Below, one piece after another: positions 1-64,000 of a DNA stretch of 64,000 nucleotides. The position numbers and the translations under genes were made by a program. This DNA comes from Nitrobacter sp. NHB1 (GTDB taxonomy: Bacteria > Pseudomonadota > Alphaproteobacteria > Rhizobiales > Xanthobacteraceae). The notes under the pieces were generated by a model that saw only the letters and a list, made by a program, of their open reading frames with translations, searched no databases and was not told the origin of the DNA. How positions within the stretch are numbered: position 1 is the first letter of the stretch; each line of letters opens with the position of its first letter. Location: positions 2,642,001-2,706,000 of the forward strand of contig NZ_JBAMDA010000001.1 of NCBI RefSeq assembly GCF_036964665.1, in the 5' to 3' direction.

Positions 1-1
1 C

Positions 2-2584
2 ACGGCGGAGCAATACAAGCCGCTGATCATCGCCTACCGCAACGGGGCGGCGGTCCGCCTCTCCGACGTCGGCGAGGTATCGGACTCGGTCGAGAACCTC
101 CGCAATGCGGGCCTCGCCAACGGCAAGCCGGCTGTCCTTCTTGTGCTTTACCGGCAACCCGGCCGCAACATCATCGGTATCGTCGATCGGGTGACAGCGT
201 TGATGCCGCAATTGCGGGCTTCGGTCTCGCCGGCCATCGACCTCGATATCGCCGTCGATCGTTCGACGACCATCCGGTCGTCGTTGCGGGATGTCGAAAT
301 CACGCTGCTGATCGCCATCTTTCTCGTCGTTGTGGTGGTCTTCGCATTTTTGCGGAACGGCCGCGCGACGCTAATTCCCGTCGTCGCGGTGTCGGTGTCG
401 CTGGTCGCGACCTTCGCCGTCATGTATCTGATGGGCTACAGCCTCGACAACCTCTCGCTCATGGCGCTGACGGTCGCGACCGGTTTCGTCGTGGACGACG
501 CCATCGTGGTCCTCGAAAACATCACGCGCCACCTCGAAGCCGGCATGTCACGCCTCGATGCCGCGCTGCTGGGCGCCAGGGAAGTCGGCTTCACCGTGTT
601 GTCGATGAGCGTATCGCTGATCGCCGTCTTCATTCCGATCCTGCTGATGGGCGGCATCGTCGGCCGCCTGTTCCGCGAATTTGCCATGACGATCTCCATC
701 GCCATCATGATTTCGCTGGCGATCTCGCTGACGACCACGCCGATGATGTGCGCCATTCTGCTTCGAAGACAATCCGGTCGCAGCCATGGGCGGCTCTATC
801 AGGCGAGCGAGCACGTTTTTACTGCAATGCTGAATGGCTACCGGCGTTCGCTCAACGTCGCGCTGCGGCACCCGCGCTCGGTGATGACGATCCTGCTCGC
901 GATCCTTGGCCTCAATTTCTACCTGTACGACGTCATTCCGAAGGGATTCTTCCCACAGCAGGATACGGGCCGGCTGATCGGCATCATCCAGGCGGATCAG
1001 AGCACTTCATTTCAGTTGATGCAGAAAAAGCTCACCCAGTTCGTCTCGATCATCACCAAAGACCCGGCGGTTGAGACGGCTGTCGGCTTCACTGGCGGCG
1101 GGCAGATCAATTCCGGCTTCATGTTCGTCGCGCTGAAGCCTCTCGAGACGCGAAAGTTATCCGCAGACAGGGTCATCGGCCGCCTGCGGCGCGAACTCGC
1201 GGTCGTACCCGGAGCAACACTCTTCCTGCAGGCGGTCCAGGACATCCGTGCGGGGGGACGCGCCAGCAACGCGCAATATCAGTACACCCTGCAGAGCCCG
1301 ACGCTGGAAGAACTCGATGAATGGACCCCCAAGATAGCGGCCGCACTTCAGCGCGAGCCCACGCTGACCGATGTCAACAGCGACCAGCAGAACAAGGGGC
1401 TCGAGGCCAATCTCGTGATCGACCGGGATGCCGCCGCCCGGCTCGGGATTACGGTCAGCCAGATCGACAACACGCTTTACGACGCATTCGGCCAGCGTCA
1501 GGTTTCGACCATCTATGTCGCGCGCAACCAGTATCACGTCGTTATGGAAGTCGCGCCGCGCTACTGGCAGAATCCGGAAACGCTGAAGGATGTCTACATC
1601 AGCACCTCCGGCGGCTCCGTCGGCGGCTCGCAGGCGACCAACGCCGTCGCCGGCACGGTCGTCGCGAGCGGGCAATCGGCTTCCGCCAGTTCCGCCAATG
1701 CAAACGCGGCCCGGAACCTCGCCACCAACTCGATCGGCGCCACCGGCAAGGGAGCATCCTCGACGGGTTCCGCCGTGAGCACCGGCCAGGAAACGATGAT
1801 TCCGTTGTCCGCCGTCGCCCATTTCGAACAAGGCGCGGCGCCGCTCGCAGTCAACCATCAGGGACTGCTTGTCGCCAACACGATTTCCTTCAACCTTCCG
1901 CCCAACGTGTCATTGAGCACGGCTGTCGCCACGATCGAGACGACGATGAACCGGATCGGCGTCCCGGCAACAGTCCACGGCAGCTTCCAGGGCACGGCGA
2001 AGGTGTTTCAGGAGTCGCTCAGCAGCCAGCCCTATCTCATTCTTGCCGCGCTGATCACGATCTATATCGTTCTCGGCGTTCTGTATGAAAGCTACGTTCA
2101 TCCACTGACGATTCTATCCACGCTCCCGTCTGCGGGCGTGGGAGCGCTGCTGGCCCTGATGGCGTTCAACACGGAGTTTAGCATCATGTCGCTTATCGGC
2201 GTGATTCTGCTTATCGGCATCGTGAAGAAGAACGCCATCATGATGATCGATTTCGCGCTCGATGCCGAACGCGAGCGGGGTCTTTCCTCGCGCGATGCGA
2301 TCTACGAAGCCTGCCTGCTCCGCTTCAGGCCGATCATGATGACAACGATGGCCGCCATGCTGGGCGCGCTGCCGCTTGCAATCGGCATGGGTGAAGGCAG
2401 CGAGTTGCGGCGGCCGCTCGGCATCGCCATCGTCGGCGGCCTTGTCCTGAGCCAGATGCTGACGCTGTATACGACGCCCGTTATCTATCTTTACATCGAC
2501 CGATTCCGGCTGTGGTGCCGGCGCCTCAGGCAGGGCGGTCCCGCGCAAAGGGCTCCCGATGCTCCGTTGCAGCCGAGTGAATAG
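2..2584 (+). CDS. RND efflux pump inner-membrane permease (MdtB/MdtC-AcrB type), 5' end outside window
   Basis: Proton-driven drug or metabolite exporter subunit in the inner membrane. The frame enters from the left edge, so only the last 860 residues are seen. The TM4 proton-relay Asp pair is present ([12 protein letters not shown], around visible residues 162-173), as is the TM10 lysine ([10 protein letters not shown], near base 2220). Phrases such as [13 protein letters not shown] and [14 protein letters not shown] are typical of MdtB/C-like permeases. A Ser/Ala/Gly-rich stretch coded at about 1600-1790 enlarges a porter-domain loop. The stop TAG is 124 nt before the outer-membrane partner, which fits an operon; the periplasmic adaptor would lie upstream of the window. 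Substrate cannot be inferred. Confidence 0.93.
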
Positions 2585-2708
2585 ACGACGATGCCTCAAC
2601 AGCCACAATGACCGGAAAAGTGCGGAGGATATCGACACCGGGTTGATATCCTTGTTGCAGATGCCGAGGCGCTGGGACACGATTGCGACAGGTGATTTTG
2701 GGGGCTCA

Positions 2709-4208
2709 ATGTTCGGCGCTGCGTTGAAGTCGATTTCTGTGATCGAACGGCTCGGCGGCAAGGCACGCTTTGCGTCTTTCTTCTCCGTGTTGCTGCTCGT
2801 TCCGGCATTGTCCGGCTGCATCCTCGGCTCCGAGCGACCCGATCTCAATCTCGAAATCCCGAGTACATACCGCGAGGCAAGTCGCGCGGCCCCGGACGCG
2901 GCCGTTCCGTCCCTGGACTGGTGGCGCGGGTTTCGTTCCAAGGAACTGACGTCGCTGATGGAAGCCGCGCAAACCGCCAACCTGGATATCGCTGTCGCCT
3001 ATGCGCAGATCATCCAGGCCGACGCGCAAGCGGGCATTTCGGGAGCGCCCTTGCTGCCGTCGGTGACGGGAACGGCAACGGCCGAGCGTGCGCGCAGCGC
3101 GGCCTCCGCGATCGGCGGCGTGTCCTCCGCTCCGGCCACGTTCTCGCAATACAACGTCGGCCTTACCGCCAGCTATATGATCGATTTCTGGGGCAAGAAC
3201 CGCGCGACGCTTTATGCCGCCGAGGAGAATGCGACGGTCGCCCGATACAACCGTGACGTCGTGACCCTCACAACGATCGTGACGGTCGCCAATACCTATT
3301 TCCAGATACTGGCGGCCCAGGATCAACTCCGCGTCGTCCGTCGGAATCTGGCGGCGGCGGAACGTATTCTGGAACTGATCAAGAAACAGTTCGCCGGCGG
3401 AACGGCGTCGCAACTCGATCTGTCGCAACAGCAAGCGCTGGTGGCAACCCAGCGGGCCGCCATTCCGCCGCTGCAGGTGACCTTGCGGCAGAATATCGCC
3501 GCGCTCGCGGTCCTCGTTGCGCGCGCGCCCGCGAATTTCAAGGTGAGCGGCGGAGCGACGACGCAAATCACGGCGCCGCGCGTCACGCCGGGCCTGCCTT
3601 CGGAATTGCTGACTCAGCGACCGGACATCCGTCTGGCCGAGGCGCAGCTTGCATCCTCCAATTTCAGCGTCGAGGCGGCGCGCGCCGCGTTCTTTCCGCA
3701 AATCCAGCTCACGGGTCAAAACGGATCGCAAAGCGCGGCGCTTGCAGCGTTGTTCGGACCGGGCGCATGGTATTACACGCTCGCCGCAAGCCTGACACAG
3801 CCGATCTTCGACGGCTTCCTTCTGGAAAATCAACTGAAGCAAGCCAGGGGCTTGCAGCTTCAGTATCTGCAAGCTTATCGCAAAGCCGTGCTCTCGGCCT
3901 TCGCCGACGTTGAAAAAGCGCTTGTCGCGCTTCGGCAATATACGCTGCAGGAGCGGCTGCAAAACGACGTCGTGTCGGCCTCCCGCAAAGCTTTCGAAGT
4001 CTCGGAAACGCAATTTCGCGGCGGCACGGTGAATCTTCTGACCGTTCTGCAGACGGAGCAAACTCTTTTCACCGCCGAGAATGTGCTGGTGCAGGTGCGG
4101 CTGACGAAGCTGCTCGCCGCCAGCAGTCTGTTTCAGGCGCTGGGCGGGGGGTGGTCACCGGAGCGAACTGTATCCCTGAACAAAGACTCCGCGCCAGGTC
4201 CTCTTTAA
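2709..4208 (+). CDS. RND efflux system outer-membrane factor lipoprotein (NodT/OprM family)
   Basis: Outer-membrane channel that completes the tripartite pump with the preceding permease. The ATG at 2709 gives a basic n-region, a hydrophobic core and a lipobox (VPALSGC, Cys37), and a G-rich ribosome-binding stretch sits just before it; the frame is open further upstream to 2559 but that would add about 50 residues ahead of the signal peptide. Two OEP repeats follow, with the family signatures LDWWRGF near the start, SQLDLSQQQALVATQ, LLTQRPDIRLAEAQL and LNLLTVLQ-like phrases near the end. At 499 residues it is of normal length. Its stop codon lies inside sequence that, in another frame, begins to read as a recombinase remnant. 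Confidence 0.9.
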   Translation: MFGAALKSISVIERLGGKARFASFFSVLLLVPALSGCILGSERPDLNLEIPSTYREASRAAPDAAVPSLDWWRGFRSKELTSLMEAAQTANLDIAVAYAQIIQADAQAGISGAPLLPSVTGTATAERARSAASAIGGVSSAPATFSQYNVGLTASYMIDFWGKNRATLYAAEENATVARYNRDVVTLTTIVTVANTYFQILAAQDQLRVVRRNLAAAERILELIKKQFAGGTASQLDLSQQQALVATQRAAIPPLQVTLRQNIAALAVLVARAPANFKVSGGATTQITAPRVTPGLPSELLTQRPDIRLAEAQLASSNFSVEAARAAFFPQIQLTGQNGSQSAALAALFGPGAWYYTLAASLTQPIFDGFLLENQLKQARGLQLQYLQAYRKAVLSAFADVEKALVALRQYTLQERLQNDVVSASRKAFEVSETQFRGGTVNLLTVLQTEQTLFTAENVLVQVRLTKLLAASSLFQALGGGWSPERTVSLNKDSAPGPL

Positions 4209-4525
4209 AACGTCGACCCTCAAATCGGATCGGGACCGCGCCAAGGAGGCGCTCGCCCGGATCACCATCCACCCAAGGCTGGACGTCTTCAATGCTGAGG
4301 CCATCGAGCGCTTCGGACAGATCATGAGGCGCGACGGGTCCGATTCCGTTCAGGACGGCCTACATCAAGTCGATTGTGGACCGGATCGAGGGCGATGATC
4401 ACGCGATTCGAATTATTGGGGAGCAGGCAACCCTGGAGCAAGTGATTGCCGGGGACCAAAACGCGGGTCCAAACGTTCGCAGTTTTGTACGCAAGTGGCG
4501 CGCCCGAAGAGATTCGAACTCCTGA
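4180..4525 (+). pseudogene. C-terminal remnant of a site-specific (serine-type) recombinase, frameshifted
   Basis: Translation starting near 4201 gives LFKTSTLKSDRDRAKEALAR and RLDVFNAEAIERFGQIMRR; a +1 shift at about 4333 continues as PIPFRTAYIKSIVDRI, HAIRIIGEQATLEQVIAG and NVRSFVRKWR, then stops at 4523-4525. These phrases resemble the C-terminal coiled-coil/helical end of rhizobial resolvase-type recombinases. No N-terminal catalytic domain is present and the efflux gene abuts it. The last codons run through the 3' end of the tRNA-Arg gene on the other strand, as expected for an element integrated at a tRNA. Family assignment is from recalled sequence similarity, not a search. Confidence 0.65.
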
Positions 4526-4572
4526 CCCCCAGATTCGTAGTCTGGTGCTCTATCCAGCTGAGCTACGGGCGC
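4496..4572 (-). tRNA. tRNA-Arg (anticodon ACG)
   Basis: On the minus strand the gene begins GCGCCCGTAGCTCAGCTGG and ends GGGCGCGCCA with encoded CCA. The acceptor stem pairs GCGCCCG with CGGGCGC, the D-arm and the GGTTCGAATC-like T-arm are in place, and the anticodon loop CTACGAA lies between CCAGA and TCTGG, giving ACG (inosine-modified, reads CGU/CGC/CGA). Length is 77 nt. The 3' end overlaps the recombinase remnant, so this is a likely past integration site. The 245 nt between it and the kinase at 4818 show no gene. Confidence 0.96.
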
Positions 4573-4817
4573 GTTTGTCGTGGAAATCGCGGGTAAGTTA
4601 AAAGCAACTGCGTTCGGAAGCAGGCGTCCCGAAGGCGGGCCATTGCTAACGGCTCCCGGTCGGCTTTGCAAGCGGCGCGGCTGCACCGACTGTCCCGTGC
4701 GACAGGAAAATCGCATGGGATCACCTCGGCGATCGGTGCAAGGGCGCGCGTGCTAACCTTCTGGCCGAAAAGCGAGATCCTGATGCACCGGGCCGCGCGC
4801 CGACCTTAAGAGCAGGC

Positions 4818-6296
4818 CTACGCTCGCGCGCGTTCGTTGCGGATAGCCTGCAACTCCACCGGGCGATCCGGAATCGCGATCCGGAACGTCGCGCCGATGG
4901 TGCCTTCCACCAGATGGATGTCGCCGCCGTGCGCAAGCACCAACTCCGCCGCGATCGCAAGACCGAGGCCGCTGCCGCCCGGACGGACCGATCCCTGGAA
5001 AGCCTCGAACAGGTGGTTGCGCGCCTGTTGCGGAACGCCCGGTCCGGTATCGGAGATCTCGATGATGGTCACTGCGCCTTCGCGGCGGCCGGTGACCCTG
5101 ATCTGCCGGGTCGCGGCATCGCTTTGTGGCTGGCTCTCCAGAGCCTGCGCGGCGTTGCGCACGAGATTGAGCAGAATGCGGAAAAGCTGATCCGGATCGG
5201 CATCGATCGTGAGGCCGCGCTCGATCGCGTTGATCCAGGTGATCGACCCTTCCGGCGCCAGTCCTGCCGACTCGCGCACCTCGTTGACGACGGGCTCGAT
5301 CGCCATCATCCGCCGGTCGGGGGCGGCCTCCTGAGCGCGTCCGTAAGACAACGTCGATTGGCAGAACGCGATGGCGCGTTCCAGCGAGCGCATCAGCTTG
5401 GGTGCGAACCGCTGCACCCGCGGATCGGGCACGCTGGCCAACTGATCGGACAGCAACTGCGAGGACGCCAGCAGGTTGCGCAGATCGTGATTGATCTTCG
5501 AGACCGCGAGGCCGAGTGCGGCGAGCCTGCTCTTCTGATGCAGCATCGAGACGAGATCGCGCTGCATGTCGGAGAGTTCCCGTTCGGCGACGCCGATCTC
5601 GTCGCCGCGCTGCGACGGCACGATGATCCGCGCCGAGCTTTCGGGGTTTTGGTGAAAGCCCACGAGATTCGCGGTCAGGCGCCGCATCGGGCGGACGAAC
5701 AGGTAGTGCAGCGCCAGATAGACCAGCGCCGCGGTCAGAACCGCGATCGCCAGCGAGACCAGCAACAGGTTACGCGAAAAACGGTACATCGACTGGCGCA
5801 GCGGCAGTTCGTCGGTGACGACTTCGATGAACTGCGCGCCGCGCGGCCCCGGTCCGATGATGCGGATCGCCTGGTTGCCGCTCTCCAGCATGGTTTCGAA
5901 CGAGCCGACGATGGCCGACCACGGCGTCATGGTGCGCATGTCGATGTCATGATCGATCGCTGACGGCAGATCCGCGCTGGCGAGCAGGCGGCGCTGCTGG
6001 CCCATCTTGATGGCGACGGCCCGCGCGCCGATGCTGCCGAGAATTTGCCGGGCGAGCGAATCGGGCACCATGCCCGACGGCGCCGCGTCGAGAACCAGCG
6101 CGGCCGTGTTCGCGGCGGCCAGCCGGTCGTTGAGCCGGTTCGCCCGGAAGTTGGCGATCGCAGGGACGTAGATCAGGATTTCGGCGATCATCACCAGCGG
6201 GATCGTCAGCAGCAGGAGCTTGCCGGAAAGGCCGAGCCGGCCGCGCAACGACAGCCGCGCTGCCCGAACCCGGAGTTGTTCGATCGCCTGTGACAC
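4818..6296 (-). CDS. membrane-bound sensor histidine kinase (HAMP)
   Basis: Two-component sensor of 492 residues. A transmembrane helix at about 26-47, a periplasmic region of roughly 130 residues and a second helix at about 176-200 are followed by a HAMP linker. The phospho-acceptor box reads KINHDLRNLL (His about 270), then N box NLVRNAAQAL, G1 DTGPGVP and G2 GGSGLGLAI. The GTG at 6296 is preferred over the ATG at 6431 because the mRNA has GGAGGG five bases upstream and because the extra 45 residues look non-coding. No response regulator lies next to it, so it is an orphan kinase here. It is divergent from the rpmH operon. Signal unknown. Confidence 0.88.
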   Translation of the reverse strand: MSQAIEQLRVRAARLSLRGRLGLSGKLLLLTIPLVMIAEILIYVPAIANFRANRLNDRLAAANTAALVLDAAPSGMVPDSLARQILGSIGARAVAIKMGQQRRLLASADLPSAIDHDIDMRTMTPWSAIVGSFETMLESGNQAIRIIGPGPRGAQFIEVVTDELPLRQSMYRFSRNLLLVSLAIAVLTAALVYLALHYLFVRPMRRLTANLVGFHQNPESSARIIVPSQRGDEIGVAERELSDMQRDLVSMLHQKSRLAALGLAVSKINHDLRNLLASSQLLSDQLASVPDPRVQRFAPKLMRSLERAIAFCQSTLSYGRAQEAAPDRRMMAIEPVVNEVRESAGLAPEGSITWINAIERGLTIDADPDQLFRILLNLVRNAAQALESQPQSDAATRQIRVTGRREGAVTIIEISDTGPGVPQQARNHLFEAFQGSVRPGGSGLGLAIAAELVLAHGGDIHLVEGTIGATFRIAIPDRPVELQAIRNERARA

Positions 6297-6464
6297 GACT
6301 GCCCTCCGCGGACTAACCCTGCGGCAAAACTGACAGTGATCCGCGCTTGTCCCGAACCGGCCGCCGGTGCCGGCTTCGGGCAAATCACTGGAACACATCC
6401 CTAATATAGGCCCGGCGCGAGATTTGGCCAATTCGGTCGAGCCGGGAAACGCTAAAGCGCAAGA

Positions 6465-6493
6465 TTGACGAAAAGAGGCCGCTCCCGTATAAG
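6465..6493 (+). promoter_or_regulatory. sigma-70-type promoter for rpmH-rnpA-yidC
   Basis: TTGACG at 6465-6470 and TATAAG at 6488-6493 are separated by exactly 17 nt, close to the housekeeping consensus. It lies about 130 nt upstream of rpmH and faces the ribosomal/RNase P/insertase block. Confidence 0.6.
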
Positions 6494-6625
6494 CCGCGCC
6501 AACTGTCCGCGATGATCCGGTTTCAACCGGGGCGGCTCGTTCGGGCCGAAAGCGGCCTGGTTCGGGTCGGCATGACCGGACTTAACCCCAATATCAGGCG
6601 ACTTGCCCGGTCAGCGGAGATACCC

Positions 6626-6760
6626 GTGAAGCGGACTTATCAACCCAGCAAACTGGTGCGCAAGCGCCGTCACGGCTTTCGCGCCCGCCTCGCGACCACC
6701 GGCGGCCGGAAGATTCTTGCCGCGCGGCGCGCGCGCGGCCGCAAGCGCTTGAGCGCCTGA
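6626..6760 (+). CDS. rpmH: 50S ribosomal protein L34
   Basis: Small basic protein of the large ribosomal subunit, 44 residues, beginning [20 protein letters not shown] after the start and ending in a run of Arg/Lys residues, which is diagnostic of L34. The start is the GTG at 6626, which matches the universal L34 N-terminus and has GGAG upstream; the longer open frame from 6512 is rejected. It heads the classic rpmH-rnpA-yidC order and a good promoter lies at 6465-6493. Confidence 0.97.
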
Positions 6761-6783
6761 GCCAATCTCCCCGAGATATCGTC

Positions 6784-7119
6784 ATGGACCGGTTGAGGCA
6801 GCGGGCGGACTTCCTCGCCGCTGCCAACGGGCTGCGGGTCAACACCTCCGCCTTCGTGGTGCAAAATCGCCGCCGCAACGACGACGGCCCGATCAGGATC
6901 GGCTTCACGGTGACCAAAAAGAATGGCACCGCGACCGAACGAAACCGCATCCGCCGCAGGCTTCGCGAATTGGTGAAGCGCGTGGACGCCGTATCCATGC
7001 GACCGCACAGCGATTATGTGGTAATCGGCCGCCGTGCTGCGCTCAACCGGGGTTTCGCCGTCATGCTCGATGATCTGCGTTCGGCGTTCCATCGCCTCGA
7101 TCGCCAGCATCCAGGATGA
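6784..7119 (+). CDS. rnpA: ribonuclease P protein component
   Basis: Protein cofactor of RNase P, which helps the catalytic RNA trim tRNA 5' leaders. It is 111 residues and basic. The family signature is seen in RIGFTVTKKNGTATERNRIR followed by RRLRELV, containing the RNR motif. It starts 23 nt after rpmH and 67 nt before yidC, the conserved arrangement across bacteria. Confidence 0.95.
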   Translation: MDRLRQRADFLAAANGLRVNTSAFVVQNRRRNDDGPIRIGFTVTKKNGTATERNRIRRRLRELVKRVDAVSMRPHSDYVVIGRRAALNRGFAVMLDDLRSAFHRLDRQHPG

Positions 7120-7186
7120 TCGCGGCGTCAAGATCGGCGGCATTAACGGCGCATCGCTGCAACCCGAACCGAATGACGAGACCTGA

Positions 7187-9019
7187 ATGATGTCTAACAA
7201 CCGCAATACCATCATCGCCATCGTTCTGTCGGGCCTCATCCTGATCGCCTGGCAGTATTTCTACAATATTCCGCAGATGGAAAAGGATCGCGCCGCGCAG
7301 CAGGCGCAAAGCCAGACGGCAAAATCCCAGACCGAGCCGGGGCCAAATTCGCCCAAGCCGGATCACCCTGCGGCGGAGGCGGTGGTTGCCCGCGCCGTTG
7401 CGATTGCGGCCACGCCGCGCGTCAAGATCGACACCTCTCGCCTGAGCGGAAGCATCTCGCTGAAGGGGGCGCGCATCGACGATCTCTCCCTGACCAAATA
7501 CCGCGAGACGGTCGATCCCGCTTCGCCCGCGATCGAGCTGTTTTCGCCCTCCGGCACGGCCGCTCCGTATTATGCCGAATTCGGTTGGGTTGCGGCTACC
7601 GGATCGACCGCACGGGTGCCGGACCAGAACACGGTATGGCAGCAGGAAGGGTCGGGCGCGCTGACACAGTCCACCCCGGTCACGCTGAAATACGACAACG
7701 GCGAAGGGCTGACGTTCCGCCGTACCATCGCGGTGGACGACCACTATCTGTTCACGATCAAGGATGAGGTCACGAACGCCGGCGGCGCGCCGGTGACGTT
7801 GTACCCGTTTGCGCTGATTTCACGCCACGGCACGCCGGTGGTTTCCGGCTACTATCTCCTGCATGAAGGCCTTATCGGCTATCTCGGTGATCAGAAGCTG
7901 CAGGAATATACCTATAAGAAGATCGACGAAGCCAAGTCGGTCAGCTTCAAGGTCACCAACGCCTGGTTCGGCATCACCGACAAATATTGGGCCTCGGCTC
8001 TGCTGCCCGACACCAGCGCGCAATTGCAGGCGCGTTTCTCGTCCAACGAGGCTAACTCGGTCAAGACCTACCAGACCGACTATCTGGAGGATGCGCAGAC
8101 CATCCCGGTCGGCGGCACAGGTTCGGTCAACGCGCGCCTGTTCGCCGGAGCCAAGGAAGCCAGCGTCGTCGGCCTCAATTTTCCCTTGGTGGACCTCGGC
8201 GGCTACAACAAGCAGCTTCACCTCAACCATTTCGACCTGTTGATCGACTGGGGCTGGTTCTACTTCATCACCAAGCCGATGTTCCTCGCGCTGGATTTCT
8301 TCTTCCATGTGTTCGGCAATTTCGGCATCGCGATCCTGGTTGTGACGGTGCTGGTCAAGCTGATCTTCTTCCCGCTCGCCAACAAGGCCTACGCCTCGAT
8401 GGCGAAGATGAAGGCGGTCCAGCCGCAGGTCGCCGCTCTAAAGGAGCGCTTCCCCGACGACAAGATGAAGCTGCAGCAGGAGATGATGGAAATCTACAAG
8501 AAAGAGAAGATCAACCCGATCTCGGGCTGTCTTCCGATCGTCTTGCAGATCCCGGTGTTCTTCTCGCTCTACAAGGTTCTGTTCGTGACCATCGAAATGC
8601 GTCACGCGCCATTCTTCGCCTGGATCAAGGACCTGTCTGCGCCCGATCCGACCCACATCTTTAACCTGTTCGGGCTGCTGCCCTACGATCCCTCGGCGGT
8701 GCCGTTCATCGGTCACTATCTCGCAATCGGCGCGTGGCCGATCATCATGGGCATCACGATGTGGTTCCAGATGAAGCTGAACCCGACGCCGCCGGACCCG
8801 ACCCAGAAGATCATCTTCGACTGGATGCCGCTGATCTTCACCTTCATGCTCGCTGGCTTCCCGGCCGGCCTCGTGATCTACTGGGCCTGGAACAACACCC
8901 TGTCGGTGCTCCAGCAGAGCTACATCATGCGCCGCAACGGCGTGAAGGTGGTACTGTTCGACAATGTGAAGTCGACCTTCCGCCGCAAATCCTCCGACAA
9001 GCCGGCGAAGACGACATAG
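7187..9019 (+). CDS. yidC: membrane protein insertase YidC
   Basis: Inserts and folds inner-membrane proteins with or without SecYEG. At 610 residues it has the Gram-negative form: an N-terminal helix (about 7-24), a Q/A/P-rich linker, the large periplasmic beta domain (about 80-340) and the conserved C-terminal membrane bundle from about 360 on. Typical core phrases are LVKLIFFPLANKAYASMAKM, NPISGCLPIVLQIPVFFSLY and GLVIYWAWNNTLSVLQQ. The tail is basic. The gene follows rnpA in the usual order and is followed by a long palindromic repeat. Confidence 0.97.
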   Translation: MMSNNRNTIIAIVLSGLILIAWQYFYNIPQMEKDRAAQQAQSQTAKSQTEPGPNSPKPDHPAAEAVVARAVAIAATPRVKIDTSRLSGSISLKGARIDDLSLTKYRETVDPASPAIELFSPSGTAAPYYAEFGWVAATGSTARVPDQNTVWQQEGSGALTQSTPVTLKYDNGEGLTFRRTIAVDDHYLFTIKDEVTNAGGAPVTLYPFALISRHGTPVVSGYYLLHEGLIGYLGDQKLQEYTYKKIDEAKSVSFKVTNAWFGITDKYWASALLPDTSAQLQARFSSNEANSVKTYQTDYLEDAQTIPVGGTGSVNARLFAGAKEASVVGLNFPLVDLGGYNKQLHLNHFDLLIDWGWFYFITKPMFLALDFFFHVFGNFGIAILVVTVLVKLIFFPLANKAYASMAKMKAVQPQVAALKERFPDDKMKLQQEMMEIYKKEKINPISGCLPIVLQIPVFFSLYKVLFVTIEMRHAPFFAWIKDLSAPDPTHIFNLFGLLPYDPSAVPFIGHYLAIGAWPIIMGITMWFQMKLNPTPPDPTQKIIFDWMPLIFTFMLAGFPAGLVIYWAWNNTLSVLQQSYIMRRNGVKVVLFDNVKSTFRRKSSDKPAKTT

Positions 9020-9029
9020 AATCCTTCCA

Positions 9030-9172
9030 TTGTCATTGCGAGGAGCTCAAGGGCGACGTTCGCGTCGTCCCGTCAGCGACGAAGCAATCCAGTTCCGACC
9101 GCGCTATGCTGGACTGCTTCGCTCAGCGCAAAATTGGCAAGCCAATTTTGTAGCGAGCTCGCAATGATGCCT
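9030..9172. repeat. long imperfect palindromic interspersed repeat
   Basis: Outer arms TCATTGCGAG...GCTCGCAATGA, inner arms GCGACGAAGCAATCCAG (9076-9092) and CTGGACTGCTTCGC (from 9109), plus a small hairpin AAAATTGGC/GCCAATTTT at 9130-9149. The whole fills the yidC-engB gap. This kind of element is widespread in proteobacterial genomes and is non-coding. Confidence 0.75.
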
Positions 9173-9186
9173 GTGAGAACCCACGC

Positions 9187-9840
9187 ATGACCACCGGCCT
9201 TGATGCGGAGCTGATCGAGCGGGGCCGAAGGCTGTTTGCCGGAGACTGGCAATTCATCTGGGCCTCGCCGTCGATCGAGACGCTGCCGCCGATGGCTGGC
9301 GTCGAGGTCGCATTCGCCGGACGCTCCAATGTCGGCAAGTCTACCCTGATCAACGCGCTGACCGGGCGCAGCACGCTGGCCCGAACCTCCCGCACTCCGG
9401 GTCGCACCCAGGAGTTGATCTTCTTCGAGGGTCCGAAGGACGCCGGTGTCCGGCTGGTCGACATGCCCGGCTACGGCTTTGCGTCGGCGCCGAAAGCCAG
9501 AATCGCGTCGTGGACGTCGCTGATCCACAAATTCCTGCTCGGCCGGGCGAGCCTTGCGCGAGTCTATGTGCTGATCGACTCGCGCCATGGCATCAAGGAC
9601 ATCGACCATACTATTCTGACCACCCTCGACAGGTCCGCCGTGAGCTACCAGATCGTGCTGACCAAGGCCGACGAGGTGAAGGCCACTGAGATGGCGGAGC
9701 GTCGTGATGCGACCAGGGCGCTGCTCGCCAAACATCCGGCGGCGTTCCCGGATGTACTGGTCACATCGTCGCGCACGGGCTACGGAGTGCCGGAGTTGCG
9801 CGCGGCCATGGCCCGCCTGATCGGAGAGCATCAACGATGA
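9187..9840 (+). CDS. engB: ribosome-biogenesis GTP-binding protein EngB/YsxC
   Basis: Essential TRAFAC GTPase linked to assembly of the large ribosomal subunit. It has 217 residues with G1 GRSNVGKSTLINAL, a G2 threonine in SRTPGRTQEL, G3 DMPGYGFA, G4 TKAD and G5 TSSRTG. The start ATG at 9187 follows the repeat element. The stop overlaps the start of the next gene by ATGA. Confidence 0.95.
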   Translation: MTTGLDAELIERGRRLFAGDWQFIWASPSIETLPPMAGVEVAFAGRSNVGKSTLINALTGRSTLARTSRTPGRTQELIFFEGPKDAGVRLVDMPGYGFASAPKARIASWTSLIHKFLLGRASLARVYVLIDSRHGIKDIDHTILTTLDRSAVSYQIVLTKADEVKATEMAERRDATRALLAKHPAAFPDVLVTSSRTGYGVPELRAAMARLIGEHQR

Positions 9841-10223
9841 CGCAGTTTGGCTGGTTTCGGATCGTCGTCTTTGCGGCGGGGCTGATGGGCGCGGCCGGCG
9901 TCATCCTGGCCGCGGTCGCGGCGCACAAGACGGGGGGCACGCTTCTCCACTCGGCCTCGTCGATGCTGTTGTTTCATGCCCCCGCCGCGCTGCTGGCAAT
10001 GCTTCTGGCGGACCGGCAGATCATTCGTCCGCGCCTCGGTTTTGCTGCCGCCGGCGGTTTTGTCGTGGGCGCGATCCTGTTCAGTACCGACCTGACGGTG
10101 CGGCAGTTCCTCGAACACCACCTTTTCCCGATGGCCGCTCCGTCCGGCGGAACGCTGATGATCCTGGGCTGGTTTTTGCTCGCGATCGCCGCCATCTGGC
10201 CTCGCGCCGTGACCCGTCCCTGA
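9837..10223 (+). CDS. DUF423 family small inner-membrane protein
   Basis: A 128-residue protein with four predicted membrane helices (about 7-27, 37-55, 65-85 and 100-120). Spacing and the N-terminal pattern GLMGAAGVILAAVAAH resemble DUF423 (YgdD-like) proteins, whose function is unknown. It overlaps engB by four bases (ATGA), so the two are translationally coupled. Confidence 0.75.
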   Translation: MTQFGWFRIVVFAAGLMGAAGVILAAVAAHKTGGTLLHSASSMLLFHAPAALLAMLLADRQIIRPRLGFAAAGGFVVGAILFSTDLTVRQFLEHHLFPMAAPSGGTLMILGWFLLAIAAIWPRAVTRP

Positions 10224-10284
10224 CAGTCGCGATACCGGTCCGGAGCGGCTTTGCGGTCCCGCCGCCAATCGGCTAGTGGAGTGG

Positions 10285-10345
10285 ATGTGCGTATTCTGAT
10301 CGGAAAACCGGTATCCGCTTTTGCGGAATACGCGCTAGAACCCGC
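10285..10345. repeat. short palindromic interspersed repeat upstream of argB
   Basis: Contains GATCGGAAAACCGGTATCC followed by TTTTGCGGAATACGC. A related stretch (TGATCTTATTCGAAAGCCGG) occurs at about 53137-53165 between livJ and livH, so it belongs to a dispersed family. Non-coding. Confidence 0.45.
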
Positions 10346-10374
10346 CCCATCCCGCCGGCCAAGAGACCCGTTTC

Positions 10375-11271
10375 ATGTCTGACGCCTCCCAAATCAGCCC
10401 GCTCGATCAGGCCCGCATCCTGTCCGAGGCGCTGCCGCACATGCAGCAATATGACGAGGAAACCATCGTCATCAAATACGGCGGCCATGCCATGGGCTCG
10501 GAGGATGTGGCGCGGAAGTTCGCCCGCGACATCGTGCTGCTGGAACAGACCGCCATCAATCCGGTGGTGGTGCATGGCGGCGGCCCGCAGATCGCCACCA
10601 TGCTGCAACGGCTCGGGATCAAGTCCGAGTTCGCGGCCGGCCTGCGCATTACCGACGCCGCGACCATCGAGATCGTCGAGATGGTGCTGGCCGGTTCGAT
10701 CAACAAGCAATTGGTCGGCTACATCAACGAAGCCGGCGGCAAGGCGGTCGGGCTTTGCGGCAAGGACGGCAACATGGTCTCCGCCTCGAAGGCGACGCGC
10801 ACCATGGCCGACCCGGATTCGAATATCGAGAAGGTCGTCGATCTCGGCTTCGTGGGCGAACCCGATAACGTCGATCTGACGCTGCTGAACCAGTTGATCG
10901 GCCACGAACTGATCCCGGTCCTGGCGCCGCTGGCCACCTCAAAAGGCGGCCAGACCTTCAACGTCAATGCCGACATCTTTGCGGGCGCAGTGGCCGGCGC
11001 CCTGAAAGCCAAGCGTCTGCTGCTCCTGACCGACGTTCCCGGCGTGCTCGACAAGTCGAAGAAGCTCATTCCGGATTTATCGATCAGCGACGCGCGCAAG
11101 CTGATCGCCGACGGGACCATTTCGGGCGGCATGATTCCGAAGGTCGAGACCTGCATCTACGCGCTCGAACAGGGCGTCGGCGGCGTCGTCATCATCGACG
11201 GCAAGACCCCCCATGCGGTGCTGCTCGAGCTTTTCACCGACCAGGGCACAGGGACGCTGATCCACAAGTGA
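10375..11271 (+). CDS. argB: acetylglutamate kinase
   Basis: Phosphorylates N-acetyl-L-glutamate in the second step of arginine synthesis; cytoplasmic. The 298-residue protein has the amino-acid kinase fold with [11 protein letters not shown] (phosphate/substrate loop), VVHGGGPQI, the Arg-containing [26 protein letters not shown] and [11 protein letters not shown]. An N-terminal extension of about 25 residues is usual for the arginine-sensitive hexameric type, so feedback control by arginine is possible. It overlaps the next gene by four bases (GTGA). Confidence 0.96.
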
Positions 11272-11978
11272 CCGACGCGCGACCACGACCGCAACGCGGC
11301 TTCAGCCACATTGACACCTGGGTGTTCGATCTCGACAACACGCTCTATCCGCATCACGTCAACCTCTGGCAGCAGGTCGACGCCCGGATCGGCGAATACA
11401 TCGGACAATTCCTGGACGTCGATCCGATTGAGGCCCGGCGGATCCAGAAGGATTACTACAAGCGCTTCGGCACCAGTATGCGCGGCATGATGACCGAGCA
11501 TGGCGTGTCAGCCGATGACTATCTCGCATACGTCCATCGGATCGACCACTCGCCGCTCGAACCCGATCCGGCGATGGGCGCGGCGCTCGAAAGGCTGCCG
11601 GGCCGCAAGCTGATCCTCACCAACGGCTCGACCGCTCACGCCGGCAAGGTGCTGGAACGGCTCGGCTTCGGCCATCACTTCGAGGCGGTGTTCGACATCA
11701 TCGCCGCAGAGATGGAGCCGAAGCCGGCGCCGCAGACCTATCGCCGCTTTCTCGAACGGCATCGCGTCGATGCGGCAAAGACCGCGATGTTCGAGGACCT
11801 CGCCCGCAATCTCGCCGTCCCTCATGAACTCGGCATGACCACGGTTCTGGTGGTGCCGGACGAGACACGAGAGGTGGAGCGCGAGGACTGGGAGTTGGAG
11901 GGACGCGGCGCGGCGCATGTCGACCATGTCACCGACGATCTGGCGAGATTTTTGGAAGGGTTGAGTGCGGCGCGGTAA
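11268..11978 (+). CDS. pyrimidine 5'-nucleotidase-type HAD hydrolase
   Basis: Haloacid-dehalogenase phosphatase of 236 residues. HAD motif I is FDLDNTLYP, motif II ILTNGST, motif [16 protein letters not shown] and MFEDLARNL. The pattern [19 protein letters not shown] is characteristic of the Pyr-5-nucleotidase subgroup related to yeast SDT1 and PHM8. GTG start overlapping the argB stop (GTGA) shows coupling with argB, which is a common arrangement in this family. Physiological substrate is not established by sequence. Confidence 0.85.
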
Positions 11979-11989
11979 GTTCGGCATTC

Positions 11990-12140
11990 ACATCTCAGCA
12001 CGTCGTCCCGGACAAGTGAGCACAGCGAACGCGGTCCGGGACCCTTACGCCGTGTCCTATCGTCTTGGACTCGATGTCAGATTCCTTTGTCACCATGAAC
12101 GCCGGTGGTTATGGGTCCCCGCTTTCGCGGGGACGACGTG
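11990..12140. repeat. pair of palindromic interspersed repeats
   Basis: One hairpin combines GTCGTCCCGGAC with GTCCGGGAC near 12002-12042; the second, GTCCCCGC TTTC GCGGGGAC, lies at about 12115-12135. The second unit recurs in the other orientation at about 37645-37670. They fill the gap before dapD and are non-coding. Confidence 0.6.
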
Positions 12141-12227
12141 TGCCGCCGCTTGACTCTCCGCCGCCGAATCCCGACAAAAGCGCCGTTTGCCATCCGGTTC
12201 CGCGGCCTGTTTCAATAAGGAATAGCG

Positions 12228-13073
12228 ATGTCTCTCGTCTCTCTCGAGACCACCATCAACGACGCCTTCGACGCGCGCGAGACCGTCACTGCCGCGACCA
12301 AAGGCGAGGTGCGCGAGGCGGTGGATCATGCGCTCGACCTGCTCGACAAGGGCGAGGTGCGCGTCGCCGAGCGCGCGGCGGATGGCAAGTGGAACGTCAA
12401 CCAGTGGCTCAAGAAGGCCGTGCTGCTGTCATTCCGTCTTAACGACATGAGCGTCGTTCCCGGCGGACCGGGCAAGGCTGTGTGGTGGGACAAGGTGCCG
12501 TCGAAATTCGAGGGCTGGAATGAGAACCGGTTTCGCGACGCCGGCTTTCGAGCCGTGCCCGGCGCGATCGTCCGCCGCTCCGCCTTCATCGCGAAGAACG
12601 CGGTGCTGATGCCGTCGTTCGTCAATCTCGGCGCCTATGTCGATGAGAGCACCATGGTCGACACCTGGTGCACGGTCGGCTCCTGTGCCCAGATCGGCAA
12701 GCGCGTCCATATCTCCGGCGGCGCCGGCATCGGCGGCGTGCTGGAGCCGCTGCAGGCGGGACCTGTGATCATCGAGGACGATTGCTTCATCGGCGCGCGC
12801 TCGGAAGTGGCGGAAGGCGTGATAGTGCGCAAGGGAGCGGTGCTGTCGATGGGCGTGTTCCTCGGCGCCTCCACCAAGATCGTCGATCGCGAAACCGGCG
12901 AGATCTTCATGGGCGAAGTGCCGGAATATGCCGTGGTGGTGCCGGGCGCGCTGCCGGGCAAGCCGTTGAAGAACGGCCAGCCAGGTCCGTCCACCGCCTG
13001 CGCGGTCATCGTCAAACGCGTCGACGAACGCACCCGCTCCAAGACCGGCATCAACGAACTGCTGCGGGATTGA
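12228..13073 (+). CDS. dapD: 2,3,4,5-tetrahydropyridine-2,6-dicarboxylate N-succinyltransferase
   Basis: Succinylates tetrahydrodipicolinate in the lysine/diaminopimelate pathway. The 281-residue protein has an N-terminal helical part and a left-handed beta-helix of hexapeptide repeats (about 100-240), with [40 protein letters not shown] and the C-terminal [15 protein letters not shown] sits upstream of the start. It precedes dapE by 13 nt, so the two consecutive steps are likely co-transcribed. Confidence 0.96.
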
Positions 13074-13086
13074 TGGTCTGTCACTG

Positions 13087-14256
13087 ATGGCCGCCGACGC
13101 TCTCTCCATCGCCCGTGACCTCGTCCGCTGCCGGTCGGTGACGCCCGCGGACGCCGGCGCTCTCGGCGTGCTTGAGACGTTGCTCAGGACCGCCGGGTTT
13201 GAGGTGCACCGCGTCACCTTCAGCGAACCGGGCGCCGCCGACATCGACAATCTGTATGCCCGCATCGGCACCGCCGGCCCCCACATCGCGTTCGCCGGCC
13301 ATACCGATGTCGTGCCTCCCGGCGACGAGTCGGCATGGAGCCATGGCGCGTTCTCCGGAGACGTCAAGGACGGCTTCCTCTACGGGCGCGGCACCGTGGA
13401 CATGAAGGGCGGAATCGCCTGCAGCGTCGCCGCCGCGCTGGACTATCTGGCGGCGCATGGCGGCAAGCCGGGGCGGGACGGCAACGGTTCGATCTCGTTC
13501 CTGATCACCGGCGACGAGGAAGACATCGCCGTCAACGGCACCGTCAAGCTGATGCAATGGGCGGCCGCGCGCGGTGAAAAATTCGATCATTGCGTACTCG
13601 GCGAGCCCAGCAATGTCGCCGAACTCGGCGATTGCATCAAGATCGGCCGCCGCGGCTCGCTATCCGGCACGCTGTATGTCGATGGGGTGCAGGGCCACGT
13701 CGCTTACCCGCATCGCGCGTCGAATCCGATTCCGGACATCGCCGCGCTGATCATCGCGCTTGTGAGCGAGCCGCTGGATCGGGGCAGCGCCCAGTTCCAG
13801 CCGTCGAATCTGGAATTCACCTCGGTTGATGTCGGCAATCCAGCGGGCAACGTAATTCCCGGACAGGCGCGGGCGAAGTTCAACATCCGCTTCAACGATC
13901 ATCATAATCAGGAATCGCTGCGCGCGCTGATCGAGGCGCGCGTCGTCAAGGCCGCGGGCAATCGCATTCGGACCCGGATCGTGTGGGAGCCCTCGAACGC
14001 CGATGTGTTCGTCACCAGACCGGGCCCGTTCACCGATCTCGTGGTCGCGGCGATCGAGGAGGTAACCGGCCGCAGACCGGAGCTGAACACCGGCGGCGGT
14101 ACCTCGGATGCGCGCTTCATCAAGGACTACTGCCCGGTGATCGAATTCGGCTTGGTCGGACAGACCATGCACCAGATCGACGAGCGCACGCCGGTGGCCG
14201 ATCTCGAAAAGCTGAGTCGTATCTACCGCGGCGTGCTGGATCGCTATTTCGCATGA
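13087..14256 (+). CDS. dapE: succinyl-diaminopimelate desuccinylase
   Basis: Zinc amidohydrolase (M20 family) that releases succinate from N-succinyl-LL-diaminopimelate. Metal and catalytic motifs are [12 protein letters not shown] (His, Asp), [23 protein letters not shown] (catalytic Glu) and the late [17 protein letters not shown] with [14 protein letters not shown] (His). At 389 residues it is of normal length. It overlaps the following nucleosidase gene by ATGA. Confidence 0.96.
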
Positions 14257-14813
14257 GCGGCAAGATCCTCGTCCTCACCGCTATCGATGACGAACTTGAC
14301 AAGGCGCGCGCGCCCGACGGCGTCAGGGTGATCTACACCGGCGTCGGCAAGATCAACGCGGCCGGCGCAACCACGCTGGCGCTGCTGACGATGCGCCCGG
14401 CACTTGTCATCAACTACGGCACCGCGGGAAAGATCAACGAGACGCTCCATGGTCTGGTGGAGGTGTCCGGTGTTGTCCAGCGCGACATGATGGCGATGCC
14501 GCTGGCGCCGCGCGGACGTACGCCGTTCTCGCCGGAACTCGACCGGCTGACCTCGGGGCAGGCCGGCGTCGTCTGCGGCACCGGCGACAGCTTTGTCACG
14601 ACCTCCGACCCGTGGCTGGTCGAGAACGGGATCGACATCGTCGACATGGAGCTGTTCGCGGTCGCGCAGGTCTGCCAGCGCCACAGCCTGCCGTGGCGTG
14701 CGTTCAAATTCATCACAGACGACGCCAACGACCTCGCGCACCAGGACTGGACCGCCAATGTGAAGGACGGTGAGAGCCTGTTCTGGGATGCGCTGGACCG
14801 AATTCGTTCCTAA
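14253..14813 (+). CDS. nucleosidase of the MTA/SAH nucleosidase (Pfs-like) superfamily
   Basis: A short (186 residues) purine nucleoside phosphorylase-fold protein. It shows [40 protein letters not shown] and the substrate-binding [12 protein letters not shown], close to the VDMEG pattern of 5'-methylthioadenosine/S-adenosylhomocysteine nucleosidases, and a late DDAND near the catalytic Asp position. The start ATG overlaps the dapE stop by ATGA. It is shorter than typical MtnN (about 230), so the exact substrate is uncertain. Confidence 0.75.
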
Positions 14814-14846
14814 GGGCGTCGTGTTTAGACAGAAGATTTTTGAAAG

Positions 14847-14919
14847 GTCATTGCCGGGCCTGACCCGGCAATCCATCTTCGTTCAAAAGATAGATGCGCG
14901 GATCAAGTCCGCGCATGAC
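14847..14919. repeat. REPIN-like doublet of inverted short palindromes
   Basis: Two palindromic units in inverted orientation: GTCATTGCCGGGCCTGACCC with partner on the left, and ATGCGCGGATCAAGTCCGCG ending CATGAC on the right. They match in plan the units at 18546, 18930, 24453 and 31290. Located between convergent nucleosidase and truA genes. Confidence 0.7.
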
Positions 14920-14950
14920 GAGCACAGATTTCGTAAAAACAGCAAATGAC

Positions 14951-15688
14951 TCAATAATCCACCCGCACCAGATACAACCCGTCGGGTGGCGCGACAGGGC
15001 CGCAGGCCTCGCGGCGGCGCGCGGCCAGCGCGTTGAAAAGATCGTCGGCGCTCCAGCGGCCATGTCCGACCCAGACCAGCGATCCCACCATTGAGCGCAC
15101 CTGGCTGTGCAGGAACGACCGCGCCGAGGTGACGACGTTGACGTTGTCGCCGTTCCTGACGACGTCGAGCTGGTCGAGGGTCTTCTCCGGTGATTTCGCC
15201 TGGCATTCGGTGTCGCGAAACGTCGTGAAGTCGTGCTTGCCGATCAGCCGCTGTGCCGCCGCGTGCATTGCCTCCGCATCGAGCAGCCGCGGCACGCGCC
15301 AGACGTGGCCGACATCGATGGCGAGGTTCGCGCGGCGGTTGGCGATGCGATAGACATAATGCCGCCTGAGTGCCGAGAAGCGCGCCTCAAAAGTTTCGGG
15401 CACGATTTCGGCCGTTAGCACGCCGATCGGATGCGGTCGCAGATGGGCGTTGAGGCCGTCGCGCAACCGGTTCGGCGCGAAATGCTTGGCGATGTCGCAA
15501 TGCGCTACCTGCGCCAGCGCATGGACGCCGGCGTCAGTGCGGCCGGCGCCATGCACGCGAACGGCATCGCCACAGATCGCTTTGACCGCCGCCTCCAAGG
15601 CGCCCTGCACCGAGGGGCCGTTGTCCTGATACTGCCAGCCGCAGAACGGGCCGCCGTCATATTCGATGGTGAGCTTGTAGCGGGGCAT
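14951..15688 (-). CDS. truA: tRNA pseudouridine(38-40) synthase TruA
   Basis: Makes pseudouridine at positions 38-40 of the tRNA anticodon arm. It has 245 residues starting [12 protein letters not shown]; the catalytic Asp is in [17 protein letters not shown] and [10 protein letters not shown]-like sequence ([14 protein letters not shown]) follows. The ATG at 15688 is chosen because it overlaps the fmt stop (ATGA) and matches the family N-terminus. Confidence 0.96.
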
Positions 15689-16620
15689 CAGACGAGCCGC
15701 ATGGGCGGCTGAAGCGGCGTGCCGTTGAGAAAGGCCTCGGCCTTCATCGGCGGCTTTCCGGCGCGCTGCAATTCGAGGACGCGGATCGCGCCGTCCTTGC
15801 ACGCAATGGTCAGCCGATCGTCGAGCAGTTCACCGGCTTCGCCGGAGCCTTTCGCGACCTCACAACGCAAGACCTTCACGCGCACTCGCTCGCCGTCGAG
15901 GGGCATCTCGCACCAGGCGCCCGGAAACGGCGACAGGCCGTGGATATGCCGCAGCAGCTCTCGGGCTGGCCTGCTCCAGTCGATGCGCGCCTCGGCCTTG
16001 TCGATTTTTGCGGCGTAGGTGACGCCGTGCTCGCTCTGCTTCGTCAGTTGCAGGCCGCCGCGCGCCAGCGCGGCCATCGCACGCACCATGAGATCGGCCC
16101 CCAGTGGCGCCAGCGCGTCATGGAGATCGGATGCCGTCATCGCATCGGTCACGGCGATCCGCTCGGCCATGGCGACGTCGCCGGTGTCGAGGCCGGCATC
16201 CATCTTCATGACCATGACGCCGCTTTCGGCGTCGCCCGCCATGATGGCGCGGTTGATCGGCGCGGCGCCGCGCCAGCGCGGCAGCAGCGAACCATGCAGG
16301 TTGAAGCAGCCGAGCGGCGGCGCATCGAGGATCGCCTGCGGCAGGATCATGCCGTAGGCGACGACGACCGCGGCGTCGGCGCCATGCGAGCGGAATTCAT
16401 CCAGCGCGGCGGGGGTCTTCAGCGTTTTCGGCGTCAGCACGGGAATGCCGAGGCGGTGCGCTTCCCGCGCCACCGGGCTCGGTTGCAGCTTCATGCCGCG
16501 GCCCGCGGGCCTCGCCTCGCGGGTATATAGGGCCGCGATCTCCTGGCCATGGGCGACGAGTTGCAGCAGGGTCGGCACCGCGAATTCCGGCGTGCCCATG
16601 AAGATCAGGCGAAGCGGCAT
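15688..16620 (-). CDS. fmt: methionyl-tRNA formyltransferase
   Basis: Formylates initiator Met-tRNA using 10-formyl-tetrahydrofolate. The 310-residue protein starts [18 protein letters not shown] and contains [19 protein letters not shown] (catalytic Asn/His motif), [16 protein letters not shown] and a C-terminal OB-like domain from about 205. It lies 24 nt after def and overlaps truA, giving the operon def-fmt-truA. Confidence 0.97.
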
Positions 16621-16644
16621 GAACGAGCCGATCTGTTTGCGAGA

Positions 16645-17172
16645 CTATTTCGCGGCGAGCTTCGCAGCCTTGGTGAATTTTTTCACCACGCGGTCGCGTT
16701 TCAGTTTCGAGATGTGATCGACGAACAGCACGCCGTTGAGATGGTCGATTTCGTGCTGGATGCAGGTGGCGTAGATCCCCTCGGCATCTTCCTCGTGGAC
16801 CTTGCCGTCGAGATCGATGAAGCGGACCCGCACCCGCGCCGGGCGTTCGACCTCCTCGTAATATTCGGGGATCGACAGGCAGCCCTCTTCGTAGGTCGAG
16901 AGTTCCTCGGACGCCGACAGGATTTCCGGGTTGATGAAGATGCGCGGCCGCGGCGTGAGTTCGCCGTCCTCGTCGCGCCTGGCGAGGTCCATGGTGATGA
17001 TGCGCAACGGTTGCGCGATCTGGATGCCGGCGAGCCCGATGCCCGGGGCGTCGTACATGGTCTCGAACATGTCGTCGGCGAGTTTGCGGATCTCCGGCGT
17101 GACCGTTTCGATCGGCCTGGAAACCAGACGCAACTGCTTGTCCGGCAGAATGATGATTTCGCGAATAGCCAT
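16645..17172 (-). CDS. def: peptide deformylase
   Basis: Metalloenzyme that removes the N-formyl group from nascent proteins. It has 175 residues; motif 1 is GIGLAGIQI (Ala-to-Gly relative to the common GxGLAAxQ), motif 2 EEGCLSIP with the metal-binding Cys, motif 3 QHEIDHLNG. The ATG at 17172 matches the usual start [11 protein letters not shown]. It is first in def-fmt-truA, and divergent from rmuC across a CtrA-type box. Confidence 0.96.
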
Positions 17173-17228
17173 GGCGGGCGATGTAATCCCCCGGTCTGCC
17201 GCGGTCAATCCATAGCGATTTCGGGTCG

Positions 17229-17243
17229 TTAAGCGTGTGTTAA
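17229..17243. promoter_or_regulatory. candidate CtrA-binding box TTAA-N7-TTAA
   Basis: TTAA at 17229-17232 and TTAA at 17240-17243 are separated by exactly seven bases, and the second half continues as TTAACCAT, both forms known for the alphaproteobacterial cell-cycle regulator CtrA. It lies in the divergent def/rmuC promoter region, about 57 nt from def and 80 nt from rmuC. Functional role is inferred. Confidence 0.5.
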
Positions 17244-17322
17244 CCATAAAAATTGAGCTTTCGTTAACTCAATATGTTCGTGCTTCGTTCTCATTGACGG
17301 TCGAATCGGCTACAAGGACCGG

Positions 17323-18537
17323 ATGAACCACATCCTTTTCATCCTGGGCGACGTATCGGTGCGAACAGGCACCGTGCTGATCGCGTTCGGCGCGCTGGCG
17401 CTGGTACTACTGCTGATTATCGCCATTGTGATCGCGCGCTCCGGGCGCCGGGGAACCGAAATGGCGATGGCGCAGACGAGCCGCGCCGACGAGTTGGAGG
17501 AACGTCTCGACGACATGATGCGCGCGCAGTCGGAGGCCACCGGCCGCGTCGACGCCATGGGTCGGGCGCTTGCGGGGCGTCAGGCGGAGATGGCGCGCGC
17601 CGTCAGCGAGCGGCTCGATTCGGTCACCCATCGGGTTGGCCAGTCGATGGAGCAGACCACGCGCAACACCATGGACAGCCTGCGCGTACTGCACGAGCGG
17701 CTCGGAATTATAGACAACGCGCACAAGAACCTGACCGACCTGACGGCGCAGGTGACCACGCTGCGCGAGGTGCTCGCCAACAAGCAGTCGCGCGGCGCAT
17801 TCGGACAGGCGCGGATGGAAGCGATCGTGCAGGACGGCATGCCGAAAGACTCGTTTGCCTTCCAGTACACGCTGTCGAACGGCAAGCGGCCGGACTGTGT
17901 GATCTTCCTCCCCGACCAACGCCCGCTCTGCATCGACGCGAAATTCCCGCTGGAGGCCATGACGGCACTCCACGACGCCCGCACCGACGAGGAAAGGAAG
18001 TTCGCAAGCCAGCGGCTGCGCGCCGACGTCATGAAACACGTCACCGACATCGCCGGCAAATACCTGATCCCGGGCGAGACTCAGGATAACGCCCTGATGT
18101 TCGTGCCGTCGGAGTCGGTCTATGCCGAGATCTATGACGCCTTCGACGATGTGATCCAGAAAGCCTATCGCGCCCGGATCGTGCTGGTGTCGCCATCGCT
18201 TTTGATGCTGGCGATCCAGGTGATGCAGCAGCTTCTCAAGGACGCGCGGATGCGCGATGCCGCCGACAAGGTACGGATCGAGGTCATGACCATGATGGGT
18301 GATGTCGAGCGCCTGCGCGACCGGGTCAGCAAGCTCGGCAGTCATTTCGATCAGGTCAGCGAGGATGTCAGGCAGGTCCTGATCTCGGCCGGCAAGATCG
18401 GCAAGCGCGCGGTGAGGATCGAGGACCTCGATTTCAGCAAGGATGAGGCGGCCGCGGAGACGCCGCGGATCGTCAGGCCCGGTGAACCGGAACTGTATCC
18501 GCCGCCGTTCGGCCGTAAAATCCAGGCGGGCGAGTGA
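17323..18537 (+). CDS. rmuC: DNA recombination protein RmuC
   Basis: RmuC family protein of 404 residues, thought to be a nuclease-fold protein that limits inversions at repeats. One N-terminal membrane helix (about 13-38) is followed by a coiled-coil region (about 45-145) and the conserved domain with FAFQYTLSNGKRPDCVIFLP, LCIDAKFPLEA and ALMFVPSESVYAEIYDAF. Position beside def is conserved in relatives. Confidence 0.92.
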   Translation: MNHILFILGDVSVRTGTVLIAFGALALVLLLIIAIVIARSGRRGTEMAMAQTSRADELEERLDDMMRAQSEATGRVDAMGRALAGRQAEMARAVSERLDSVTHRVGQSMEQTTRNTMDSLRVLHERLGIIDNAHKNLTDLTAQVTTLREVLANKQSRGAFGQARMEAIVQDGMPKDSFAFQYTLSNGKRPDCVIFLPDQRPLCIDAKFPLEAMTALHDARTDEERKFASQRLRADVMKHVTDIAGKYLIPGETQDNALMFVPSESVYAEIYDAFDDVIQKAYRARIVLVSPSLLMLAIQVMQQLLKDARMRDAADKVRIEVMTMMGDVERLRDRVSKLGSHFDQVSEDVRQVLISAGKIGKRAVRIEDLDFSKDEAAAETPRIVRPGEPELYPPPFGRKIQAGE

Positions 18538-18545
18538 TTATGGAT

Positions 18546-18577
18546 GTCATCGCCCGGCTTGACCGGGCGACCCAGTA
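18546..18577 (+). repeat. left copy of a 32-nt inverted repeat flanking the GIY-YIG gene
   Basis: Begins GTCATCGCCCGGC, contains its own small hairpin GCCCGG CTTGA CCGGGC, and ends CCCAGTA. It is an exact reverse complement of 18930-18961. It begins nine bases after the rmuC coding region ends. Confidence 0.9.
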
Positions 18578-18613
18578 TCCAGATGGCTTGCCTTTCAGAC
18601 TGTATCCTCGCCG

Positions 18614-18913
18614 TCATCTTCCAGCGACGCCAGGGTAGAGATCATCCCAATTTGGATTGTCTTTTTCGATCAATTGCACCTTCCAAAGGCGTTCCCACTT
18701 CTTCAGTCTTTTTTCGCGGTGGATCGCCTGTTCTATGTCATCGAAACATTCGAAATACACAAGCCGATCTACTCCGTACGTTTTTGTAAAGCTCTCAGCG
18801 ATTTTCGATTTGTGTTCGGCTAAACGCCGTAAAAGGTCATTGGTCACGCCGACATAAAGTGTTCCACCGATACGGCTAGCGAGGATGTATACGTAAAAAC
18901 AGCGTGGCCCCAT
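18614..18913 (-). CDS. GIY-YIG domain nuclease (UPF0213/YhbQ-like)
   Basis: A 99-residue single-domain GIY-YIG endonuclease. The signature halves are CFYVYILAS and GGTLYVGVTNDL, the catalytic Arg is in LLRRLAEHK, and the metal-binding region reads AIHREKRLKKW, followed by the common ending NPNWDDLYPG. Start ATG at 18913; the frame is open to 18994, but those extra codons only translate the flanking repeat (DVIARLDRATQ). The gene sits within exact 32-nt inverted repeats, which suggests a function tied to that repeat family. Molecular target is unknown. Confidence 0.88.
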   Translation of the reverse strand: MGPRCFYVYILASRIGGTLYVGVTNDLLRRLAEHKSKIAESFTKTYGVDRLVYFECFDDIEQAIHREKRLKKWERLWKVQLIEKDNPNWDDLYPGVAGR

Positions 18914-18929
18914 AATGTGAGATTGTGAG

Positions 18930-18961
18930 TACTGGGTCGCCCGGTCAAGCCGGGCGATGAC
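18930..18961 (-). repeat. right copy of the 32-nt inverted repeat flanking the GIY-YIG gene
   Basis: Forward sequence begins TACTGGGTCGCCCGG and ends GGGCGATGAC; it is the exact reverse complement of 18546-18577. Together the two copies enclose a 416-bp unit containing only the nuclease gene. Confidence 0.9.
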
Positions 18962-19000
18962 GTCAGTTCGTAACGCCTGCGAATCTGCTAGCACTGCGGC

Positions 19001-20362
19001 ATGACCGCTCCGGACGCCGCCGCCCCGCCGAATGAATCCGACGCCGCGCCCCGCGCGTCATGGCGCGAGAGCATCGCGGTCTATCTGCAACCGCGCGTTC
19101 TCATTGTGATGCTGCTCGGCTTCTCGTCCGGCCTGCCGCTGGCGCTGTCGGGCTCGACGCTGCAGATATGGATGACGGAATCCGGCATCGACCTGCGCGC
19201 CATCGGTCTGTTCGTCCTCGTCGGCACGCCCTACACGCTGAAGTTCCTATGGGCGCCGCTGGTCGATGCCCTGCACATTCCGCTGCTGACGCGGCGATTC
19301 GGCCGCCGCCGCGGCTGGCTCGTGTTTTCGCAACTGCTGCTGATCGCGGCGATCCTGCTGCTGGCCTCGACCGATCCGGTGAAGGCGCCGTGGTTCGTCG
19401 CGCTCGGCGCGCTGCTCGTGGCGGCGACATCGGCGACGCAGGACATCGTGGTCGATGCCTTTCGCGTCGAGAGCCTGCCGGAAAGCGAGCAGGCCGCCGG
19501 CATGGCGGGCTACGTCGCCGCCTATCGCATCGGCATGCTGGTCTCGACCGCCGGCGCTCTCTTCCTGGTCAGCGCATTCGAAGGCACAGGCCTGGTCCGC
19601 GCCGCCGCATGGTCATGGGGCTATGTCAGCATGGCGGCGATGGTCCTGATCGGCACCATCACCGCACTTGCCGCCACCGAGCCCGAGCAATCCGTGCGCG
19701 CCGAGCGAGCCACGCGAACCGAGGGCGGTTTTGCGCGCGTCACGCACGCCGCGATCGGCGCATTCTCCGAGTTTCTCGCAAGGAAGGACGCGCTGGCGGC
19801 GCTGGCCTTCATCGTGCTGTTCAAGTTCACCGATGCGTTCTCAGGCACCATGACCGCGCCGTTCGTCATCGATCTCGGCTTCACCCGCAACGACTACGCC
19901 GCCATCGTCAAGGGCGTCGGTCTTGCCGCCACCCTGATCGGCGGCTTCGCGGGCGGCTTCGTGGCGCGTCGCTATCCGCTGGCGGCAAGCCTGTGGATCG
20001 GCGGCATTCTGCAGGCGGTGGCCAACCTGTCGTTCTCGTGGCTGGCGCTGGCCGGCGTCAATCAATGGGCACTGGCGTTTGCGATCACGGCGGAGAATTT
20101 CACCAGCGCCATCGGCACGGTGATCTTCGTCGCCTATCTCTCGGCGCTGTGCCGCAACCCGCTGCATACCGCTACCCAATATGCCCTGCTCACGGCGCTT
20201 GCCGCCGTCGGTCGAACCTATCTGTCCGCCAGCGCCGGGTTCGTCGCCGAGGCGACCGGATGGCCGCTATTCTTCGTGATCTGCATGCTGGTGGCGCTGC
20301 CAAGCCTGGTCCTGCTGGCCTGGCTGCAGCGGCGAGGGCACTTTGCCGCGCTGCAGACCTAA
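19001..20362 (+). CDS. ampG: AmpG-like muropeptide permease (MFS)
   Basis: Inner-membrane importer of anhydro-muropeptides for cell-wall recycling. It has 453 residues with about 12 membrane helices and family phrases PRVLIVMLLGFSSGLPLALS, TPYTLKFLWAPLVD and ATQDIVVDAFRVE, which are diagnostic for AmpG. No beta-lactamase or ampR gene is nearby. Convergent with the DMT exporter gene. Confidence 0.88.
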   Translation: MTAPDAAAPPNESDAAPRASWRESIAVYLQPRVLIVMLLGFSSGLPLALSGSTLQIWMTESGIDLRAIGLFVLVGTPYTLKFLWAPLVDALHIPLLTRRFGRRRGWLVFSQLLLIAAILLLASTDPVKAPWFVALGALLVAATSATQDIVVDAFRVESLPESEQAAGMAGYVAAYRIGMLVSTAGALFLVSAFEGTGLVRAAAWSWGYVSMAAMVLIGTITALAATEPEQSVRAERATRTEGGFARVTHAAIGAFSEFLARKDALAALAFIVLFKFTDAFSGTMTAPFVIDLGFTRNDYAAIVKGVGLAATLIGGFAGGFVARRYPLAASLWIGGILQAVANLSFSWLALAGVNQWALAFAITAENFTSAIGTVIFVAYLSALCRNPLHTATQYALLTALAAVGRTYLSASAGFVAEATGWPLFFVICMLVALPSLVLLAWLQRRGHFAALQT

Positions 20363-20383
20363 ACGGTGGCGGGACCTGACCGT

Positions 20384-21250
20384 TCATCTCCAGATCATGT
20401 CCTTCGCCGCGATCAATCCGCCGCCCGCGATCAGCACCGCCGCGACGCCAAGCGCAGCGGTCGGTTTAGCAAAGCCCGCCAATATCAGGAACCCGGTCGA
20501 GAGCAGCGGCGTTGCATAGGCGGCCGCGCCGAGCACGCGAATGTCGCCGCGCTTCATGCCGATGTCCCAGACATAGAAGGCGAGACCGACCGGACCGATG
20601 CCGAGTGCTGTGATCGCGAGCCACTGCGCGCCGCTGTCCGGCCACACCGTCGGTTCCACAAGCACGTGCAAAATTGCCGCCAGCGCGGCTGTCGCCAGGC
20701 AGAAGCCCGCGACCGCATCGGTCGGAACCGAGGCCAGCCGCCGCGACAGCACCGAATACGCCGCCCAGACAAACGCCGCGATGAACGCCGCCGCGAGACC
20801 CGAAATCTGGGCGCGCTCGAACTGGATCGAGCTGTTGCCCGCGACCAGCAGCACCGTCCCAGTGAGCCCGAGGATCGCGCCGATTAGATGATGCGGCGCC
20901 AGCCGTTCGCCCGGCAGCAGCGATGAGAACAGCACGATCAGCAGCGGCCAGAGATAATTCAGCAGGCCGGCCTCTGCGGGCGGCGCGCGCCGCAGCGCGA
21001 TGAAATACAGCGCGTGATAGCCGAACAGCCCGCCGACCCCGACCAGCCACGCCACCGGCGGCTGTCGCAACGCGCGGGCGCCTTCGGGGCGAAACAGCCA
21101 GCTCGCGCAGCCGGCGAGGCCACCGATCGCAAACGTCATCGCCGCCAGTTGAAACGCGGGAACGCGCCCGGTCGCGACCGTCATGACCGCGAGCAGCGAC
21201 CACATGACGATGGCGGTGAGGCCGATAAGCGTAGCGGTGCGGGAGGTCAT
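20384..21250 (-). CDS. DMT/EamA family exporter, YddG-like
   Basis: A 288-residue inner-membrane protein with ten hydrophobic helices in two EamA halves. MWSLLAVMTVATGRVPAFQL and YHALYFIALRRAPPAEAGLL resemble YddG-type aromatic amino-acid exporters. The ATG at 21250 is preferred over an upstream ATG at 21325 because the extra 25 codons read through a palindromic repeat. Substrate is not certain. Confidence 0.8.
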   Translation of the reverse strand: MTSRTATLIGLTAIVMWSLLAVMTVATGRVPAFQLAAMTFAIGGLAGCASWLFRPEGARALRQPPVAWLVGVGGLFGYHALYFIALRRAPPAEAGLLNYLWPLLIVLFSSLLPGERLAPHHLIGAILGLTGTVLLVAGNSSIQFERAQISGLAAAFIAAFVWAAYSVLSRRLASVPTDAVAGFCLATAALAAILHVLVEPTVWPDSGAQWLAITALGIGPVGLAFYVWDIGMKRGDIRVLGAAAYATPLLSTGFLILAGFAKPTAALGVAAVLIAGGGLIAAKDMIWR

Positions 21251-21254
21251 GATT

Positions 21255-21400
21255 TCTTCCTTCTCCCCTCGCGGGAGAAGGTGGCGCAGACGAGGTCCGC
21301 CTCGGATGAGGGGGCTTTCCGTCACGTTGATGCTGTCCCCTCACCCGGCCGCGCTGGTACCCGTCCACCCTCTCCCGCGAGGGGAGAGGGAAGAAAGAAG
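21255..21400. repeat. long palindromic repeat between the DMT exporter and phaB
   Basis: Outer hairpins CTCCCCTCGCGGGAG (left) and CTCTCCCGCGAGGGGAGAG (right), with GATGAGGGG and CCCCTCACCC between them. This is a common intergenic element in Rhizobiales. It is non-coding. Confidence 0.75.
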
Positions 21401-21426
21401 CGGCCTGCCACCCTATGCGCTATTCC

Positions 21427-22152
21427 TCACGCGTGATACTGCCCGCCGTTGACGGTCAGCGTCGATCCGGTGATGAAGCCGGCGTCGTCGGCGGCGAGGA
21501 ACACCACCGCGCGCGCGATCTCCTCGGGTTCGCCGAGACGGTTCACCGGAATCTGCGGCAGGATGTTTTTCTCGACGACGTCCTTGGGCACCGCCTGCAC
21601 CATTTCGGTGTTGATGTAACCCGGGCAGATCGCGTTCACGGTGATTCCGGCCTTGGCGTTCTCCAGAGCCAAGGCCTTGGTGAAACCGATGTCGCCGGCC
21701 TTCGCCGCCGAATAGTTCACCTGGCCGAACTGGCCTTTCTGGCCGTTGATCGAGGAGATGTTGATGATGCGGCCGAACTTGCGCGCGCGCATGCCTTCGA
21801 TCACCGGGCGTGTCATGTTGAACAGCGAGCCGAGATTGGTGTTGATCACCGAATTCCACTGTTCCAGCGTCATCTTGTGGAAGGCGCCGTCCCTGGTGAT
21901 GCCGGCATTGTTCACGAGCACCTCGATGGGGCCGAGTTCTGTCTCGACCTTCCTGGCGCCCTCGGTGCAGGCCTCAAAGGAGGTGACGTCCCATTTGTAG
22001 ACGGGGATGCCGGTCTCCGTCTTGAACTTCTCCGCCGCTGCATCGTTGCCGGCATAGCTCGCCGCGACCTTGTATCCGGCCGCTTTCAGCGCCTTGCTGA
22101 TCGCGCCGCCGATGCCTCGCGTCCCCCCCGTCACCAGTGCCACTCTTGCCAT
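21427..22152 (-). CDS. phaB: acetoacetyl-CoA reductase
   Basis: NADPH-dependent short-chain dehydrogenase that makes (R)-3-hydroxybutyryl-CoA for polyhydroxybutyrate. Of 241 residues, it has the cofactor loop TGGTRGIGGAI, NNAGITRDG, catalytic Ser in IINISSINGQKGQ, Tyr/Lys in NYSAAKAG and the C-terminal STLTVNGGQYHA typical of PhaB/PhbB. It is downstream of phaA, but a strong hairpin lies between the genes. Confidence 0.95.
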   Translation of the reverse strand: MARVALVTGGTRGIGGAISKALKAAGYKVAASYAGNDAAAEKFKTETGIPVYKWDVTSFEACTEGARKVETELGPIEVLVNNAGITRDGAFHKMTLEQWNSVINTNLGSLFNMTRPVIEGMRARKFGRIINISSINGQKGQFGQVNYSAAKAGDIGFTKALALENAKAGITVNAICPGYINTEMVQAVPKDVVEKNILPQIPVNRLGEPEEIARAVVFLAADDAGFITGSTLTVNGGQYHA

Positions 22153-22212
22153 TGTGTCGTCCTCCTGGGCAGCAAGCCGGAATTATCCTGGTCGTTGAAA
22201 CAAAACCTTGCG

Positions 22213-22249
22213 CAATAAAATGCCCGGCACGATGCCGGGCATTTTATTG
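22213..22249 (-). terminator. strong intrinsic hairpin between phaA and phaB
   Basis: Sixteen-base perfect arms CAATAAAATGCCCGGC and GCCGGGCATTTTATTG around a five-base loop ACGAT. Read on the minus strand after phaA it is a GC stem with a T-rich 3' side, as in a rho-independent terminator. It would weaken or stop read-through into phaB. Confidence 0.75.
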
Positions 22250-22303
22250 TCAGAGCGAACTGCGGTGACTCGATGTCCGTTTAGCACCGTTCGCCCGATC
22301 CGC

Positions 22304-23488
22304 TCAGCCGCGCTCGACGCACATGGCGATACCCATGCCGCCGCCGATGCACAGCGTGGCGAGGCCCTTTTTGGCATCGCGCTTCTGCATTTCGTGCAGC
22401 AGCGTCACCAGCACGCGCGCGCCCGAGGCGCCGACCGGATGCCCGATGGCGATGGCGCCGCCGTTGACGTTAACCCTGGAGGTATCCCAGCCGAGGTCCT
22501 TGTTGACGGCGCAGGCCTGCGCGGCAAAGGCCTCGTTGGCCTCGATCAGATCGAGATCGCCGATAGTCCAGCCCGCCTTTTTCAGCGCGGCGCGCGATGC
22601 CGGGATGGGCCCGGTGCCCATGATCTTCGGGTCGACGCCGGCATGAGCCCACGAGACGATGCGGGCGAGGGGGGGCTTGCCCTCTTTCGCCGCCTGTTTG
22701 GCTGACATCAGCACCACGGCGGCGGCGCCGTCGTTGATTCCCGATGCGTTGGCCGCGGTGACCGTGCCCTCCTTCTCGAAGGCCGGGCGCAGTTTGGCGA
22801 TGGACTCGGCCGTCACGCCCGCCTTCGGATATTCGTCGGTGTCGACGACGATATCGCCCTTGCGGTTCTTGACGGTGACCGGCACGATCTCGTCCTTGAA
22901 CCGGCCGGCCTTCTGCGCGGCTTCCGCCTTGTTCTGGGAGCCGGCGGCGAATTCGTCCTGCTGCTGGCGGGTGATCTGGTACTGACGGGCGACATTCTCC
23001 GCGGTGTTGCCCATGTGGTAGCCGTTGAACGCATCCCACAGGCCGTCCTTGATCATGGTGTCGATCAGTTCGAGGCCGCCCATCTTGACGCCGCCGCGCA
23101 GGTACTGCGCATGCGGCGCCATGCTCATGGATTCCTGTCCGCCGGCGACGACGATGTCGGAGTCGCCGTTGAGGATGGCCTGATAGCCGAGCGCGACCGT
23201 GCGCAGACCCGAGCCGCAGAGTTGGTTGACGCCCCAGGCCGGGATTTCTACCGGAACGCCGGCGGCGATCGACGCCTGCCGCGCCGGGTTCTGGCCCTGC
23301 GCCGCGGTCAAAATCTGGCCCAGGATGACCTCGGAGACGCGTCCTGGCTCGATACCCGCCCGCTCCAGCGCGGCCTTGACGGCGACAGCGCCGAGAGTGT
23401 GGGCCGGCGTGGTGGCGAACGCACCGTTGAAACTCCCCACCGGAGTGCGGGCGGCGCTGACGATGACGACATCGTCTGACATGGACAC
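22304..23488 (-). CDS. phaA: acetyl-CoA C-acetyltransferase (beta-ketothiolase)
   Basis: Condenses two acetyl-CoA to acetoacetyl-CoA, the first step of polyhydroxybutyrate synthesis. The 394-residue thiolase has the nucleophilic Cys in [10 protein letters not shown], the His in [16 protein letters not shown] and the C-terminal Cys in [14 protein letters not shown] clear AGGAGGT lies before the start. It forms a PHB cluster with phaB and the divergent regulator phaR; the synthase gene is not in the window. Confidence 0.96.
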
Positions 23489-23562
23489 CTCCTGGAACTT
23501 GAGTGACTTGAAATTGGACGATGGCCGCCGCGCCGGCGACCCCGTGTATGGGTTCTAACCTG

Positions 23563-23608
23563 TTAACCTCACGGGAGTGTGTCAATTAACCTCACGAGAG
23601 TGTGTCAA
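23563..23608. repeat. two tandem 23-bp direct repeats between phaA and phaR
   Basis: Copies at 23563-23585 and 23586-23608 differ in one base (TTAACCTCACGGGAG and TTAACCTCACGAGAG, each ending GTGTGTCAA). On the minus strand each copy begins TTGACACACTC, so each offers a -35-like hexamer towards phaA. A regulator site or doubled promoter element is inferred. Confidence 0.7.
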
Positions 23609-23793
23609 TCGCTCCAATGACCAGAAGTTGCGCCGGGCATATTCGTGAGCAGTCTCTATGCCTTGGAATTGACCGTCCTTCATAAAACGGTAGCCGAGGC
23701 CTGCCGAAAGTGCTTTGCTGCAATGCGCTACTTGTTAACCCCCTCGTGGACGCCGGCGGGGTTTCTTGTCCTCGGTATGGACGTGTGGGACCT

Positions 23794-24405
23794 ATGGCGA
23801 AATCAGAGACACCAACGACAATCAAGAAATATGCGAACCGGAGGCTCTATAATACCGGCACCAGCACCTATGTGACGCTCGAAGATCTCGCGGCGATGGT
23901 CAAGCAGGGCGAGGATTTCCTGGTCTTCGATGCAAAGACCGGCGACGACATCACCCGCTCGGTGCTGGCGCAGATCATCTTCGAGCAGGAAAACAAGGCC
24001 GGACAGAACCTGCTCCCGACCGCGTTCCTGCGGCAGTTGATCCGCTTCTATGGCGACAGCATGCAGATGGTGGTGCCGAAATATCTCGAACGCTCGATCG
24101 ACATGCTGACCCGCGAGCAGGAGAAGTTTCGCAAGCAGATGACCAGCACCTTCAGTGGCACCCCCCTCGCGCCGCTCGAAGAGCATGTCCGCCGCAACAT
24201 GGAATTGTTCGAACGCACCTTCTCGATGTTCAAGCCGTTCGTGCCGCCGCGCAGTGGGACCGCCGCTTCCGAACCGGAGAAAACGCCCGACGCCTCAAAT
24301 GCCGGCGACAATAATGCCGGCGATAATATCGAGGATCTTCGCCGTCAGATGAAAGAGATGCAGGAGCGCCTCGAACGGATGTCGAAAGAGCCGAAGAAGG
24401 AGTAG
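23794..24405 (+). CDS. phaR: polyhydroxyalkanoate synthesis repressor PhaR
   Basis: DNA- and granule-binding repressor of PHB genes. It has 203 residues; the N-terminal PHB_acc_N domain contains TIKKYANRRLYNTGTSTYVT and VFDAKTGDDITRSVL, followed by LLPTAFLRQLIRFYGDSMQ. The C-terminus is a charged coiled coil (LRRQMKEMQERLERM). ATG at 23794 is chosen over the in-frame ATG at 23710 because the family starts just before this domain. Divergent from phaA. Confidence 0.93.
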   Translation: MAKSETPTTIKKYANRRLYNTGTSTYVTLEDLAAMVKQGEDFLVFDAKTGDDITRSVLAQIIFEQENKAGQNLLPTAFLRQLIRFYGDSMQMVVPKYLERSIDMLTREQEKFRKQMTSTFSGTPLAPLEEHVRRNMELFERTFSMFKPFVPPRSGTAASEPEKTPDASNAGDNNAGDNIEDLRRQMKEMQERLERMSKEPKKE

Positions 24406-24452
24406 GCGCGCACGAGTCCGCGAGTGCTGATCGTATTGATGGAATCAGAAGG

Positions 24453-24596
24453 TCGTCATGCCCGGACTTGATCCGGGCACCCATCTTCTCAAAAGGGATG
24501 GATTTCCGGGGCACAGGCGAGCGAAGCGACGCTGTTCTTCGCATAGGCAAGCGGAAGCGACGCCGTTTCTAGAATGGGCTATGCCCGGCAAATGAC
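24453..24596. repeat. REPIN-like inverted palindrome pair downstream of phaR
   Basis: Left unit GTCATGCCCGGACTTGATCC and right unit ATGCCCGGCAAATGAC are inverted, with a short direct duplication of GGCAAGCGG/GGCGAGCG type sequence between. Same family plan as the repeats flanking the GIY-YIG gene. Non-coding gap between phaR and the UgpB-like gene. Confidence 0.6.
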
Positions 24597-24621
24597 AATC
24601 GCAACGACTGCCCGACACTCG

Positions 24622-25947
24622 TTACGGATTGGTGCGCTCAAACTGGCGTAGCAGCGTGTTGCCGCGCGCCACCGCCGAATCCATCGCGGCCTGCGCGCTC
24701 TTCTTGCCGCTGAAGGCCTGTTCGAGTTCGTCCTCGATGACACCGCGGATCAAAACGAACGATCCGAGTCGCAACCCCCTTGAATTACCGGTCGGCGGCT
24801 TCAGCGTCATCTGTTCGATCGCGATCGCGGACCCGGGATTGCGATCGTAAAAGCCCTGCGCGCGGGTGAGGTCGAATGCTGCGCGGGTAATCGGCAGGTA
24901 GCCGGTGTGCTGGTGCCAGGCTGCCTGCACTTCGGGCTTCGACAGATAGGCAAAAAATTTTGCGACACCCTTGTATTCCTCGCGCGGGCGATCGCGCAGC
25001 ACCCATAAGGTGGCGCCGCCGATGATGGTGTTCTGCGGCGCGCCCTCGACATCCGGCCAATACGGCAGCATGCCGTGGCCGACGGCGAATTTGGAATTGG
25101 CGATGATATCCGCGCGCGTCGCCGAAGAGCCCATGAAGATGCCGCATTCGCCACGCTGGAAACGGGGCTCGGCAGTCGTCCCCCGGCCGCTGTAGTCGAA
25201 AATCTTGGTCTTCTGCCATTCGGCGAGTTGGGCAACGTGATGGACCATCAGCGGATTGTTGAAAATGAGGACGGCGTCGAGCCCGCCGAACCCGTTGGCA
25301 CGCGTTGCGATCGGCAGATTGTGCAAGGCGAGAAAGCTCTCGACGTTGACCCATGACGGCCACGACGTGGTGAAGCCGCAAGCGGCCCCGGCCTCGCGCA
25401 GCGTCTTGGCGGCTTCGCCGAGCTCCGGCCAGGTCTGCGGCGGCCTCTCGGGATCGAGACCGGCGGCGCGGAACAGGTCCTTGTTGTAATAGAGGATGGG
25501 GGTCGAGACATTGAACGGAAACGACAGCAGGTTGCCCGCGACATCGGCATAGTATCCGGTGATGGCCGGAAGATAGGCCGTCGGAGAAAACGCTTCGTTC
25601 TCGTCGCGCATCAGCTCGAAAACCGGATAGATCGCCCCCTGAGCCGCCATCATGGTGCCGGTGGCGATTTCATTGACCTGCACGATCGCCGGCTGGCTCC
25701 GCGAGCGGAACGCAAAGATCGCTGCGGTCACGGTCTCGGTGTAGTTGCCCTTGTAGGTCGGCACGATCCGGTACTCGGATTGAGACCCGTTGAATTCGGT
25801 GGCGAGCCGTCCGAGCTGCCGGCCGAGTTCGCCGGACATCGCGTGCCACCACGCGATCTCGGTGACGGCGCGTGCCGGAGCCGGCAGTGCAGCAGTGAAT
25901 TGCAGCGCGCAGAACAGTAGCGCCAGTCTCCATGCCGGTGTTCGCAT
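24622..25947 (-). CDS. UgpB-like periplasmic solute-binding protein (ABC family 1)
   Basis: Extracellular binding protein of 441 residues with a signal peptide ending PAPARA (about residue 27) and the phrases EIAWWHAMSG, YYNKDLFRAAGLDPERPP and GIFMGSSATRADI, which resemble the sn-glycerol-3-phosphate binding protein UgpB. The ATG at 25947 gives the best signal peptide. No ugpA, ugpE or ugpC permease or ATPase gene is near. It is divergent from a three-gene phosphorelay, so it may be a sensing co-receptor instead of a transporter part; that is inference. Confidence 0.8.
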   Translation of the reverse strand: MRTPAWRLALLFCALQFTAALPAPARAVTEIAWWHAMSGELGRQLGRLATEFNGSQSEYRIVPTYKGNYTETVTAAIFAFRSRSQPAIVQVNEIATGTMMAAQGAIYPVFELMRDENEAFSPTAYLPAITGYYADVAGNLLSFPFNVSTPILYYNKDLFRAAGLDPERPPQTWPELGEAAKTLREAGAACGFTTSWPSWVNVESFLALHNLPIATRANGFGGLDAVLIFNNPLMVHHVAQLAEWQKTKIFDYSGRGTTAEPRFQRGECGIFMGSSATRADIIANSKFAVGHGMLPYWPDVEGAPQNTIIGGATLWVLRDRPREEYKGVAKFFAYLSKPEVQAAWHQHTGYLPITRAAFDLTRAQGFYDRNPGSAIAIEQMTLKPPTGNSRGLRLGSFVLIRGVIEDELEQAFSGKKSAQAAMDSAVARGNTLLRQFERTNP

Positions 25948-26291
25948 CGTGCCTCGCCCTCCGCGCACGGCAGGGCCGGGCTGCCCCGCTGCCATGCGTT
26001 TCTGATAAGACCAACGCGCGGCCGCTGCAATTCACGACCGGCGCGGCAAGCGGCCGTTATCAAGCGGCCATGCCGGGATTCCACCGCGTTGAACCTTTTC
26101 TCCGGATTGATGACTTCCTCAAAGGGGACGAGCGTCGATGTCCCATTGCGGGGTCCCAACGCGCCGTTATGTCGTGGCTTTCCGGACGGGCCGGCTCGCA
26201 TCGACAGACCAAGCCTGGGGGCGCTAAAGTCGTCGTCTGGCAGTCGTTTTCGGGCAAGCCGCTGTCGCCGGAGTTATGAAGGCACGACTCG
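25948..26291. other. divergent intergenic region, UgpB-like gene / kinase operon
   Basis: About 340 nt without a convincing gene. A short direct duplication ATGAAGGCA occurs just before and at the kinase start (26276 and 26292). No strong sigma-70 pair or palindrome was recognised. It presumably holds the promoters of both flanking transcripts. Confidence 0.5.
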
Positions 26292-28418
26292 ATGAAGGCA
26301 CAGTGCGGATTGCAGACGACAGGCGACATCGCACGAATCCGCAAGGTCAGTGACTTGGTTTCAGCCGAGCCCCGGAGCGGCACAGGTGCGGCGCAGCAGG
26401 AGCAGGACGGTCTGGCGGCGCAGGGGCGCTCGGGCATCGTGGGCCTGGTTCGTGCGATTCCGATCCGGTGGCGCATTCTCTCGATCGCGGCGTTGAATTC
26501 TGCGGTGGTGCTGGTGCTGGCGCTGTTGATATGGAGCGGCGCCAAGACCCTGGGATCCGCGTGGGACGACGTGCGTCAGGTTAGGAAATCCGACAAGATC
26601 CTCGCGGTTCTCGAGAGCGAGACCGGTCGGCTGCAAAATCTGATCCACCGCTACATCAACCAGCCCAGTCCCGATCTGTTTGCGGAAATCCTGCTGTTGC
26701 GCGAGGCCGTCCTCGGCACCTTGAGCACGCGCGCCTCGACCGACCCGATGCTGTCGGGCTCGGTCAAGGAGCTGGAACGCGCCACCGAACGTTTCCTCAG
26801 CGGCTTCGGGGAACTGCGCGCATTACAGACGACGATTACCAAAACCTACGAGGACCAGATCCTGGCGCCCGCCAAGGACATGGCGGGACTCTACTCGACC
26901 ATCGAGGGCGCGACCGGCCGCCGCGACGCCCGGATCTGGCCGACACTCGGGAAATCCCGCGAGACCTTCACAGCGATGCTGGTGGCCGCGAACGCCTACT
27001 ATCTGGCGCCGGCATCGACCAGCGCGGACGAGGTCCGCAAGAGTGCCGATGCGATCGAGCGCACCATTCCGGCGATGATCGATTTTTCGGACAACGACCT
27101 TCAGCGCGGCGCGCTGCAGCGGCTCAAAACCCGGACATCCGCGCTGCACGACGGCATTGGCAAGCTCGCCGAACTGCTCGCCAAGCGGACGGACCTGCTG
27201 CGCAATTCCATCGACGCCAGCCAGGCGGAGACCATCGGCGCGATCGACGGCCTGTCGGTCAAGATGCGACAGCGCGAGCAGAGCGCGCAAATGACGTTCG
27301 ACCATACGCTCGCGGACATCTCCCGCAAGATGCTGTGGATCGCCGCGACCTTCCTCGCCATCATCGTCGTCGCGGGCGTCGTCATCGCGCTCAGCATCCG
27401 TCTGCCTTTGCGGCAGATCATTACGTCGATGCGCGCGATCATGTCCGGCGACTACGATCGCAAGGTCGCCGGCACCGACGCGCGGGACGAAATCGGCGCC
27501 ATGGCGCGCGCCGTCGAGGTGTTCCGCAAGAACGCCATCGCCAAGCGCGATGCCGAGGACGAATTGCGGGCATCGAAGGAACGGGCCGAGAGCGCCCTGC
27601 TGGAATTGAGCGCCGCGCAGCGGAACCTGATCGATGCCGAGCGGCTTGCCGCGCTTGGCGGGCTGGTCGCAGGCGTGGCGCACGAGGTGAACAACCCGAT
27701 CGGAATCAGCCTGACGGTTGCATCGAGTTTCGCGCGACGCGCCGACACGTTCGACGCCGAGTTGCGATCCGCCGTGCCGCTGAGGCGGTCGCAGCTCGAG
27801 GAGTTCGTGCGGACCTGCCGCGATGCCGCCCAGCAACTGGTGGCAAACCTGCACCGCGCGGGCGAGCTGATCGAGTCCTTCAAGCAGGTCGCCGTGGACC
27901 GGTCCCATGCCGAACGCCGCCAGTTCAATTTGAGCGAATCCACCGACCAGATCGTCAGGAGCCTGCGCCCGGTGCTCAAGCGGTCTCCGATCAGCATCGC
28001 CGTCGACGTCCCGGAAGGTCTGATTATCGACGGTTTTCCCGGCTCATACGGGCAGATTTTGACCAACCTCTTTCTCAACGCCGCCAATCACGCGTTTCCG
28101 GACGAACGGTCCGGCACGATTTCCATCACGGCGAAACCGCGCGCCAATGGTGACATCGAGATCATTTTTGCCGACAATGGCGTCGGCATGACGTCGGACG
28201 TCCAGCGGCAAGCGTTCGATCCCTTCTTCACCACGCGCCGCAACGAGGGTGGCACCGGCCTTGGTCTTCATATCGTCTACAATCTCGTCACCCAGCAGCT
28301 TGGCGGCCGGATGATGGTGGAGTCAGAGCCGGGACAAGGCACGATTTTTCGCATTATCATGCCGCGAGCCGTCGCCGGCGGCGCGGGCAGGGGTGAAACA
28401 GACAGCGGGACCACGTAA
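26292..28418 (+). CDS. membrane sensor histidine kinase with large periplasmic domain
   Basis: First gene of a phosphorelay operon, 708 residues. A membrane helix (about 61-82) and a second (about 346-368) bracket a helical periplasmic domain of about 260 residues, followed by a HAMP domain and coiled coil. The phospho-acceptor box is LVAGVAHEVNNPIGI, then N box LTNLFLNAANHAF, G1 ADNGVGMT, F box DPFFTTRRNEGG and G2 GTGLGLHIVYNL. Its stop TAA overlaps the next start (TAATG). The ligand may be relayed by the divergent UgpB-like protein. Confidence 0.9.
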   Translation: MKAQCGLQTTGDIARIRKVSDLVSAEPRSGTGAAQQEQDGLAAQGRSGIVGLVRAIPIRWRILSIAALNSAVVLVLALLIWSGAKTLGSAWDDVRQVRKSDKILAVLESETGRLQNLIHRYINQPSPDLFAEILLLREAVLGTLSTRASTDPMLSGSVKELERATERFLSGFGELRALQTTITKTYEDQILAPAKDMAGLYSTIEGATGRRDARIWPTLGKSRETFTAMLVAANAYYLAPASTSADEVRKSADAIERTIPAMIDFSDNDLQRGALQRLKTRTSALHDGIGKLAELLAKRTDLLRNSIDASQAETIGAIDGLSVKMRQREQSAQMTFDHTLADISRKMLWIAATFLAIIVVAGVVIALSIRLPLRQIITSMRAIMSGDYDRKVAGTDARDEIGAMARAVEVFRKNAIAKRDAEDELRASKERAESALLELSAAQRNLIDAERLAALGGLVAGVAHEVNNPIGISLTVASSFARRADTFDAELRSAVPLRRSQLEEFVRTCRDAAQQLVANLHRAGELIESFKQVAVDRSHAERRQFNLSESTDQIVRSLRPVLKRSPISIAVDVPEGLIIDGFPGSYGQILTNLFLNAANHAFPDERSGTISITAKPRANGDIEIIFADNGVGMTSDVQRQAFDPFFTTRRNEGGTGLGLHIVYNLVTQQLGGRMMVESEPGQGTIFRIIMPRAVAGGAGRGETDSGTT

Positions 28419-30157
28419 TGGCCGACCAGGATGACGTCCTCCACCTGATCGACGATTCCGAAGTCGATCGTCCGGACGCTTCGACGCGCAAATGGAAGAT
28501 CGCCGTGATCGACGACGATCGGGCCGTGCACGATGGCACGCGGTTCGCGTTGAGCGACTACAGCCTCAACGGCCAGACCCTGGACATCCTGTCGGCCTAT
28601 TCCGCCGCCGAGGGTCAGGAACTGATGCGCGCGCATCCCGACATCGCGGCGGTACTGCTCGACGTTATCATGGAGACCGATGCCGCCGGCCTCGACCTCG
28701 TCGAGTTCATCCGGAACGAACTCAAGAACGAAACCGTACGCATCATCCTACGTACCGGACAGCCCGGACAGGCGCCGGAGCGCCGCGTCATCGTCGACCA
28801 CGACATCAACGACTACAAGGCGAAAACCGAACTCACCGCCGACAAGCTGTTCACCTCGCTGACCGCGGCGCTGCGCAGCTATCAGCAGCTCGAGCGCATG
28901 GTGCAGACCCGCCGCGGCCTTGAGATCGTCATCGAGGCCGCCTCGACGCTCTACGATTTCAAGTCGATGCAGCGTCTCGCCGAAGGCGTCCTGACGCAGA
29001 TTGCCTCGCTCTTGAACGTCGATTGCGCCGGCATTCTGGTGCTGCGCGACGGCGGCGCGGTCGACGACGACTTTTCGGTGCTGGCGGGATCCGGCTGCTA
29101 CAGCCGCTTCATCGGCGTCGCGGGGCAGGCATCGCTCGATTCCGAGCTCAAACAGACGGTCGAAGCCGCCTTCAGGCGGCGCAAGCACGAATTCGTCGAT
29201 CACCGCTCCGTGCTCTATATCCGCACCGGCAGCGGCCGCGAGGTCGTCGTGCTGCTGCAGGCTGAGTGCGATCTGTCGGATACCGATCGGTCGCTGGTCG
29301 AAATCTTCGGCAGCCGGCTGTCGATCGCGTTCGACAATGTGATCCTCTACCAGCAATTGCAGAACGCCAACACGCGGCTTGAAGACCGGGTCGCGCAGCG
29401 CACCCGCGCGTTGATGCAAGCCAATCGCAGGCTTTCCACGCAATGGCTGCGGCTGCAGCGGGCCAACGGATTCAAGAACGAGATTCTCGGCACCGTTGCG
29501 CACGACCTGAAAAATCCCCTTGGCGTCATCCTGGGCCGCACCGAAATTCTTGCCGAACTTATCGGCGCGAGCTCGCCCAGGGACACCGTCACCTCGCAGG
29601 TCGATCATATTCGCGACGCCACCAAGCGTCTGATTACGATGGTCGATCATCTGATTTCCGACGCCATGGCCGACGCCTTCGACATCACCATCCGGCGCGA
29701 GCCGGTCGATGTCGCGGCGCTGGTCGCCGAGGTTTCCGAAGCCAACCAGCCGTCCGCGGTCAACAAGCAGCAGACCCTCGCCGTCTCGGCGCCCACCGGA
29801 CGCATCACGATGTGCGACCAGGACCGGATGCGCGAGGCGATCGACAATCTCGTCAGCAACGCCATCAAGTACAGCCCGGTCGGCGGCAGGATCACGCTGC
29901 TGGTCGACCACGACGCGGACACCACCATCATCCGTATCACCGATGAGGGCGCCGGCCTGTCGCCGGAGGACCTGGGACGGCTGTTCGTCCGCTTCCAGCG
30001 GCTGTCCGCAAAACCCACCGCCGGCGAAAGCTCCACCGGCCTCGGTCTGTCGATCGTGAAACGGATCGTCGACATGCATGACGGCCAGATCAGCGCCGAC
30101 AGCAGCGGCCCCGGACAGGGATCGACCTTCACCATCATCCTGCCCGCGATGGTCTGA
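28418..30157 (+). CDS. hybrid response regulator / soluble histidine kinase with DUF3369 domain
   Basis: 579 residues, no membrane helices. The receiver domain (about 25-150) has acidic pair VIDDDRAVHDG, phospho-Asp in AAVLLDVIMET and a conserved Lys in INDYKAKTEL. A DUF3369 sensor-like region (about 160-330) follows, then a kinase core with TVAHDLKNPLGVI (His), N box NLVSNAIKYSP, TDEGAGLSPED and STGLGLSIVKRI. It probably receives phosphate from the upstream kinase and passes it on. Start overlaps the preceding stop; 1 nt separates it from the next gene's start region. Confidence 0.9.
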   Translation: MADQDDVLHLIDDSEVDRPDASTRKWKIAVIDDDRAVHDGTRFALSDYSLNGQTLDILSAYSAAEGQELMRAHPDIAAVLLDVIMETDAAGLDLVEFIRNELKNETVRIILRTGQPGQAPERRVIVDHDINDYKAKTELTADKLFTSLTAALRSYQQLERMVQTRRGLEIVIEAASTLYDFKSMQRLAEGVLTQIASLLNVDCAGILVLRDGGAVDDDFSVLAGSGCYSRFIGVAGQASLDSELKQTVEAAFRRRKHEFVDHRSVLYIRTGSGREVVVLLQAECDLSDTDRSLVEIFGSRLSIAFDNVILYQQLQNANTRLEDRVAQRTRALMQANRRLSTQWLRLQRANGFKNEILGTVAHDLKNPLGVILGRTEILAELIGASSPRDTVTSQVDHIRDATKRLITMVDHLISDAMADAFDITIRREPVDVAALVAEVSEANQPSAVNKQQTLAVSAPTGRITMCDQDRMREAIDNLVSNAIKYSPVGGRITLLVDHDADTTIIRITDEGAGLSPEDLGRLFVRFQRLSAKPTAGESSTGLGLSIVKRIVDMHDGQISADSSGPGQGSTFTIILPAMV

Positions 30158-30158
30158 C

Positions 30159-31028
30159 ATGAGCCGGAACCCGCATATCATTGTCGTCGACGACGAGGCT
30201 CCCGCTCGCGAAATGGTCGGCGACTATCTCAAGATGCACGGCTTTACCATTACGCTGTGCGAGGGCGGCAAGAGCCTGCGCGAGGCCATCGGCACTGCCA
30301 CGCCCGATCTCGTCGTGCTCGATCTGAACATGCCGGAGGAGGACGGCCTTTCGATCATTCGCGACCTCAAGAGCCGCACCAACGTACCGGTGATCATGCT
30401 GACTGCGACGGCCAGCCCGATCGATCGCGTGGTCGGCCTCGAACTCGGCGCCGACGACTACGTGGCAAAACCCTGTGAGTTGCGCGAACTGATGGCGCGC
30501 ATCCGCTCGGTCCTGCGGCGGAGTGCGCCGAAGACGGAGGCCGCGCCGTCGAACGCCGCAGTCGCCAAACCCGCGGCCGGGCAGTTCGTCCGCTTCGGCG
30601 TCAAATGGCTCGATCTCGACGCCCAGGCCTTGCGTGACGATGAAGGCAACGAGCATCCGCTCACGGCGTCGGAATTCGGCCTGTTGAAAGTCTTCGCCGC
30701 CAACCCGAAGCGGGTTCTGTCGCGCGAGCGGCTGCTGGAATTGGCCAATGCCCGCGACAGCGAAGCCTTCGATCGCGCGATCGATCTGCGAATCATGCGG
30801 ATTCGGCGCAAGATCGAGCCCGACCCCGCGAGGCCGGCGGTGATCCGGACCATCCGGGGCGGCGGCTATCTGTTTTCACCCTCCGGCGACGCTCTACGCG
30901 ATGATCAACGCCGAGGAACTCGGCGTCACCTCGAAGAACATCGACGAGGCGATGAAGTCCAAGAAGCCCGACGTGATGCGGCTGGTCGGCACCGAGGGCA
31001 AATACGGCGAGGCTCTCGGGCTGAGTAA
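30159..31028 (+). CDS. OmpR/PhoB-type response regulator with foreign C-terminal tail
   Basis: Output regulator of the phosphorelay. Receiver domain residues 1-120 has VDDEAPAREM, phospho-Asp55 in VVLDLNMPEEDG and Lys in DDYVAKPCEL. A winged-helix DNA-binding domain (about 140-243) ends RTIRGGGYLFSP. Residues 244-289 (DALRDDQRRGTRR onward, Arg-rich) are the wrong-frame translation of an aapJ fragment that starts at about 30883, so the native end of the gene has been lost in a deletion junction. ATG at 30159 follows the kinase stop by one base. Confidence 0.87.
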   Translation: MSRNPHIIVVDDEAPAREMVGDYLKMHGFTITLCEGGKSLREAIGTATPDLVVLDLNMPEEDGLSIIRDLKSRTNVPVIMLTATASPIDRVVGLELGADDYVAKPCELRELMARIRSVLRRSAPKTEAAPSNAAVAKPAAGQFVRFGVKWLDLDAQALRDDEGNEHPLTASEFGLLKVFAANPKRVLSRERLLELANARDSEAFDRAIDLRIMRIRRKIEPDPARPAVIRTIRGGGYLFSPSGDALRDDQRRGTRRHLEEHRRGDEVQEARRDAAGRHRGQIRRGSRAE

Positions 31029-31179
31029 GGACTGGGCGGCGCGCATCATTCGCCACGTCGGCAATTACGGCGAGGTCTACGACCGTAATATCGGCGCCGA
31101 CTCGAGGCTGAAGATTCCGCGCGGCCTCAACCAGCTCTGGAACGCCGGCGGCATCATGTATGCCCCGCCGTTGCGGTAA
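30883..31179 (+). pseudogene. 3' fragment of a general L-amino-acid binding protein gene (aapJ-like)
   Basis: One frame reads TLYAMINAEELGVTSKNIDE, DWAARIIRHVGNYGEVYDRN and GLNQLWNAGGIMYAPPLR up to the TAA at 31177-31179. This is the C-terminal third of AapJ-type periplasmic binding proteins of the amino-acid ABC family. There is no signal peptide or N-terminal part; the fragment begins inside the response-regulator gene in a different frame. It is judged a remnant, although an internal ATG at 30901 could still be translated as 92 residues. Confidence 0.75.
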
Positions 31180-31289
31180 TTTGTCCTGCCGGAGAGGGCC
31201 GGGTTGAGGGGCATGATTTGGGGATGCCGCCTGACGGGATCGCTCGACCGGCCATAGCGAGCTGAGCAACGCGCAAAGAGTACGGTTTC

Positions 31290-31345
31290 ATAGGCGGCTT
31301 GACCCGCGTATCCATCCTCGGGTCAAGCCCGAGGACATGCTTCGC
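31290..31345. repeat. short palindromic interspersed repeat
   Basis: CGGCTTGACCCGCGTATCC followed by CCTCGGGTCAAGCCCGAGGA, with a clear hairpin CCTCGGG TCAAG CCCGAGG. It lies in the 260-nt gap between the aapJ remnant and the DUF938 gene, in which nothing else was seen. Confidence 0.55.
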
Positions 31346-31440
31346 TCGAAAAGGCTATAGACGCGTCCGCCCGTCACCACAGGAACACAAGGTGCTGACC
31401 GACGCGGGTGCTTCCGCAGGGACAACAGCGCGAGCAATCG

Positions 31441-32115
31441 TCATCCTGCATGTCGTTCAAACGTCAGGATCAGATTGTTGGCCGGCATGTCGATAATCTC
31501 CGCAAGCTCCAAACCGTTGCGCTGCGCCAGCACCGCCACCTCGTCGACATCGCGCACGCCCCACTCGGGATCGTTGTTGCGCAGGCTGGCGTCGAACGCC
31601 GCGTTGCTCGGCGCGGTGTGCCGGCCGCCGCGCTTGAACGGTCCGTAGAGAAACAGCCGCCCGTCAGGACGCAGACAGTGTGCCGCGCCCGCGATCAGGC
31701 CCTCGGCGACGCGCCACGGCGCGATATGAATCACATTGGCGCAGAACACCGCGAGCAGCGCGCCGGGTCCGCGACTGTCGCTCATCTCCGCCCACCGCTG
31801 CGGATTCGACAGGTCGATCCGCAGCGGCGGGCGGACGTTGGCGAGATTGTCGTGAGCGGTCCACGCCGCAATGCTGCGGAGGTGATTGTCGTTAAGATCG
31901 CTCGGCCACCAGGTGATGGCGGGCGAGTGCCGCGCGAAGAAAACGACGTGCTGCCCGGTGCCGCTGCCGGCCTCGACCACGTCGCCGGTCTTGCCGCGCA
32001 GGAATTCTTCGAGCACCGCCCAGATCGCGGCATGGTTGCGATGAAACGCAGCGGCGTCGAGACGGTCACCGGATCCCACGTGCCGTCCATCCTTGCCGAA
32101 TGCGATAGTGGTCAT
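31441..32115 (-). CDS. DUF938 SAM-dependent methyltransferase-like protein
   Basis: 224-residue class I methyltransferase fold of the DUF938 family, function not established. The SAM loop is VVEAGSGTGQHVVFFA, followed by WWPSDLNDNHLRSI, FCANVIHIAPW and LFLYGPFKRGGRHT. ATG at 32115 is chosen from internal starts; the long frame to 32226 and ATG at 32127 are alternatives. Divergent from the sox operon. Confidence 0.82.
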   Translation of the reverse strand: MTTIAFGKDGRHVGSGDRLDAAAFHRNHAAIWAVLEEFLRGKTGDVVEAGSGTGQHVVFFARHSPAITWWPSDLNDNHLRSIAAWTAHDNLANVRPPLRIDLSNPQRWAEMSDSRGPGALLAVFCANVIHIAPWRVAEGLIAGAAHCLRPDGRLFLYGPFKRGGRHTAPSNAAFDASLRNNDPEWGVRDVDEVAVLAQRNGLELAEIIDMPANNLILTFERHAG

Positions 32116-32252
32116 TCTGCCATGCATGAGCGCTTGTGCAAAGGCCGGGGATGTGAAAATTAAGGTCACGGCGGAAGGCAAAGCCCTTACCCCGCGCAAC
32201 GACGCGGCCGCCGGATAACGATGCAATCAATAGAGCACCGCAGGAAACGCCT

Positions 32253-32633
32253 TTGACGATAATCCCTTTGACGAAGTCCGTCTCGCTGCCGGCGCTGCCG
32301 GCGCTGGCGGCCTCCCTGCTGCTTGCCGTCGCCGTCACGTCTTGTCCTGCGCGCGCGCAGTCCGCCGCCGACGAAGGGCAGAAGCTCGCGCTCGATCGCA
32401 GCAAGGGCAATTGCCTGACCTGTCACGAGATCAAGGGCGGCGACCTGGCCGGGAACGTCGGGCCGGCCCTCACCGATATCAAGAAAAAATATCCGAACCG
32501 CGCCGACCTCGTCGCGATCGTCACCGACGAGACCAAGCGAAATCCTCTCACGGTGATGCCGCCGTTCGGACGAAACCACATTCTCACTGACAAGGAAATC
32601 GACGCGGTCGTCGACTTCCTGCAAACGCTGTGA
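32253..32633 (+). CDS. soxX: SoxX, monoheme cytochrome c of the thiosulfate-oxidising complex
   Basis: With SoxA forms the c-type cytochrome that couples thiosulfate to the SoxYZ carrier in the periplasm. 126 residues with signal peptide (about 1-36), heme site GNCLTCHEIKGGDLAGNVGP (Cys54, Cys57, His58) and a Met ligand in LTVMPPFGRN. The start is a TTG at 32253 with AGGAAA upstream; no ATG serves better. First gene of soxXYZA-K. Confidence 0.93.
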   Translation: MTIIPLTKSVSLPALPALAASLLLAVAVTSCPARAQSAADEGQKLALDRSKGNCLTCHEIKGGDLAGNVGPALTDIKKKYPNRADLVAIVTDETKRNPLTVMPPFGRNHILTDKEIDAVVDFLQTL

Positions 32634-32658
32634 CCCTGCCGCGCCCAAGGAGACCCGA

Positions 32659-33156
32659 ATGATCCATCCATTACCCGGCAGCGTTGATGAGGCGCGGCGG
32701 CAAGTCCTGAAAGGTGCGGCGGTCGTTGCGCTGGCAGGCCTTGCCGGCATCCGCTTCGGGCTTGTGCCTGCGCTTGCCGCCGCCAACGACAAATATCCCG
32801 ACGCCGCTTTCAAGGTAAAGGGAGCCGACGGCGCGATCCAGGCGCTCTACGGCAGGGCCGCGGAGAAATCCGATAAAGTCAGCATGGATGCGCCGGCGAT
32901 CGCCGAGAACGGCGCGGTCGTCCCTATCTCCATCACCACGAGCCTGCCCGACGTGACCTCGATCTCGATCCTGGTGGCGGAAAATCCGAACGCGCTGGCC
33001 GCGTCGTACCGCATCCCGGCCGGGACGATGCCGAGCGTAGCCAACCGCCTGAAGATGGCGAAGACGAGCAACGTCATTGCGGTCGTGGAAGCCGGCGGCA
33101 AGCTCTATAGCGCCAGCAAGGAAGTCAAGGTCACCATCGGCGGCTGCGGCGGCTAG
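32659..33156 (+). CDS. soxY: SoxY, sulfur-carrier subunit
   Basis: Carries sulfur intermediates covalently on its C-terminal Cys. The 165-residue protein ends KVTIGGCGG, the diagnostic swinging-arm motif (Cys163). An N-terminal twin-arginine pair (ARRQVLKGAAVVALAGLAG) marks Tat export, as known for SoxYZ. Next gene soxZ starts 29 nt downstream. Confidence 0.96.
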   Translation: MIHPLPGSVDEARRQVLKGAAVVALAGLAGIRFGLVPALAAANDKYPDAAFKVKGADGAIQALYGRAAEKSDKVSMDAPAIAENGAVVPISITTSLPDVTSISILVAENPNALAASYRIPAGTMPSVANRLKMAKTSNVIAVVEAGGKLYSASKEVKVTIGGCGG

Positions 33157-33185
33157 TGGAGGCGAAAGGTTTAAGGAAGACAGTC

Positions 33186-33497
33186 ATGGCATCGACAATC
33201 CGCATCCGTGCAACGTCGAGTGGCGATACGACCGAGGTCCAGGCGCTGATTCAGCATCCGATGGATTCTGGCTTCGTCAAGAATTCCGCTGGCGAGCTGA
33301 TCCCACCGCACTTCATTCAGCAACTGACCTTCGAATACGGAGGCAAGCCGGTTTTCATCGCCGACTGGGGACCGGCGGTCTCGAAGGATCCGTATGTGAA
33401 ATTCAGCTTCAAGGGCGGCAAGAAGGGCGGCGACCTCAAGATCAGTTGGGTCGACAACAAGGGCGCCACCGACAGCTCCACGGCAAAGATTCAGTAA
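33186..33497 (+). CDS. soxZ: SoxZ, sulfur-carrier partner
   Basis: Forms the SoxYZ heterodimer and is exported with SoxY, having no signal of its own. 103 residues with IRIRATSSGDTTEVQALIQH, MDSGFVKNSAGELIPPHFI and FSFKGGKKGGDLKISW. The ATG at 33186 gives the family N-terminus; an in-frame upstream ATG at 33156 overlaps soxY. Confidence 0.96.
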   Translation: MASTIRIRATSSGDTTEVQALIQHPMDSGFVKNSAGELIPPHFIQQLTFEYGGKPVFIADWGPAVSKDPYVKFSFKGGKKGGDLKISWVDNKGATDSSTAKIQ

Positions 33498-33526
33498 TGG
33501 CGGCGTGCGGCGGGCGGAGAACAGAC

Positions 33527-34387
33527 ATGCGATTGACCTTCCGCACGGCGGCAACGGGATTGGTGCTGGCGACGCTGACATTCGCCGGAGCGCGGATGTC
33601 TCATGCCGCCGACAGCCCGAATCCGAAGGCCGACCTCAAGGCATTCCAGAAATACTTCACCGACAAGTTTCCCAAGCTGAAGCTGAAGGATTTCGTCAAC
33701 GGGCCGTATTCGATGGACGAAGGCCTGTACAAGCAGTGGAGGGAGAAGGAGGAGTTTCCCCCTTACGAATTCGCGCTCGCCGCCGGCAAGGAACTGTTCA
33801 ACAAGCCGTTCAAGAACGGCAAGACCTTCGCGGACTGTTTCCCCAATAAGGGCATCGGCATTCGCCAGAATTATCCCACCTTCGACGAGAAGCAGGGCAA
33901 GGTCGTCACGCTCGAACTCGCTGTGAACCAGTGTCTCGAGAACAACGGCGAAAAGCCCTTCTCCTACACCAAGGACGAGATGGCGTCGGTGACGGCCTAT
34001 ATGGCCTTCACCTCGCGCGGCAAGCCTTTCAACATCAAGATTCCGAAAGATCCGCGAGCGCTCGCGGCCTTTGAAAACGGCAAGCGCTACTTCTATACGC
34101 GGCGCGGCCAGCTCAATTTCTCCTGCGCGTCCTGCCACGTGCAGATACCGGGCGACCATATCCGGGCCGAGGTTCTCGCGCCCGCGCTCGGCATTCTCAA
34201 CGCGATGCCGATCTACCGCTCCGCATGGGGCGGCATGGGCACGACCAGCCGCCGTTTCACCTCGTGCAACAGCCAGGTTCGCGCGGTGCCGCTGACGCCG
34301 CAGGACGACGAATACCGCGACCTCGAATACTATCTGTCCTATGTCAGCAACGGTCTGCCGATTTCAGGCCCGGGAGCACGGCCATGA
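33527..34387 (+). CDS. soxA: SoxA, cytochrome c of the SoxXA complex (single-heme form)
   Basis: Catalyses, with SoxX, oxidative attachment of thiosulfate to SoxY. 286 residues with signal peptide (about 1-27, SHAAD). Only one CxxCH heme site is present (SCASCHVQIPGDHI, near residue 205); the usual first site of diheme SoxA is replaced by isolated cysteines (TFADCFPNKG, VNQCLENNG), so this is the monoheme type. The Cys ligand is in RRFTSCNSQVRAVPL. ATG at 33527 preceded by GGCGGAGA. Overlaps soxK by ATGA. Confidence 0.94.
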   Translation: MRLTFRTAATGLVLATLTFAGARMSHAADSPNPKADLKAFQKYFTDKFPKLKLKDFVNGPYSMDEGLYKQWREKEEFPPYEFALAAGKELFNKPFKNGKTFADCFPNKGIGIRQNYPTFDEKQGKVVTLELAVNQCLENNGEKPFSYTKDEMASVTAYMAFTSRGKPFNIKIPKDPRALAAFENGKRYFYTRRGQLNFSCASCHVQIPGDHIRAEVLAPALGILNAMPIYRSAWGGMGTTSRRFTSCNSQVRAVPLTPQDDEYRDLEYYLSYVSNGLPISGPGARP

Positions 34388-34710
34388 GCAACGGCATGAT
34401 GCGTCTCTCCGCTCTCGTGGCATTTTCGATGGCGCTGGCCGCCGCCGCGACAGCCGTCCGGGCGGCAAGCACCGAAGCCGACTACAAGGCAGCCTATGCC
34501 GCGGCCGAAGCGGCCAACACCGAAGCCGGCAAGCTGCGCAACCAGTGGACCACGGCGGTCAAGGCGCTGAAGAATGCCAAGGCCGCTGCCGAAGCGGGCG
34601 ATTTCGACAAGGCGGTCGAGCAATCGAAGACATCCGAAACGCTGTCGAAGGCTGCGATCTTCCAGTTCAACGAGCAAAAGGACGCCTGGAGGAAGATGGA
34701 GATCCGCTGA
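34384..34710 (+). CDS. soxK: SoxK-like SoxXA-binding protein
   Basis: 108-residue exported protein: signal peptide (about 1-28, VRAAS), then a helical Ala/Lys/Glu-rich segment (AAYAAAEAANTEAGKLRNQW to FNEQKDAWRKMEIR). Size, position directly after soxA and the helix-only make-up match the SoxXA-binding subunit known from organisms with single-heme SoxA. Start overlaps the soxA stop (ATGA). Confidence 0.8.
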   Translation: MSNGMMRLSALVAFSMALAAAATAVRAASTEADYKAAYAAAEAANTEAGKLRNQWTTAVKALKNAKAAAEAGDFDKAVEQSKTSETLSKAAIFQFNEQKDAWRKMEIR

Positions 34711-34739
34711 CCACCGAATCTCGTCTCTCGCCGCTTCAT

Positions 34740-34915
34740 TTCATCATGGCCGGGCATAGCCGTTCGAACAATGGCGTCGCTTCGTTGGCCTATGTCCCGG
34801 CCGTCCATACCGTTCTCTTCAAGAGGTGTTTAAGAGGTGGATGTCCGCGACGTCTGTGCGAAGACGCGCTTCGCGCTTTTGCGCGGGAATGACGTTTTGC
34901 CGAGACGAACGCGTT
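34740..34915. repeat. interspersed palindromic repeat inside the sox operon
   Basis: Between soxK and soxB there are 226 nt holding ATGGCCGGGCATAGCC with ATGTCCCGGCCGTCCAT, a duplicated AAGAGGTG, and CGCGCTTCGCGCTTTTGCGCGGGAATGACG. The layout is that of the other repeats of the window. It may separate soxB expression from the soxXYZAK part. Confidence 0.5.
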
Positions 34916-34936
34916 TCATATATCCGAAAGCATCAC

Positions 34937-36679
34937 ATGCCCCTCCGCCGCCGTGATCTGCTGAAAGCCGCCGGCGCTGCTGGTCTTTCCGGCGCGCTGC
35001 CGCGCATCACCCGCGCGGCCAGCGATCTCGCGGCGTATGACCTCGCCGGCTTCGGCAACGCCCGTATCCTGCACATCACCGACACCCACGCGCAGTTGCT
35101 GCCGGTGTTCTTCCGCGAGCCTAGCGTCAATCTGGGCGTTGGCGCGATGCAGGGGCAGCCGCCGCACCTGGTCGGCCGCGCCTTCCTCGATCGCTTCCGG
35201 ATCAGGCCAGGCAGCGCCGACGCCTATGCCTTCACCTGCCTTGATTTCGAGAAATCGGCCGCGCGTTTCGGCAGGCTCGGCGGCTTCGCCCACCTCAAGA
35301 CGCTGATCGACCGGCTGCGCGGCGAGGCCGGGCCCAACAATTCGCTGCTGCTCGACGGCGGCGATCTCTGGCAGGGCTCCGGGCTCGCCAACGTCACGCG
35401 CGGCGCCGACATGGTGGACGCCGCCAACCTGCTCGGCATCGAAGCAATGACCGGCCATTGGGAATTCACCTACGGCGAAAAAACGCTGCGCGACAACCTG
35501 TCCCGCTTCAACGGCGAATTTCTGGCGCAGAATGTTTTTCTCACCGAGGAAGCCGCGTTCAACGACGCGCCGGCGTTCGATGCCGCCTCGGGCCGCGTAT
35601 TCAAGCCGGCGACAATCAAGCAACTCGGCGGCTATCGCGTCGCCGTGATAGGTCAGGCGTTTCCCTATGTGCCGATCGCGCATCCGAAACGCTTCACGCC
35701 GGACTGGACCTTCGGCATTCGCGACGAGGAATTGCAGAAGCTGGTCCGGTCGCTGCGCGATGCCGACAGGGTCGATGCGGTCGTTCTGCTGTCGCACAAC
35801 GGCATGGATGTCGATCTCAAGCTCGCAAGCTGCGTCAGCGGCATCGACGTCATCCTCGGCGGCCATACCCACGACGCCGTGCCGCAGCCGGTCGCTGTCA
35901 GCAATGCCGGCGGCAAGACGCTCGTCACCAATGCCGGCTCGAACGGAAAATTCATCGGCGTGCTCGACCTCGAGCTTGCCAAAGGCAAGGTGCGCGACGT
36001 ACGCTATCATCTGTTGCCGGTGTTCTCCGAGCTGCTCAAGCCAGATCCTGCAATGGAGGCTCTGATCGAGACGATGCGCGCGCCCTATGCGGCGGCCTAT
36101 GCCCGGAAGATCGCGACCACGGATCGTCTGCTCTATCGTCGCGGCAATTTCAACGGCACCATGGACATGCTGATCTGCGACGCGCTGCGCGGGGCATTCG
36201 ATGCGGAGATCGCGCTGTCGCCGGGCTTCCGCTGGGGCACCAGCGTGCTACCCGGACAGTCCGTGACGATGGACGATGTGCTCGCGGAAACCGCCTGCAC
36301 CTATCCCGAGACCTACGTCCAGAGCATGACCGGCGGCCAGATCAAGGATATTCTGGAAGACGTTTGCGACAATCTCTTCAACCCGGATCCCTACTATCAG
36401 CAGGGCGGCGACATGGTCCGCACCGGCGGCCTGTCCTATACTTGCGCGCCCACGGAGAGCGTGGGCCATCGTATCTCCGACCTGACGCTGAACGATGGTC
36501 GCCCGCTCGAGGCCGGCAAGAGCTATAAAGTCGCCGGCTGGGCCTCGGTCAACGAACAGAAGGGCGCGCCGGTCTGGGATGTCTTCGCCGGGCATCTGCG
36601 CGCCGGCATCACGAGCGAGGTCCGTCGCGACAGCGTGACGCTGAAAGGCGTCGACGGCAATCCGGGCTTGGCCGGATGA
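34937..36679 (+). CDS. soxB: SoxB thiosulfohydrolase
   Basis: Dimanganese enzyme that releases sulfate from SoxYZ-bound intermediates. 580 residues with twin-arginine leader (LRRRDLLKAAGAAGLSGALP), metal-site motifs ITDTHAQLLPV, LLLDGGDLWQGSG, TGHWEFTYGE and GGHTHDA, and the C-terminal 5'-nucleotidase domain. The ATG at 34937 is taken because upstream in-frame codons from 34826 translate the repeat. Overlaps the next gene by ATGA. Confidence 0.96.
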   Translation: MPLRRRDLLKAAGAAGLSGALPRITRAASDLAAYDLAGFGNARILHITDTHAQLLPVFFREPSVNLGVGAMQGQPPHLVGRAFLDRFRIRPGSADAYAFTCLDFEKSAARFGRLGGFAHLKTLIDRLRGEAGPNNSLLLDGGDLWQGSGLANVTRGADMVDAANLLGIEAMTGHWEFTYGEKTLRDNLSRFNGEFLAQNVFLTEEAAFNDAPAFDAASGRVFKPATIKQLGGYRVAVIGQAFPYVPIAHPKRFTPDWTFGIRDEELQKLVRSLRDADRVDAVVLLSHNGMDVDLKLASCVSGIDVILGGHTHDAVPQPVAVSNAGGKTLVTNAGSNGKFIGVLDLELAKGKVRDVRYHLLPVFSELLKPDPAMEALIETMRAPYAAAYARKIATTDRLLYRRGNFNGTMDMLICDALRGAFDAEIALSPGFRWGTSVLPGQSVTMDDVLAETACTYPETYVQSMTGGQIKDILEDVCDNLFNPDPYYQQGGDMVRTGGLSYTCAPTESVGHRISDLTLNDGRPLEAGKSYKVAGWASVNEQKGAPVWDVFAGHLRAGITSEVRRDSVTLKGVDGNPGLAG

Positions 36680-37137
36680 CCGACAGGCTGACACGAAGAG
36701 GCGCGATGGCAGCGGCGGTCACGCTGACGCTGCTGCCGCTCACGCTGCGGGCCCAGCCTGCTCCGCTGCCCGACAAACCCTTCGCCGAGCATCGCGTCGT
36801 CCTGCAATTGTCCGATGAGGATCCGAAAAAACAGAGCCTCGTCCTCAGCGTCGCCAACAACCTGATCAAGGCCTACGGTCCCGACAGGATCGCCATCGAG
36901 GTGGTCGCCTTCGGCCCGGGCATCGATCTGCTGCGGACGGAGAACGCCAGCCGCACCCGCGTCGAGAGCCTGATCGCGCAGGGCGTCAGGTTCGACGTCT
37001 GCGTCAATACGCTCGACACCATCAAGCGCGAGACCGGCAAGCGGCCGGCCATCATCCCGTCCGCGACGCCGGTTCAGGTCGGCGTCGGACAAATCCTGTC
37101 ACTCACGGAAAACGGTTACACTCTGGTCAGACCATAG
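36676..37137 (+). CDS. exported DsrE-family protein 1
   Basis: 153-residue protein with signal peptide (about 1-26, TLRAQ), then a DsrE/F-like fold: HRVVLQLSDEDPKKQSLVLS, NLIKAYGPDRIAIEVVAFGP and GVRFDVCVNTLDT, where Cys is at the position used for sulfur transfer in the family. Its start overlaps the soxB stop, so it is expressed with the sox genes and may carry periplasmic sulfane sulfur; role inferred. Confidence 0.82.
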   Translation: MTDRLTRRGAMAAAVTLTLLPLTLRAQPAPLPDKPFAEHRVVLQLSDEDPKKQSLVLSVANNLIKAYGPDRIAIEVVAFGPGIDLLRTENASRTRVESLIAQGVRFDVCVNTLDTIKRETGKRPAIIPSATPVQVGVGQILSLTENGYTLVRP

Positions 37138-37145
37138 GAGCTTTT

Positions 37146-37598
37146 ATGCACCGATTTCTCCGTCATCTCGTCGCCGCCGCGGGCCTGTTGCTCGCGTTCA
37201 CCTCGAATGGTTCCGCCGCCGAGCCGAAGCATCGCCTTGTGATCCAGGTCGACCAGAACGATCGGAATACCATGGACTTCGCGCTGACCAACGCCACCGA
37301 CGTGATCGGGTACTATCGCGGCATGAACCAGACGGTGGTCGTCGAGATCATGGCATGCGGACCGGGCCTCCACATGCTGCGCGAAGACACCTCGCCGGTG
37401 AAGGAGCGCATCAAGCGTATCCGGGAGAGCGCATCCCCCAGCAAGATCCAGTTCTCGGCCTGCAACAACACCAAGCGGGACATGGAGAAGAAGGAAGGCC
37501 ATCCGCTCCAGATGTTGCCCGGAACGACGGTCGTGCCCCTGGGCGTGGTGCGGCTGATGGAGTTGCAGGAACAGGGCTGGAGTTATGTGCGGCCGTGA
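37146..37598 (+). CDS. exported DsrE-family protein 2
   Basis: 150 residues, signal peptide (about 1-24, GSAAE), and the same fold as the previous gene: KHRLVIQVDQNDRNTMDFAL, VVVEIMACGPGLHMLRED and IQFSACNNTKRDMEKKEGHP with the conserved Cys. It starts 8 nt after its paralogue, preceded by AGGAG. Tandem duplication after soxB suggests a heteromeric sulfur-handling complex, by inference. Confidence 0.82.
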   Translation: MHRFLRHLVAAAGLLLAFTSNGSAAEPKHRLVIQVDQNDRNTMDFALTNATDVIGYYRGMNQTVVVEIMACGPGLHMLREDTSPVKERIKRIRESASPSKIQFSACNNTKRDMEKKEGHPLQMLPGTTVVPLGVVRLMELQEQGWSYVRP

Positions 37599-37642
37599 AA
37601 TGCATCGCAAAAGCATGCGGCGGCGCTTTCCAGCCTGACCTG

Positions 37643-37765
37643 ATGTCGTCCCCGCGAAAGCGGGGACCCATACGGTGAGGAACTTCGGTTTGGCAGTGCG
37701 GCTGGCACATCCTCCTACACACAGAAAGACCGACGGGTCCCTGCGTGCGCAGGGACGACTCGCCA
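37643..37765. repeat. inverted pair of palindromic repeats before the HbpS-like gene
   Basis: GTCCCCGC GAAA GCGGGGAC near 37648-37668 and GTCCCTGCGTGCGCAGGGAC near 37737-37757 face each other. The first unit is the reverse complement of the unit at about 12115. The pair overlaps the 5' part of the following open frame, making its start uncertain. Confidence 0.65.
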
Positions 37766-38265
37766 TCAGGGTTGCCGCTGCGATGGTGTTCGCAGGTGTT
37801 GTTCTTTCTCCTTTCTCCGCCCGTGCCGGCGACGATGCGCTTGTCACTTACAAGTCACTGACCCCGGACGTCGCGCTGGAGGCCGCGCAGGCCGCGCTGA
37901 AGACATGCCGCGACAACGGATATCAGGTTGCCGTGGCCGTGGTCGACCGCTTCGGCCAGCCGCAGGTGCTGCTGCGCGACCGTTATGCCGGCTTGCCCGC
38001 GGCCGACATCGCCACCGCCAAGGCCTATACGGCGCTGAGCTTTCGCCGCGACACCTCCGAACTGGCCAAAATGGTGAGCGACGGCCGGCTCGACGCCAGC
38101 CTGGCGCGTATGCCGCGCATCGCAATGCTGGCCGGCGCGCTGGTGATCGAAACCGGCGGGACGCTTGTGGGCGGCATCGGCGTCTCCGGCGCACCGGGCG
38201 GCGACAAAGACGAGGCCTGCGCCAGAGCAGGGCTCGCCGCGATCCGCGACAAGCTGGATTTCTGA
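37675..38265 (+). CDS. GlcG/HbpS-family heme-binding-like protein, exported
   Basis: DUF336-type protein of up to 196 residues. A hydrophobic segment (VAAAMVFAGVVLSPFSARA) near residues 33-51 looks like a signal peptide. The domain shows LEAAQAALKTCRDNGYQVAV, GQPQVLLRDRYAG, AKAYTALSFRRDTSEL and GTLVGGIGVSGAPGG. GTG at 37675 lies inside a repeat; ATG at 37783 is the alternative start. Located in the sox neighbourhood, function unknown. Confidence 0.75.
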   Translation: MRNFGLAVRLAHPPTHRKTDGSLRAQGRLAIRVAAAMVFAGVVLSPFSARAGDDALVTYKSLTPDVALEAAQAALKTCRDNGYQVAVAVVDRFGQPQVLLRDRYAGLPAADIATAKAYTALSFRRDTSELAKMVSDGRLDASLARMPRIAMLAGALVIETGGTLVGGIGVSGAPGGDKDEACARAGLAAIRDKLDF

Positions 38266-38355
38266 CCTCGTTGCAATCGCGCGCAGACAGCATAAATCTG
38301 CTACGATACCGAGCGGGTAAAGAATGTTTGCGCCGCGAAGCAGAGTTGCACGATC

Positions 38356-39396
38356 ATGATCTTTCGCCAGCTGTTCGACAGCGTCTCCGGAACCTACAGC
38401 TACCTGATGGCAAGCCGCGCTGGCGGCGAGGCGCTGATCCTCGATCCGGTGCTGGAGAAGGTCGACCGTTACTGCCAGTTGTTGCGCGAACTCGACCTCA
38501 AGCTGGTGAAGGCCGTCGATACGCATCTTCATGCCGATCACGTCACCGGGCTCGGCGAACTGCGCGACCGCACCCATTGCGTCACCGTGATGGGCGAGCA
38601 GACCAAGGCCGACGTGGTCTCGATGCGCGTCAGCGACGGCGACACGCTCAAGATCGAGGGCATCGGCCTCGACGTGATGTACACACCGGGCCACACCGAC
38701 GATTCCTACAGTTACCTGATGGGCGATCGCGTCTTCACCGGCGACACGCTCTTGATCCGGGGCACCGGCCGCACCGATTTCCAGAACGGCAGCGCGCGGG
38801 CGCAGTACGATTCGATCTTCAACCGGCTCTTGAGGCTGCCTGACGAGACCATGGTGTTTCCCGCGCACGACTACAAGGGCGACACGGTCTCCACCATCGG
38901 CGAGGAGAGGCGCTACAACCCGCGGCTTCAGGTGCGCTCGGTGGATGAATACATCGAAGTGATGAACAATCTGAAACTGCCGAACCCGAAGCTGATGGAC
39001 GTGGTGATCCCCGCCAACATGCATGTCGGCCTCAGGCAGGACGATCTGGCCAAGCAGGGTCTGGCGCTGACGCCGCGCGAGGCGATCACCCGGCTCGGCC
39101 AGCCCGACATCCTGCTGGTTGATCTCCGCGAAGCCCACGAACGCGCCAAGTATGGCACGCTGGCCGGCGCGCTGCATTCGCCCTATCCCGACATCGTCGA
39201 CAATCTGAAACCCGGCGGCATGCTGCGCGAGGTGGCCGCGGCGACCGGGCGCCGCATCGTATTCTTCTGCGCCTTCGGAGAGCGCTCGGCCATGGCCGTT
39301 ACCGCGGCAAAGGAGGCTGGCCTGACCAACGCGGCGCATATCGAGGGCGGAATCGATGCCTGGAGGAAGGCCGGCGGACCGGTGGTCGCAGGCTGA
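38356..39396 (+). CDS. persulfide dioxygenase-like metallo-beta-lactamase fused to rhodanese
   Basis: 346 residues. The N-terminal half is an ETHE1-type metallo-hydrolase with DTHLHADHVTGLGELR, YTPGHTDDSYSYLMGD, RVFTGDTLLIRGTGRTDFQN and FPAHDYKG. The C-terminal half (about 240-346) is a rhodanese domain with active-site Cys in VFFCAFGERSAMA. Such fusions oxidise persulfides to sulfite, which fits the nearby sox genes. Cytoplasmic, no signal peptide. Confidence 0.9.
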   Translation: MIFRQLFDSVSGTYSYLMASRAGGEALILDPVLEKVDRYCQLLRELDLKLVKAVDTHLHADHVTGLGELRDRTHCVTVMGEQTKADVVSMRVSDGDTLKIEGIGLDVMYTPGHTDDSYSYLMGDRVFTGDTLLIRGTGRTDFQNGSARAQYDSIFNRLLRLPDETMVFPAHDYKGDTVSTIGEERRYNPRLQVRSVDEYIEVMNNLKLPNPKLMDVVIPANMHVGLRQDDLAKQGLALTPREAITRLGQPDILLVDLREAHERAKYGTLAGALHSPYPDIVDNLKPGGMLREVAAATGRRIVFFCAFGERSAMAVTAAKEAGLTNAAHIEGGIDAWRKAGGPVVAG

Positions 39397-39424
39397 AAGG
39401 GCGCGCTGCAATGCCGTCCCGGCT

Positions 39425-39910
39425 TTACCCGGCGACACCGTTGCGATCGTCGGATTTCGAGAGAATGTTGAGTTCGAAGCGCAGATGATCCGGGTCTGAC
39501 AGCTCCTTTTCGATCTCCGCATGAAGATGCCGCCAGATCGGCACCGCCTCGGCCAGAACCACCCGGCCAACCGGCGTCAGCCGCAGCAATCGAGCGCGCT
39601 TGTCCGTTGGATCGGCCGCCGTCTCAATGAGGCGGCGGCGCTCCAGCGGTTTGAGATTGGCAGTCAGGGTCGTCCTGTCCATGGCCAGCAGCGCTGCCAC
39701 GCTACTGAGGTTCGGTGGCTTCGGCCGGTTGAGCGACATGAGTAGCGAGAACTGCCCGCTGGTGATGCCAGCCGGCTTCAACGCGATATCGAAGCGGCGT
39801 GCGATCGCTCGCGCTGCCCTCTGTGCATGCAGGCACAGGCAGGTGTCGCGCACCAAAATCGTGGTTTCGAAAGCAGGATCGGAACGCATACGCATCGGGA
39901 AGGTTGACAT
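39425..39910 (-). CDS. MarR-family transcriptional regulator
   Basis: 161 residues. Winged-helix features GITSGQFSLLMSLNRPKPP, VAALLAMDRTTLTANLKPLE and the wing LIETAADPTDKRARLLRLT. ATG at 39910 has GGAATGG just upstream; a GTG at 39925 is possible. Divergent from a VOC-family gene, with a perfect palindrome between them, as is usual for MarR autoregulation. Confidence 0.9.
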   Translation of the reverse strand: MSTFPMRMRSDPAFETTILVRDTCLCLHAQRAARAIARRFDIALKPAGITSGQFSLLMSLNRPKPPNLSSVAALLAMDRTTLTANLKPLERRRLIETAADPTDKRARLLRLTPVGRVVLAEAVPIWRHLHAEIEKELSDPDHLRFELNILSKSDDRNGVAG

Positions 39911-39931
39911 CCATTCCAGGGTCACATTACG

Positions 39932-39943
39932 TTGATATCAACT
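39932..39943. promoter_or_regulatory. candidate MarR operator, perfect palindrome
   Basis: GTTGATATCAAC is a perfect 12-bp palindrome between the divergent MarR and VOC genes, 22 nt before the MarR start at 39910. Sites of this form (TTGATATCAA core) are typical MarR operators. Confidence 0.6.
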
Positions 39944-40026
39944 TACATAAGAGGCCGTCAATCAGCACCGGCGACCACTCCCAAGGATCCGACGAGTCAA
40001 GACCCCAGTCAGACAAGGAGACAGCC

Positions 40027-40473
40027 ATGAAGATCGTGACCAGCCTCAGCTTCCGGGGCCAGTGCCGCGAGGCGTTCGAGTTCTACGCCAAAGTCCTCGG
40101 CGGGACGATCAAGGCGGCCATACCCTATGGCGATGCACCGCCGGGCATGCCGATCACCGACGAGAAGTACAAGACCTGGCTGATGCACTGCTGGCTCGAC
40201 GTCGGCGATCAGGCGCTGATGGGCGCCGATATGGATGTCGGATGGGCATCCAACATCGACAAACCCAAGAACGGTTTCGACGTCACCCTGCACACCAATG
40301 ACATGGCCGAGGGCCGGCGCTGGTTCGATCAACTGTCCGAAGGCGGCAAAGCAGGCATGCCGTTCGGCGAAACCTTCTGGTCCCCGGGCTTCGGTACCCT
40401 GATTGACAAGTTCGGTGTCCCCTGGATGGTCAACGTCGTCCCATCGGCCGACTGGAAGCCGCCACAGGGCTGA
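40027..40473 (+). CDS. VOC superfamily (PhnB/glyoxalase-like) protein
   Basis: 148 residues of the PhnB/3-demethylubiquinone methyltransferase-like VOC group: RGQCREAFEFYAKVLGGTIK, GFDVTLHTNDMAEGRRWFDQ, GKAGMPFGETFWSPGFGTLI and DKFGVPWMVNV. No catalytic role is certain; the group often binds small electrophiles or antibiotics. Preceded by AGGAG. Likely controlled by the divergent MarR protein. Convergent with nrdB. Confidence 0.87.
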   Translation: MKIVTSLSFRGQCREAFEFYAKVLGGTIKAAIPYGDAPPGMPITDEKYKTWLMHCWLDVGDQALMGADMDVGWASNIDKPKNGFDVTLHTNDMAEGRRWFDQLSEGGKAGMPFGETFWSPGFGTLIDKFGVPWMVNVVPSADWKPPQG

Positions 40474-40600
40474 TCGCTTGCCCAGGCGACGGCGATAGAA
40501 AAACGGAATCGGATGTCGGCACCGACGGTGCTGATGTGTCGTTGAGACATCGGCAGATAGCTGTAGCGTAGAGCTTTCTGTCGGTGCTCTGCGATCGCCG

Positions 40601-41779
40601 TCAATCCCACGCAAGCGCACCGCCGTTCTGGTATTCGATGACACGGGTTTCGAAGAAGTTCTTCTCCTTCTTCAGATCCATCGCCTCGCTCATCCAGGGG
40701 AACGGATTGTCGGCTTCCGCGAACACCGGCGCGAGCCCGAGCTGGGCGCAGCGGCGGTTGGCGATGACGTGCATGTAGGTCTCGCACAGCGCCGCATTGA
40801 GGCCGAGGAATCCGCGCGGCATGGTGTCCCGCCCATACGCGGCTTCGAGCTCGGCGGCATTCTTCAGCATGGCCCGCACCTCTTCCTGGAATGGCGTGGT
40901 CCAGAGATGCGGGTTCTCGTGTCTGATCTGGTTGATGACGTCGATGCCGAAGTTCAGATGGATCGACTCGTCGCGCAGGATGTACTGGTACTGCTCGGCG
41001 ATGCCGACCATCTTGTTGCGCCGGCCGAGCGAGAGGATCTGCACAAAGCCCGTATAGAACCACATCCCTTCGAACACGACGTAGAACGCGACGAGGTCGC
41101 GCAGGAACGCCTGATCGGCTTCCGGTGTGCCGGTCTTGAAGCCGGGGTCGTCGAGATGCCGGGTGTGCTGGAGCGCCCAGGCCGCCTTGTCGGTGATGGA
41201 GGACACCTCGCGATACATGTTGAACAGCTCGCCCTCGTCGAGACCGAGGCTTTCGACGATGTACTGAAAGGTGTGGGTGTGGACGGCTTCCTCAAAAGCC
41301 TGGCGCAAGAGATATTGCCGGCACTCCGGGTTGGTGAGGTGGCGGTAGATCGCCAGAACGATGTTGTTGGCGACGAGCGATTCGGAGGCCGCGAAGAAGC
41401 CGAGGTTGCGTTTGACCATGCGCCGCTCGTCGTCGGTCAAGCCGTCCTTCGACTTCCACAGCGCGATGTCGGCCTGCATCGACACCTCGGTCGGCATCCA
41501 GTGATTGTTGCAGCCGGAGAGATACTTCTCCCAGGCCCAGCGATACTTGAGCGGCAGGATCTGGTTCACGTCGGCGCGGGCGTTGATCATCCGCTTGTCG
41601 TCGACGCGCACCCGCGCGGCGCCGCGATCGATGTCGCCGAGGCCGGTGGCGTCGGTGGGGGTGTCGGTCATTGCCACGCGAGGCGATGGATCAGGAGACG
41701 CCATGTTGTCATGCGCAAGCGTCTGCGGCGAAATGGGTTGCGCCGGTGCGGAAGGCGAGGTGTCGGACCAATCGAGCAT
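40601..41779 (-). CDS. nrdB: ribonucleotide reductase beta subunit, chlamydial class Ic type
   Basis: Radical-generating subunit, 392 residues. The first metal ligand is Glu (in [15 protein letters not shown]) where class Ia has Asp84, and the residue four after the second site His is Phe ([12 protein letters not shown]) where class Ia has the radical Tyr122. Both replacements match the Mn/Fe class Ic protein of Chlamydia trachomatis, which it also resembles in [20 protein letters not shown] and the ending [14 protein letters not shown]. It lies 63 nt after nrdA and is expressed under the same cobalamin riboswitch. Confidence 0.93.
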
Positions 41780-41842
41780 GAGGGTGTTCCTGAATTGCTT
41801 TTACTTTCGTGCCCGCGACGAGCGCGGGCATGGCGGTGAGGC

Positions 41843-44734
41843 TTACTGACACGCTTCGCAGGTCGGATCGTCGATGCGGCACGCTTTCCAGCCTTCGCTC
41901 TCGGCGGCGTGACCATTCAATGGTGCTGCTGACACTGACGCCGAGACGGCGTTGAGCTTGCCGTCGGTGCCTTTCAGCGTGGATTTCTCGACGTGGGTCG
42001 CCGAGCGCGAGCGCAGGTAATAGGTGGTCTTGAGGCCGCGCTTCCAGGCATGGCGATAGAGCGCGTCGAGCTTCTTGCCGCTCGGATCGGCGATGTAGAG
42101 GTTGAGCGACTGCGCCTGGTCGATCCACTTCTGCCGGCGCGCCGCGGCGTCGATCAGCCAGGCCGAGTCGATCTCGAAGGCGGTTGCATAGAGCGCCTTG
42201 AGATCGTCGGGGACCCGGTCGATCCGGCCCAGGCCGCCGTCGAAGTATTTGAGGTCCGAGATCATCACCTCGTCCCATAGCCCGCGCGCCTTGAGATCGC
42301 GCACGAGATGGGCGTTCACCACGGTGAAGTCGCCGGACATGTTGGATTTGACGTAGAGGTTCTGATAGGCAGGCTCGATCGACTGCGAGACGCCGCAGAT
42401 GTTGGAGATCGTCGCGGTCGGCGCGATCGCCATGCAGTTCGAATTGCGCATGCCGACGGTCATGACGCGCTGGCGCAGCGCGTCCCAGTTGAGCCGGCTG
42501 GAACGGTCGAGGTCGACCGGCGCGCCGCGCGCGTCATCGACCAGCGTGAGGGAGTCGAGCGGCAGGATGCCCTTCGACCACAGCGATCCCCGATACGAGG
42601 GATAGCGGCCGCGCTCGGCCGCAAGATCGACCGAGCCCGAGATAGCCCAGTACGAGATCGCCTCCATGCTCACGTCCGCGAAGGACACGGCTTCATCGCA
42701 GGCATAGGGCAGCCGCAGGATGTTGAGCGCATCCTGAAAGCCCATGATGCCGAGTCCGACCGGCCGGTGCCGCAGGTTCGAGGTCCGCGCCTCCGGGATG
42801 GTGTAGAAGTTCACGTCGAGCACATTGTCGAGCATCCGCATCGCGGTCTTCACGGTGTGCGCGAGGTGCTCGTGATCGAGCTTTCCGTCGTGCAAGTGGT
42901 TGACGAGATTGACCGAGCCGAGATTGCAGACCGCGACCTCGGTATTTGACGTGTTGAGCGTGATCTCGGTGCAGAGATTCGAGGAATGCACGACGCCGCA
43001 ATGCTGCTGCGGCGAGCGCAGGTTGCACGGGTCCTTGAAGGCGATCCAGGGATGCCCGGTCTCGAACAGCATGGTCAGCATCCGCCGCCACAACTCGACG
43101 GCGCGAACCTGCTTGGTCACCCGCATTTCGCCGCGCGCGGCCTTCTTCTCATAGAGGGCGTAGCGGTCGGCGAAGGCCTTGCCGGTGAGATCGTGCAGGT
43201 CCGGCGTCTCGTCCGGCGAGAACAGCGTCCAGACGCCGTCTTCCTCGACCCGCTGCATGAAGAGGTCCGGCACCCAGTTCGCCGTATTCATGTCATGGGT
43301 GCGGCGGCGGTCGTCGCCGGTGTTCTTGCGCAGGTCGAGGAACTCCTCGATATCGATGTGCCACGTCTCCAGATACGCGCACACCGCGCCCTTGCGCTTG
43401 CCGCCCTGATTGACGGCGATCGCCGTGTCGTTCGCGACTTTCAGGAACGGCACAACGCCCTGGCTTTCGCCATTCGTGCCCTTGATGTGCGCGCCGAGCC
43501 CGCGCACGCGCGACCAGTCGTTGCCAAGTCCTCCCGCGTATTTGGAGAGTAGCGCGTTGTCCTTGATCGCCTTGAAGATGCCGTCAAGATCGTCGGCGAC
43601 GGTCGTGAGGAAGCACGACGAGAGCTGCGGCCGCAGCGTTCCGGCGTTGAACAGTGTCGGCGTCGAGGCCATGAAGTCGAACGACGAGAGCAGGTCGTAG
43701 AACGCGATCGCCTTCTCCTCCCGGTCGATCTCGCGCAGTGCAAGGCCGCAGGCGACGCGCATGAAGAATGCCTGCGGCAGTTCGAAACGCGTGCCGCGGA
43801 CGTGCAGGAAGTAGCGGTCGTAGAGGGTCTGCAATCCGAGATAGTCGAACTGCAGGTCGCGCTCCGGCTTCAGCGCCGCCGCGAGCCGGTCGAGGTCGAA
43901 GCGCTCGATCTCGGGATCGAGCAGCTCATTCGCGATGCCGGTTCGTACATACGCACGGAAATACTCAGCGTAGCGCTCCGTCATCTCCGTCTGGGTCGCC
44001 TGCTCCGGCCGGCCGGTAATGAGGCCCAACGCCTCGCAGCGCAGCTTGTCGAGCAGGAGCCGCGCGCTCGCCTTGGCGTAGTCCGGGTCGGTCTCGACCA
44101 GCGTGCGCGCTGCGAGGATCGGAGCCAACGCCAACTCATCCGCGCTGATGCTGTCATAAAGGTTGCGATGGGTTTCGGTCAGAATGGCCTCGGCCGAGAC
44201 GCCGTCGAGTCCGGCGCAAGATTCCTCCACCACGGCAGCGAGGCGCCTGGTATCGAGCGGCGCCATCGATCCGTCGGCCGACTTCATCCGCAGCGTCTGC
44301 GCTGCGACTGCCGAACCGCCCTCTGCCTTCGACTCCTGCGCCTTAGCCCGTTCGCGTGTCCGCTCCTCGCGATAGAGCACATAGGCGCGCGCGACCTTGT
44401 GATGTTCGCTCCGCATCAGCGCGAGTTCGGCCTGATCCTGAATATCCTCGATGTGGAAGGTGCGGCCCGCATCAGTGCGCCGCGTCAGGCTGGCGACGAT
44501 CTGGTCGGTCAGTTCAGTGACGATGTCGTGGACCCGGCGCGAAGCGGCGGCGCTGTTGCCCTCGACCGCGAGAAACGCCTTGGTCAGCGCGACGGCGATC
44601 TTCGAGGAATCGAACGGCGATACCGACCCGTTGCGTCGAATGACCTGATACGCGGGTTCGCTGGGCGGCATCGCGATCGCAGCAGGCAAGGACGGACGCA
44701 CGGCACGCGCAGTAGCTTCGGTTGCGAGAGACAT
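41843..44734 (-). CDS. nrdA: ribonucleotide reductase alpha subunit (class I) with two ATP cones
   Basis: Catalytic subunit that reduces ribonucleoside diphosphates. 963 residues: ATP-cone 1 (about 20-115, VIRRNGSVSPFDSSKI), ATP-cone 2 (about 130-230, LRMKSADGSMAPLDTRRL), then the barrel with active-site Cys residues in HSSNLCTEITLNTS and AVCNLGSVNL, and the C-terminal redox pair DDPTCEACQ. ATG at 44734 is chosen; the in-frame ATG at 44830 would translate the riboswitch. B12 control implies a B12-dependent class II enzyme elsewhere in the genome, by inference. Confidence 0.94.
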   Translation of the reverse strand: MSLATEATARAVRPSLPAAIAMPPSEPAYQVIRRNGSVSPFDSSKIAVALTKAFLAVEGNSAAASRRVHDIVTELTDQIVASLTRRTDAGRTFHIEDIQDQAELALMRSEHHKVARAYVLYREERTRERAKAQESKAEGGSAVAAQTLRMKSADGSMAPLDTRRLAAVVEESCAGLDGVSAEAILTETHRNLYDSISADELALAPILAARTLVETDPDYAKASARLLLDKLRCEALGLITGRPEQATQTEMTERYAEYFRAYVRTGIANELLDPEIERFDLDRLAAALKPERDLQFDYLGLQTLYDRYFLHVRGTRFELPQAFFMRVACGLALREIDREEKAIAFYDLLSSFDFMASTPTLFNAGTLRPQLSSCFLTTVADDLDGIFKAIKDNALLSKYAGGLGNDWSRVRGLGAHIKGTNGESQGVVPFLKVANDTAIAVNQGGKRKGAVCAYLETWHIDIEEFLDLRKNTGDDRRRTHDMNTANWVPDLFMQRVEEDGVWTLFSPDETPDLHDLTGKAFADRYALYEKKAARGEMRVTKQVRAVELWRRMLTMLFETGHPWIAFKDPCNLRSPQQHCGVVHSSNLCTEITLNTSNTEVAVCNLGSVNLVNHLHDGKLDHEHLAHTVKTAMRMLDNVLDVNFYTIPEARTSNLRHRPVGLGIMGFQDALNILRLPYACDEAVSFADVSMEAISYWAISGSVDLAAERGRYPSYRGSLWSKGILPLDSLTLVDDARGAPVDLDRSSRLNWDALRQRVMTVGMRNSNCMAIAPTATISNICGVSQSIEPAYQNLYVKSNMSGDFTVVNAHLVRDLKARGLWDEVMISDLKYFDGGLGRIDRVPDDLKALYATAFEIDSAWLIDAAARRQKWIDQAQSLNLYIADPSGKKLDALYRHAWKRGLKTTYYLRSRSATHVEKSTLKGTDGKLNAVSASVSAAPLNGHAAESEGWKACRIDDPTCEACQ

Positions 44735-44814
44735 CGGCTCAGGACCCCAGTTTGTTGTGAGCCGGGGCCGAGCGGAGACGCGGGCAGGGACATCCCGCGA
44801 CAGACGCCGCGATC

Positions 44815-45055
44815 CCGCCACGCGATCCACCGGGACACCCCGCCCAGGGACGTTTCTGTTGTCGCGGCAGATCTACTGGCTCGCGGGTCCATGCGTCGGT
44901 CCGGTCTTCCCAGGGCCGTGCGGCCCCAGTGACACAATAATGGACTTCAGCTCACCGCTTACAGTTGCGGGGGCAGCGCCGGCATTGCCCGCGATTAAGA
45001 CTCGGGCGCACCGGCTTCCCTCTTAGCTCTCGATTTTGCGACTCGAGAGACCGTG
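44815..45055 (-). promoter_or_regulatory. cobalamin riboswitch upstream of nrdA-nrdB
   Basis: On the minus strand the leader contains GAGCTAAGAGGGAAGCCGGT, the B12-box region GCTGCCCCCGCAACTGTAAG followed by CGGTGAG, GACCCGCGAGCCAGTAGATC and GGGCGGGGTGTCCCGGTGG, all in the proper order. It is nearly the same as the metE element. It starts at about the predicted transcription start and ends about 80 nt before nrdA. Adenosylcobalamin would repress nrdAB. Confidence 0.93.
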
Positions 45056-45056
45056 A

Positions 45057-45093
45057 CCACCATATCTAGTAGTTCTACCGAACTTGGTGTCAA
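45057..45093 (-). promoter_or_regulatory. nrdA promoter with candidate NrdR box
   Basis: On the minus strand TTGACA (45088-45093) is followed 19 nt later by TAGATAT, placing the transcription start near the riboswitch 5' end. CCACCATATCTAGTAG (45057-45072) overlaps the -10 and matches most of the NrdR consensus CACWATATATWGTG. A second box was not clear. Confidence 0.4.
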
Positions 45094-45216
45094 TAGATCG
45101 TTTCGACCGCGGTCGCTAAATTCTCGTAATTCACAGTTCCGTCGAAGCGCTTCTATGGATCATCGGTCTGCCCGACCCTTGACGCTTCGATCCTACAGCC
45201 CATTATTCCAAGAGAT

Positions 45217-45927
45217 ATGCCGCAGCGTTTTTCTCGCGGCCCAACCGTCGAGTCTGCCGTGAACCAATTCGTCCGACCGAATCTGACGCCCCCGAACGGG
45301 CAAAAAAAGGTGCTTCTGCATTCCTGTTGCGCGCCTTGCTCGGGCGAAGTGATGGAAGCGATGCTGGCCTCGGGGGTCGATTACACGATCTTCTTCTACA
45401 ACCCCAACATCCACCCCCTGAAGGAATACCTGCTGCGCAAGGACGAGAACGTCCGCTTCGCGGAGAAGCACGGCGTGCCGTTCGTCGATGCCGATTACGA
45501 CAAGGACAACTGGTTCGCCCGTGCCAAGGGGATGGAGTGGGAACCCGAACGCGGCGCGCGCTGCACGATGTGTTTCAACATGCGATTCGAGCGCACCGCG
45601 CTGTATGCGCATGAGCACGATTTTCCGGTGATGACATCGTCGCTCGGCATCTCCCGGTGGAAGAACATGGCGCAGATCAATGACTGCGGCCATCGCGCGG
45701 CCGGACGCTATGACGGCCTGTCGTACTGGGATTTCAACTGGCGCAAGGGCGGCGGGTCGCAGCGGATGATCGAGATCAGCAAGCGCGAGGAATTCTATCA
45801 GCAGGAGTATTGCGGCTGCGTCTATTCGCTGCGCGACACCAATCAACACCGCAGGTATCAGGGCCGTCCGCCCATCGTGATCGGCACGCAATTCTACGGG
45901 AGCGATGACGATCCGGATTCGAAATAA
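45217..45927 (+). CDS. queH: epoxyqueuosine reductase QueH (cobalamin-independent)
   Basis: Last step of queuosine synthesis at the tRNA wobble position, done by an iron-sulfur enzyme unrelated to B12-dependent QueG. 236 residues (DUF208) with [58 protein letters not shown] and [12 protein letters not shown], carrying the conserved Cys pairs. ATG at 45217 with AAGAGAT upstream. Divergent from nrdA and followed by the metE riboswitch. Confidence 0.93.
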
Positions 45928-45974
45928 GATTCCGCTATGGCCGGTTGACGACCCGTGGACGCTGGCCCATAGGT

Positions 45975-46210
45975 GGGGCCGTCGAGGTTCTCCGGGTATT
46001 CGTGCCTGGAGCTAAGAGGGAAGCCGGTGCGCTCTTGAGCAAGACCGGCGCTGCCCCCGCAACTGTAAGCGGTGAGCCGTGGTCCATCATGCCACTGGGT
46101 GTCGTCCCGGGAAGGCTGGACCAAAGCTGAGACCCGCGAGCCAGGAGACCTGCCCCGGCAACATAGTCGTCCTCGGGCGGGGTGTCCCGGTGGTGCGGTT
46201 GCGGTCTCGA
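45975..46210 (+). promoter_or_regulatory. cobalamin riboswitch upstream of metE
   Basis: Contains GAGCTAAGAGGGAAGCCGGT, GCTGCCCCCGCAACTGTAAG with CGGTGAG, GACCCGCGAGCCAGGAGACC and GGGCGGGGTGTCCCGGTGG in canonical order. About 70 nt of expression platform precede the GTG start of metE. High cobalamin would shut off the B12-independent methionine synthase. Confidence 0.95.
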
Positions 46211-46279
46211 TGGCGGCTCGTCGCCAGGATTCCCATGCCGCGTCGCTAAGGCCCAGCCTCCAACATATGGGGTTAAGCC

Positions 46280-48616
46280 GTGTCTGTTTCCTCTCTTCCT
46301 GTCGCTACGCTCGGCACGCCGCGCATCGGTCCGCGCCGCGAACTGAAAACCGCGCTCGAAAGCTACTGGTCGGGCAAGTCCAACGAAACCGCGCTGCTTG
46401 AAGCGGCGGCCGGATTGCGCGCCGTGAACTGGGCGCGCCAGAAGTCGCTCGGCGTCACCGTCATTCCGTCGAACGATTTCACGCTCTACGACCATGTGCT
46501 CGACACCAGCGTCATGGTCGGCGCGATACCGGAGATCTACGGATGGAAAAGCGGGCCGGTGCCGCTCGCAACCTATTTCGCGATGGCGCGCGGCGCCCAG
46601 GGTGGAGATCACGATCCATCCTGCGCGCATGGCCATCATGGCGACGGTGACGTTCATGGCGCGCCGGCGCAGGAGATGACCAAGTGGTTCGACACCAACT
46701 ACCACTACATGGTTCCTGAATTCAGCAAGGGCCAGCGCTTTGCGCTCTCCTCGCTCAAGGCGATTGATGAATATCGCGAGGCCAAGGCGCTCGGCTACCA
46801 GACCCGGCCAGTGCTGCTCGGCCCCGTCACCTATCTGAAATTCGGCAAGAGCAAGGACGCGAATTTCGATTCCCTGTCTCTACTTCCCGATCTGCTACCG
46901 GTCTATATCGACGTGCTCAAGCGCCTTGCCGCAGAGGGAGCCGACTGGGTGCAGCTCGACGAGCCCTGTCTCGTTCTCGATCTCGATGATGCGACCCGCG
47001 ATGCGCTGCGCAAGACTTATGAGCAGGTCGCGCGCGCTTTGCCTAACCTGAAGATCATGCTGACCACTTATTTTGGCGGCATCGGTGACAATCTCGATAC
47101 CACCCTCTCGCTGTCGGTCGCCGGCCTACACCTCGATCTTGTTCGCGCTCCCGAGCAGCTTGAGCCCATCGCGGCAAAGGCGGCGCAAGATCTGGTTCTG
47201 TCGCTCGGCGTCATCGATGGCCGCAACATCTGGCGCGCCAACCTGCCGGCGCTGCTTGACCGGCTCGAACCCGTGGTCGCCAGGCGTGGCATCGACCGTG
47301 TGCAGATCGCGCCGTCCTGCTCGCTCCTGCACGTGCCGATCGACGTGTCGCTGGAGACCGACCTCGATGCGGAGCTGAAGAGCTGGCTTGCGTTTTCGGT
47401 GCAGAAGATGAGCGAGCTGGCAACGCTCGGTGAAGCTCTCGCCAAAGGCCGCGACTCGGTCGGCGATGCGCTGGAAGCCTCCGCAAACGCCGCGGCGGCG
47501 CGCAAGACATCGCCGAAGGTCCATGACACCAGAGTTACAGCACGGATCGCAGCCATCACGCCTGACATGACCAGGCGCAAGAGCGTCTTCGCAGGTCGCG
47601 CCAAGTTGCAGCACGAGCGCTTCGGCCTCCCGTCGTTCCCGACGACCACGATCGGCTCGTTCCCGCAGACCGCCGAGGTCCGCAAGGCGCGTTCGGCGCA
47701 CGCCAAAGGCATGATGAGCGATGCCGACTATGAGAAGTTCCTGCAGGACGAGACGGCCCGAACCATCCGCTGGCAGGAAGACATCGGCCTCGACGTGCTC
47801 GTGCATGGCGAGTTCGAGCGCAACGACATGGTTCAGTATTTCGGCGAACAGCTTTCCGGATTCGCCTTCACCAAGCACGGCTGGGTTCAGAGCTACGGCT
47901 CGCGCTGCGTCCGCCCGCCGATCCTGTTCGGCGACGTGTCCAGGCCCGAGCCGATGACCGTCGGCTGGTGGAAATACGCGCAATCGCTGACCGCGAAACC
48001 GATGAAGGGGATGCTCACCGGCCCCGTCACCATTCTCAACTGGTCCTTCGTGCGCGATGACGTGCCGCGCAGCGTTGCCTGCCGGCAGATCGCGCTCGCG
48101 ATCCGTGACGAGGTCGCTGACCTGGAAACGGCCAGCGCATCCATGATCCAGATCGACGAGGCCGCGCTGCGCGAGGGGCTGCCGCTGCGCCGTTCCGAAT
48201 GGAAGACGTATCTCGACTGGGCCGTGGAGTGTTTCCGTCTGTGCGCGAGCGGCGTCGCTGACGCGACCCAGATCCACACCCACATGTGCTATTCGGAGTT
48301 CAACGACATCATCGATGCGATCGCGGCGATGGATGCCGACGTCATCTCGATCGAGACGTCGCGCTCCAGGATGGAGCTTCTCGACGCCTTCAAGGATTAC
48401 AAATATCCCAACGAGATCGGTCCCGGCGTCTACGACATCCACTCTCCGCGCGTGCCGGCGGTCGACGAGATGACCGGCCTGCTCAAACTTGCGCGCCAGC
48501 GCCTGTCCGACGGCCAGCTCTGGATCAATCCGGATTGCGGACTGAAGACCCGCAAGTGGGAGGAGGTCAGGCCGGCGCTCGTCAACATGGTGGAGGCGGC
48601 GAGACTGATGCGTTAG
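46280..48616 (+). CDS. metE: cobalamin-independent methionine synthase
   Basis: Transfers a methyl group from methyltetrahydrofolate triglutamate to homocysteine, without B12. 778 residues with N-terminal barrel and C-terminal zinc barrel. Zn ligands lie in IHTHMCYSEFNDII (His, Cys), VISIETSRSRMELL (Glu) and INPDCGLKTRKWEE (Cys). A His/Asp-rich insertion coded at about 46602-46670 (GGDHDPSCAHGHHGDGDVHG) precedes EMTKWFDTNYHYMVPE and is not in typical MetE. GTG start at 46280 with GGGG upstream. Confidence 0.96.
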   Translation: MSVSSLPVATLGTPRIGPRRELKTALESYWSGKSNETALLEAAAGLRAVNWARQKSLGVTVIPSNDFTLYDHVLDTSVMVGAIPEIYGWKSGPVPLATYFAMARGAQGGDHDPSCAHGHHGDGDVHGAPAQEMTKWFDTNYHYMVPEFSKGQRFALSSLKAIDEYREAKALGYQTRPVLLGPVTYLKFGKSKDANFDSLSLLPDLLPVYIDVLKRLAAEGADWVQLDEPCLVLDLDDATRDALRKTYEQVARALPNLKIMLTTYFGGIGDNLDTTLSLSVAGLHLDLVRAPEQLEPIAAKAAQDLVLSLGVIDGRNIWRANLPALLDRLEPVVARRGIDRVQIAPSCSLLHVPIDVSLETDLDAELKSWLAFSVQKMSELATLGEALAKGRDSVGDALEASANAAAARKTSPKVHDTRVTARIAAITPDMTRRKSVFAGRAKLQHERFGLPSFPTTTIGSFPQTAEVRKARSAHAKGMMSDADYEKFLQDETARTIRWQEDIGLDVLVHGEFERNDMVQYFGEQLSGFAFTKHGWVQSYGSRCVRPPILFGDVSRPEPMTVGWWKYAQSLTAKPMKGMLTGPVTILNWSFVRDDVPRSVACRQIALAIRDEVADLETASASMIQIDEAALREGLPLRRSEWKTYLDWAVECFRLCASGVADATQIHTHMCYSEFNDIIDAIAAMDADVISIETSRSRMELLDAFKDYKYPNEIGPGVYDIHSPRVPAVDEMTGLLKLARQRLSDGQLWINPDCGLKTRKWEEVRPALVNMVEAARLMR

Positions 48617-48665
48617 AAAGGTTGAGTGTACTCGACGAGACCTGACGATTTGAATGTACTGAAAA

Positions 48666-49664
48666 ATGCTGCCGAATCAATCGCATAGATTTTCCGTCGC
48701 GCCCATGATGGATTGGACCGATCGGCATTGCCGGGTGTTCCATCGCCTGCTCACGCGTCGTGCGCGGCTCTACACCGAGATGCTCACGACCGGCGCGGTG
48801 ATCCATGGCGCGCGCGACCGTTTGCTTGGGTTCAGTGATATCGAGCATCCGGTCGCGCTCCAGCTCGGCGGATCGCATCCGGGCGATCTCACGGCGGCCG
48901 CGCGCATCGGTGAGGATTTCGGCTACGACGAAATCAATCTGAACGTCGGCTGTCCGTCCGACCGGGTGAAGGATGGCCGGTTCGGCGCCTGCCTGATGGC
49001 CGAGCCGGATGTCGTTGCCGAGGCCGTTCACGCCATGAAACGCGCGGTGTCCGTTCCGGTCACCGTGAAATGCCGGATCGGGATCGACGATCAGGATTCC
49101 GAAACCGGCCTCGACGGCTTCGCGCGCAAGGTGGCGGCGGCCGGCGTCGATGCCCTGATCGTCCATGCGCGAAAAGCGTGGCTCCAGGGATTATCTCCGA
49201 AGGAGAACCGGAATATTCCGCCGCTGGACTATGACAGGATTTACCGGTTGAAAGCGTCGCTTCCCGATCTGCCCGTGATCGTCAACGGCGGCATCGGCGG
49301 GATTTCAGAAGCGAAACAACATCTGGCGCATGGCGATGGCGTCATGCTGGGCCGCGCCGCCTATCAGGATCCATGGCGGTTGCTGAAGGTCGATTCCGAA
49401 CTGTTCGGCGAGGCGGCACTGCACGCCACGATGAAGCGCGCGCTCGAGGCCATGATACCTTACATCGAGGATCAACTTGCAAGCGGCGTGCGATTGCATT
49501 CCATCACCCGGCATCTTGTCGGCGCGTTTCATGGCGCGCCGGGGGCGCGGGCGTTTCGGCGCTATCTCGCCGAGAACGGCGTGAAGGCCGATGCTGGCGT
49601 CGATGTCTTGCGGGAGGCGATGGCGCTGGTGGATGAACCTGCGGTGTCGTCCATCGCGGCATGA
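48666..49664 (+). CDS. dusA: tRNA-dihydrouridine synthase A
   Basis: Flavoenzyme that reduces uridine in the tRNA D-loop. 332 residues with HRFSVAPMMDWTDRHCRVFH, LQLGGSHPGDL, EINLNVGCPSDRVKDGRFGA (catalytic Cys), VTVKCRIGID and VNGGIGGI, all as in DusA. Starts 49 nt after metE. Convergent with the liv operon. Confidence 0.95.
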   Translation: MLPNQSHRFSVAPMMDWTDRHCRVFHRLLTRRARLYTEMLTTGAVIHGARDRLLGFSDIEHPVALQLGGSHPGDLTAAARIGEDFGYDEINLNVGCPSDRVKDGRFGACLMAEPDVVAEAVHAMKRAVSVPVTVKCRIGIDDQDSETGLDGFARKVAAAGVDALIVHARKAWLQGLSPKENRNIPPLDYDRIYRLKASLPDLPVIVNGGIGGISEAKQHLAHGDGVMLGRAAYQDPWRLLKVDSELFGEAALHATMKRALEAMIPYIEDQLASGVRLHSITRHLVGAFHGAPGARAFRRYLAENGVKADAGVDVLREAMALVDEPAVSSIAA

Positions 49665-49767
49665 CGCGCTGCCAAACAAGCTCGGGCCGGCGCAACGTAT
49701 CATCGATCTGCGAGAGCCGACCGAAATCGGCTGAGGCACGACGGTCCTTCCATCGCCAAATGGCTGC

Positions 49768-50499
49768 TCAAAGTCCGAGATAGGCGCGCTGTACTTCCGG
49801 GTCGTCGATGAGCTGTTTGGCGGGGCCGCTATGAACGATGCTGCCGGTTTCCATCACGTAACCCCGGTCGGCCGTCGATAGCGCCAGATTGACGTCCTGT
49901 TCGACCAGCAGCACCGTTACGCCTTCGTCGCGGATCGTGGTCAGGACATCCATCAACTGTTCGACGATGACGGGTGCCAATCCCAGGCTCATCTCGTCGA
50001 TCATCAGCACGATCGGCGCCGCCATCAGGCCTCGCGCCATCGCGCACATTTGCTGCTCTCCGCCCGACATGCTTCCGGCGAGCTGCCGGCGGCGTTCCGC
50101 CATGCGCGGAAACAGCGCATACATCCTGTCGAGGTCGCGTGCGACGGCAGCTTTGTCGGTTCGCCTGAAGGCGCCCATCAGCAAGTTGTCCTGGACGCTC
50201 ATGCGGTCGAACAACTGGCGGCCTTCCGGAACCTGAACCAGACCGGCCGCAAAGACCTGATCGGACGTCATCGGCATCAGATCTTGGCTGTTCATGACGA
50301 TGCCGCCGGTGGCGGAAAGCACGCGCGACAGCGTGCGCAGCAAGGTGGTCTTGCCGGCGCCGTTGCTGCCGACCAGCGCCACGATCTCGGCCGGATAGAC
50401 AGTCAGGGTGACGTCGTGCAAGACCGGCATCCCGCCATAGCCCGCGCTGACCGAGCGGACGTCAAGCAGAGGCTCCTTGACCGCTGGCTTTGTGCTCAT
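49768..50499 (-). CDS. livF: branched-chain amino-acid ABC transporter ATPase LivF
   Basis: Second ATPase of the liv system. 243 residues with Walker A GSNGAGKTTLLRTLS, Q-loop QVPEGRQLF, signature SGGEQQMCAMARGL and Walker B VLMIDEMSLGL. ATG at 50499 is chosen because it overlaps the livG stop (ATGA). Last gene of livJ-H-M-G-F. Confidence 0.94.
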   Translation of the reverse strand: MSTKPAVKEPLLDVRSVSAGYGGMPVLHDVTLTVYPAEIVALVGSNGAGKTTLLRTLSRVLSATGGIVMNSQDLMPMTSDQVFAAGLVQVPEGRQLFDRMSVQDNLLMGAFRRTDKAAVARDLDRMYALFPRMAERRRQLAGSMSGGEQQMCAMARGLMAAPIVLMIDEMSLGLAPVIVEQLMDVLTTIRDEGVTVLLVEQDVNLALSTADRGYVMETGSIVHSGPAKQLIDDPEVQRAYLGL

Positions 50500-51230
50500 A
50501 TCCGCCTCTTGCCGAGATACGCCTCGATGACGGTCTGGTTTGCGAGCACGCTGGCGGGTTCGCCGTCTGCGATCTTTTCGCCATGGTGCAATACCAGCAG
50601 CCGGTCCGACAGACTCTTGATGGCTTTGATGACGTGCTCGATCACGAGAACGCTGATCCCTGTGTCGCGAACCTTGCGGATCACCGCGATCACCTCTTCG
50701 ATCTCGACCAGATTCAGTCCGGCCATGACCTCGTCGCATAGCAAAACCTTCGGCTGCATCGCCAAAGCCTTTGCCAGTTCCAGCCGCTTGCGGCCAGGGC
50801 CGCCCAACTCGTCCGCGCGTTGATCGACGAACTTGCCGAGCCCGACAAAGTCCAGTTGAGCGCGCGCCTGCTCGCGGGCTTGAGCCAACTTGGCATGTCC
50901 TCCTCCGTGACCGAAGAGGGCGCCGACGGCGACGTTGTCCAACACCGACAGACCGGGAAACGGCCGCATGATCTGGAACGTGCGCCCGATGCCCAGCCGG
51001 GCACGACGGTAGGCGGCCATGCCGGCAAGAGACTGTCCTTCAAAAAAGATATCGCCCGAACTGGGCGCGAGCGTCCCACTGATCAGGCTGATGAGCGTGG
51101 TTTTTCCGGCGCCGTTCGGACCGATCACGCCGAGAATTTCCCGGGGCTGCAACAGAAAGCTGACATCGTTGACCGCGATCAGGCCGGCAAAGCGGCGGGT
51201 CACGTGTCTGATTTCGAGTATCGGGGTCAC
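50496..51230 (-). CDS. livG: branched-chain amino-acid ABC transporter ATPase LivG
   Basis: First ATPase. 244 residues with Walker A GPNGAGKTTLISLISG, IGRTFQIMRPFPGLSVLDNV, the signature region GGPGRKRLELAKALAM (modified LSGGQ), Walker B VLLCDEVMAGL and VIEHVIKAI. Overlaps livM by four bases and livF by four bases. Confidence 0.94.
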   Translation of the reverse strand: MTPILEIRHVTRRFAGLIAVNDVSFLLQPREILGVIGPNGAGKTTLISLISGTLAPSSGDIFFEGQSLAGMAAYRRARLGIGRTFQIMRPFPGLSVLDNVAVGALFGHGGGHAKLAQAREQARAQLDFVGLGKFVDQRADELGGPGRKRLELAKALAMQPKVLLCDEVMAGLNLVEIEEVIAVIRKVRDTGISVLVIEHVIKAIKSLSDRLLVLHHGEKIADGEPASVLANQTVIEAYLGKRRI

Positions 51231-52174
51231 AGCCGGTGCGTCCGGATGTTTTCGGCGAAATACCGCCAGCCCGTCTTGCGGAACCGCCGCAACATGTCCG
51301 CCAGTCCGCGCGGCATGAGGACAACCGCGACCACGACGACGATGCCAAAGAAAAGGCTCGCAAGGCTGGTGATCTCGCTCGACAGAAATTCGGAGATCGC
51401 CGACAGCGAAAGCGCTCCGACAACCGGTCCCAGAATCGTGCCGGGCCCGCCGAATACCGCCATGATGATCATCTTGACGTTCAGGCTGATATCGAACGCG
51501 CTTTCCGGATCGATGAACGTAACCCAGTAGGCATGAATGCCTCCGGCCAGCGCGCTGAAAACGCCGGAAAGAGCGAAGGCCATTGTCTTATACAACGTCG
51601 TATTGACACCCATCACTTCCGCGCCCTCTTCGTTTTCGCGGATAGCAATCAATCCAAAACCGAAGCGGCTGCGCGTCAACCAGAAAACCGTCAGCGTAGC
51701 CAGCACCAGCAGCCCAAGCGACAACTCGTAAAACAGAGGATCGTTGTTGAGGGGCGGCAAGACAAGCCCGATATTCTGGCCGGCCAGGCCCACGTTGGAG
51801 ACGATTGCGGTCATGACCTGAGCCAGCGCCAGCGTCGCAATCGCGAAGTAGTGGCCCCTCAGCCGCAGGACCGGAATCCCGAGGAGAACGGCAAAAGTGA
51901 CCGCAAGTGCCACGCCGAACACCAGGCCAACGGGAAACGGCAAGTGCCACTGCGCCATCGCGATGCCCACACCGTAGCTGCCGAGCCCGTAGAACACCGA
52001 ATTGCCGAACGACGCATAGCCGGTGTAGCCGCCAATGATATTCCAGCCCTGCGCCAGAACGGCGAGCAGCAGGGCATTGATTCCGAACTGGATCAGGACG
52101 TCCGATCCGAACCACGGCACCGCCGCGAGAACGGCGAGCGCCGCCAGGATGAGCGCGATGCGGAGCGTCTTCAC
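51227..52174 (-). CDS. livM: branched-chain amino-acid ABC transporter permease LivM
   Basis: Inner-membrane permease with about nine helices, 315 residues. Family phrases are NIIGGYTGYASFGNSVFYGL, GIPVLRLRGHYFAIATLALA and GGPGTILGPVVGALSLSAIS. Overlaps livH by four bases. Basic C-terminal tail. Confidence 0.94.
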   Translation of the reverse strand: MKTLRIALILAALAVLAAVPWFGSDVLIQFGINALLLAVLAQGWNIIGGYTGYASFGNSVFYGLGSYGVGIAMAQWHLPFPVGLVFGVALAVTFAVLLGIPVLRLRGHYFAIATLALAQVMTAIVSNVGLAGQNIGLVLPPLNNDPLFYELSLGLLVLATLTVFWLTRSRFGFGLIAIRENEEGAEVMGVNTTLYKTMAFALSGVFSALAGGIHAYWVTFIDPESAFDISLNVKMIIMAVFGGPGTILGPVVGALSLSAISEFLSSEITSLASLFFGIVVVVAVVLMPRGLADMLRRFRKTGWRYFAENIRTHRL

Positions 52175-53034
52175 GCCGCTTTCCCCAGCAGGCCGGTCGG
52201 CCGCACGATCAGGACCAGCACCAGCACGCCGAAGCTCGCCACGTCGGCGTAGGTCGGCCCTATATAAAGTGCGGTCAGCGATTCGAGGATTCCCAGAAAC
52301 AGGCCTCCGACGATCACGCCGAGCGGATTGTCCAATCCTCCGATGATCGAAATGGCGAACGACTTCGCGGTCAACGCCGCGCCGATATACGGATTGATCT
52401 GCGACACAGTTCCATAAAGGCCTCCGGCTGCGCCGGCCAGCGCGATTCCGATGCCGAACGTCACGGCGTAGAGATGCCGAGGTTCAACGCCGTAGAGGCG
52501 GGCCGCCACCAGATTCTGCGCGGTGGCGCGGATGGCGCGTCCGAGCTTTGTGTGCAGCAGGAACAGCCACATCCCGACTGTCAGCGCGATGGCCACGCCG
52601 AAGGCCAGCAGCCGCGCCAGCGGCAAGACGACCGGCCCCAGCACGATGCTGTCGCCCGCATAGGTGGGATTGATGGTGCGAAAGTCGGCCGAGAATGCGA
52701 GTTGCGCAAGATAGGTCAGCACAACCTCCAGCCCGAACGTTATCAGCAACGTGTTGAACATCGGCGCGCGCACGATCAAATTCAAAAGGCCGCGCTGGAC
52801 GCAGTAGCCGACCGCAAACATCACCGCCGCAGTGATCGGCAGGCCCAGAAACGGGTCGATATGCAGGTATGTGAAGAGATACAAGGATACATAGGCGCCG
52901 AGCATGATGAATGCGCCGTGCGCCAGGTTGACGATATTCAGCACGCCCCAGACCAGCGCGAGGCCGAGCGCCATCATGGCATACAGCCCGCCCAGAAGGG
53001 TGCCGTTGATAAGGACTTGTCCCAGCAGATCCAA
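52171..53034 (-). CDS. livH: branched-chain amino-acid ABC transporter permease LivH
   Basis: Inner-membrane permease, 287 residues and about eight helices. Begins MDLLGQVLINGTLLGGLYAM and contains ALVWGVLNIVNLAHGAFIML, AIRATAQNLVAARLYGVEPR and SIIGGLDNPLGVIVGGLFLG. It starts about 170 nt after livJ, the gap being filled by a hairpin repeat. Confidence 0.94.
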   Translation of the reverse strand: MDLLGQVLINGTLLGGLYAMMALGLALVWGVLNIVNLAHGAFIMLGAYVSLYLFTYLHIDPFLGLPITAAVMFAVGYCVQRGLLNLIVRAPMFNTLLITFGLEVVLTYLAQLAFSADFRTINPTYAGDSIVLGPVVLPLARLLAFGVAIALTVGMWLFLLHTKLGRAIRATAQNLVAARLYGVEPRHLYAVTFGIGIALAGAAGGLYGTVSQINPYIGAALTAKSFAISIIGGLDNPLGVIVGGLFLGILESLTALYIGPTYADVASFGVLVLVLIVRPTGLLGKAA

Positions 53035-53080
53035 CGTCGTCCCGCCCCTTTTCAGCCAGAGGATCGTTCGCGATTCGCGC

Positions 53081-53115
53081 TAGAGTCAGATCCAACGACG
53101 TTGAATCTGACTCTA
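53081..53115. repeat. hairpin between livJ and livH
   Basis: Perfect arms TAGAGTCAGAT and ATCTGACTCTA around CCAACGACGTTGA (which itself pairs partly). It lies in the 166-nt gap. In liv operons a hairpin here often limits read-through and stabilises the binding-protein mRNA; that role is inferred. A further repeat-family stretch (TGATCTTATTCGAAAGCC) follows at about 53138. Confidence 0.6.
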
Positions 53116-53200
53116 ACCTTATTTTTTTGATTGAGCATGATCTTATTCGAAAGCCGGTTTCCACTATGCGCTGGCGCGGCCCTTCGCGTCGGGATCATCT

Positions 53201-54406
53201 CTAACGCGCGTCCCAGGCCGGCATCGGATATTTCGGCGCCGCGATTTTGCCGTGGACGCCCTGGATTGCGACCAGTTTGCCATCCTGGATCTGGATCACG
53301 GTCTGCGGCAGATCGATCTGGCCGTTCGCATTGAACGCAATCCGCCCGTAAAGACTGTCGAAATCCACCTTGGACAATGCGTCCCTGACCTTTACGGGGT
53401 CGATCGTGCCCGCATTTTCCACGGCTTTCACCACGGCCTCGACGTCGGCCGCGCCGGACGCGGCATGATAGTCGGGATCGTAGTTGAACTTCGCCTTGAA
53501 GGCCGCAGCGAATTGCGCGGCGTCGCCGAACCATTGATCCTTGAGGTCGGCGGAAGGCAGCCAGGCCGTCATGCCGAAAGCGTAGTCCGCATCTTTGCCG
53601 AGAGCCTTGCGGAAGTCTTCACTCGGGACGCCCACCGTGAAGGAATACATCTTCGGGGCGACCGCAAGACTCTTGGCCTGCCGCACGAAATTCAGAATCT
53701 CGGTTTCGTGGCCCGCCACCAGCACCGCATCGACGTTCTTGCTCTTGACCTGCGAGAGCAGCGAGTTGAAGTCCGTCGCATTGGTGCTGTAACGCTCGTC
53801 CATGGCCAGGGTGAAGCCAGCCTCTTTCAGTTTGGGCCGCGTGCCCTCCGCCACCGAGACGTCGAAGGCATCGTCGGCATACAGCAGGGCGACCGATTTC
53901 GGGGCCGGATCGAGCCCCTTCATCATCTCCACCGTCGAGCCGAAATAGTGGCTGGCCGGCGCCAGCGTTCCAAAAATATACTTGAACTTGCGCGCGAAGA
54001 TCTGGTCCGACGCGCCGCCGCCCTGGACCATCGGAATCTGGTACTTTTCGGACACAGCCGAATCCGCCAGCGCGAAATTGCTTGCGAACGGCCCCAGCAG
54101 AAAATTCACCTTGTCCCGTGAAACCAGTTGCGTGTACTGACGCACGCTCAAATTGACGTCCGACTGATTGTCATAAAGTTTGAGTGCGAGCTTGTAGGTC
54201 TCATTACCGACCTTGACCCCGCCAGCTTCGTTGATCTTGTCGACCGCGAGTTGATAGGCGTCACGATAATACCGGCCGGTATTGGCAACGGGTCCCGTCA
54301 ATTGTACGGACGCCCCCAGCACAATGTCCTTTGCCGCGGCCGAGCCAGACGACATCGCAACCGCAGCCGCGACCAAAGCGGCCGACAAACCGGAAATTTT
54401 CAACAT
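53201..54406 (-). CDS. livJ: branched-chain amino-acid binding protein (LivJ/LivK family)
   Basis: Periplasmic binding protein, 401 residues, with signal peptide (about 1-25, GSAAAKD). Contains [59 protein letters not shown] and [17 protein letters not shown] as in Leu/Ile/Val-binding family 6 proteins. First gene of the liv operon. The specific ligand (amino acid, amide or aromatic acid) is not certain. Confidence 0.9.
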
Positions 54407-54415
54407 GAAATGACC

Positions 54416-54445
54416 CTCTATAATGGCACTCTATAATGACACTCT
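54416..54445. repeat. 13-bp direct repeat in the livJ leader
   Basis: CTCTATAATGGCA and CTCTATAATGACA follow each other at 54416-54428 and 54429-54441, with a partial third unit CTCTG. It lies about 10-40 nt before the livJ start and overlaps its ribosome-binding region. Could be a slip-strand or regulator target. Confidence 0.6.
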
Positions 54446-54688
54446 GTCCCGCGGCTGTCCTGGTTCTGCGCCCTAGCTTCCGGTAATATTTCTTACTTCC
54501 CGCGATCAGCACCTGTAGGGGTGATGCGGGATGGATGTCTCGGTCGCGCTATACAACCAGCACGCAAGCACTTGGTTCCCGGTGCCCCGATAACGATCGA
54601 ATCCGCGTTCACCTCGTATCCTGGCTTTTGACAAACGAATAAGACTGCGGCTCGATATCGGCTCGATAGCTATCGGGAGACCGCTTCA

Positions 54689-55585
54689 ATGGACACGGAA
54701 CTGGCCAGAACTTTCCTCACCGTCGTGACAGCGGGGAATTTCATCAGTGCCGCGGATCAGCTTCACGTCAGCCAGTCGACGGTCAGCACGCGCATTCACA
54801 CGCTCGAAGAGCAGTTGGGCTGCATGCTCTTCGTCCGCAACAAGGCTGGCACGACGCTGACGTCTGCCGGCCGGCAATTCCAGCGGCACGCGGCTACGCT
54901 GGTGCGGACAATGGAACAGGCGCGACACGACATAGGCATTCCGGAAGGATTTAGCGGAACGCTGGTTGTCGGTTGCCGTATCGGCCTGTGGGAAGAATTC
55001 CTGCTGCAGTGGCTTCAGCTCATGAGGGAGGCCAGGCCGGAAATATCCATTCGCGCCGAAAGCGGGCACGAGCCGGAATTGATGCAGGGGCTTATCGAGG
55101 GGCGGATAGACATTGGCGTTATGTACACTCCGCAGGTTCGTCCGGGATTGAAGATCGAGCAATTGTTCGAAGAGCACCTCATCCTGGTTTCAACGGATCC
55201 GAATGGCAAACACGAACCTCGATCCGGCTATGTGTATGTCGATTGGGGGCCTGAGTTCTATGCGCGGCACAATGCCTGCTTTCCGAACTTTGGCAGCCCT
55301 CCGCTGAGCGCGAATATCGGCTGGCTGGGATTGCTGCACGTGCTGGAGAACGGAGGATCCGGTTATTTCCCAAAGCGGATCGTCATGCCTCATCTGAAGA
55401 CCGGGCGCCTCAATCTGGTGAGCGACACGCCTGAGTTTTCAATGCCCGCATACGTCGTTTACCCTCTTGAGGGGGATCGCGATCTGTTTGCCAGCGCAAT
55501 CGAGATCATGCACCAGGTTGCCAACTCGAAACCGAAAACGGCGGCAACGGCGAAAGGCGCAAAGCGGGCAGTACGACAGCGCTAG
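54689..55585 (+). CDS. LysR-type transcriptional regulator
   Basis: 298 residues. N-terminal helix-turn-helix: TFLTVVTAGNFISAADQLHV, SQSTVSTRIHTLEEQLGCML and FVRNKAGTTLTSAGRQF. The effector domain follows (FSGTLVVGCRIGLWEEFLLQ, ENGGSGYFPKRIV). Divergent from the liv operon across 282 nt, so control of that operon is likely but inferred. Confidence 0.92.
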   Translation: MDTELARTFLTVVTAGNFISAADQLHVSQSTVSTRIHTLEEQLGCMLFVRNKAGTTLTSAGRQFQRHAATLVRTMEQARHDIGIPEGFSGTLVVGCRIGLWEEFLLQWLQLMREARPEISIRAESGHEPELMQGLIEGRIDIGVMYTPQVRPGLKIEQLFEEHLILVSTDPNGKHEPRSGYVYVDWGPEFYARHNACFPNFGSPPLSANIGWLGLLHVLENGGSGYFPKRIVMPHLKTGRLNLVSDTPEFSMPAYVVYPLEGDRDLFASAIEIMHQVANSKPKTAATAKGAKRAVRQR

Positions 55586-56185
55586 ATCTATCTCGAGATC
55601 CCGTTCCGAAGTTGCTCGTGGTCCATTGTTTCTAACATGTGCAAGAACTCCTGCCGCAACGGGATGCAAATGTGAGAATCGGACGACTAGAGGAATGCGA
55701 AGCGGTGCCTCGTCGCAGGAACGCATTCGCCAACCGAAGCGCCGGCATCACCAAGTGAGTCAGTCGGCTCGAATTCAAGGTCAGAATCCCTGATATTGAT
55801 AGCGCATCTTCGTATCGGCAGATCGATTCGCAATCCGTCAACGTATTCAGGCCCGCATTTGTTAGCGGCGATAACGCTCGCGCGTTCGTGTTGATGTATC
55901 TGCTTTCTTGAATTTAACGTGCAATATTTCTCGCTTGAAAAAAAACAAGAACGGTCGAGAGTGAACTAAGACCAGCGCGTATGGCGTTAGTCTTGCGACA
56001 CAGGTTTTGCTCTCTCACGTTTTTGCACGTTAGGGACCGAACCGTGAAAGGAACTTATCCGGTTCAAGCGATCGAACTGCGGATTCGAATATTTGACTCG
56101 GAATGAACCCACTATCTCGAGATGAGGTTTTAACTTCGAAGGAAGTTACGACGTCATCCGAGGTTACTGATTGGGAAGGGTCGAT
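55586..56185. other. 600-nt region without a recognised gene
   Basis: Six-frame reading gives no product with recognisable family features. It is richer in A+T than its surroundings (for example ATTTAACGTGCAATATTTCT and GAAAAAAAACAAG near 55912-55950), which would fit a regulatory leader for the oxidase gene. No FNR-type TTGAT-N4-ATCAA box or known riboswitch was seen. Confidence 0.5.
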
Positions 56186-57790
56186 ATGACATCCGCTGCA
56201 ACGACGAACGATTCCCACATCCACGCTCACCCGACCGGCTGGCGACGCTACGTGTATTCGACGAACCACAAGGATATCGGCACGATGTATTTCGTGTTCG
56301 CGATCTGCGCGGGATTGATTGGCGGGACCTTCTCGGTCTTGATTCGGATGGAGATGCAGGAGCCAGGTCTCCAGATTTTCTCCAATCCGCATGCCTACAA
56401 CGTATTCCTCACAGGCCACGGCCTGATCATGATCTTCTTCACGCTGATGCCGGCGCTGATGGGAGGGTTCGGCAACTGGATGGTGCCGCTGATGATCGGT
56501 GCGCCGGACATGGCGTTTCCGCGCATGAACAACATTTCGTTCTGGCTGCTGCCGGCATCGTTTACACTGTTCATCATTTCGCTGTTCGTCGGAGGCGAGC
56601 CCGGCACGGATGGGGCCGGCACCGGCTGGACACTCTATGCGCCGCTGTCGACCAGTGGCCATCCCGGCCCGTCGGTGGATTTCGTGATCCTCTCGTTGCA
56701 TCTTGCCGGAGCGTCTTCGATCCTCGGCGCGATCAATTTCATCACCACGATTTTCAATATGCGCGCACCGGGCATGACCATGCACAAGATGCCGCTGTTT
56801 GCATGGTCGGTCCTGGTGACGGCATTCCTGCTCCTGCTGTCGCTTCCGGTGCTCGCCGGCGCGATCACGATGCTGCTGACCGATCGTAATTTCGGCACCA
56901 CGTTCTTTGCTCCCGAGGGTGGCGGCGATCCGGTGCTGTATCAACACCTGTTCTGGTTCTTCGGCCATCCTGAGGTCTACATCATGATTCTGCCCGGCTT
57001 TGGGATCGTCAGCCATGTGATCTCGACCTTCAGCCGAAAGCCGATCTTCGGCTACCTCGGAATGGTCTATGCCATGGTGGCGATCGGGTTCATTGGCTTC
57101 GTGGTCTGGGCCCATCACATGTACACCGTCGGAATGTCGAGTTCGGCCCAGGCTTACTTTGCTCTCGCCAGCATGGTGATCGCGGTGCCGACCGGGGTGA
57201 AGGTGTTCTCGTGGATCGCCACCATGTGGGGCGGCTCGATAAGCTTCAAAACGCCGATGTTGTGGGCGACCGGCTTCGTGCTTGTGTTCACGATCGGCGG
57301 CGTCACCGGTGTGGTGCTCGCTAATCCGGGCGTCGATCGGGTCTTGCAAGATACCTATTACGTCGTTGCACATTTCCACTATGTGCTGTCTCTCGGCGCG
57401 GTGTTCGCCATCTTTTCCGGCTGGTATTACTGGTTTCCGAAAATTACCGGATACATGTATTCGGAGTTTCTCGGCAAGCTGCACTTCTGGCTGACCCTGA
57501 TCGGCGTTAATCTGGCTTTCTTCCCGATGCACTTCCTCGGTCTGGAGGGAATGCCACGGCGCGTCGCCGATTATCCGGATGCATTCGCCGGCTTCAACCA
57601 CATCGCATCAATCGGATCCTACATATCGGCAGCGGGCACGATCGTGTTTGTCGTCGGCATGATCCATGCCTTCGTTCGCAAGGTGAAGGCTGCGGCCAAT
57701 CCGTGGGGGGCCGGTGCAACCACACTCGAGTGGACGCTGTCTTCGCCGCCGCCATTTCATCAATTCAACGTTTTGCCGCGTATAGAGTGA
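56186..57790 (+). CDS. ctaD: cytochrome c oxidase subunit I (aa3-type), stand-alone
   Basis: Catalytic heme-copper subunit, 534 residues and 12 helices. Heme a ligand His in [20 protein letters not shown], Cu-B His/Tyr and the E of the D-channel in [20 protein letters not shown], the His pair in [14 protein letters not shown]-channel Lys in PTGVKVFSW and heme ligands in [24 protein letters not shown] precedes ATG at 56186. No subunit II, III or assembly gene follows, so partner subunits must come from elsewhere. Confidence 0.95.
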
Positions 57791-57829
57791 TTCAACGCTC
57801 AGTGACTTACGCCGCGAGGCGGCCAGGAC

Positions 57830-57860
57830 GAGGCGCACCTTTTTCCCCGGGGTGCGCCTC
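57830..57860. terminator. hairpin between convergent ctaD and secA
   Basis: Perfect 10-bp arms GAGGCGCACC and GGTGCGCCTC with loop TTTTTCCCCGG. It lies directly after both stops, so it could end both transcripts, but there is no clear U-tract after either arm. Confidence 0.5.
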
Positions 57861-57861
57861 A

Positions 57862-60273
57862 TCACGTCGGACGGATGCCCACGCGCATGGCATAAGCCGT
57901 CACGTCGCGACGGAAATCGGCGATCATCCGTTCGAGCAGGGCGAACGCTTCAAGCTGAAATTCCGCGACGATCTGATGCGATGGCAGCCGGCGGTCGCCG
58001 ATCCGGCGCTTGAGATGATCGAGGCGTGCGGATTGCTCCGACCAGAGGTGATCGATCAGCGCCATCATCAGCCGGCCAAGAATATCGACAAACATGGCCT
58101 CGCCCATGCTGGCGATCTTGCCGTCGATCCAGCGGTCGGCCGTGGCGCGTATACGCTGTGCGAGAGCCTTTGCATCGGCTTTGGGATCGGCGGATGGAGG
58201 GCTGATATCGACGGCGAGAGTCAGGACCGATCGGATCGCGTGATCCAGCCCGGCGAGGTCCCATGGGGCGCTCGGCGTTGCGAAACGGGCGATCAGATCG
58301 TCGATCGTCTCATGGCGCAACCGCGTCGCCAATGTGAGCGTATCGTTGCCGTCGCGGATCGTGTGGCGCAAATCGTAGACATGATCGCGTTGGCTTTGAA
58401 TGATCGTGTCGAATCGCAGAAGCCCGAGACGTCGATCGAAGCTGCGGACCTCATGCCGCTTCTGCGCCGCGCGGATCAGGCGGCTGGCGACCGAGGGTGC
58501 GATCGTGGCGGCCTGTTCGGGTTGAGCTACGCTGATTGCCGCATTGGTCAGGAACTCGTCTTCCAGCGAGGCATGGAAAATGGATCGCCCCGGATCGCCC
58601 TGCCGGCCGGCACGGCCGCGCAACTGTTCGTCCATTCGTCCGTGATCGTGATGGGTGGTGCCGATCACCAGCAGCCCGCCGGCGGCAATGACTTGCGCGC
58701 GCCTGGCGACGTCGGCATTCTCTCCGCCAAGCCGGATATCGGTGCCCCGGCCGGCCATTGCAGTGGCGATCGTCACTGCGCCGGGGGCGCCGGCCTCGGC
58801 GATGATCTGGGCTTCGCGGGCATGATGTTTGGCATTGAGCACCGCGAAGGTGCGGGTTGTGCCGTCGCTCTTGGTCTCGTCGTTACGCTGCCGCCAGCCG
58901 TTGGCTTCAAGCATTGCCGCCAGCGCTTCCGATCGTTCGATCGATGGAGCGCCGATCAGCACCGGCTGGCCGCGCGCGGCGGCGTCTTCCAGTTCCCGCA
59001 GGATCGCCCGCAACTTGCCGGCGGCGGAGGCGTGGAGCACGGATTCGTCGACCCGGACCATCGGACGGTGTGTCGGGATGGAGATTACATCAAGGCCGTA
59101 GATATCGTTGTATTCTTCGGCGTCGGCTTTCGCGGTTCCGGTCATGCCGGCTAGCCTGGCGTAACGACGGAAGTAGGTCTGGAACGTGATCGCGGCCAGC
59201 GTGTGCGTTTCCTCGCCGATGGCGCATCCTTCCTTGGCTTCCAGGGCCTGATGCAGTCCTTCGTCATAGCGTCGTCCCGGTATCGGTCGTCCCGTCAGCC
59301 CGTCCACAAGGGTCACGCTGCCGTTTACAACGACATAATCGCGGTCGCGTGCAAGCAGGACATGAGCCCGCAGCGACTGCACGACGTGGTGGAGCATCGA
59401 AATCGATGCGATGTCATGCAGCGTCGTTGGGGTCTTCAGTAGTCCTTGCTGTTGCAGCCGCTGCTCGACTTCGCTGTATCCCGCCTCGGTCAGCGCAACG
59501 CGCCGCCGAGGATCGATCTCATAATGCGAGGGCTGCAATGAGGCGATGACGGCATCGACCGTCTGATAAAGGCCCGAGTGATCGCCAAGCGGGCCGAACA
59601 ACGCCAGCGGCATGGCGGCCTCGTCGATCAGCGTGGCGTCGGCTTCGTCGACCAAAGCGAAGGCATGGCCACGCTGGACGGTTTCCGCGGCGGAAAACTT
59701 CATGTTGTCGCGCAGATAGTCGAAGCCGAACTCGCTGGCGATTCCGTAGGTGATATCGCAACGATAGGCTTCGCGCCGGCTGTCGTCGTCCATCTCCCGG
59801 GTGATGACGCCGGTACTCAATCCCAGCACGTCGTAGACCGGCCGCATCCAGCCGGCATCGCGCTCGGCCAGATAGTCGTTCGGCGTGGCAACATGGACGC
59901 CCTGAGCGCTCAAGGCATGGAGCGCGCAGACCAGCGTGGCGGTCAGCGTCTTGCCTTCGCCGGTCTTCATCTCGGCGATATGGCCATCATGAAGCGCCAG
60001 GGCGCCGATGGTCTGCACTGGAACGGGGTGTTGGTTCAGCGCACGGCGCGAGGCCTCGCGAGCCAGTGCGAAGACCTCCTCCTTGATCTCGTCGAGGGCG
60101 GTGCCGGCCCGGACTCGCTGCCGCAATTCGGAGACGCGATCACGCAAGCCGTCGGCAGACAGCCGTCGATGGTCGGGCTCCATGGCGAGAATCCGGCCGG
60201 CCGTCGTTTCGTATTGTGTCAGTTTCCGGCGAGTGCCGAAATTCAGCGCGCGCCTCGCCAGGCGCGGGATCAT
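57862..60273 (-). CDS. secA: accessory SecA-type preprotein translocase ATPase (short form)
   Basis: 803 residues, about 100 shorter than housekeeping SecA, without the C-terminal linker or CxC zinc motif. Walker A is [15 protein letters not shown] (about 100-114), DEAD-like Walker B is [14 protein letters not shown] (canonical is VDEVDS), with [32 protein letters not shown] and [16 protein letters not shown]. The start ATG overlaps the tonB stop (ATGA), so translation is coupled to tonB. An accessory SecA in a TonB operon is unusual; it may export a partner of the TonB system. The housekeeping SecA is presumed to be elsewhere. Confidence 0.9.
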
Positions 60274-61022
60274 CGAAATTCAAAAAGGATCGGCATCGTA
60301 AAAGCAAACTGTGTACCGCCGACGTCCTTGGGAGGTTCGGGCAACGGCTGGGCGCGTTGCAGGAGCTCGAGCGTTTCGCGATCGAGGACCTTAGACCCGC
60401 TGCCTTTGATGATTCTGCTGGAGACGACATGACCGTGCCGATCAACGACGAAGGACACCTTCGAAGTGCCGGTCTCGCGATGGATCTGAGCCTCGCGCGG
60501 ATATCGCTTGCTGCGCTGCAGGTGAAGAGCCAACTTCCGTTTCCAGCTCACGAGCTGCGCCTTGCGTGCGGCCGCTGCGGTCGGCGCCGTCGTGGCCGAC
60601 GCGGCGACCAGCGGCGGCGTTGCGTTCGGCGTCTTTTCCTTGTCTTCTTTCTTCTCTTCTTCCTGTTTCTTCTGCTCGGGAGGGGTTTCCAGCGCAACGT
60701 CGGGTTCGGTGACTTGCGGAAGCGGCGGCTCTGGCTCCGGCTCCTTCTCCGTCTTGACTTCGGACTTCTCCTGAGGTGGAGGAGCCTCGTCGGTCTGCAT
60801 TTGCTCTTCGCCCGGCGCGACGTCTCGTGCCTCGGCGTCGCGGAAAGACTCGGTGGTAAAATCCACCTCGATTGCCGTGACGGTATCGAACGTATCGCCT
60901 TCTTCCGCCGGAGCCTGCAGCAATGCCGCGGCCACCGCGCCGTGCAGCGACAGCATCGCGATAAAGCAGACGCTCCAGAGCAACAGGTCGCGTCGGGTCG
61001 CGCTGCGATAGGGATTGTTCAT
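60270..61022 (-). CDS. tonB: TonB energy-transducing protein
   Basis: 250 residues: N-terminal helix (about 11-34) anchoring in the inner membrane, a Pro/Glu/Lys-rich spacer ([31 protein letters not shown]), and the C-terminal TonB domain with [40 protein letters not shown] and [20 protein letters not shown]. Overlaps exbD by four bases and secA by four bases. Confidence 0.93.
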
Positions 61023-61471
61023 TGCGCGGCTCCGCCGGATGGCGCCCCGCTCGCGGACTCAAGCCCGACCAGCGCAATCTTCAAATAGCCCGCAGCCCGC
61101 AGATCGTTCATCAGCGTCATCACCTCGCCGTAGGGGATGGTCTTGTCGGCGCGAACGAACAGCCGCTTGGTTCGATCCGACGACGTGATGGCGTCGAGTG
61201 AGCCGCCCAGACCGGTGCGCGGGACCGGAGTTTCGCCGACGGCGAGCGTGCGGTCGGCCTTCATGGTGACGTAGACTGGCTTGTCGGGCCGGGGCTGTTT
61301 TGTCGCCGTCGATGCCGGCAGATCGACAGCAATGTCGACCGTCGCCAGCGGCGCGGCAATCATGAAGATAATCAGCAGCACGAGAATGACGTCGATGAAC
61401 GGCGTCACGTTGATGTCGCTGACCGGCATCATATCGTCCTCGGACGATGCTTGCTGAAGCGAAACGCCCAC
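61019..61471 (-). CDS. exbD: TonB-system accessory protein ExbD
   Basis: 150 residues with a single N-terminal helix preceded by MPVSDINVTPFIDVILVLLI, where the membrane Asp of the proton path is present. The periplasmic domain includes RLFVRADKTIPYGEVMTLMN and a final IALVG. Start of tonB overlaps its stop. Five nt separate it from exbB. Confidence 0.94.
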   Translation of the reverse strand: MGVSLQQASSEDDMMPVSDINVTPFIDVILVLLIIFMIAAPLATVDIAVDLPASTATKQPRPDKPVYVTMKADRTLAVGETPVPRTGLGGSLDAITSSDRTKRLFVRADKTIPYGEVMTLMNDLRAAGYLKIALVGLESASGAPSGGAAQ

Positions 61472-61476
61472 CCGAG

Positions 61477-62538
61477 TTACTCCGCGGCCCGCTGATGAGG
61501 GACCATCTCCGCCCGGTTGAGGTCCCTGCTCACCATGCGCATCAACTCCGCTGAGCCGTCTGCCAGCAAGCCGCGATAGCCGGTGATGGAGCGCGAAAAC
61601 ATGTTGTAGATCATCACCGCCGGAATCGCCGCGACCAGTCCCATCGCTGTCGCCAGCAAGGCCTCGGCAATGCCCGGCGCGACGACGGCAAGATTGGTGG
61701 TTTGCGATTTCGAAATGCCGATGAAGGCATTCATGATGCCCCAGACCGTGCCGAACAACCCGACAAACGGCGCGGTCGATCCGATGGTGGCCAGAATACT
61801 GGTTCCGCGGGTCATTCGCCGCGCCGCGGCCGCCTCGATGCGGCTGAACAGCGAAGCGACCCGTTCTTTAATGCCGTCATGGTTCATGGCGTCCTGCGAA
61901 CGGCGAATCTCGTCGCGCGCGGCGTGGGTCAGGATCGCGATATCGCTACCGGCGCGCTGCAATGTATTGTTCGCCTCTTCGAGGGACCGCACGCCTTCCA
62001 CGCTGCGGATATCCCGCATGAGTTTGCTCCGCGCACTGAGCAACTCGATGGTTTTGGCAAGCCATACCGACCAGGTCACGACCGACGCAAGGGCCAGGCC
62101 GACCATCACCGATTTCACGATGTAGTCGGCGGCCATGAACATGCCGATGGGCGTCAGTTCATGCGGCAGGATCGGACTTGATTCAGGAGCCTCGGCTAGT
62201 TCTGTTGCGGGCGGGGTTTGCTGTTCGGCCGTTGCCGCGGGCATGGCCTGCTGCTCGGCCGGCGATGTATTGGCGTCAGGCGATACCTGAGATGCGGGCT
62301 GCTGAGATGCAGGTTGCGCTGTCTGTGTCACAGACGGCGTTGACTGCGTGACCGTCGGAGGAGCTTGCGTGGAAGAGTTTGTCCCGGAGGCGCCGGACCG
62401 CGTCAAGGACTGGGCATGAACGGCGTGCGGTGCGAACGACAACATCAAAACAGATGCAAGCGCGATCGCTGAAGCTTTTGCGGTTCGCGTTCGGTCGTTG
62501 CGGCCCGTCGTTCGGGAGAAATTCAGAGACAGCTTCAT
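61477..62538 (-). CDS. exbB: TonB-system motor protein ExbB with exported N-terminal domain
   Basis: 353 residues from the ATG at 62538 (ATG at 62559 is the alternative). Signal peptide (about 1-42), then a Gln/Pro/Ala/Thr-rich periplasmic region (about 43-120), and a MotA/TolQ/ExbB channel: TM1 IVKSVMVGLALASVVTWSVW, TIGSTAPFVGLFGTVWGIMN, and GIAEALLATAMGLVAAIPAV. The long exported N-terminal part is common in alphaproteobacterial ExbB. Confidence 0.93.
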   Translation of the reverse strand: MKLSLNFSRTTGRNDRTRTAKASAIALASVLMLSFAPHAVHAQSLTRSGASGTNSSTQAPPTVTQSTPSVTQTAQPASQQPASQVSPDANTSPAEQQAMPAATAEQQTPPATELAEAPESSPILPHELTPIGMFMAADYIVKSVMVGLALASVVTWSVWLAKTIELLSARSKLMRDIRSVEGVRSLEEANNTLQRAGSDIAILTHAARDEIRRSQDAMNHDGIKERVASLFSRIEAAAARRMTRGTSILATIGSTAPFVGLFGTVWGIMNAFIGISKSQTTNLAVVAPGIAEALLATAMGLVAAIPAVMIYNMFSRSITGYRGLLADGSAELMRMVSRDLNRAEMVPHQRAAE

Positions 62539-62905
62539 GTGGGTGAACTCTATAATCATGCGCCGGTCTGCACTGTCCGCGCGAGCCGAGAAACAAATGC
62601 GCAGGCATCTGCGTTCGGTCTAGCGTCTGCGCTTTCCGAATCAAACAGGCAAACCGGCGAGGATTTTTAGAATCTCTTTAAAACATGCGGCGCGATGACG
62701 CAGTTCATTTGTCGTCGGGGTGGATGTGCTGTCGCGCGCTGCGCTCATTGATACTTCATCGAGAGGCGCGAGCTAGAACCTCTGTAAACTGCGTCGAATT
62801 GCGATGCCGATATGTTGCTCACAAAAATTTTTTAGTTAATGACGAGCGACATGTCGCGGCTACCGATTTGTTTCCGCGATGTCGGCAAATCAATGGATGG
62901 GGCGG
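62539..62905. promoter_or_regulatory. divergent exbB / siderophore receptor control region
   Basis: About 365 nt without a gene, A+T-rich in places. TTTAGAATCTCTTTAAA at 62666-62682 agrees with 14 of 17 positions of the rhizobial iron-control (ICE/Irr) consensus TTTAGAA-N3-TTCTAAA. It would suit iron-dependent control of both divergent transcripts; a Fur-type protein could be meant instead. Confidence 0.45.
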
Positions 62906-64000
62906 ATGGGCATTTTATCGGTAGATCACACGAGCGATACGAGTAGCGGCGTTGGAGCAGCAGGACATTCATCGGTCGTCGGCTGGGGCAAGGCGATGAT
63001 CGGTGTCGCCGCGGTGATGCTGATCCCGGATTCCGCCGACGCCCAGCCGGTGACCGGCGCCGATGATCTTCCGCAGGTTCGCGTCACCGCGCCAAAGCGG
63101 CAGGCCAAGAAAAGAACCGTACACCGAGCGCCGGTGCGAGCCGCGCCTGCGCCGGTTGCTGCCCCGCCGAGCAACGTTCAGGTCAATCCCATCGTCGGCG
63201 ACGGGCATGGCGTCACCGGTTATCAGGCTCCCGCGCAGGCCGGGATCGCGCGTCTCGGTGTGCCGCTGCGCGATACTCCGCAAACCGTCAACGTGGTGAC
63301 GCAGCAGGTCATTCGGGATCAGCACCTCACCAGCATGGAAGAAGCGCTGCGAACGGTGCCGGGCATCACCTTCAGCGCCGGCGAGGGCGGGCAGCAGGGC
63401 GATAGCCCGTTTATTCGCGGCTTTACCGCGCGTGGCGACATGTACCGCGACGGCTTGCGCGATCCCGGCTGGTACAATCGCGATCTGTTCAGCGATGATC
63501 GCGTCGAGGTTCTCAAGGGACCGTCGTCGTTCGCGTTCGGCCGCGGCTCGACCGGTGGCGCGATCAATACGGTCTCCAAGCTGCCGACCGGTGCGACGTT
63601 CTTCGACGGGGCGATCAGCGGCACCAGCGCTGCGGGCTATCGCAGCACTCTCGACGCCAGCGGCAAGCAGGGCAACGTCGCCGGGCGCATCGCGGCGCTT
63701 TACCAGGACGTGCCGACGCCGGACCGCAACAACGTCTTTACCCGGCGATGGGGTGTCGCGCCGTCGGTCAGTTTCGACGTGACAGACCGCGACAAAGTCA
63801 CGTTGAGCCATATCTATCAGGGCGAGCAAAGCGTTCCCGACTACGGCCACCCATGGTTGCCGCGACCGACGCTGAACGGGGCCGGCACCGCCGTCACTGG
63901 CGGCTATTATGGCGATGGCCGTGCCGTGACGCCGATACCGGTGCCGCGCAACACTTTCTACGGCAATACGCTGGGGCCGTATCGCGATATCGTGGAGACC
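62906..64000 (+). CDS. TonB-dependent siderophore receptor, 3' end outside window
   Basis: Outer-membrane ferric-siderophore receptor; the first 365 residues are in the window and the frame is open to the right edge. An exported N-terminus (VMLIPDSADAQP) is followed by a Pro/Lys/Arg-rich stretch (PKRQAKKRTVHRAP), the plug domain with LRDTPQTVNVVTQQVIRDQH, SPFIRGFTARGDMYRDGLRD and VEVLKGPSSFAFGRGSTGGA, and the first barrel strands. The plug resembles Fiu/catecholate-type receptors. ATG at 62906 is likely; ATGs at 62879 and 62897 are in the same frame. Divergent from exbB. Confidence 0.9.
   Translation, partial: MGILSVDHTSDTSSGVGAAGHSSVVGWGKAMIGVAAVMLIPDSADAQPVTGADDLPQVRVTAPKRQAKKRTVHRAPVRAAPAPVAAPPSNVQVNPIVGDGHGVTGYQAPAQAGIARLGVPLRDTPQTVNVVTQQVIRDQHLTSMEEALRTVPGITFSAGEGGQQGDSPFIRGFTARGDMYRDGLRDPGWYNRDLFSDDRVEVLKGPSSFAFGRGSTGGAINTVSKLPTGATFFDGAISGTSAAGYRSTLDASGKQGNVAGRIAALYQDVPTPDRNNVFTRRWGVAPSVSFDVTDRDKVTLSHIYQGEQSVPDYGHPWLPRPTLNGAGTAVTGGYYGDGRAVTPIPVPRNTFYGNTLGPYRDIVET

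Follow-up and report, generated by a model that had tools for sequence, protein, structure and literature searches.

Nitrobacter sp. NHB1 probably carries a B12-independence island: nrdAB and metE as putative riboswitch-switchable backups beside a queH that seems to replace queG

Through B12 riboswitches, bacteria are known to change over to B12-free enzymes for making methionine and nucleotides. In the window, the whole stretch of 64,000 nucleotides analysed from Nitrobacter sp. NHB1, genes for such enzymes (nrdAB and metE) lie behind cobalamin riboswitches on either side of queH, which belongs to queuosine synthesis. Nitrobacter is a nitrite-oxidising bacterium. The question raised by this locus is whether queH, too, is under cobalamin control. 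The initial annotation suggested so: it placed all three loci in one fallback module for B12 shortage, which would extend B12 regulation to tRNA modification.

Profile searches confirmed all four genes, and RF00174 matches bore out the cobalamin riboswitches described ahead of nrdA and metE. Coordinates and strands also agree with the described position of queH between the two loci, divergent from nrdA and 5' of the metE riboswitch. The features are as follows.

40601..41779, minus strand: nrdB, small subunit of ribonucleotide reductase, bearing the signature of class Ic (R2c) (NF005550, 678.9 bits; PF00268)
41843..44734, minus strand: nrdA, large subunit of ribonucleotide reductase, including an ATP cone (NF005544, 1725 bits; PF02867, PF00317, PF03477)
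44849..45070, minus strand: aptamer of a cobalamin riboswitch, located in the leader of nrdA (full-length RF00174 match of 126.8 bits)
45064..45093, minus strand: candidate nrdA promoter, TTGACA at 45093-45088 and CTAGAT at 45069-45064 (read from the sequence)
45179..45206, plus strand: promoter-like site of queH, TTGACG-N16-CATTAT, situated between this gene and the nrdA aptamer (consensus scan and conservation)
45259..45927, plus strand: queH, predicted cobalamin-independent epoxyqueuosine reductase (PF02677, 217.5 bits; 88.5 bits to QueH 7lc5)
45945..45973, plus strand: promoter-like site of metE, TTGACG-N17-CATAGG, situated between the stop of queH and the aptamer of metE (conservation)
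45968..46171, plus strand: aptamer of a cobalamin riboswitch, located in the leader of metE (full-length RF00174 match of 133.6 bits)
46280..48616, plus strand: metE, cobalamin-independent methionine synthase (TIGR01371, 1120.5 bits; cut-off 929.95)

Aptamers were called with Rfam and a nucleotide profile. Both aptamers of the window cover model positions 1-189 (RF00174 gathering cut-off 31.5). They are not near-identical, as had been annotated, but homologous, with 148 of 204 aligned bases identical (72.5%). The genome contains four RF00174 matches; the other two lie ahead of a TonB receptor and of a FecCD/periplasmic-binding pair, in keeping with control of uptake. Ligand-dependent control of nrdA and metE by their aptamers is predicted, and its direction is inferred from the known class. 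Folding of three leader stretches gave none more stable than shuffles and hence no signal of an expression platform. A regular-expression riboswitch finder missed the aptamer of locus L076, which profile and Rfam both found; its three weak extras (L036, L081 and L123 at 4671) had no support in the profile search and were not counted.

The start of nrdA is likely the in-frame ATG at 44734, as read from the sequence, rather than the GTG at 44830 of the mechanical open reading frame. The GTCAA block of its candidate promoter is kept in all nine aligned rows having the nrdA aptamer; the promoter is graded as weak because the consensus scan did not report it. NrdB carries a class Ic signature, Phe replacing the radical Tyr in the motif EEAVHTHTF; an enzyme of that class would have an Mn/Fe cofactor. 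The motif is present in the window and in 11 other loci (12 of 12 examined, three being named copies of others). The best PDB matches are 6y2n (669 bits) and 4d8f/1syy (455 bits to 4d8f), proteins of class Ic ribonucleotide reductases. In both respects the enzyme resembles the Chlamydia-type R2c, from which it differs by the cobalamin riboswitch upstream and by a class II enzyme in the same genome.

This class II enzyme is NrdJ (C1:903814-906315, 558 bits), and metH is also present (C1:2236041-2239610, 1754.8 bits), so that two of the three annotated types of B12-dependent counterpart exist in the genome. nrdAB and metE, each with an aptamer of its own and a B12-dependent twin, match what is known of backup isozymes repressed by B12; PMC545781 states riboswitch repression of B12-independent isozymes for ribonucleotide reductase and methionine synthase. 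The locus differs from that pattern in that both adjoin queH, which is itself not preceded by an aptamer.

By profile and cysteine motifs the queH product is a QueH family epoxyqueuosine reductase of predicted activity. Pfam matches the protein, NCBIfam profiles do not. The motifs CC, CxxC and YCGC, presumably the cysteines defining the family, align with 7lc5, with CCAPC here and CCAPD there. QueH is reportedly the subject of a paper by Zallot (2017). The more likely start is GTG at 45259 rather than ATG at 45217, because the GTG is kept in seven of seven Nitrobacter and the ATG was found in the window only.

Searches with RF00174 and the nucleotide profile found no aptamer upstream of queH on the plus strand. 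Its promoter-like site is the sole promoter-like match of the consensus scan in 44700-46420 (shuffles gave a mean of 0.3), and hexamers and spacing are conserved in seven of seven Nitrobacter, one of which has CTTTAT. TTGACG and CATAGG of the metE site are equally conserved (7/7) and score below the scan threshold. The promoters proposed here are candidates, consensus-like sites supported by conservation; only that of queH passes the scan. Control of queH by the divergent nrdA aptamer was ruled out, the aptamer lying on the opposite strand and queH having its own promoter-like site. Two of the three genes look B12-controlled, because queH has no aptamer and promoter-like sites separate it from both riboswitches.

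A TIGR00276 search of the genome gave no match for queG. No epoxyqueuosine reductase other than QueH was seen; QueH is hence no fallback. The case resembles known replacements of QueG by QueH in the PF02677 match, the homology to a solved QueH and the missing queG; it differs in the clustering with B12-independent isozymes and two aptamers, and in CCAPC. Among 198 genomes of the family, queG above cut-off is missing in 18 of the 20 with queH and present in 170 of the 178 without (Fisher p = 2e-17, uncorrected for kinship). Within single genera queG and queH are exchanged almost cleanly, a natural experiment in which it can be asked why one cobalamin enzyme was dropped and two others were kept as switchable pairs.

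The profile search did not match cobS in this genome either, and judged by cobS alone this Nitrobacter seems to be a cobalamin auxotroph. cobS is missing in seven of seven Nitrobacter with queH and present in both without it. Family-wide it is kept in 7/20 genomes with queH and 100/178 without (p = 0.10), which makes queH a weak predictor of B12 auxotrophy at that level. For Nitrobacter vulgaris MLSD-S22, PMC13101473 reports metE and metH, lack of a de novo cobalamin pathway, and vitamin-free growth. Caulobacter crescentus is described in PMC6538847 as an auxotroph whose riboswitch-controlled B12 uptake and metE constitute a facultative scavenging strategy, with B12 riboswitches only at btuB and metE. 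Our strain is similar in apparent auxotrophy with putatively riboswitch-controlled uptake and metE, and differs in having nrdAB behind a riboswitch and QueH in place of QueG.

We consider it quite probable that the block is a B12-independence island in which nrdAB and metE are switchable backups and queH, on its own promoter, is a permanent replacement of queG. The host would be a Nitrobacter that imports cobalamin and is seemingly incapable of making it. Cobalamin bound to the leader aptamers would turn down the class Ic-type nrdAB and metE, and NrdJ and MetH would be used; when B12 is scarce or inactivated, nrdAB and metE would go up. queH would not be a backup, queG having been replaced for good, and would be transcribed from its own promoter regardless of B12, in a presumably constitutive manner. 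Queuosine synthesis would thus be independent of the vitamin. With the whole block, a cobalamin auxotroph would be able to grow when no vitamin is supplied, and selection for B12 independence may be the reason for the linkage.

Linkage of queH to metE/nrdA is kept in relatives. Across nine Nitrobacter the nrdAB-queH-metE block is all-or-none: seven have it, and the two others retain queG and cobS. The linkage in this genus is real, yet a single evolutionary event, the whole correlation corresponding to one change on the MetH tree. Two further genera of the family, as well as Hyphomonas and sphingomonads, have the island in full or in part. The family genus g115 has the same queH-aptamer-metE order, its QueH being only 54-59% alike, and for three others (g97, g125, g127) the stretches read, some of which are short, contain queH but neither nrdAB nor metE. 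In three of six genera, with 12 of the 20 queH-containing family genomes, an aptamer lies no more than 1 kb from queH, against 0.05 expected; the remaining eight genomes have no aptamer nearby. None was found near queH in the 35 queH-containing genomes that the class sample has from other families; stricter filters, which lose weak matches, were used in one of these searches. In the order sample queH is scarce: of 150 genomes, only that of our strain has it. The gene dusA (48666-49664) was dropped as an island member, as it occurs in one of 19 relatives' stretches (L121), several kb from metE.

Named loci were taken as the best 80 of 579 confirmed matches, picked by similarity to this QueH; L006-L008 were excluded from counts and QueH tree because they are named records of Nitrobacter genomes already counted. 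Of these 77 best-matching loci, nine have metE no farther than 2.5 kb from queH, and none has NrdA, NrdB or DusA in that range. MarR is no control for this count because it is too short for the threshold. The nine include two partial MetE matches, L068 and L035; the latter covers about half of the protein and was left out of the tree label 'metE-linked'. An aptamer lies within 1 kb of queH in four of the 77, against 0.23 expected at an assumed 5 aptamers per 4.5 Mb; the proximity counts are not independent because the genomes are related. On the QueH tree, which includes 29 loci from the 35 queH-containing class genomes other than our own, 'metE-linked' needs 13 changes, at least three on well-supported branches in a quick search. 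Island-type linkage is uncommon outside the family. Our literature search, mainly of openly accessible journals, found no description of queH linked to a cobalamin riboswitch.

These data bear on other explanations of the locus. One is the cobalamin-controlled module of all three genes, in which QueH would serve as the fallback for QueG. In its favour, the genes are tightly linked to two aptamers in seven of seven queH-containing Nitrobacter, and Paracoccus caeni, with an aptamer directly ahead of queH, and Stenotrophomonas sp. PS02289, with the order riboswitch-metE-queH, suggest that such an arrangement can arise. We give it very little credence here, as there is no queG found to fall back from, and queH combines a separate conserved promoter-like site with the lack of an aptamer upstream on its strand. 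The annotated control is thus supported for nrdAB and metE and not for queH, and B12 control of tRNA modification is left with the two candidate species rather than this genome. A weaker coupling would arise if queH and metE were partly co-transcribed: read-through from the queH promoter would meet the metE aptamer, and bound B12 would end or destabilise the message. B12 would then adjust where queH mRNA ends and how stable it is, but would not be the principal control of the gene. Both genes share a strand, with 40 bases from queH stop to aptamer match, and the scan of 44700-46420 gave no plus-strand terminator-like site; given the conserved promoter-like site in between (7/7 Nitrobacter), we regard this as unlikely.

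The co-location could also be incidental: Nitrobacter would have inherited a single ancestral arrangement, and the position of queH would have no functional reason. The single change on the MetH tree, the 35 class genomes with no aptamer found near queH and the three genera with neither nrdAB nor metE in the stretches read would agree with this. It is nevertheless quite unlikely in view of the aptamer proximity in family and named loci (related genomes notwithstanding), the nine metE neighbours against none for NrdA, NrdB or DusA among the best matches, the repeated changes on the QueH tree, and the order shared by g115 despite its divergent QueH. Finally, the island might mainly be a defence against reactive nitrogen. 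Tyrosyl radicals are sensitive to NO, and a PNAS paper of 2013 is said to concern N2O and B12 riboswitches. With cobalamin inactivated by N2O and tyrosyl radicals attacked by NO, a nitrifier would gain from having MetE, QueH and a class Ic reductase that lacks the tyrosine. Phe at the NrdB radical site is in line with this, as is the selective inactivation of cobalamin by N2O reported in PMC11906303. The same NrdB type in two g112 genomes counts against it, and the idea is compatible with B12 scarcity rather than exclusive of it; as the main explanation it is very unlikely.

Beyond the preferred reading of the Nitrobacter island, we see about an even chance that queH and metE, with nrdAB, form a B12-independence cassette recurrently assembled in Proteobacteria. 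A riboswitch would have captured queH in some lineages, reading B12 status into tRNA wobble modification; the control of queH by a riboswitch may be direct in Paracoccus caeni and run through aptamer-metE-queH in Stenotrophomonas sp. PS02289. Nitrobacter would represent the other outcome, the permanent replacement of queG with a queH that escaped the switch. Should queH belong with these linked genes and have come under the switch in some lineages, the supply of the vitamin could determine queuosine levels there, and with them decoding at tRNAs with GUN anticodons.

The genes nrdB, nrdA, queH and metE all give strong profile matches in the window. The elements between them that bear on their control are as follows:

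44849–45070, minus strand: cobalamin aptamer in the nrdA leader (full length, 126.8 bits)
45179–45206, plus strand: promoter-like site of queH from a sigma-70-like scan, TTGACG-N16-CATTAT
45945–45973, plus strand: promoter-like site between the queH stop and the metE aptamer, TTGACG-N17-CATAGG, kept in 7/7 Nitrobacter
45968–46171, plus strand: cobalamin aptamer in the metE leader (full length, 133.6 bits)

The two aptamers, previously described as near-identical, share 148 of 204 aligned bases and are thus relatives rather than near-copies. Four cobalamin aptamers were found in the whole genome. Besides these two, one lies ahead of a TonB-dependent receptor and one ahead of a FecCD/periplasmic-binding-protein pair, as expected for B12-uptake genes. 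The source genome belongs to Nitrobacter, and among the named records (best 80 of 579 matches) the closest queH genes are those of N. vulgaris Ab1, Nitrobacter sp. 62-13 and Nitrobacter sp. Nb-311A. Elsewhere in the window, positions 54001–58000 have a GC content of 0.556–0.576 compared with 0.61–0.65 in the remainder, and are possibly acquired DNA.

Cobalamin elements are an established means of repressing B12-independent ribonucleotide reductase and methionine synthase (PMC545781), and the metE/btuB version has been shown experimentally in Caulobacter (PMC6538847). No published cobalamin riboswitch on or beside queH was found in the largely non-subscription literature searched. The island therefore follows an established strategy, with queH as its new neighbour.

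Profile searches of the genome detected metH (1754.8 bits) and nrdJ (558 bits). Hence metE and nrdAB each duplicate a B12-dependent enzyme of the same genome, as the initial annotation had proposed. The best solved relatives of NrdB are 6y2n (669 bits) and 4d8f (455 bits), both class Ic proteins. The radical-tyrosine position of NrdB (40601–41779) is occupied by Phe in the window and in 11 other loci (three of them named copies of others), which in sequence terms is the class Ic signature. An operon with this signature sits behind a cobalamin riboswitch in a genome that also holds the class II enzyme.

The same annotation had cast queH as the fallback for B12-dependent queG; the genome-wide profile search gave no match to queG. 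In the family sample of 198 genomes, queH was found in 20 and queG above the cut-off in 172. Eighteen of the 20 queH-positive genomes lack queG over the cut-off (two of these, G217 and G251, show weak matches below it), and 170 of the 178 queH-negative genomes have it. Both genes occur in two genomes (G325 and G334) and neither exceeds the cut-off in eight, six of which are less than 90% complete. Exactly one of the two is over the cut-off in 188/198 genomes, so that queH and queG all but exclude each other, and both states occur within each of four genera (g1, g112, g125, g127). Given this near-exclusion and the lack of a queG match, QueH in this Nitrobacter is best read as a replacement of QueG, not a fallback. 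Across the family, queH is weakly tied to loss of cobS, which is kept in 7/20 queH-positive versus 100/178 queH-negative genomes (p 0.10). In a plasmid collection, queH homologues were present on 252 records, 165 of them from Klebsiella or Escherichia, whose chromosomes carry queG.

For queH, GTG 45259 is the more likely start, since it is kept in relatives (GTG in 7/7 Nitrobacter, ATG in G299 and G232 of genus g112) and the alternative ATG 45217 is confined to the window. The CC, CxxC and YCGC motifs of QueH align with those of the solved QueH 7lc5, which has CCAPD whereas the window protein has CCAPC.

No aptamer was found upstream of queH on the same strand within several kilobases in any of the 20 queH-positive family genomes (strict filters; some queH contigs are short). 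The site at 45179–45206 is the only sigma-70-like site of the scan in 44700–46420 (shuffles average 0.3). Its hexamers and spacing are kept in 7/7 Nitrobacter, one with CTTTAT, while the surrounding stretch varies; the site at 45945–45973 scores under the scan threshold. Separate control of queH from the aptamers would thus follow from predicted promoter-like sites, that is, from sequence arguments. With no queG match, no upstream same-strand aptamer and a promoter-like site of its own, queH differs in its role from the one first proposed, as a member of a single cobalamin-controlled module.

The linkage itself is kept in relatives, as had been anticipated. The full block (nrdBA-aptamer/queH-aptamer-metE) is present in 7/9 Nitrobacter and, outside the genus, in G299 and G232. 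The other two Nitrobacter (G264 and G295, the latter 89% complete) have neither queH nor an NrdB match, and metE does not reach the cut-off, giving only partial matches below 115 bits; both queG and cobS are present. On the MetH tree this presence or absence requires one change, so the Nitrobacter pattern counts once. One published N. vulgaris strain, MLSD-S22, has metE and metH, no de novo cobalamin synthesis, and vitamin-free growth (PMC13101473).

The order queH-aptamer-metE also occurs in G251 (g112), in G325 and G334 (g115; QueH only 54–59% alike) and in named genomes of Hyphomonas, Sphingopyxis and one Sphingomonas. In G284 (g112) queH and metE are adjacent and no aptamer was found. The two g115 loci (L122, L123) lie in genomes with queG, cobS, a divergent QueH and 12 and 10 cobalamin aptamers, respectively. 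A nearby aptamer is absent at queH in 8/20 queH-positive family genomes and, under strict filters, in all 35 queH-positive class-sample genomes outside the family, only six of which have any aptamer. In the order sample, queH was found in 1/150 genomes, namely the source genome. In nine of 77 named non-Nitrobacter loci, a metE match of at least 40% identity and at least 250 residues is found no more than 2.5 kb from queH; NrdA, NrdB or DusA is that close in none. Mapped by parsimony on a QueH tree of 126 rows from a quick search, the label for metE linkage requires 13 changes, which may be gains or losses; at least three fall on well-supported branches. In the same quick tree, QueH of a contig labelled Bacillus subtilis (L056) forms a pair with that of Pseudochrobactrum (SH-aLRT 100), pointing to contamination, a wrong label or recent transfer.

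Two of the 77 named loci are candidates for a B12-controlled queH, and there the idea of cobalamin control may hold. In Paracoccus caeni (L027:5775–6663) queH begins some 40 bases downstream of the end of an RF00174 aptamer (129.6 bits). No gene lies between them and a convergent frame follows queH, apparently leaving a single-gene unit. In Stenotrophomonas sp. PS02289 (L076:3193–6657) a 92.4-bit aptamer is followed by metE and, about 65 bases on, by queH on the same strand, a candidate operon that would place queH under cobalamin.
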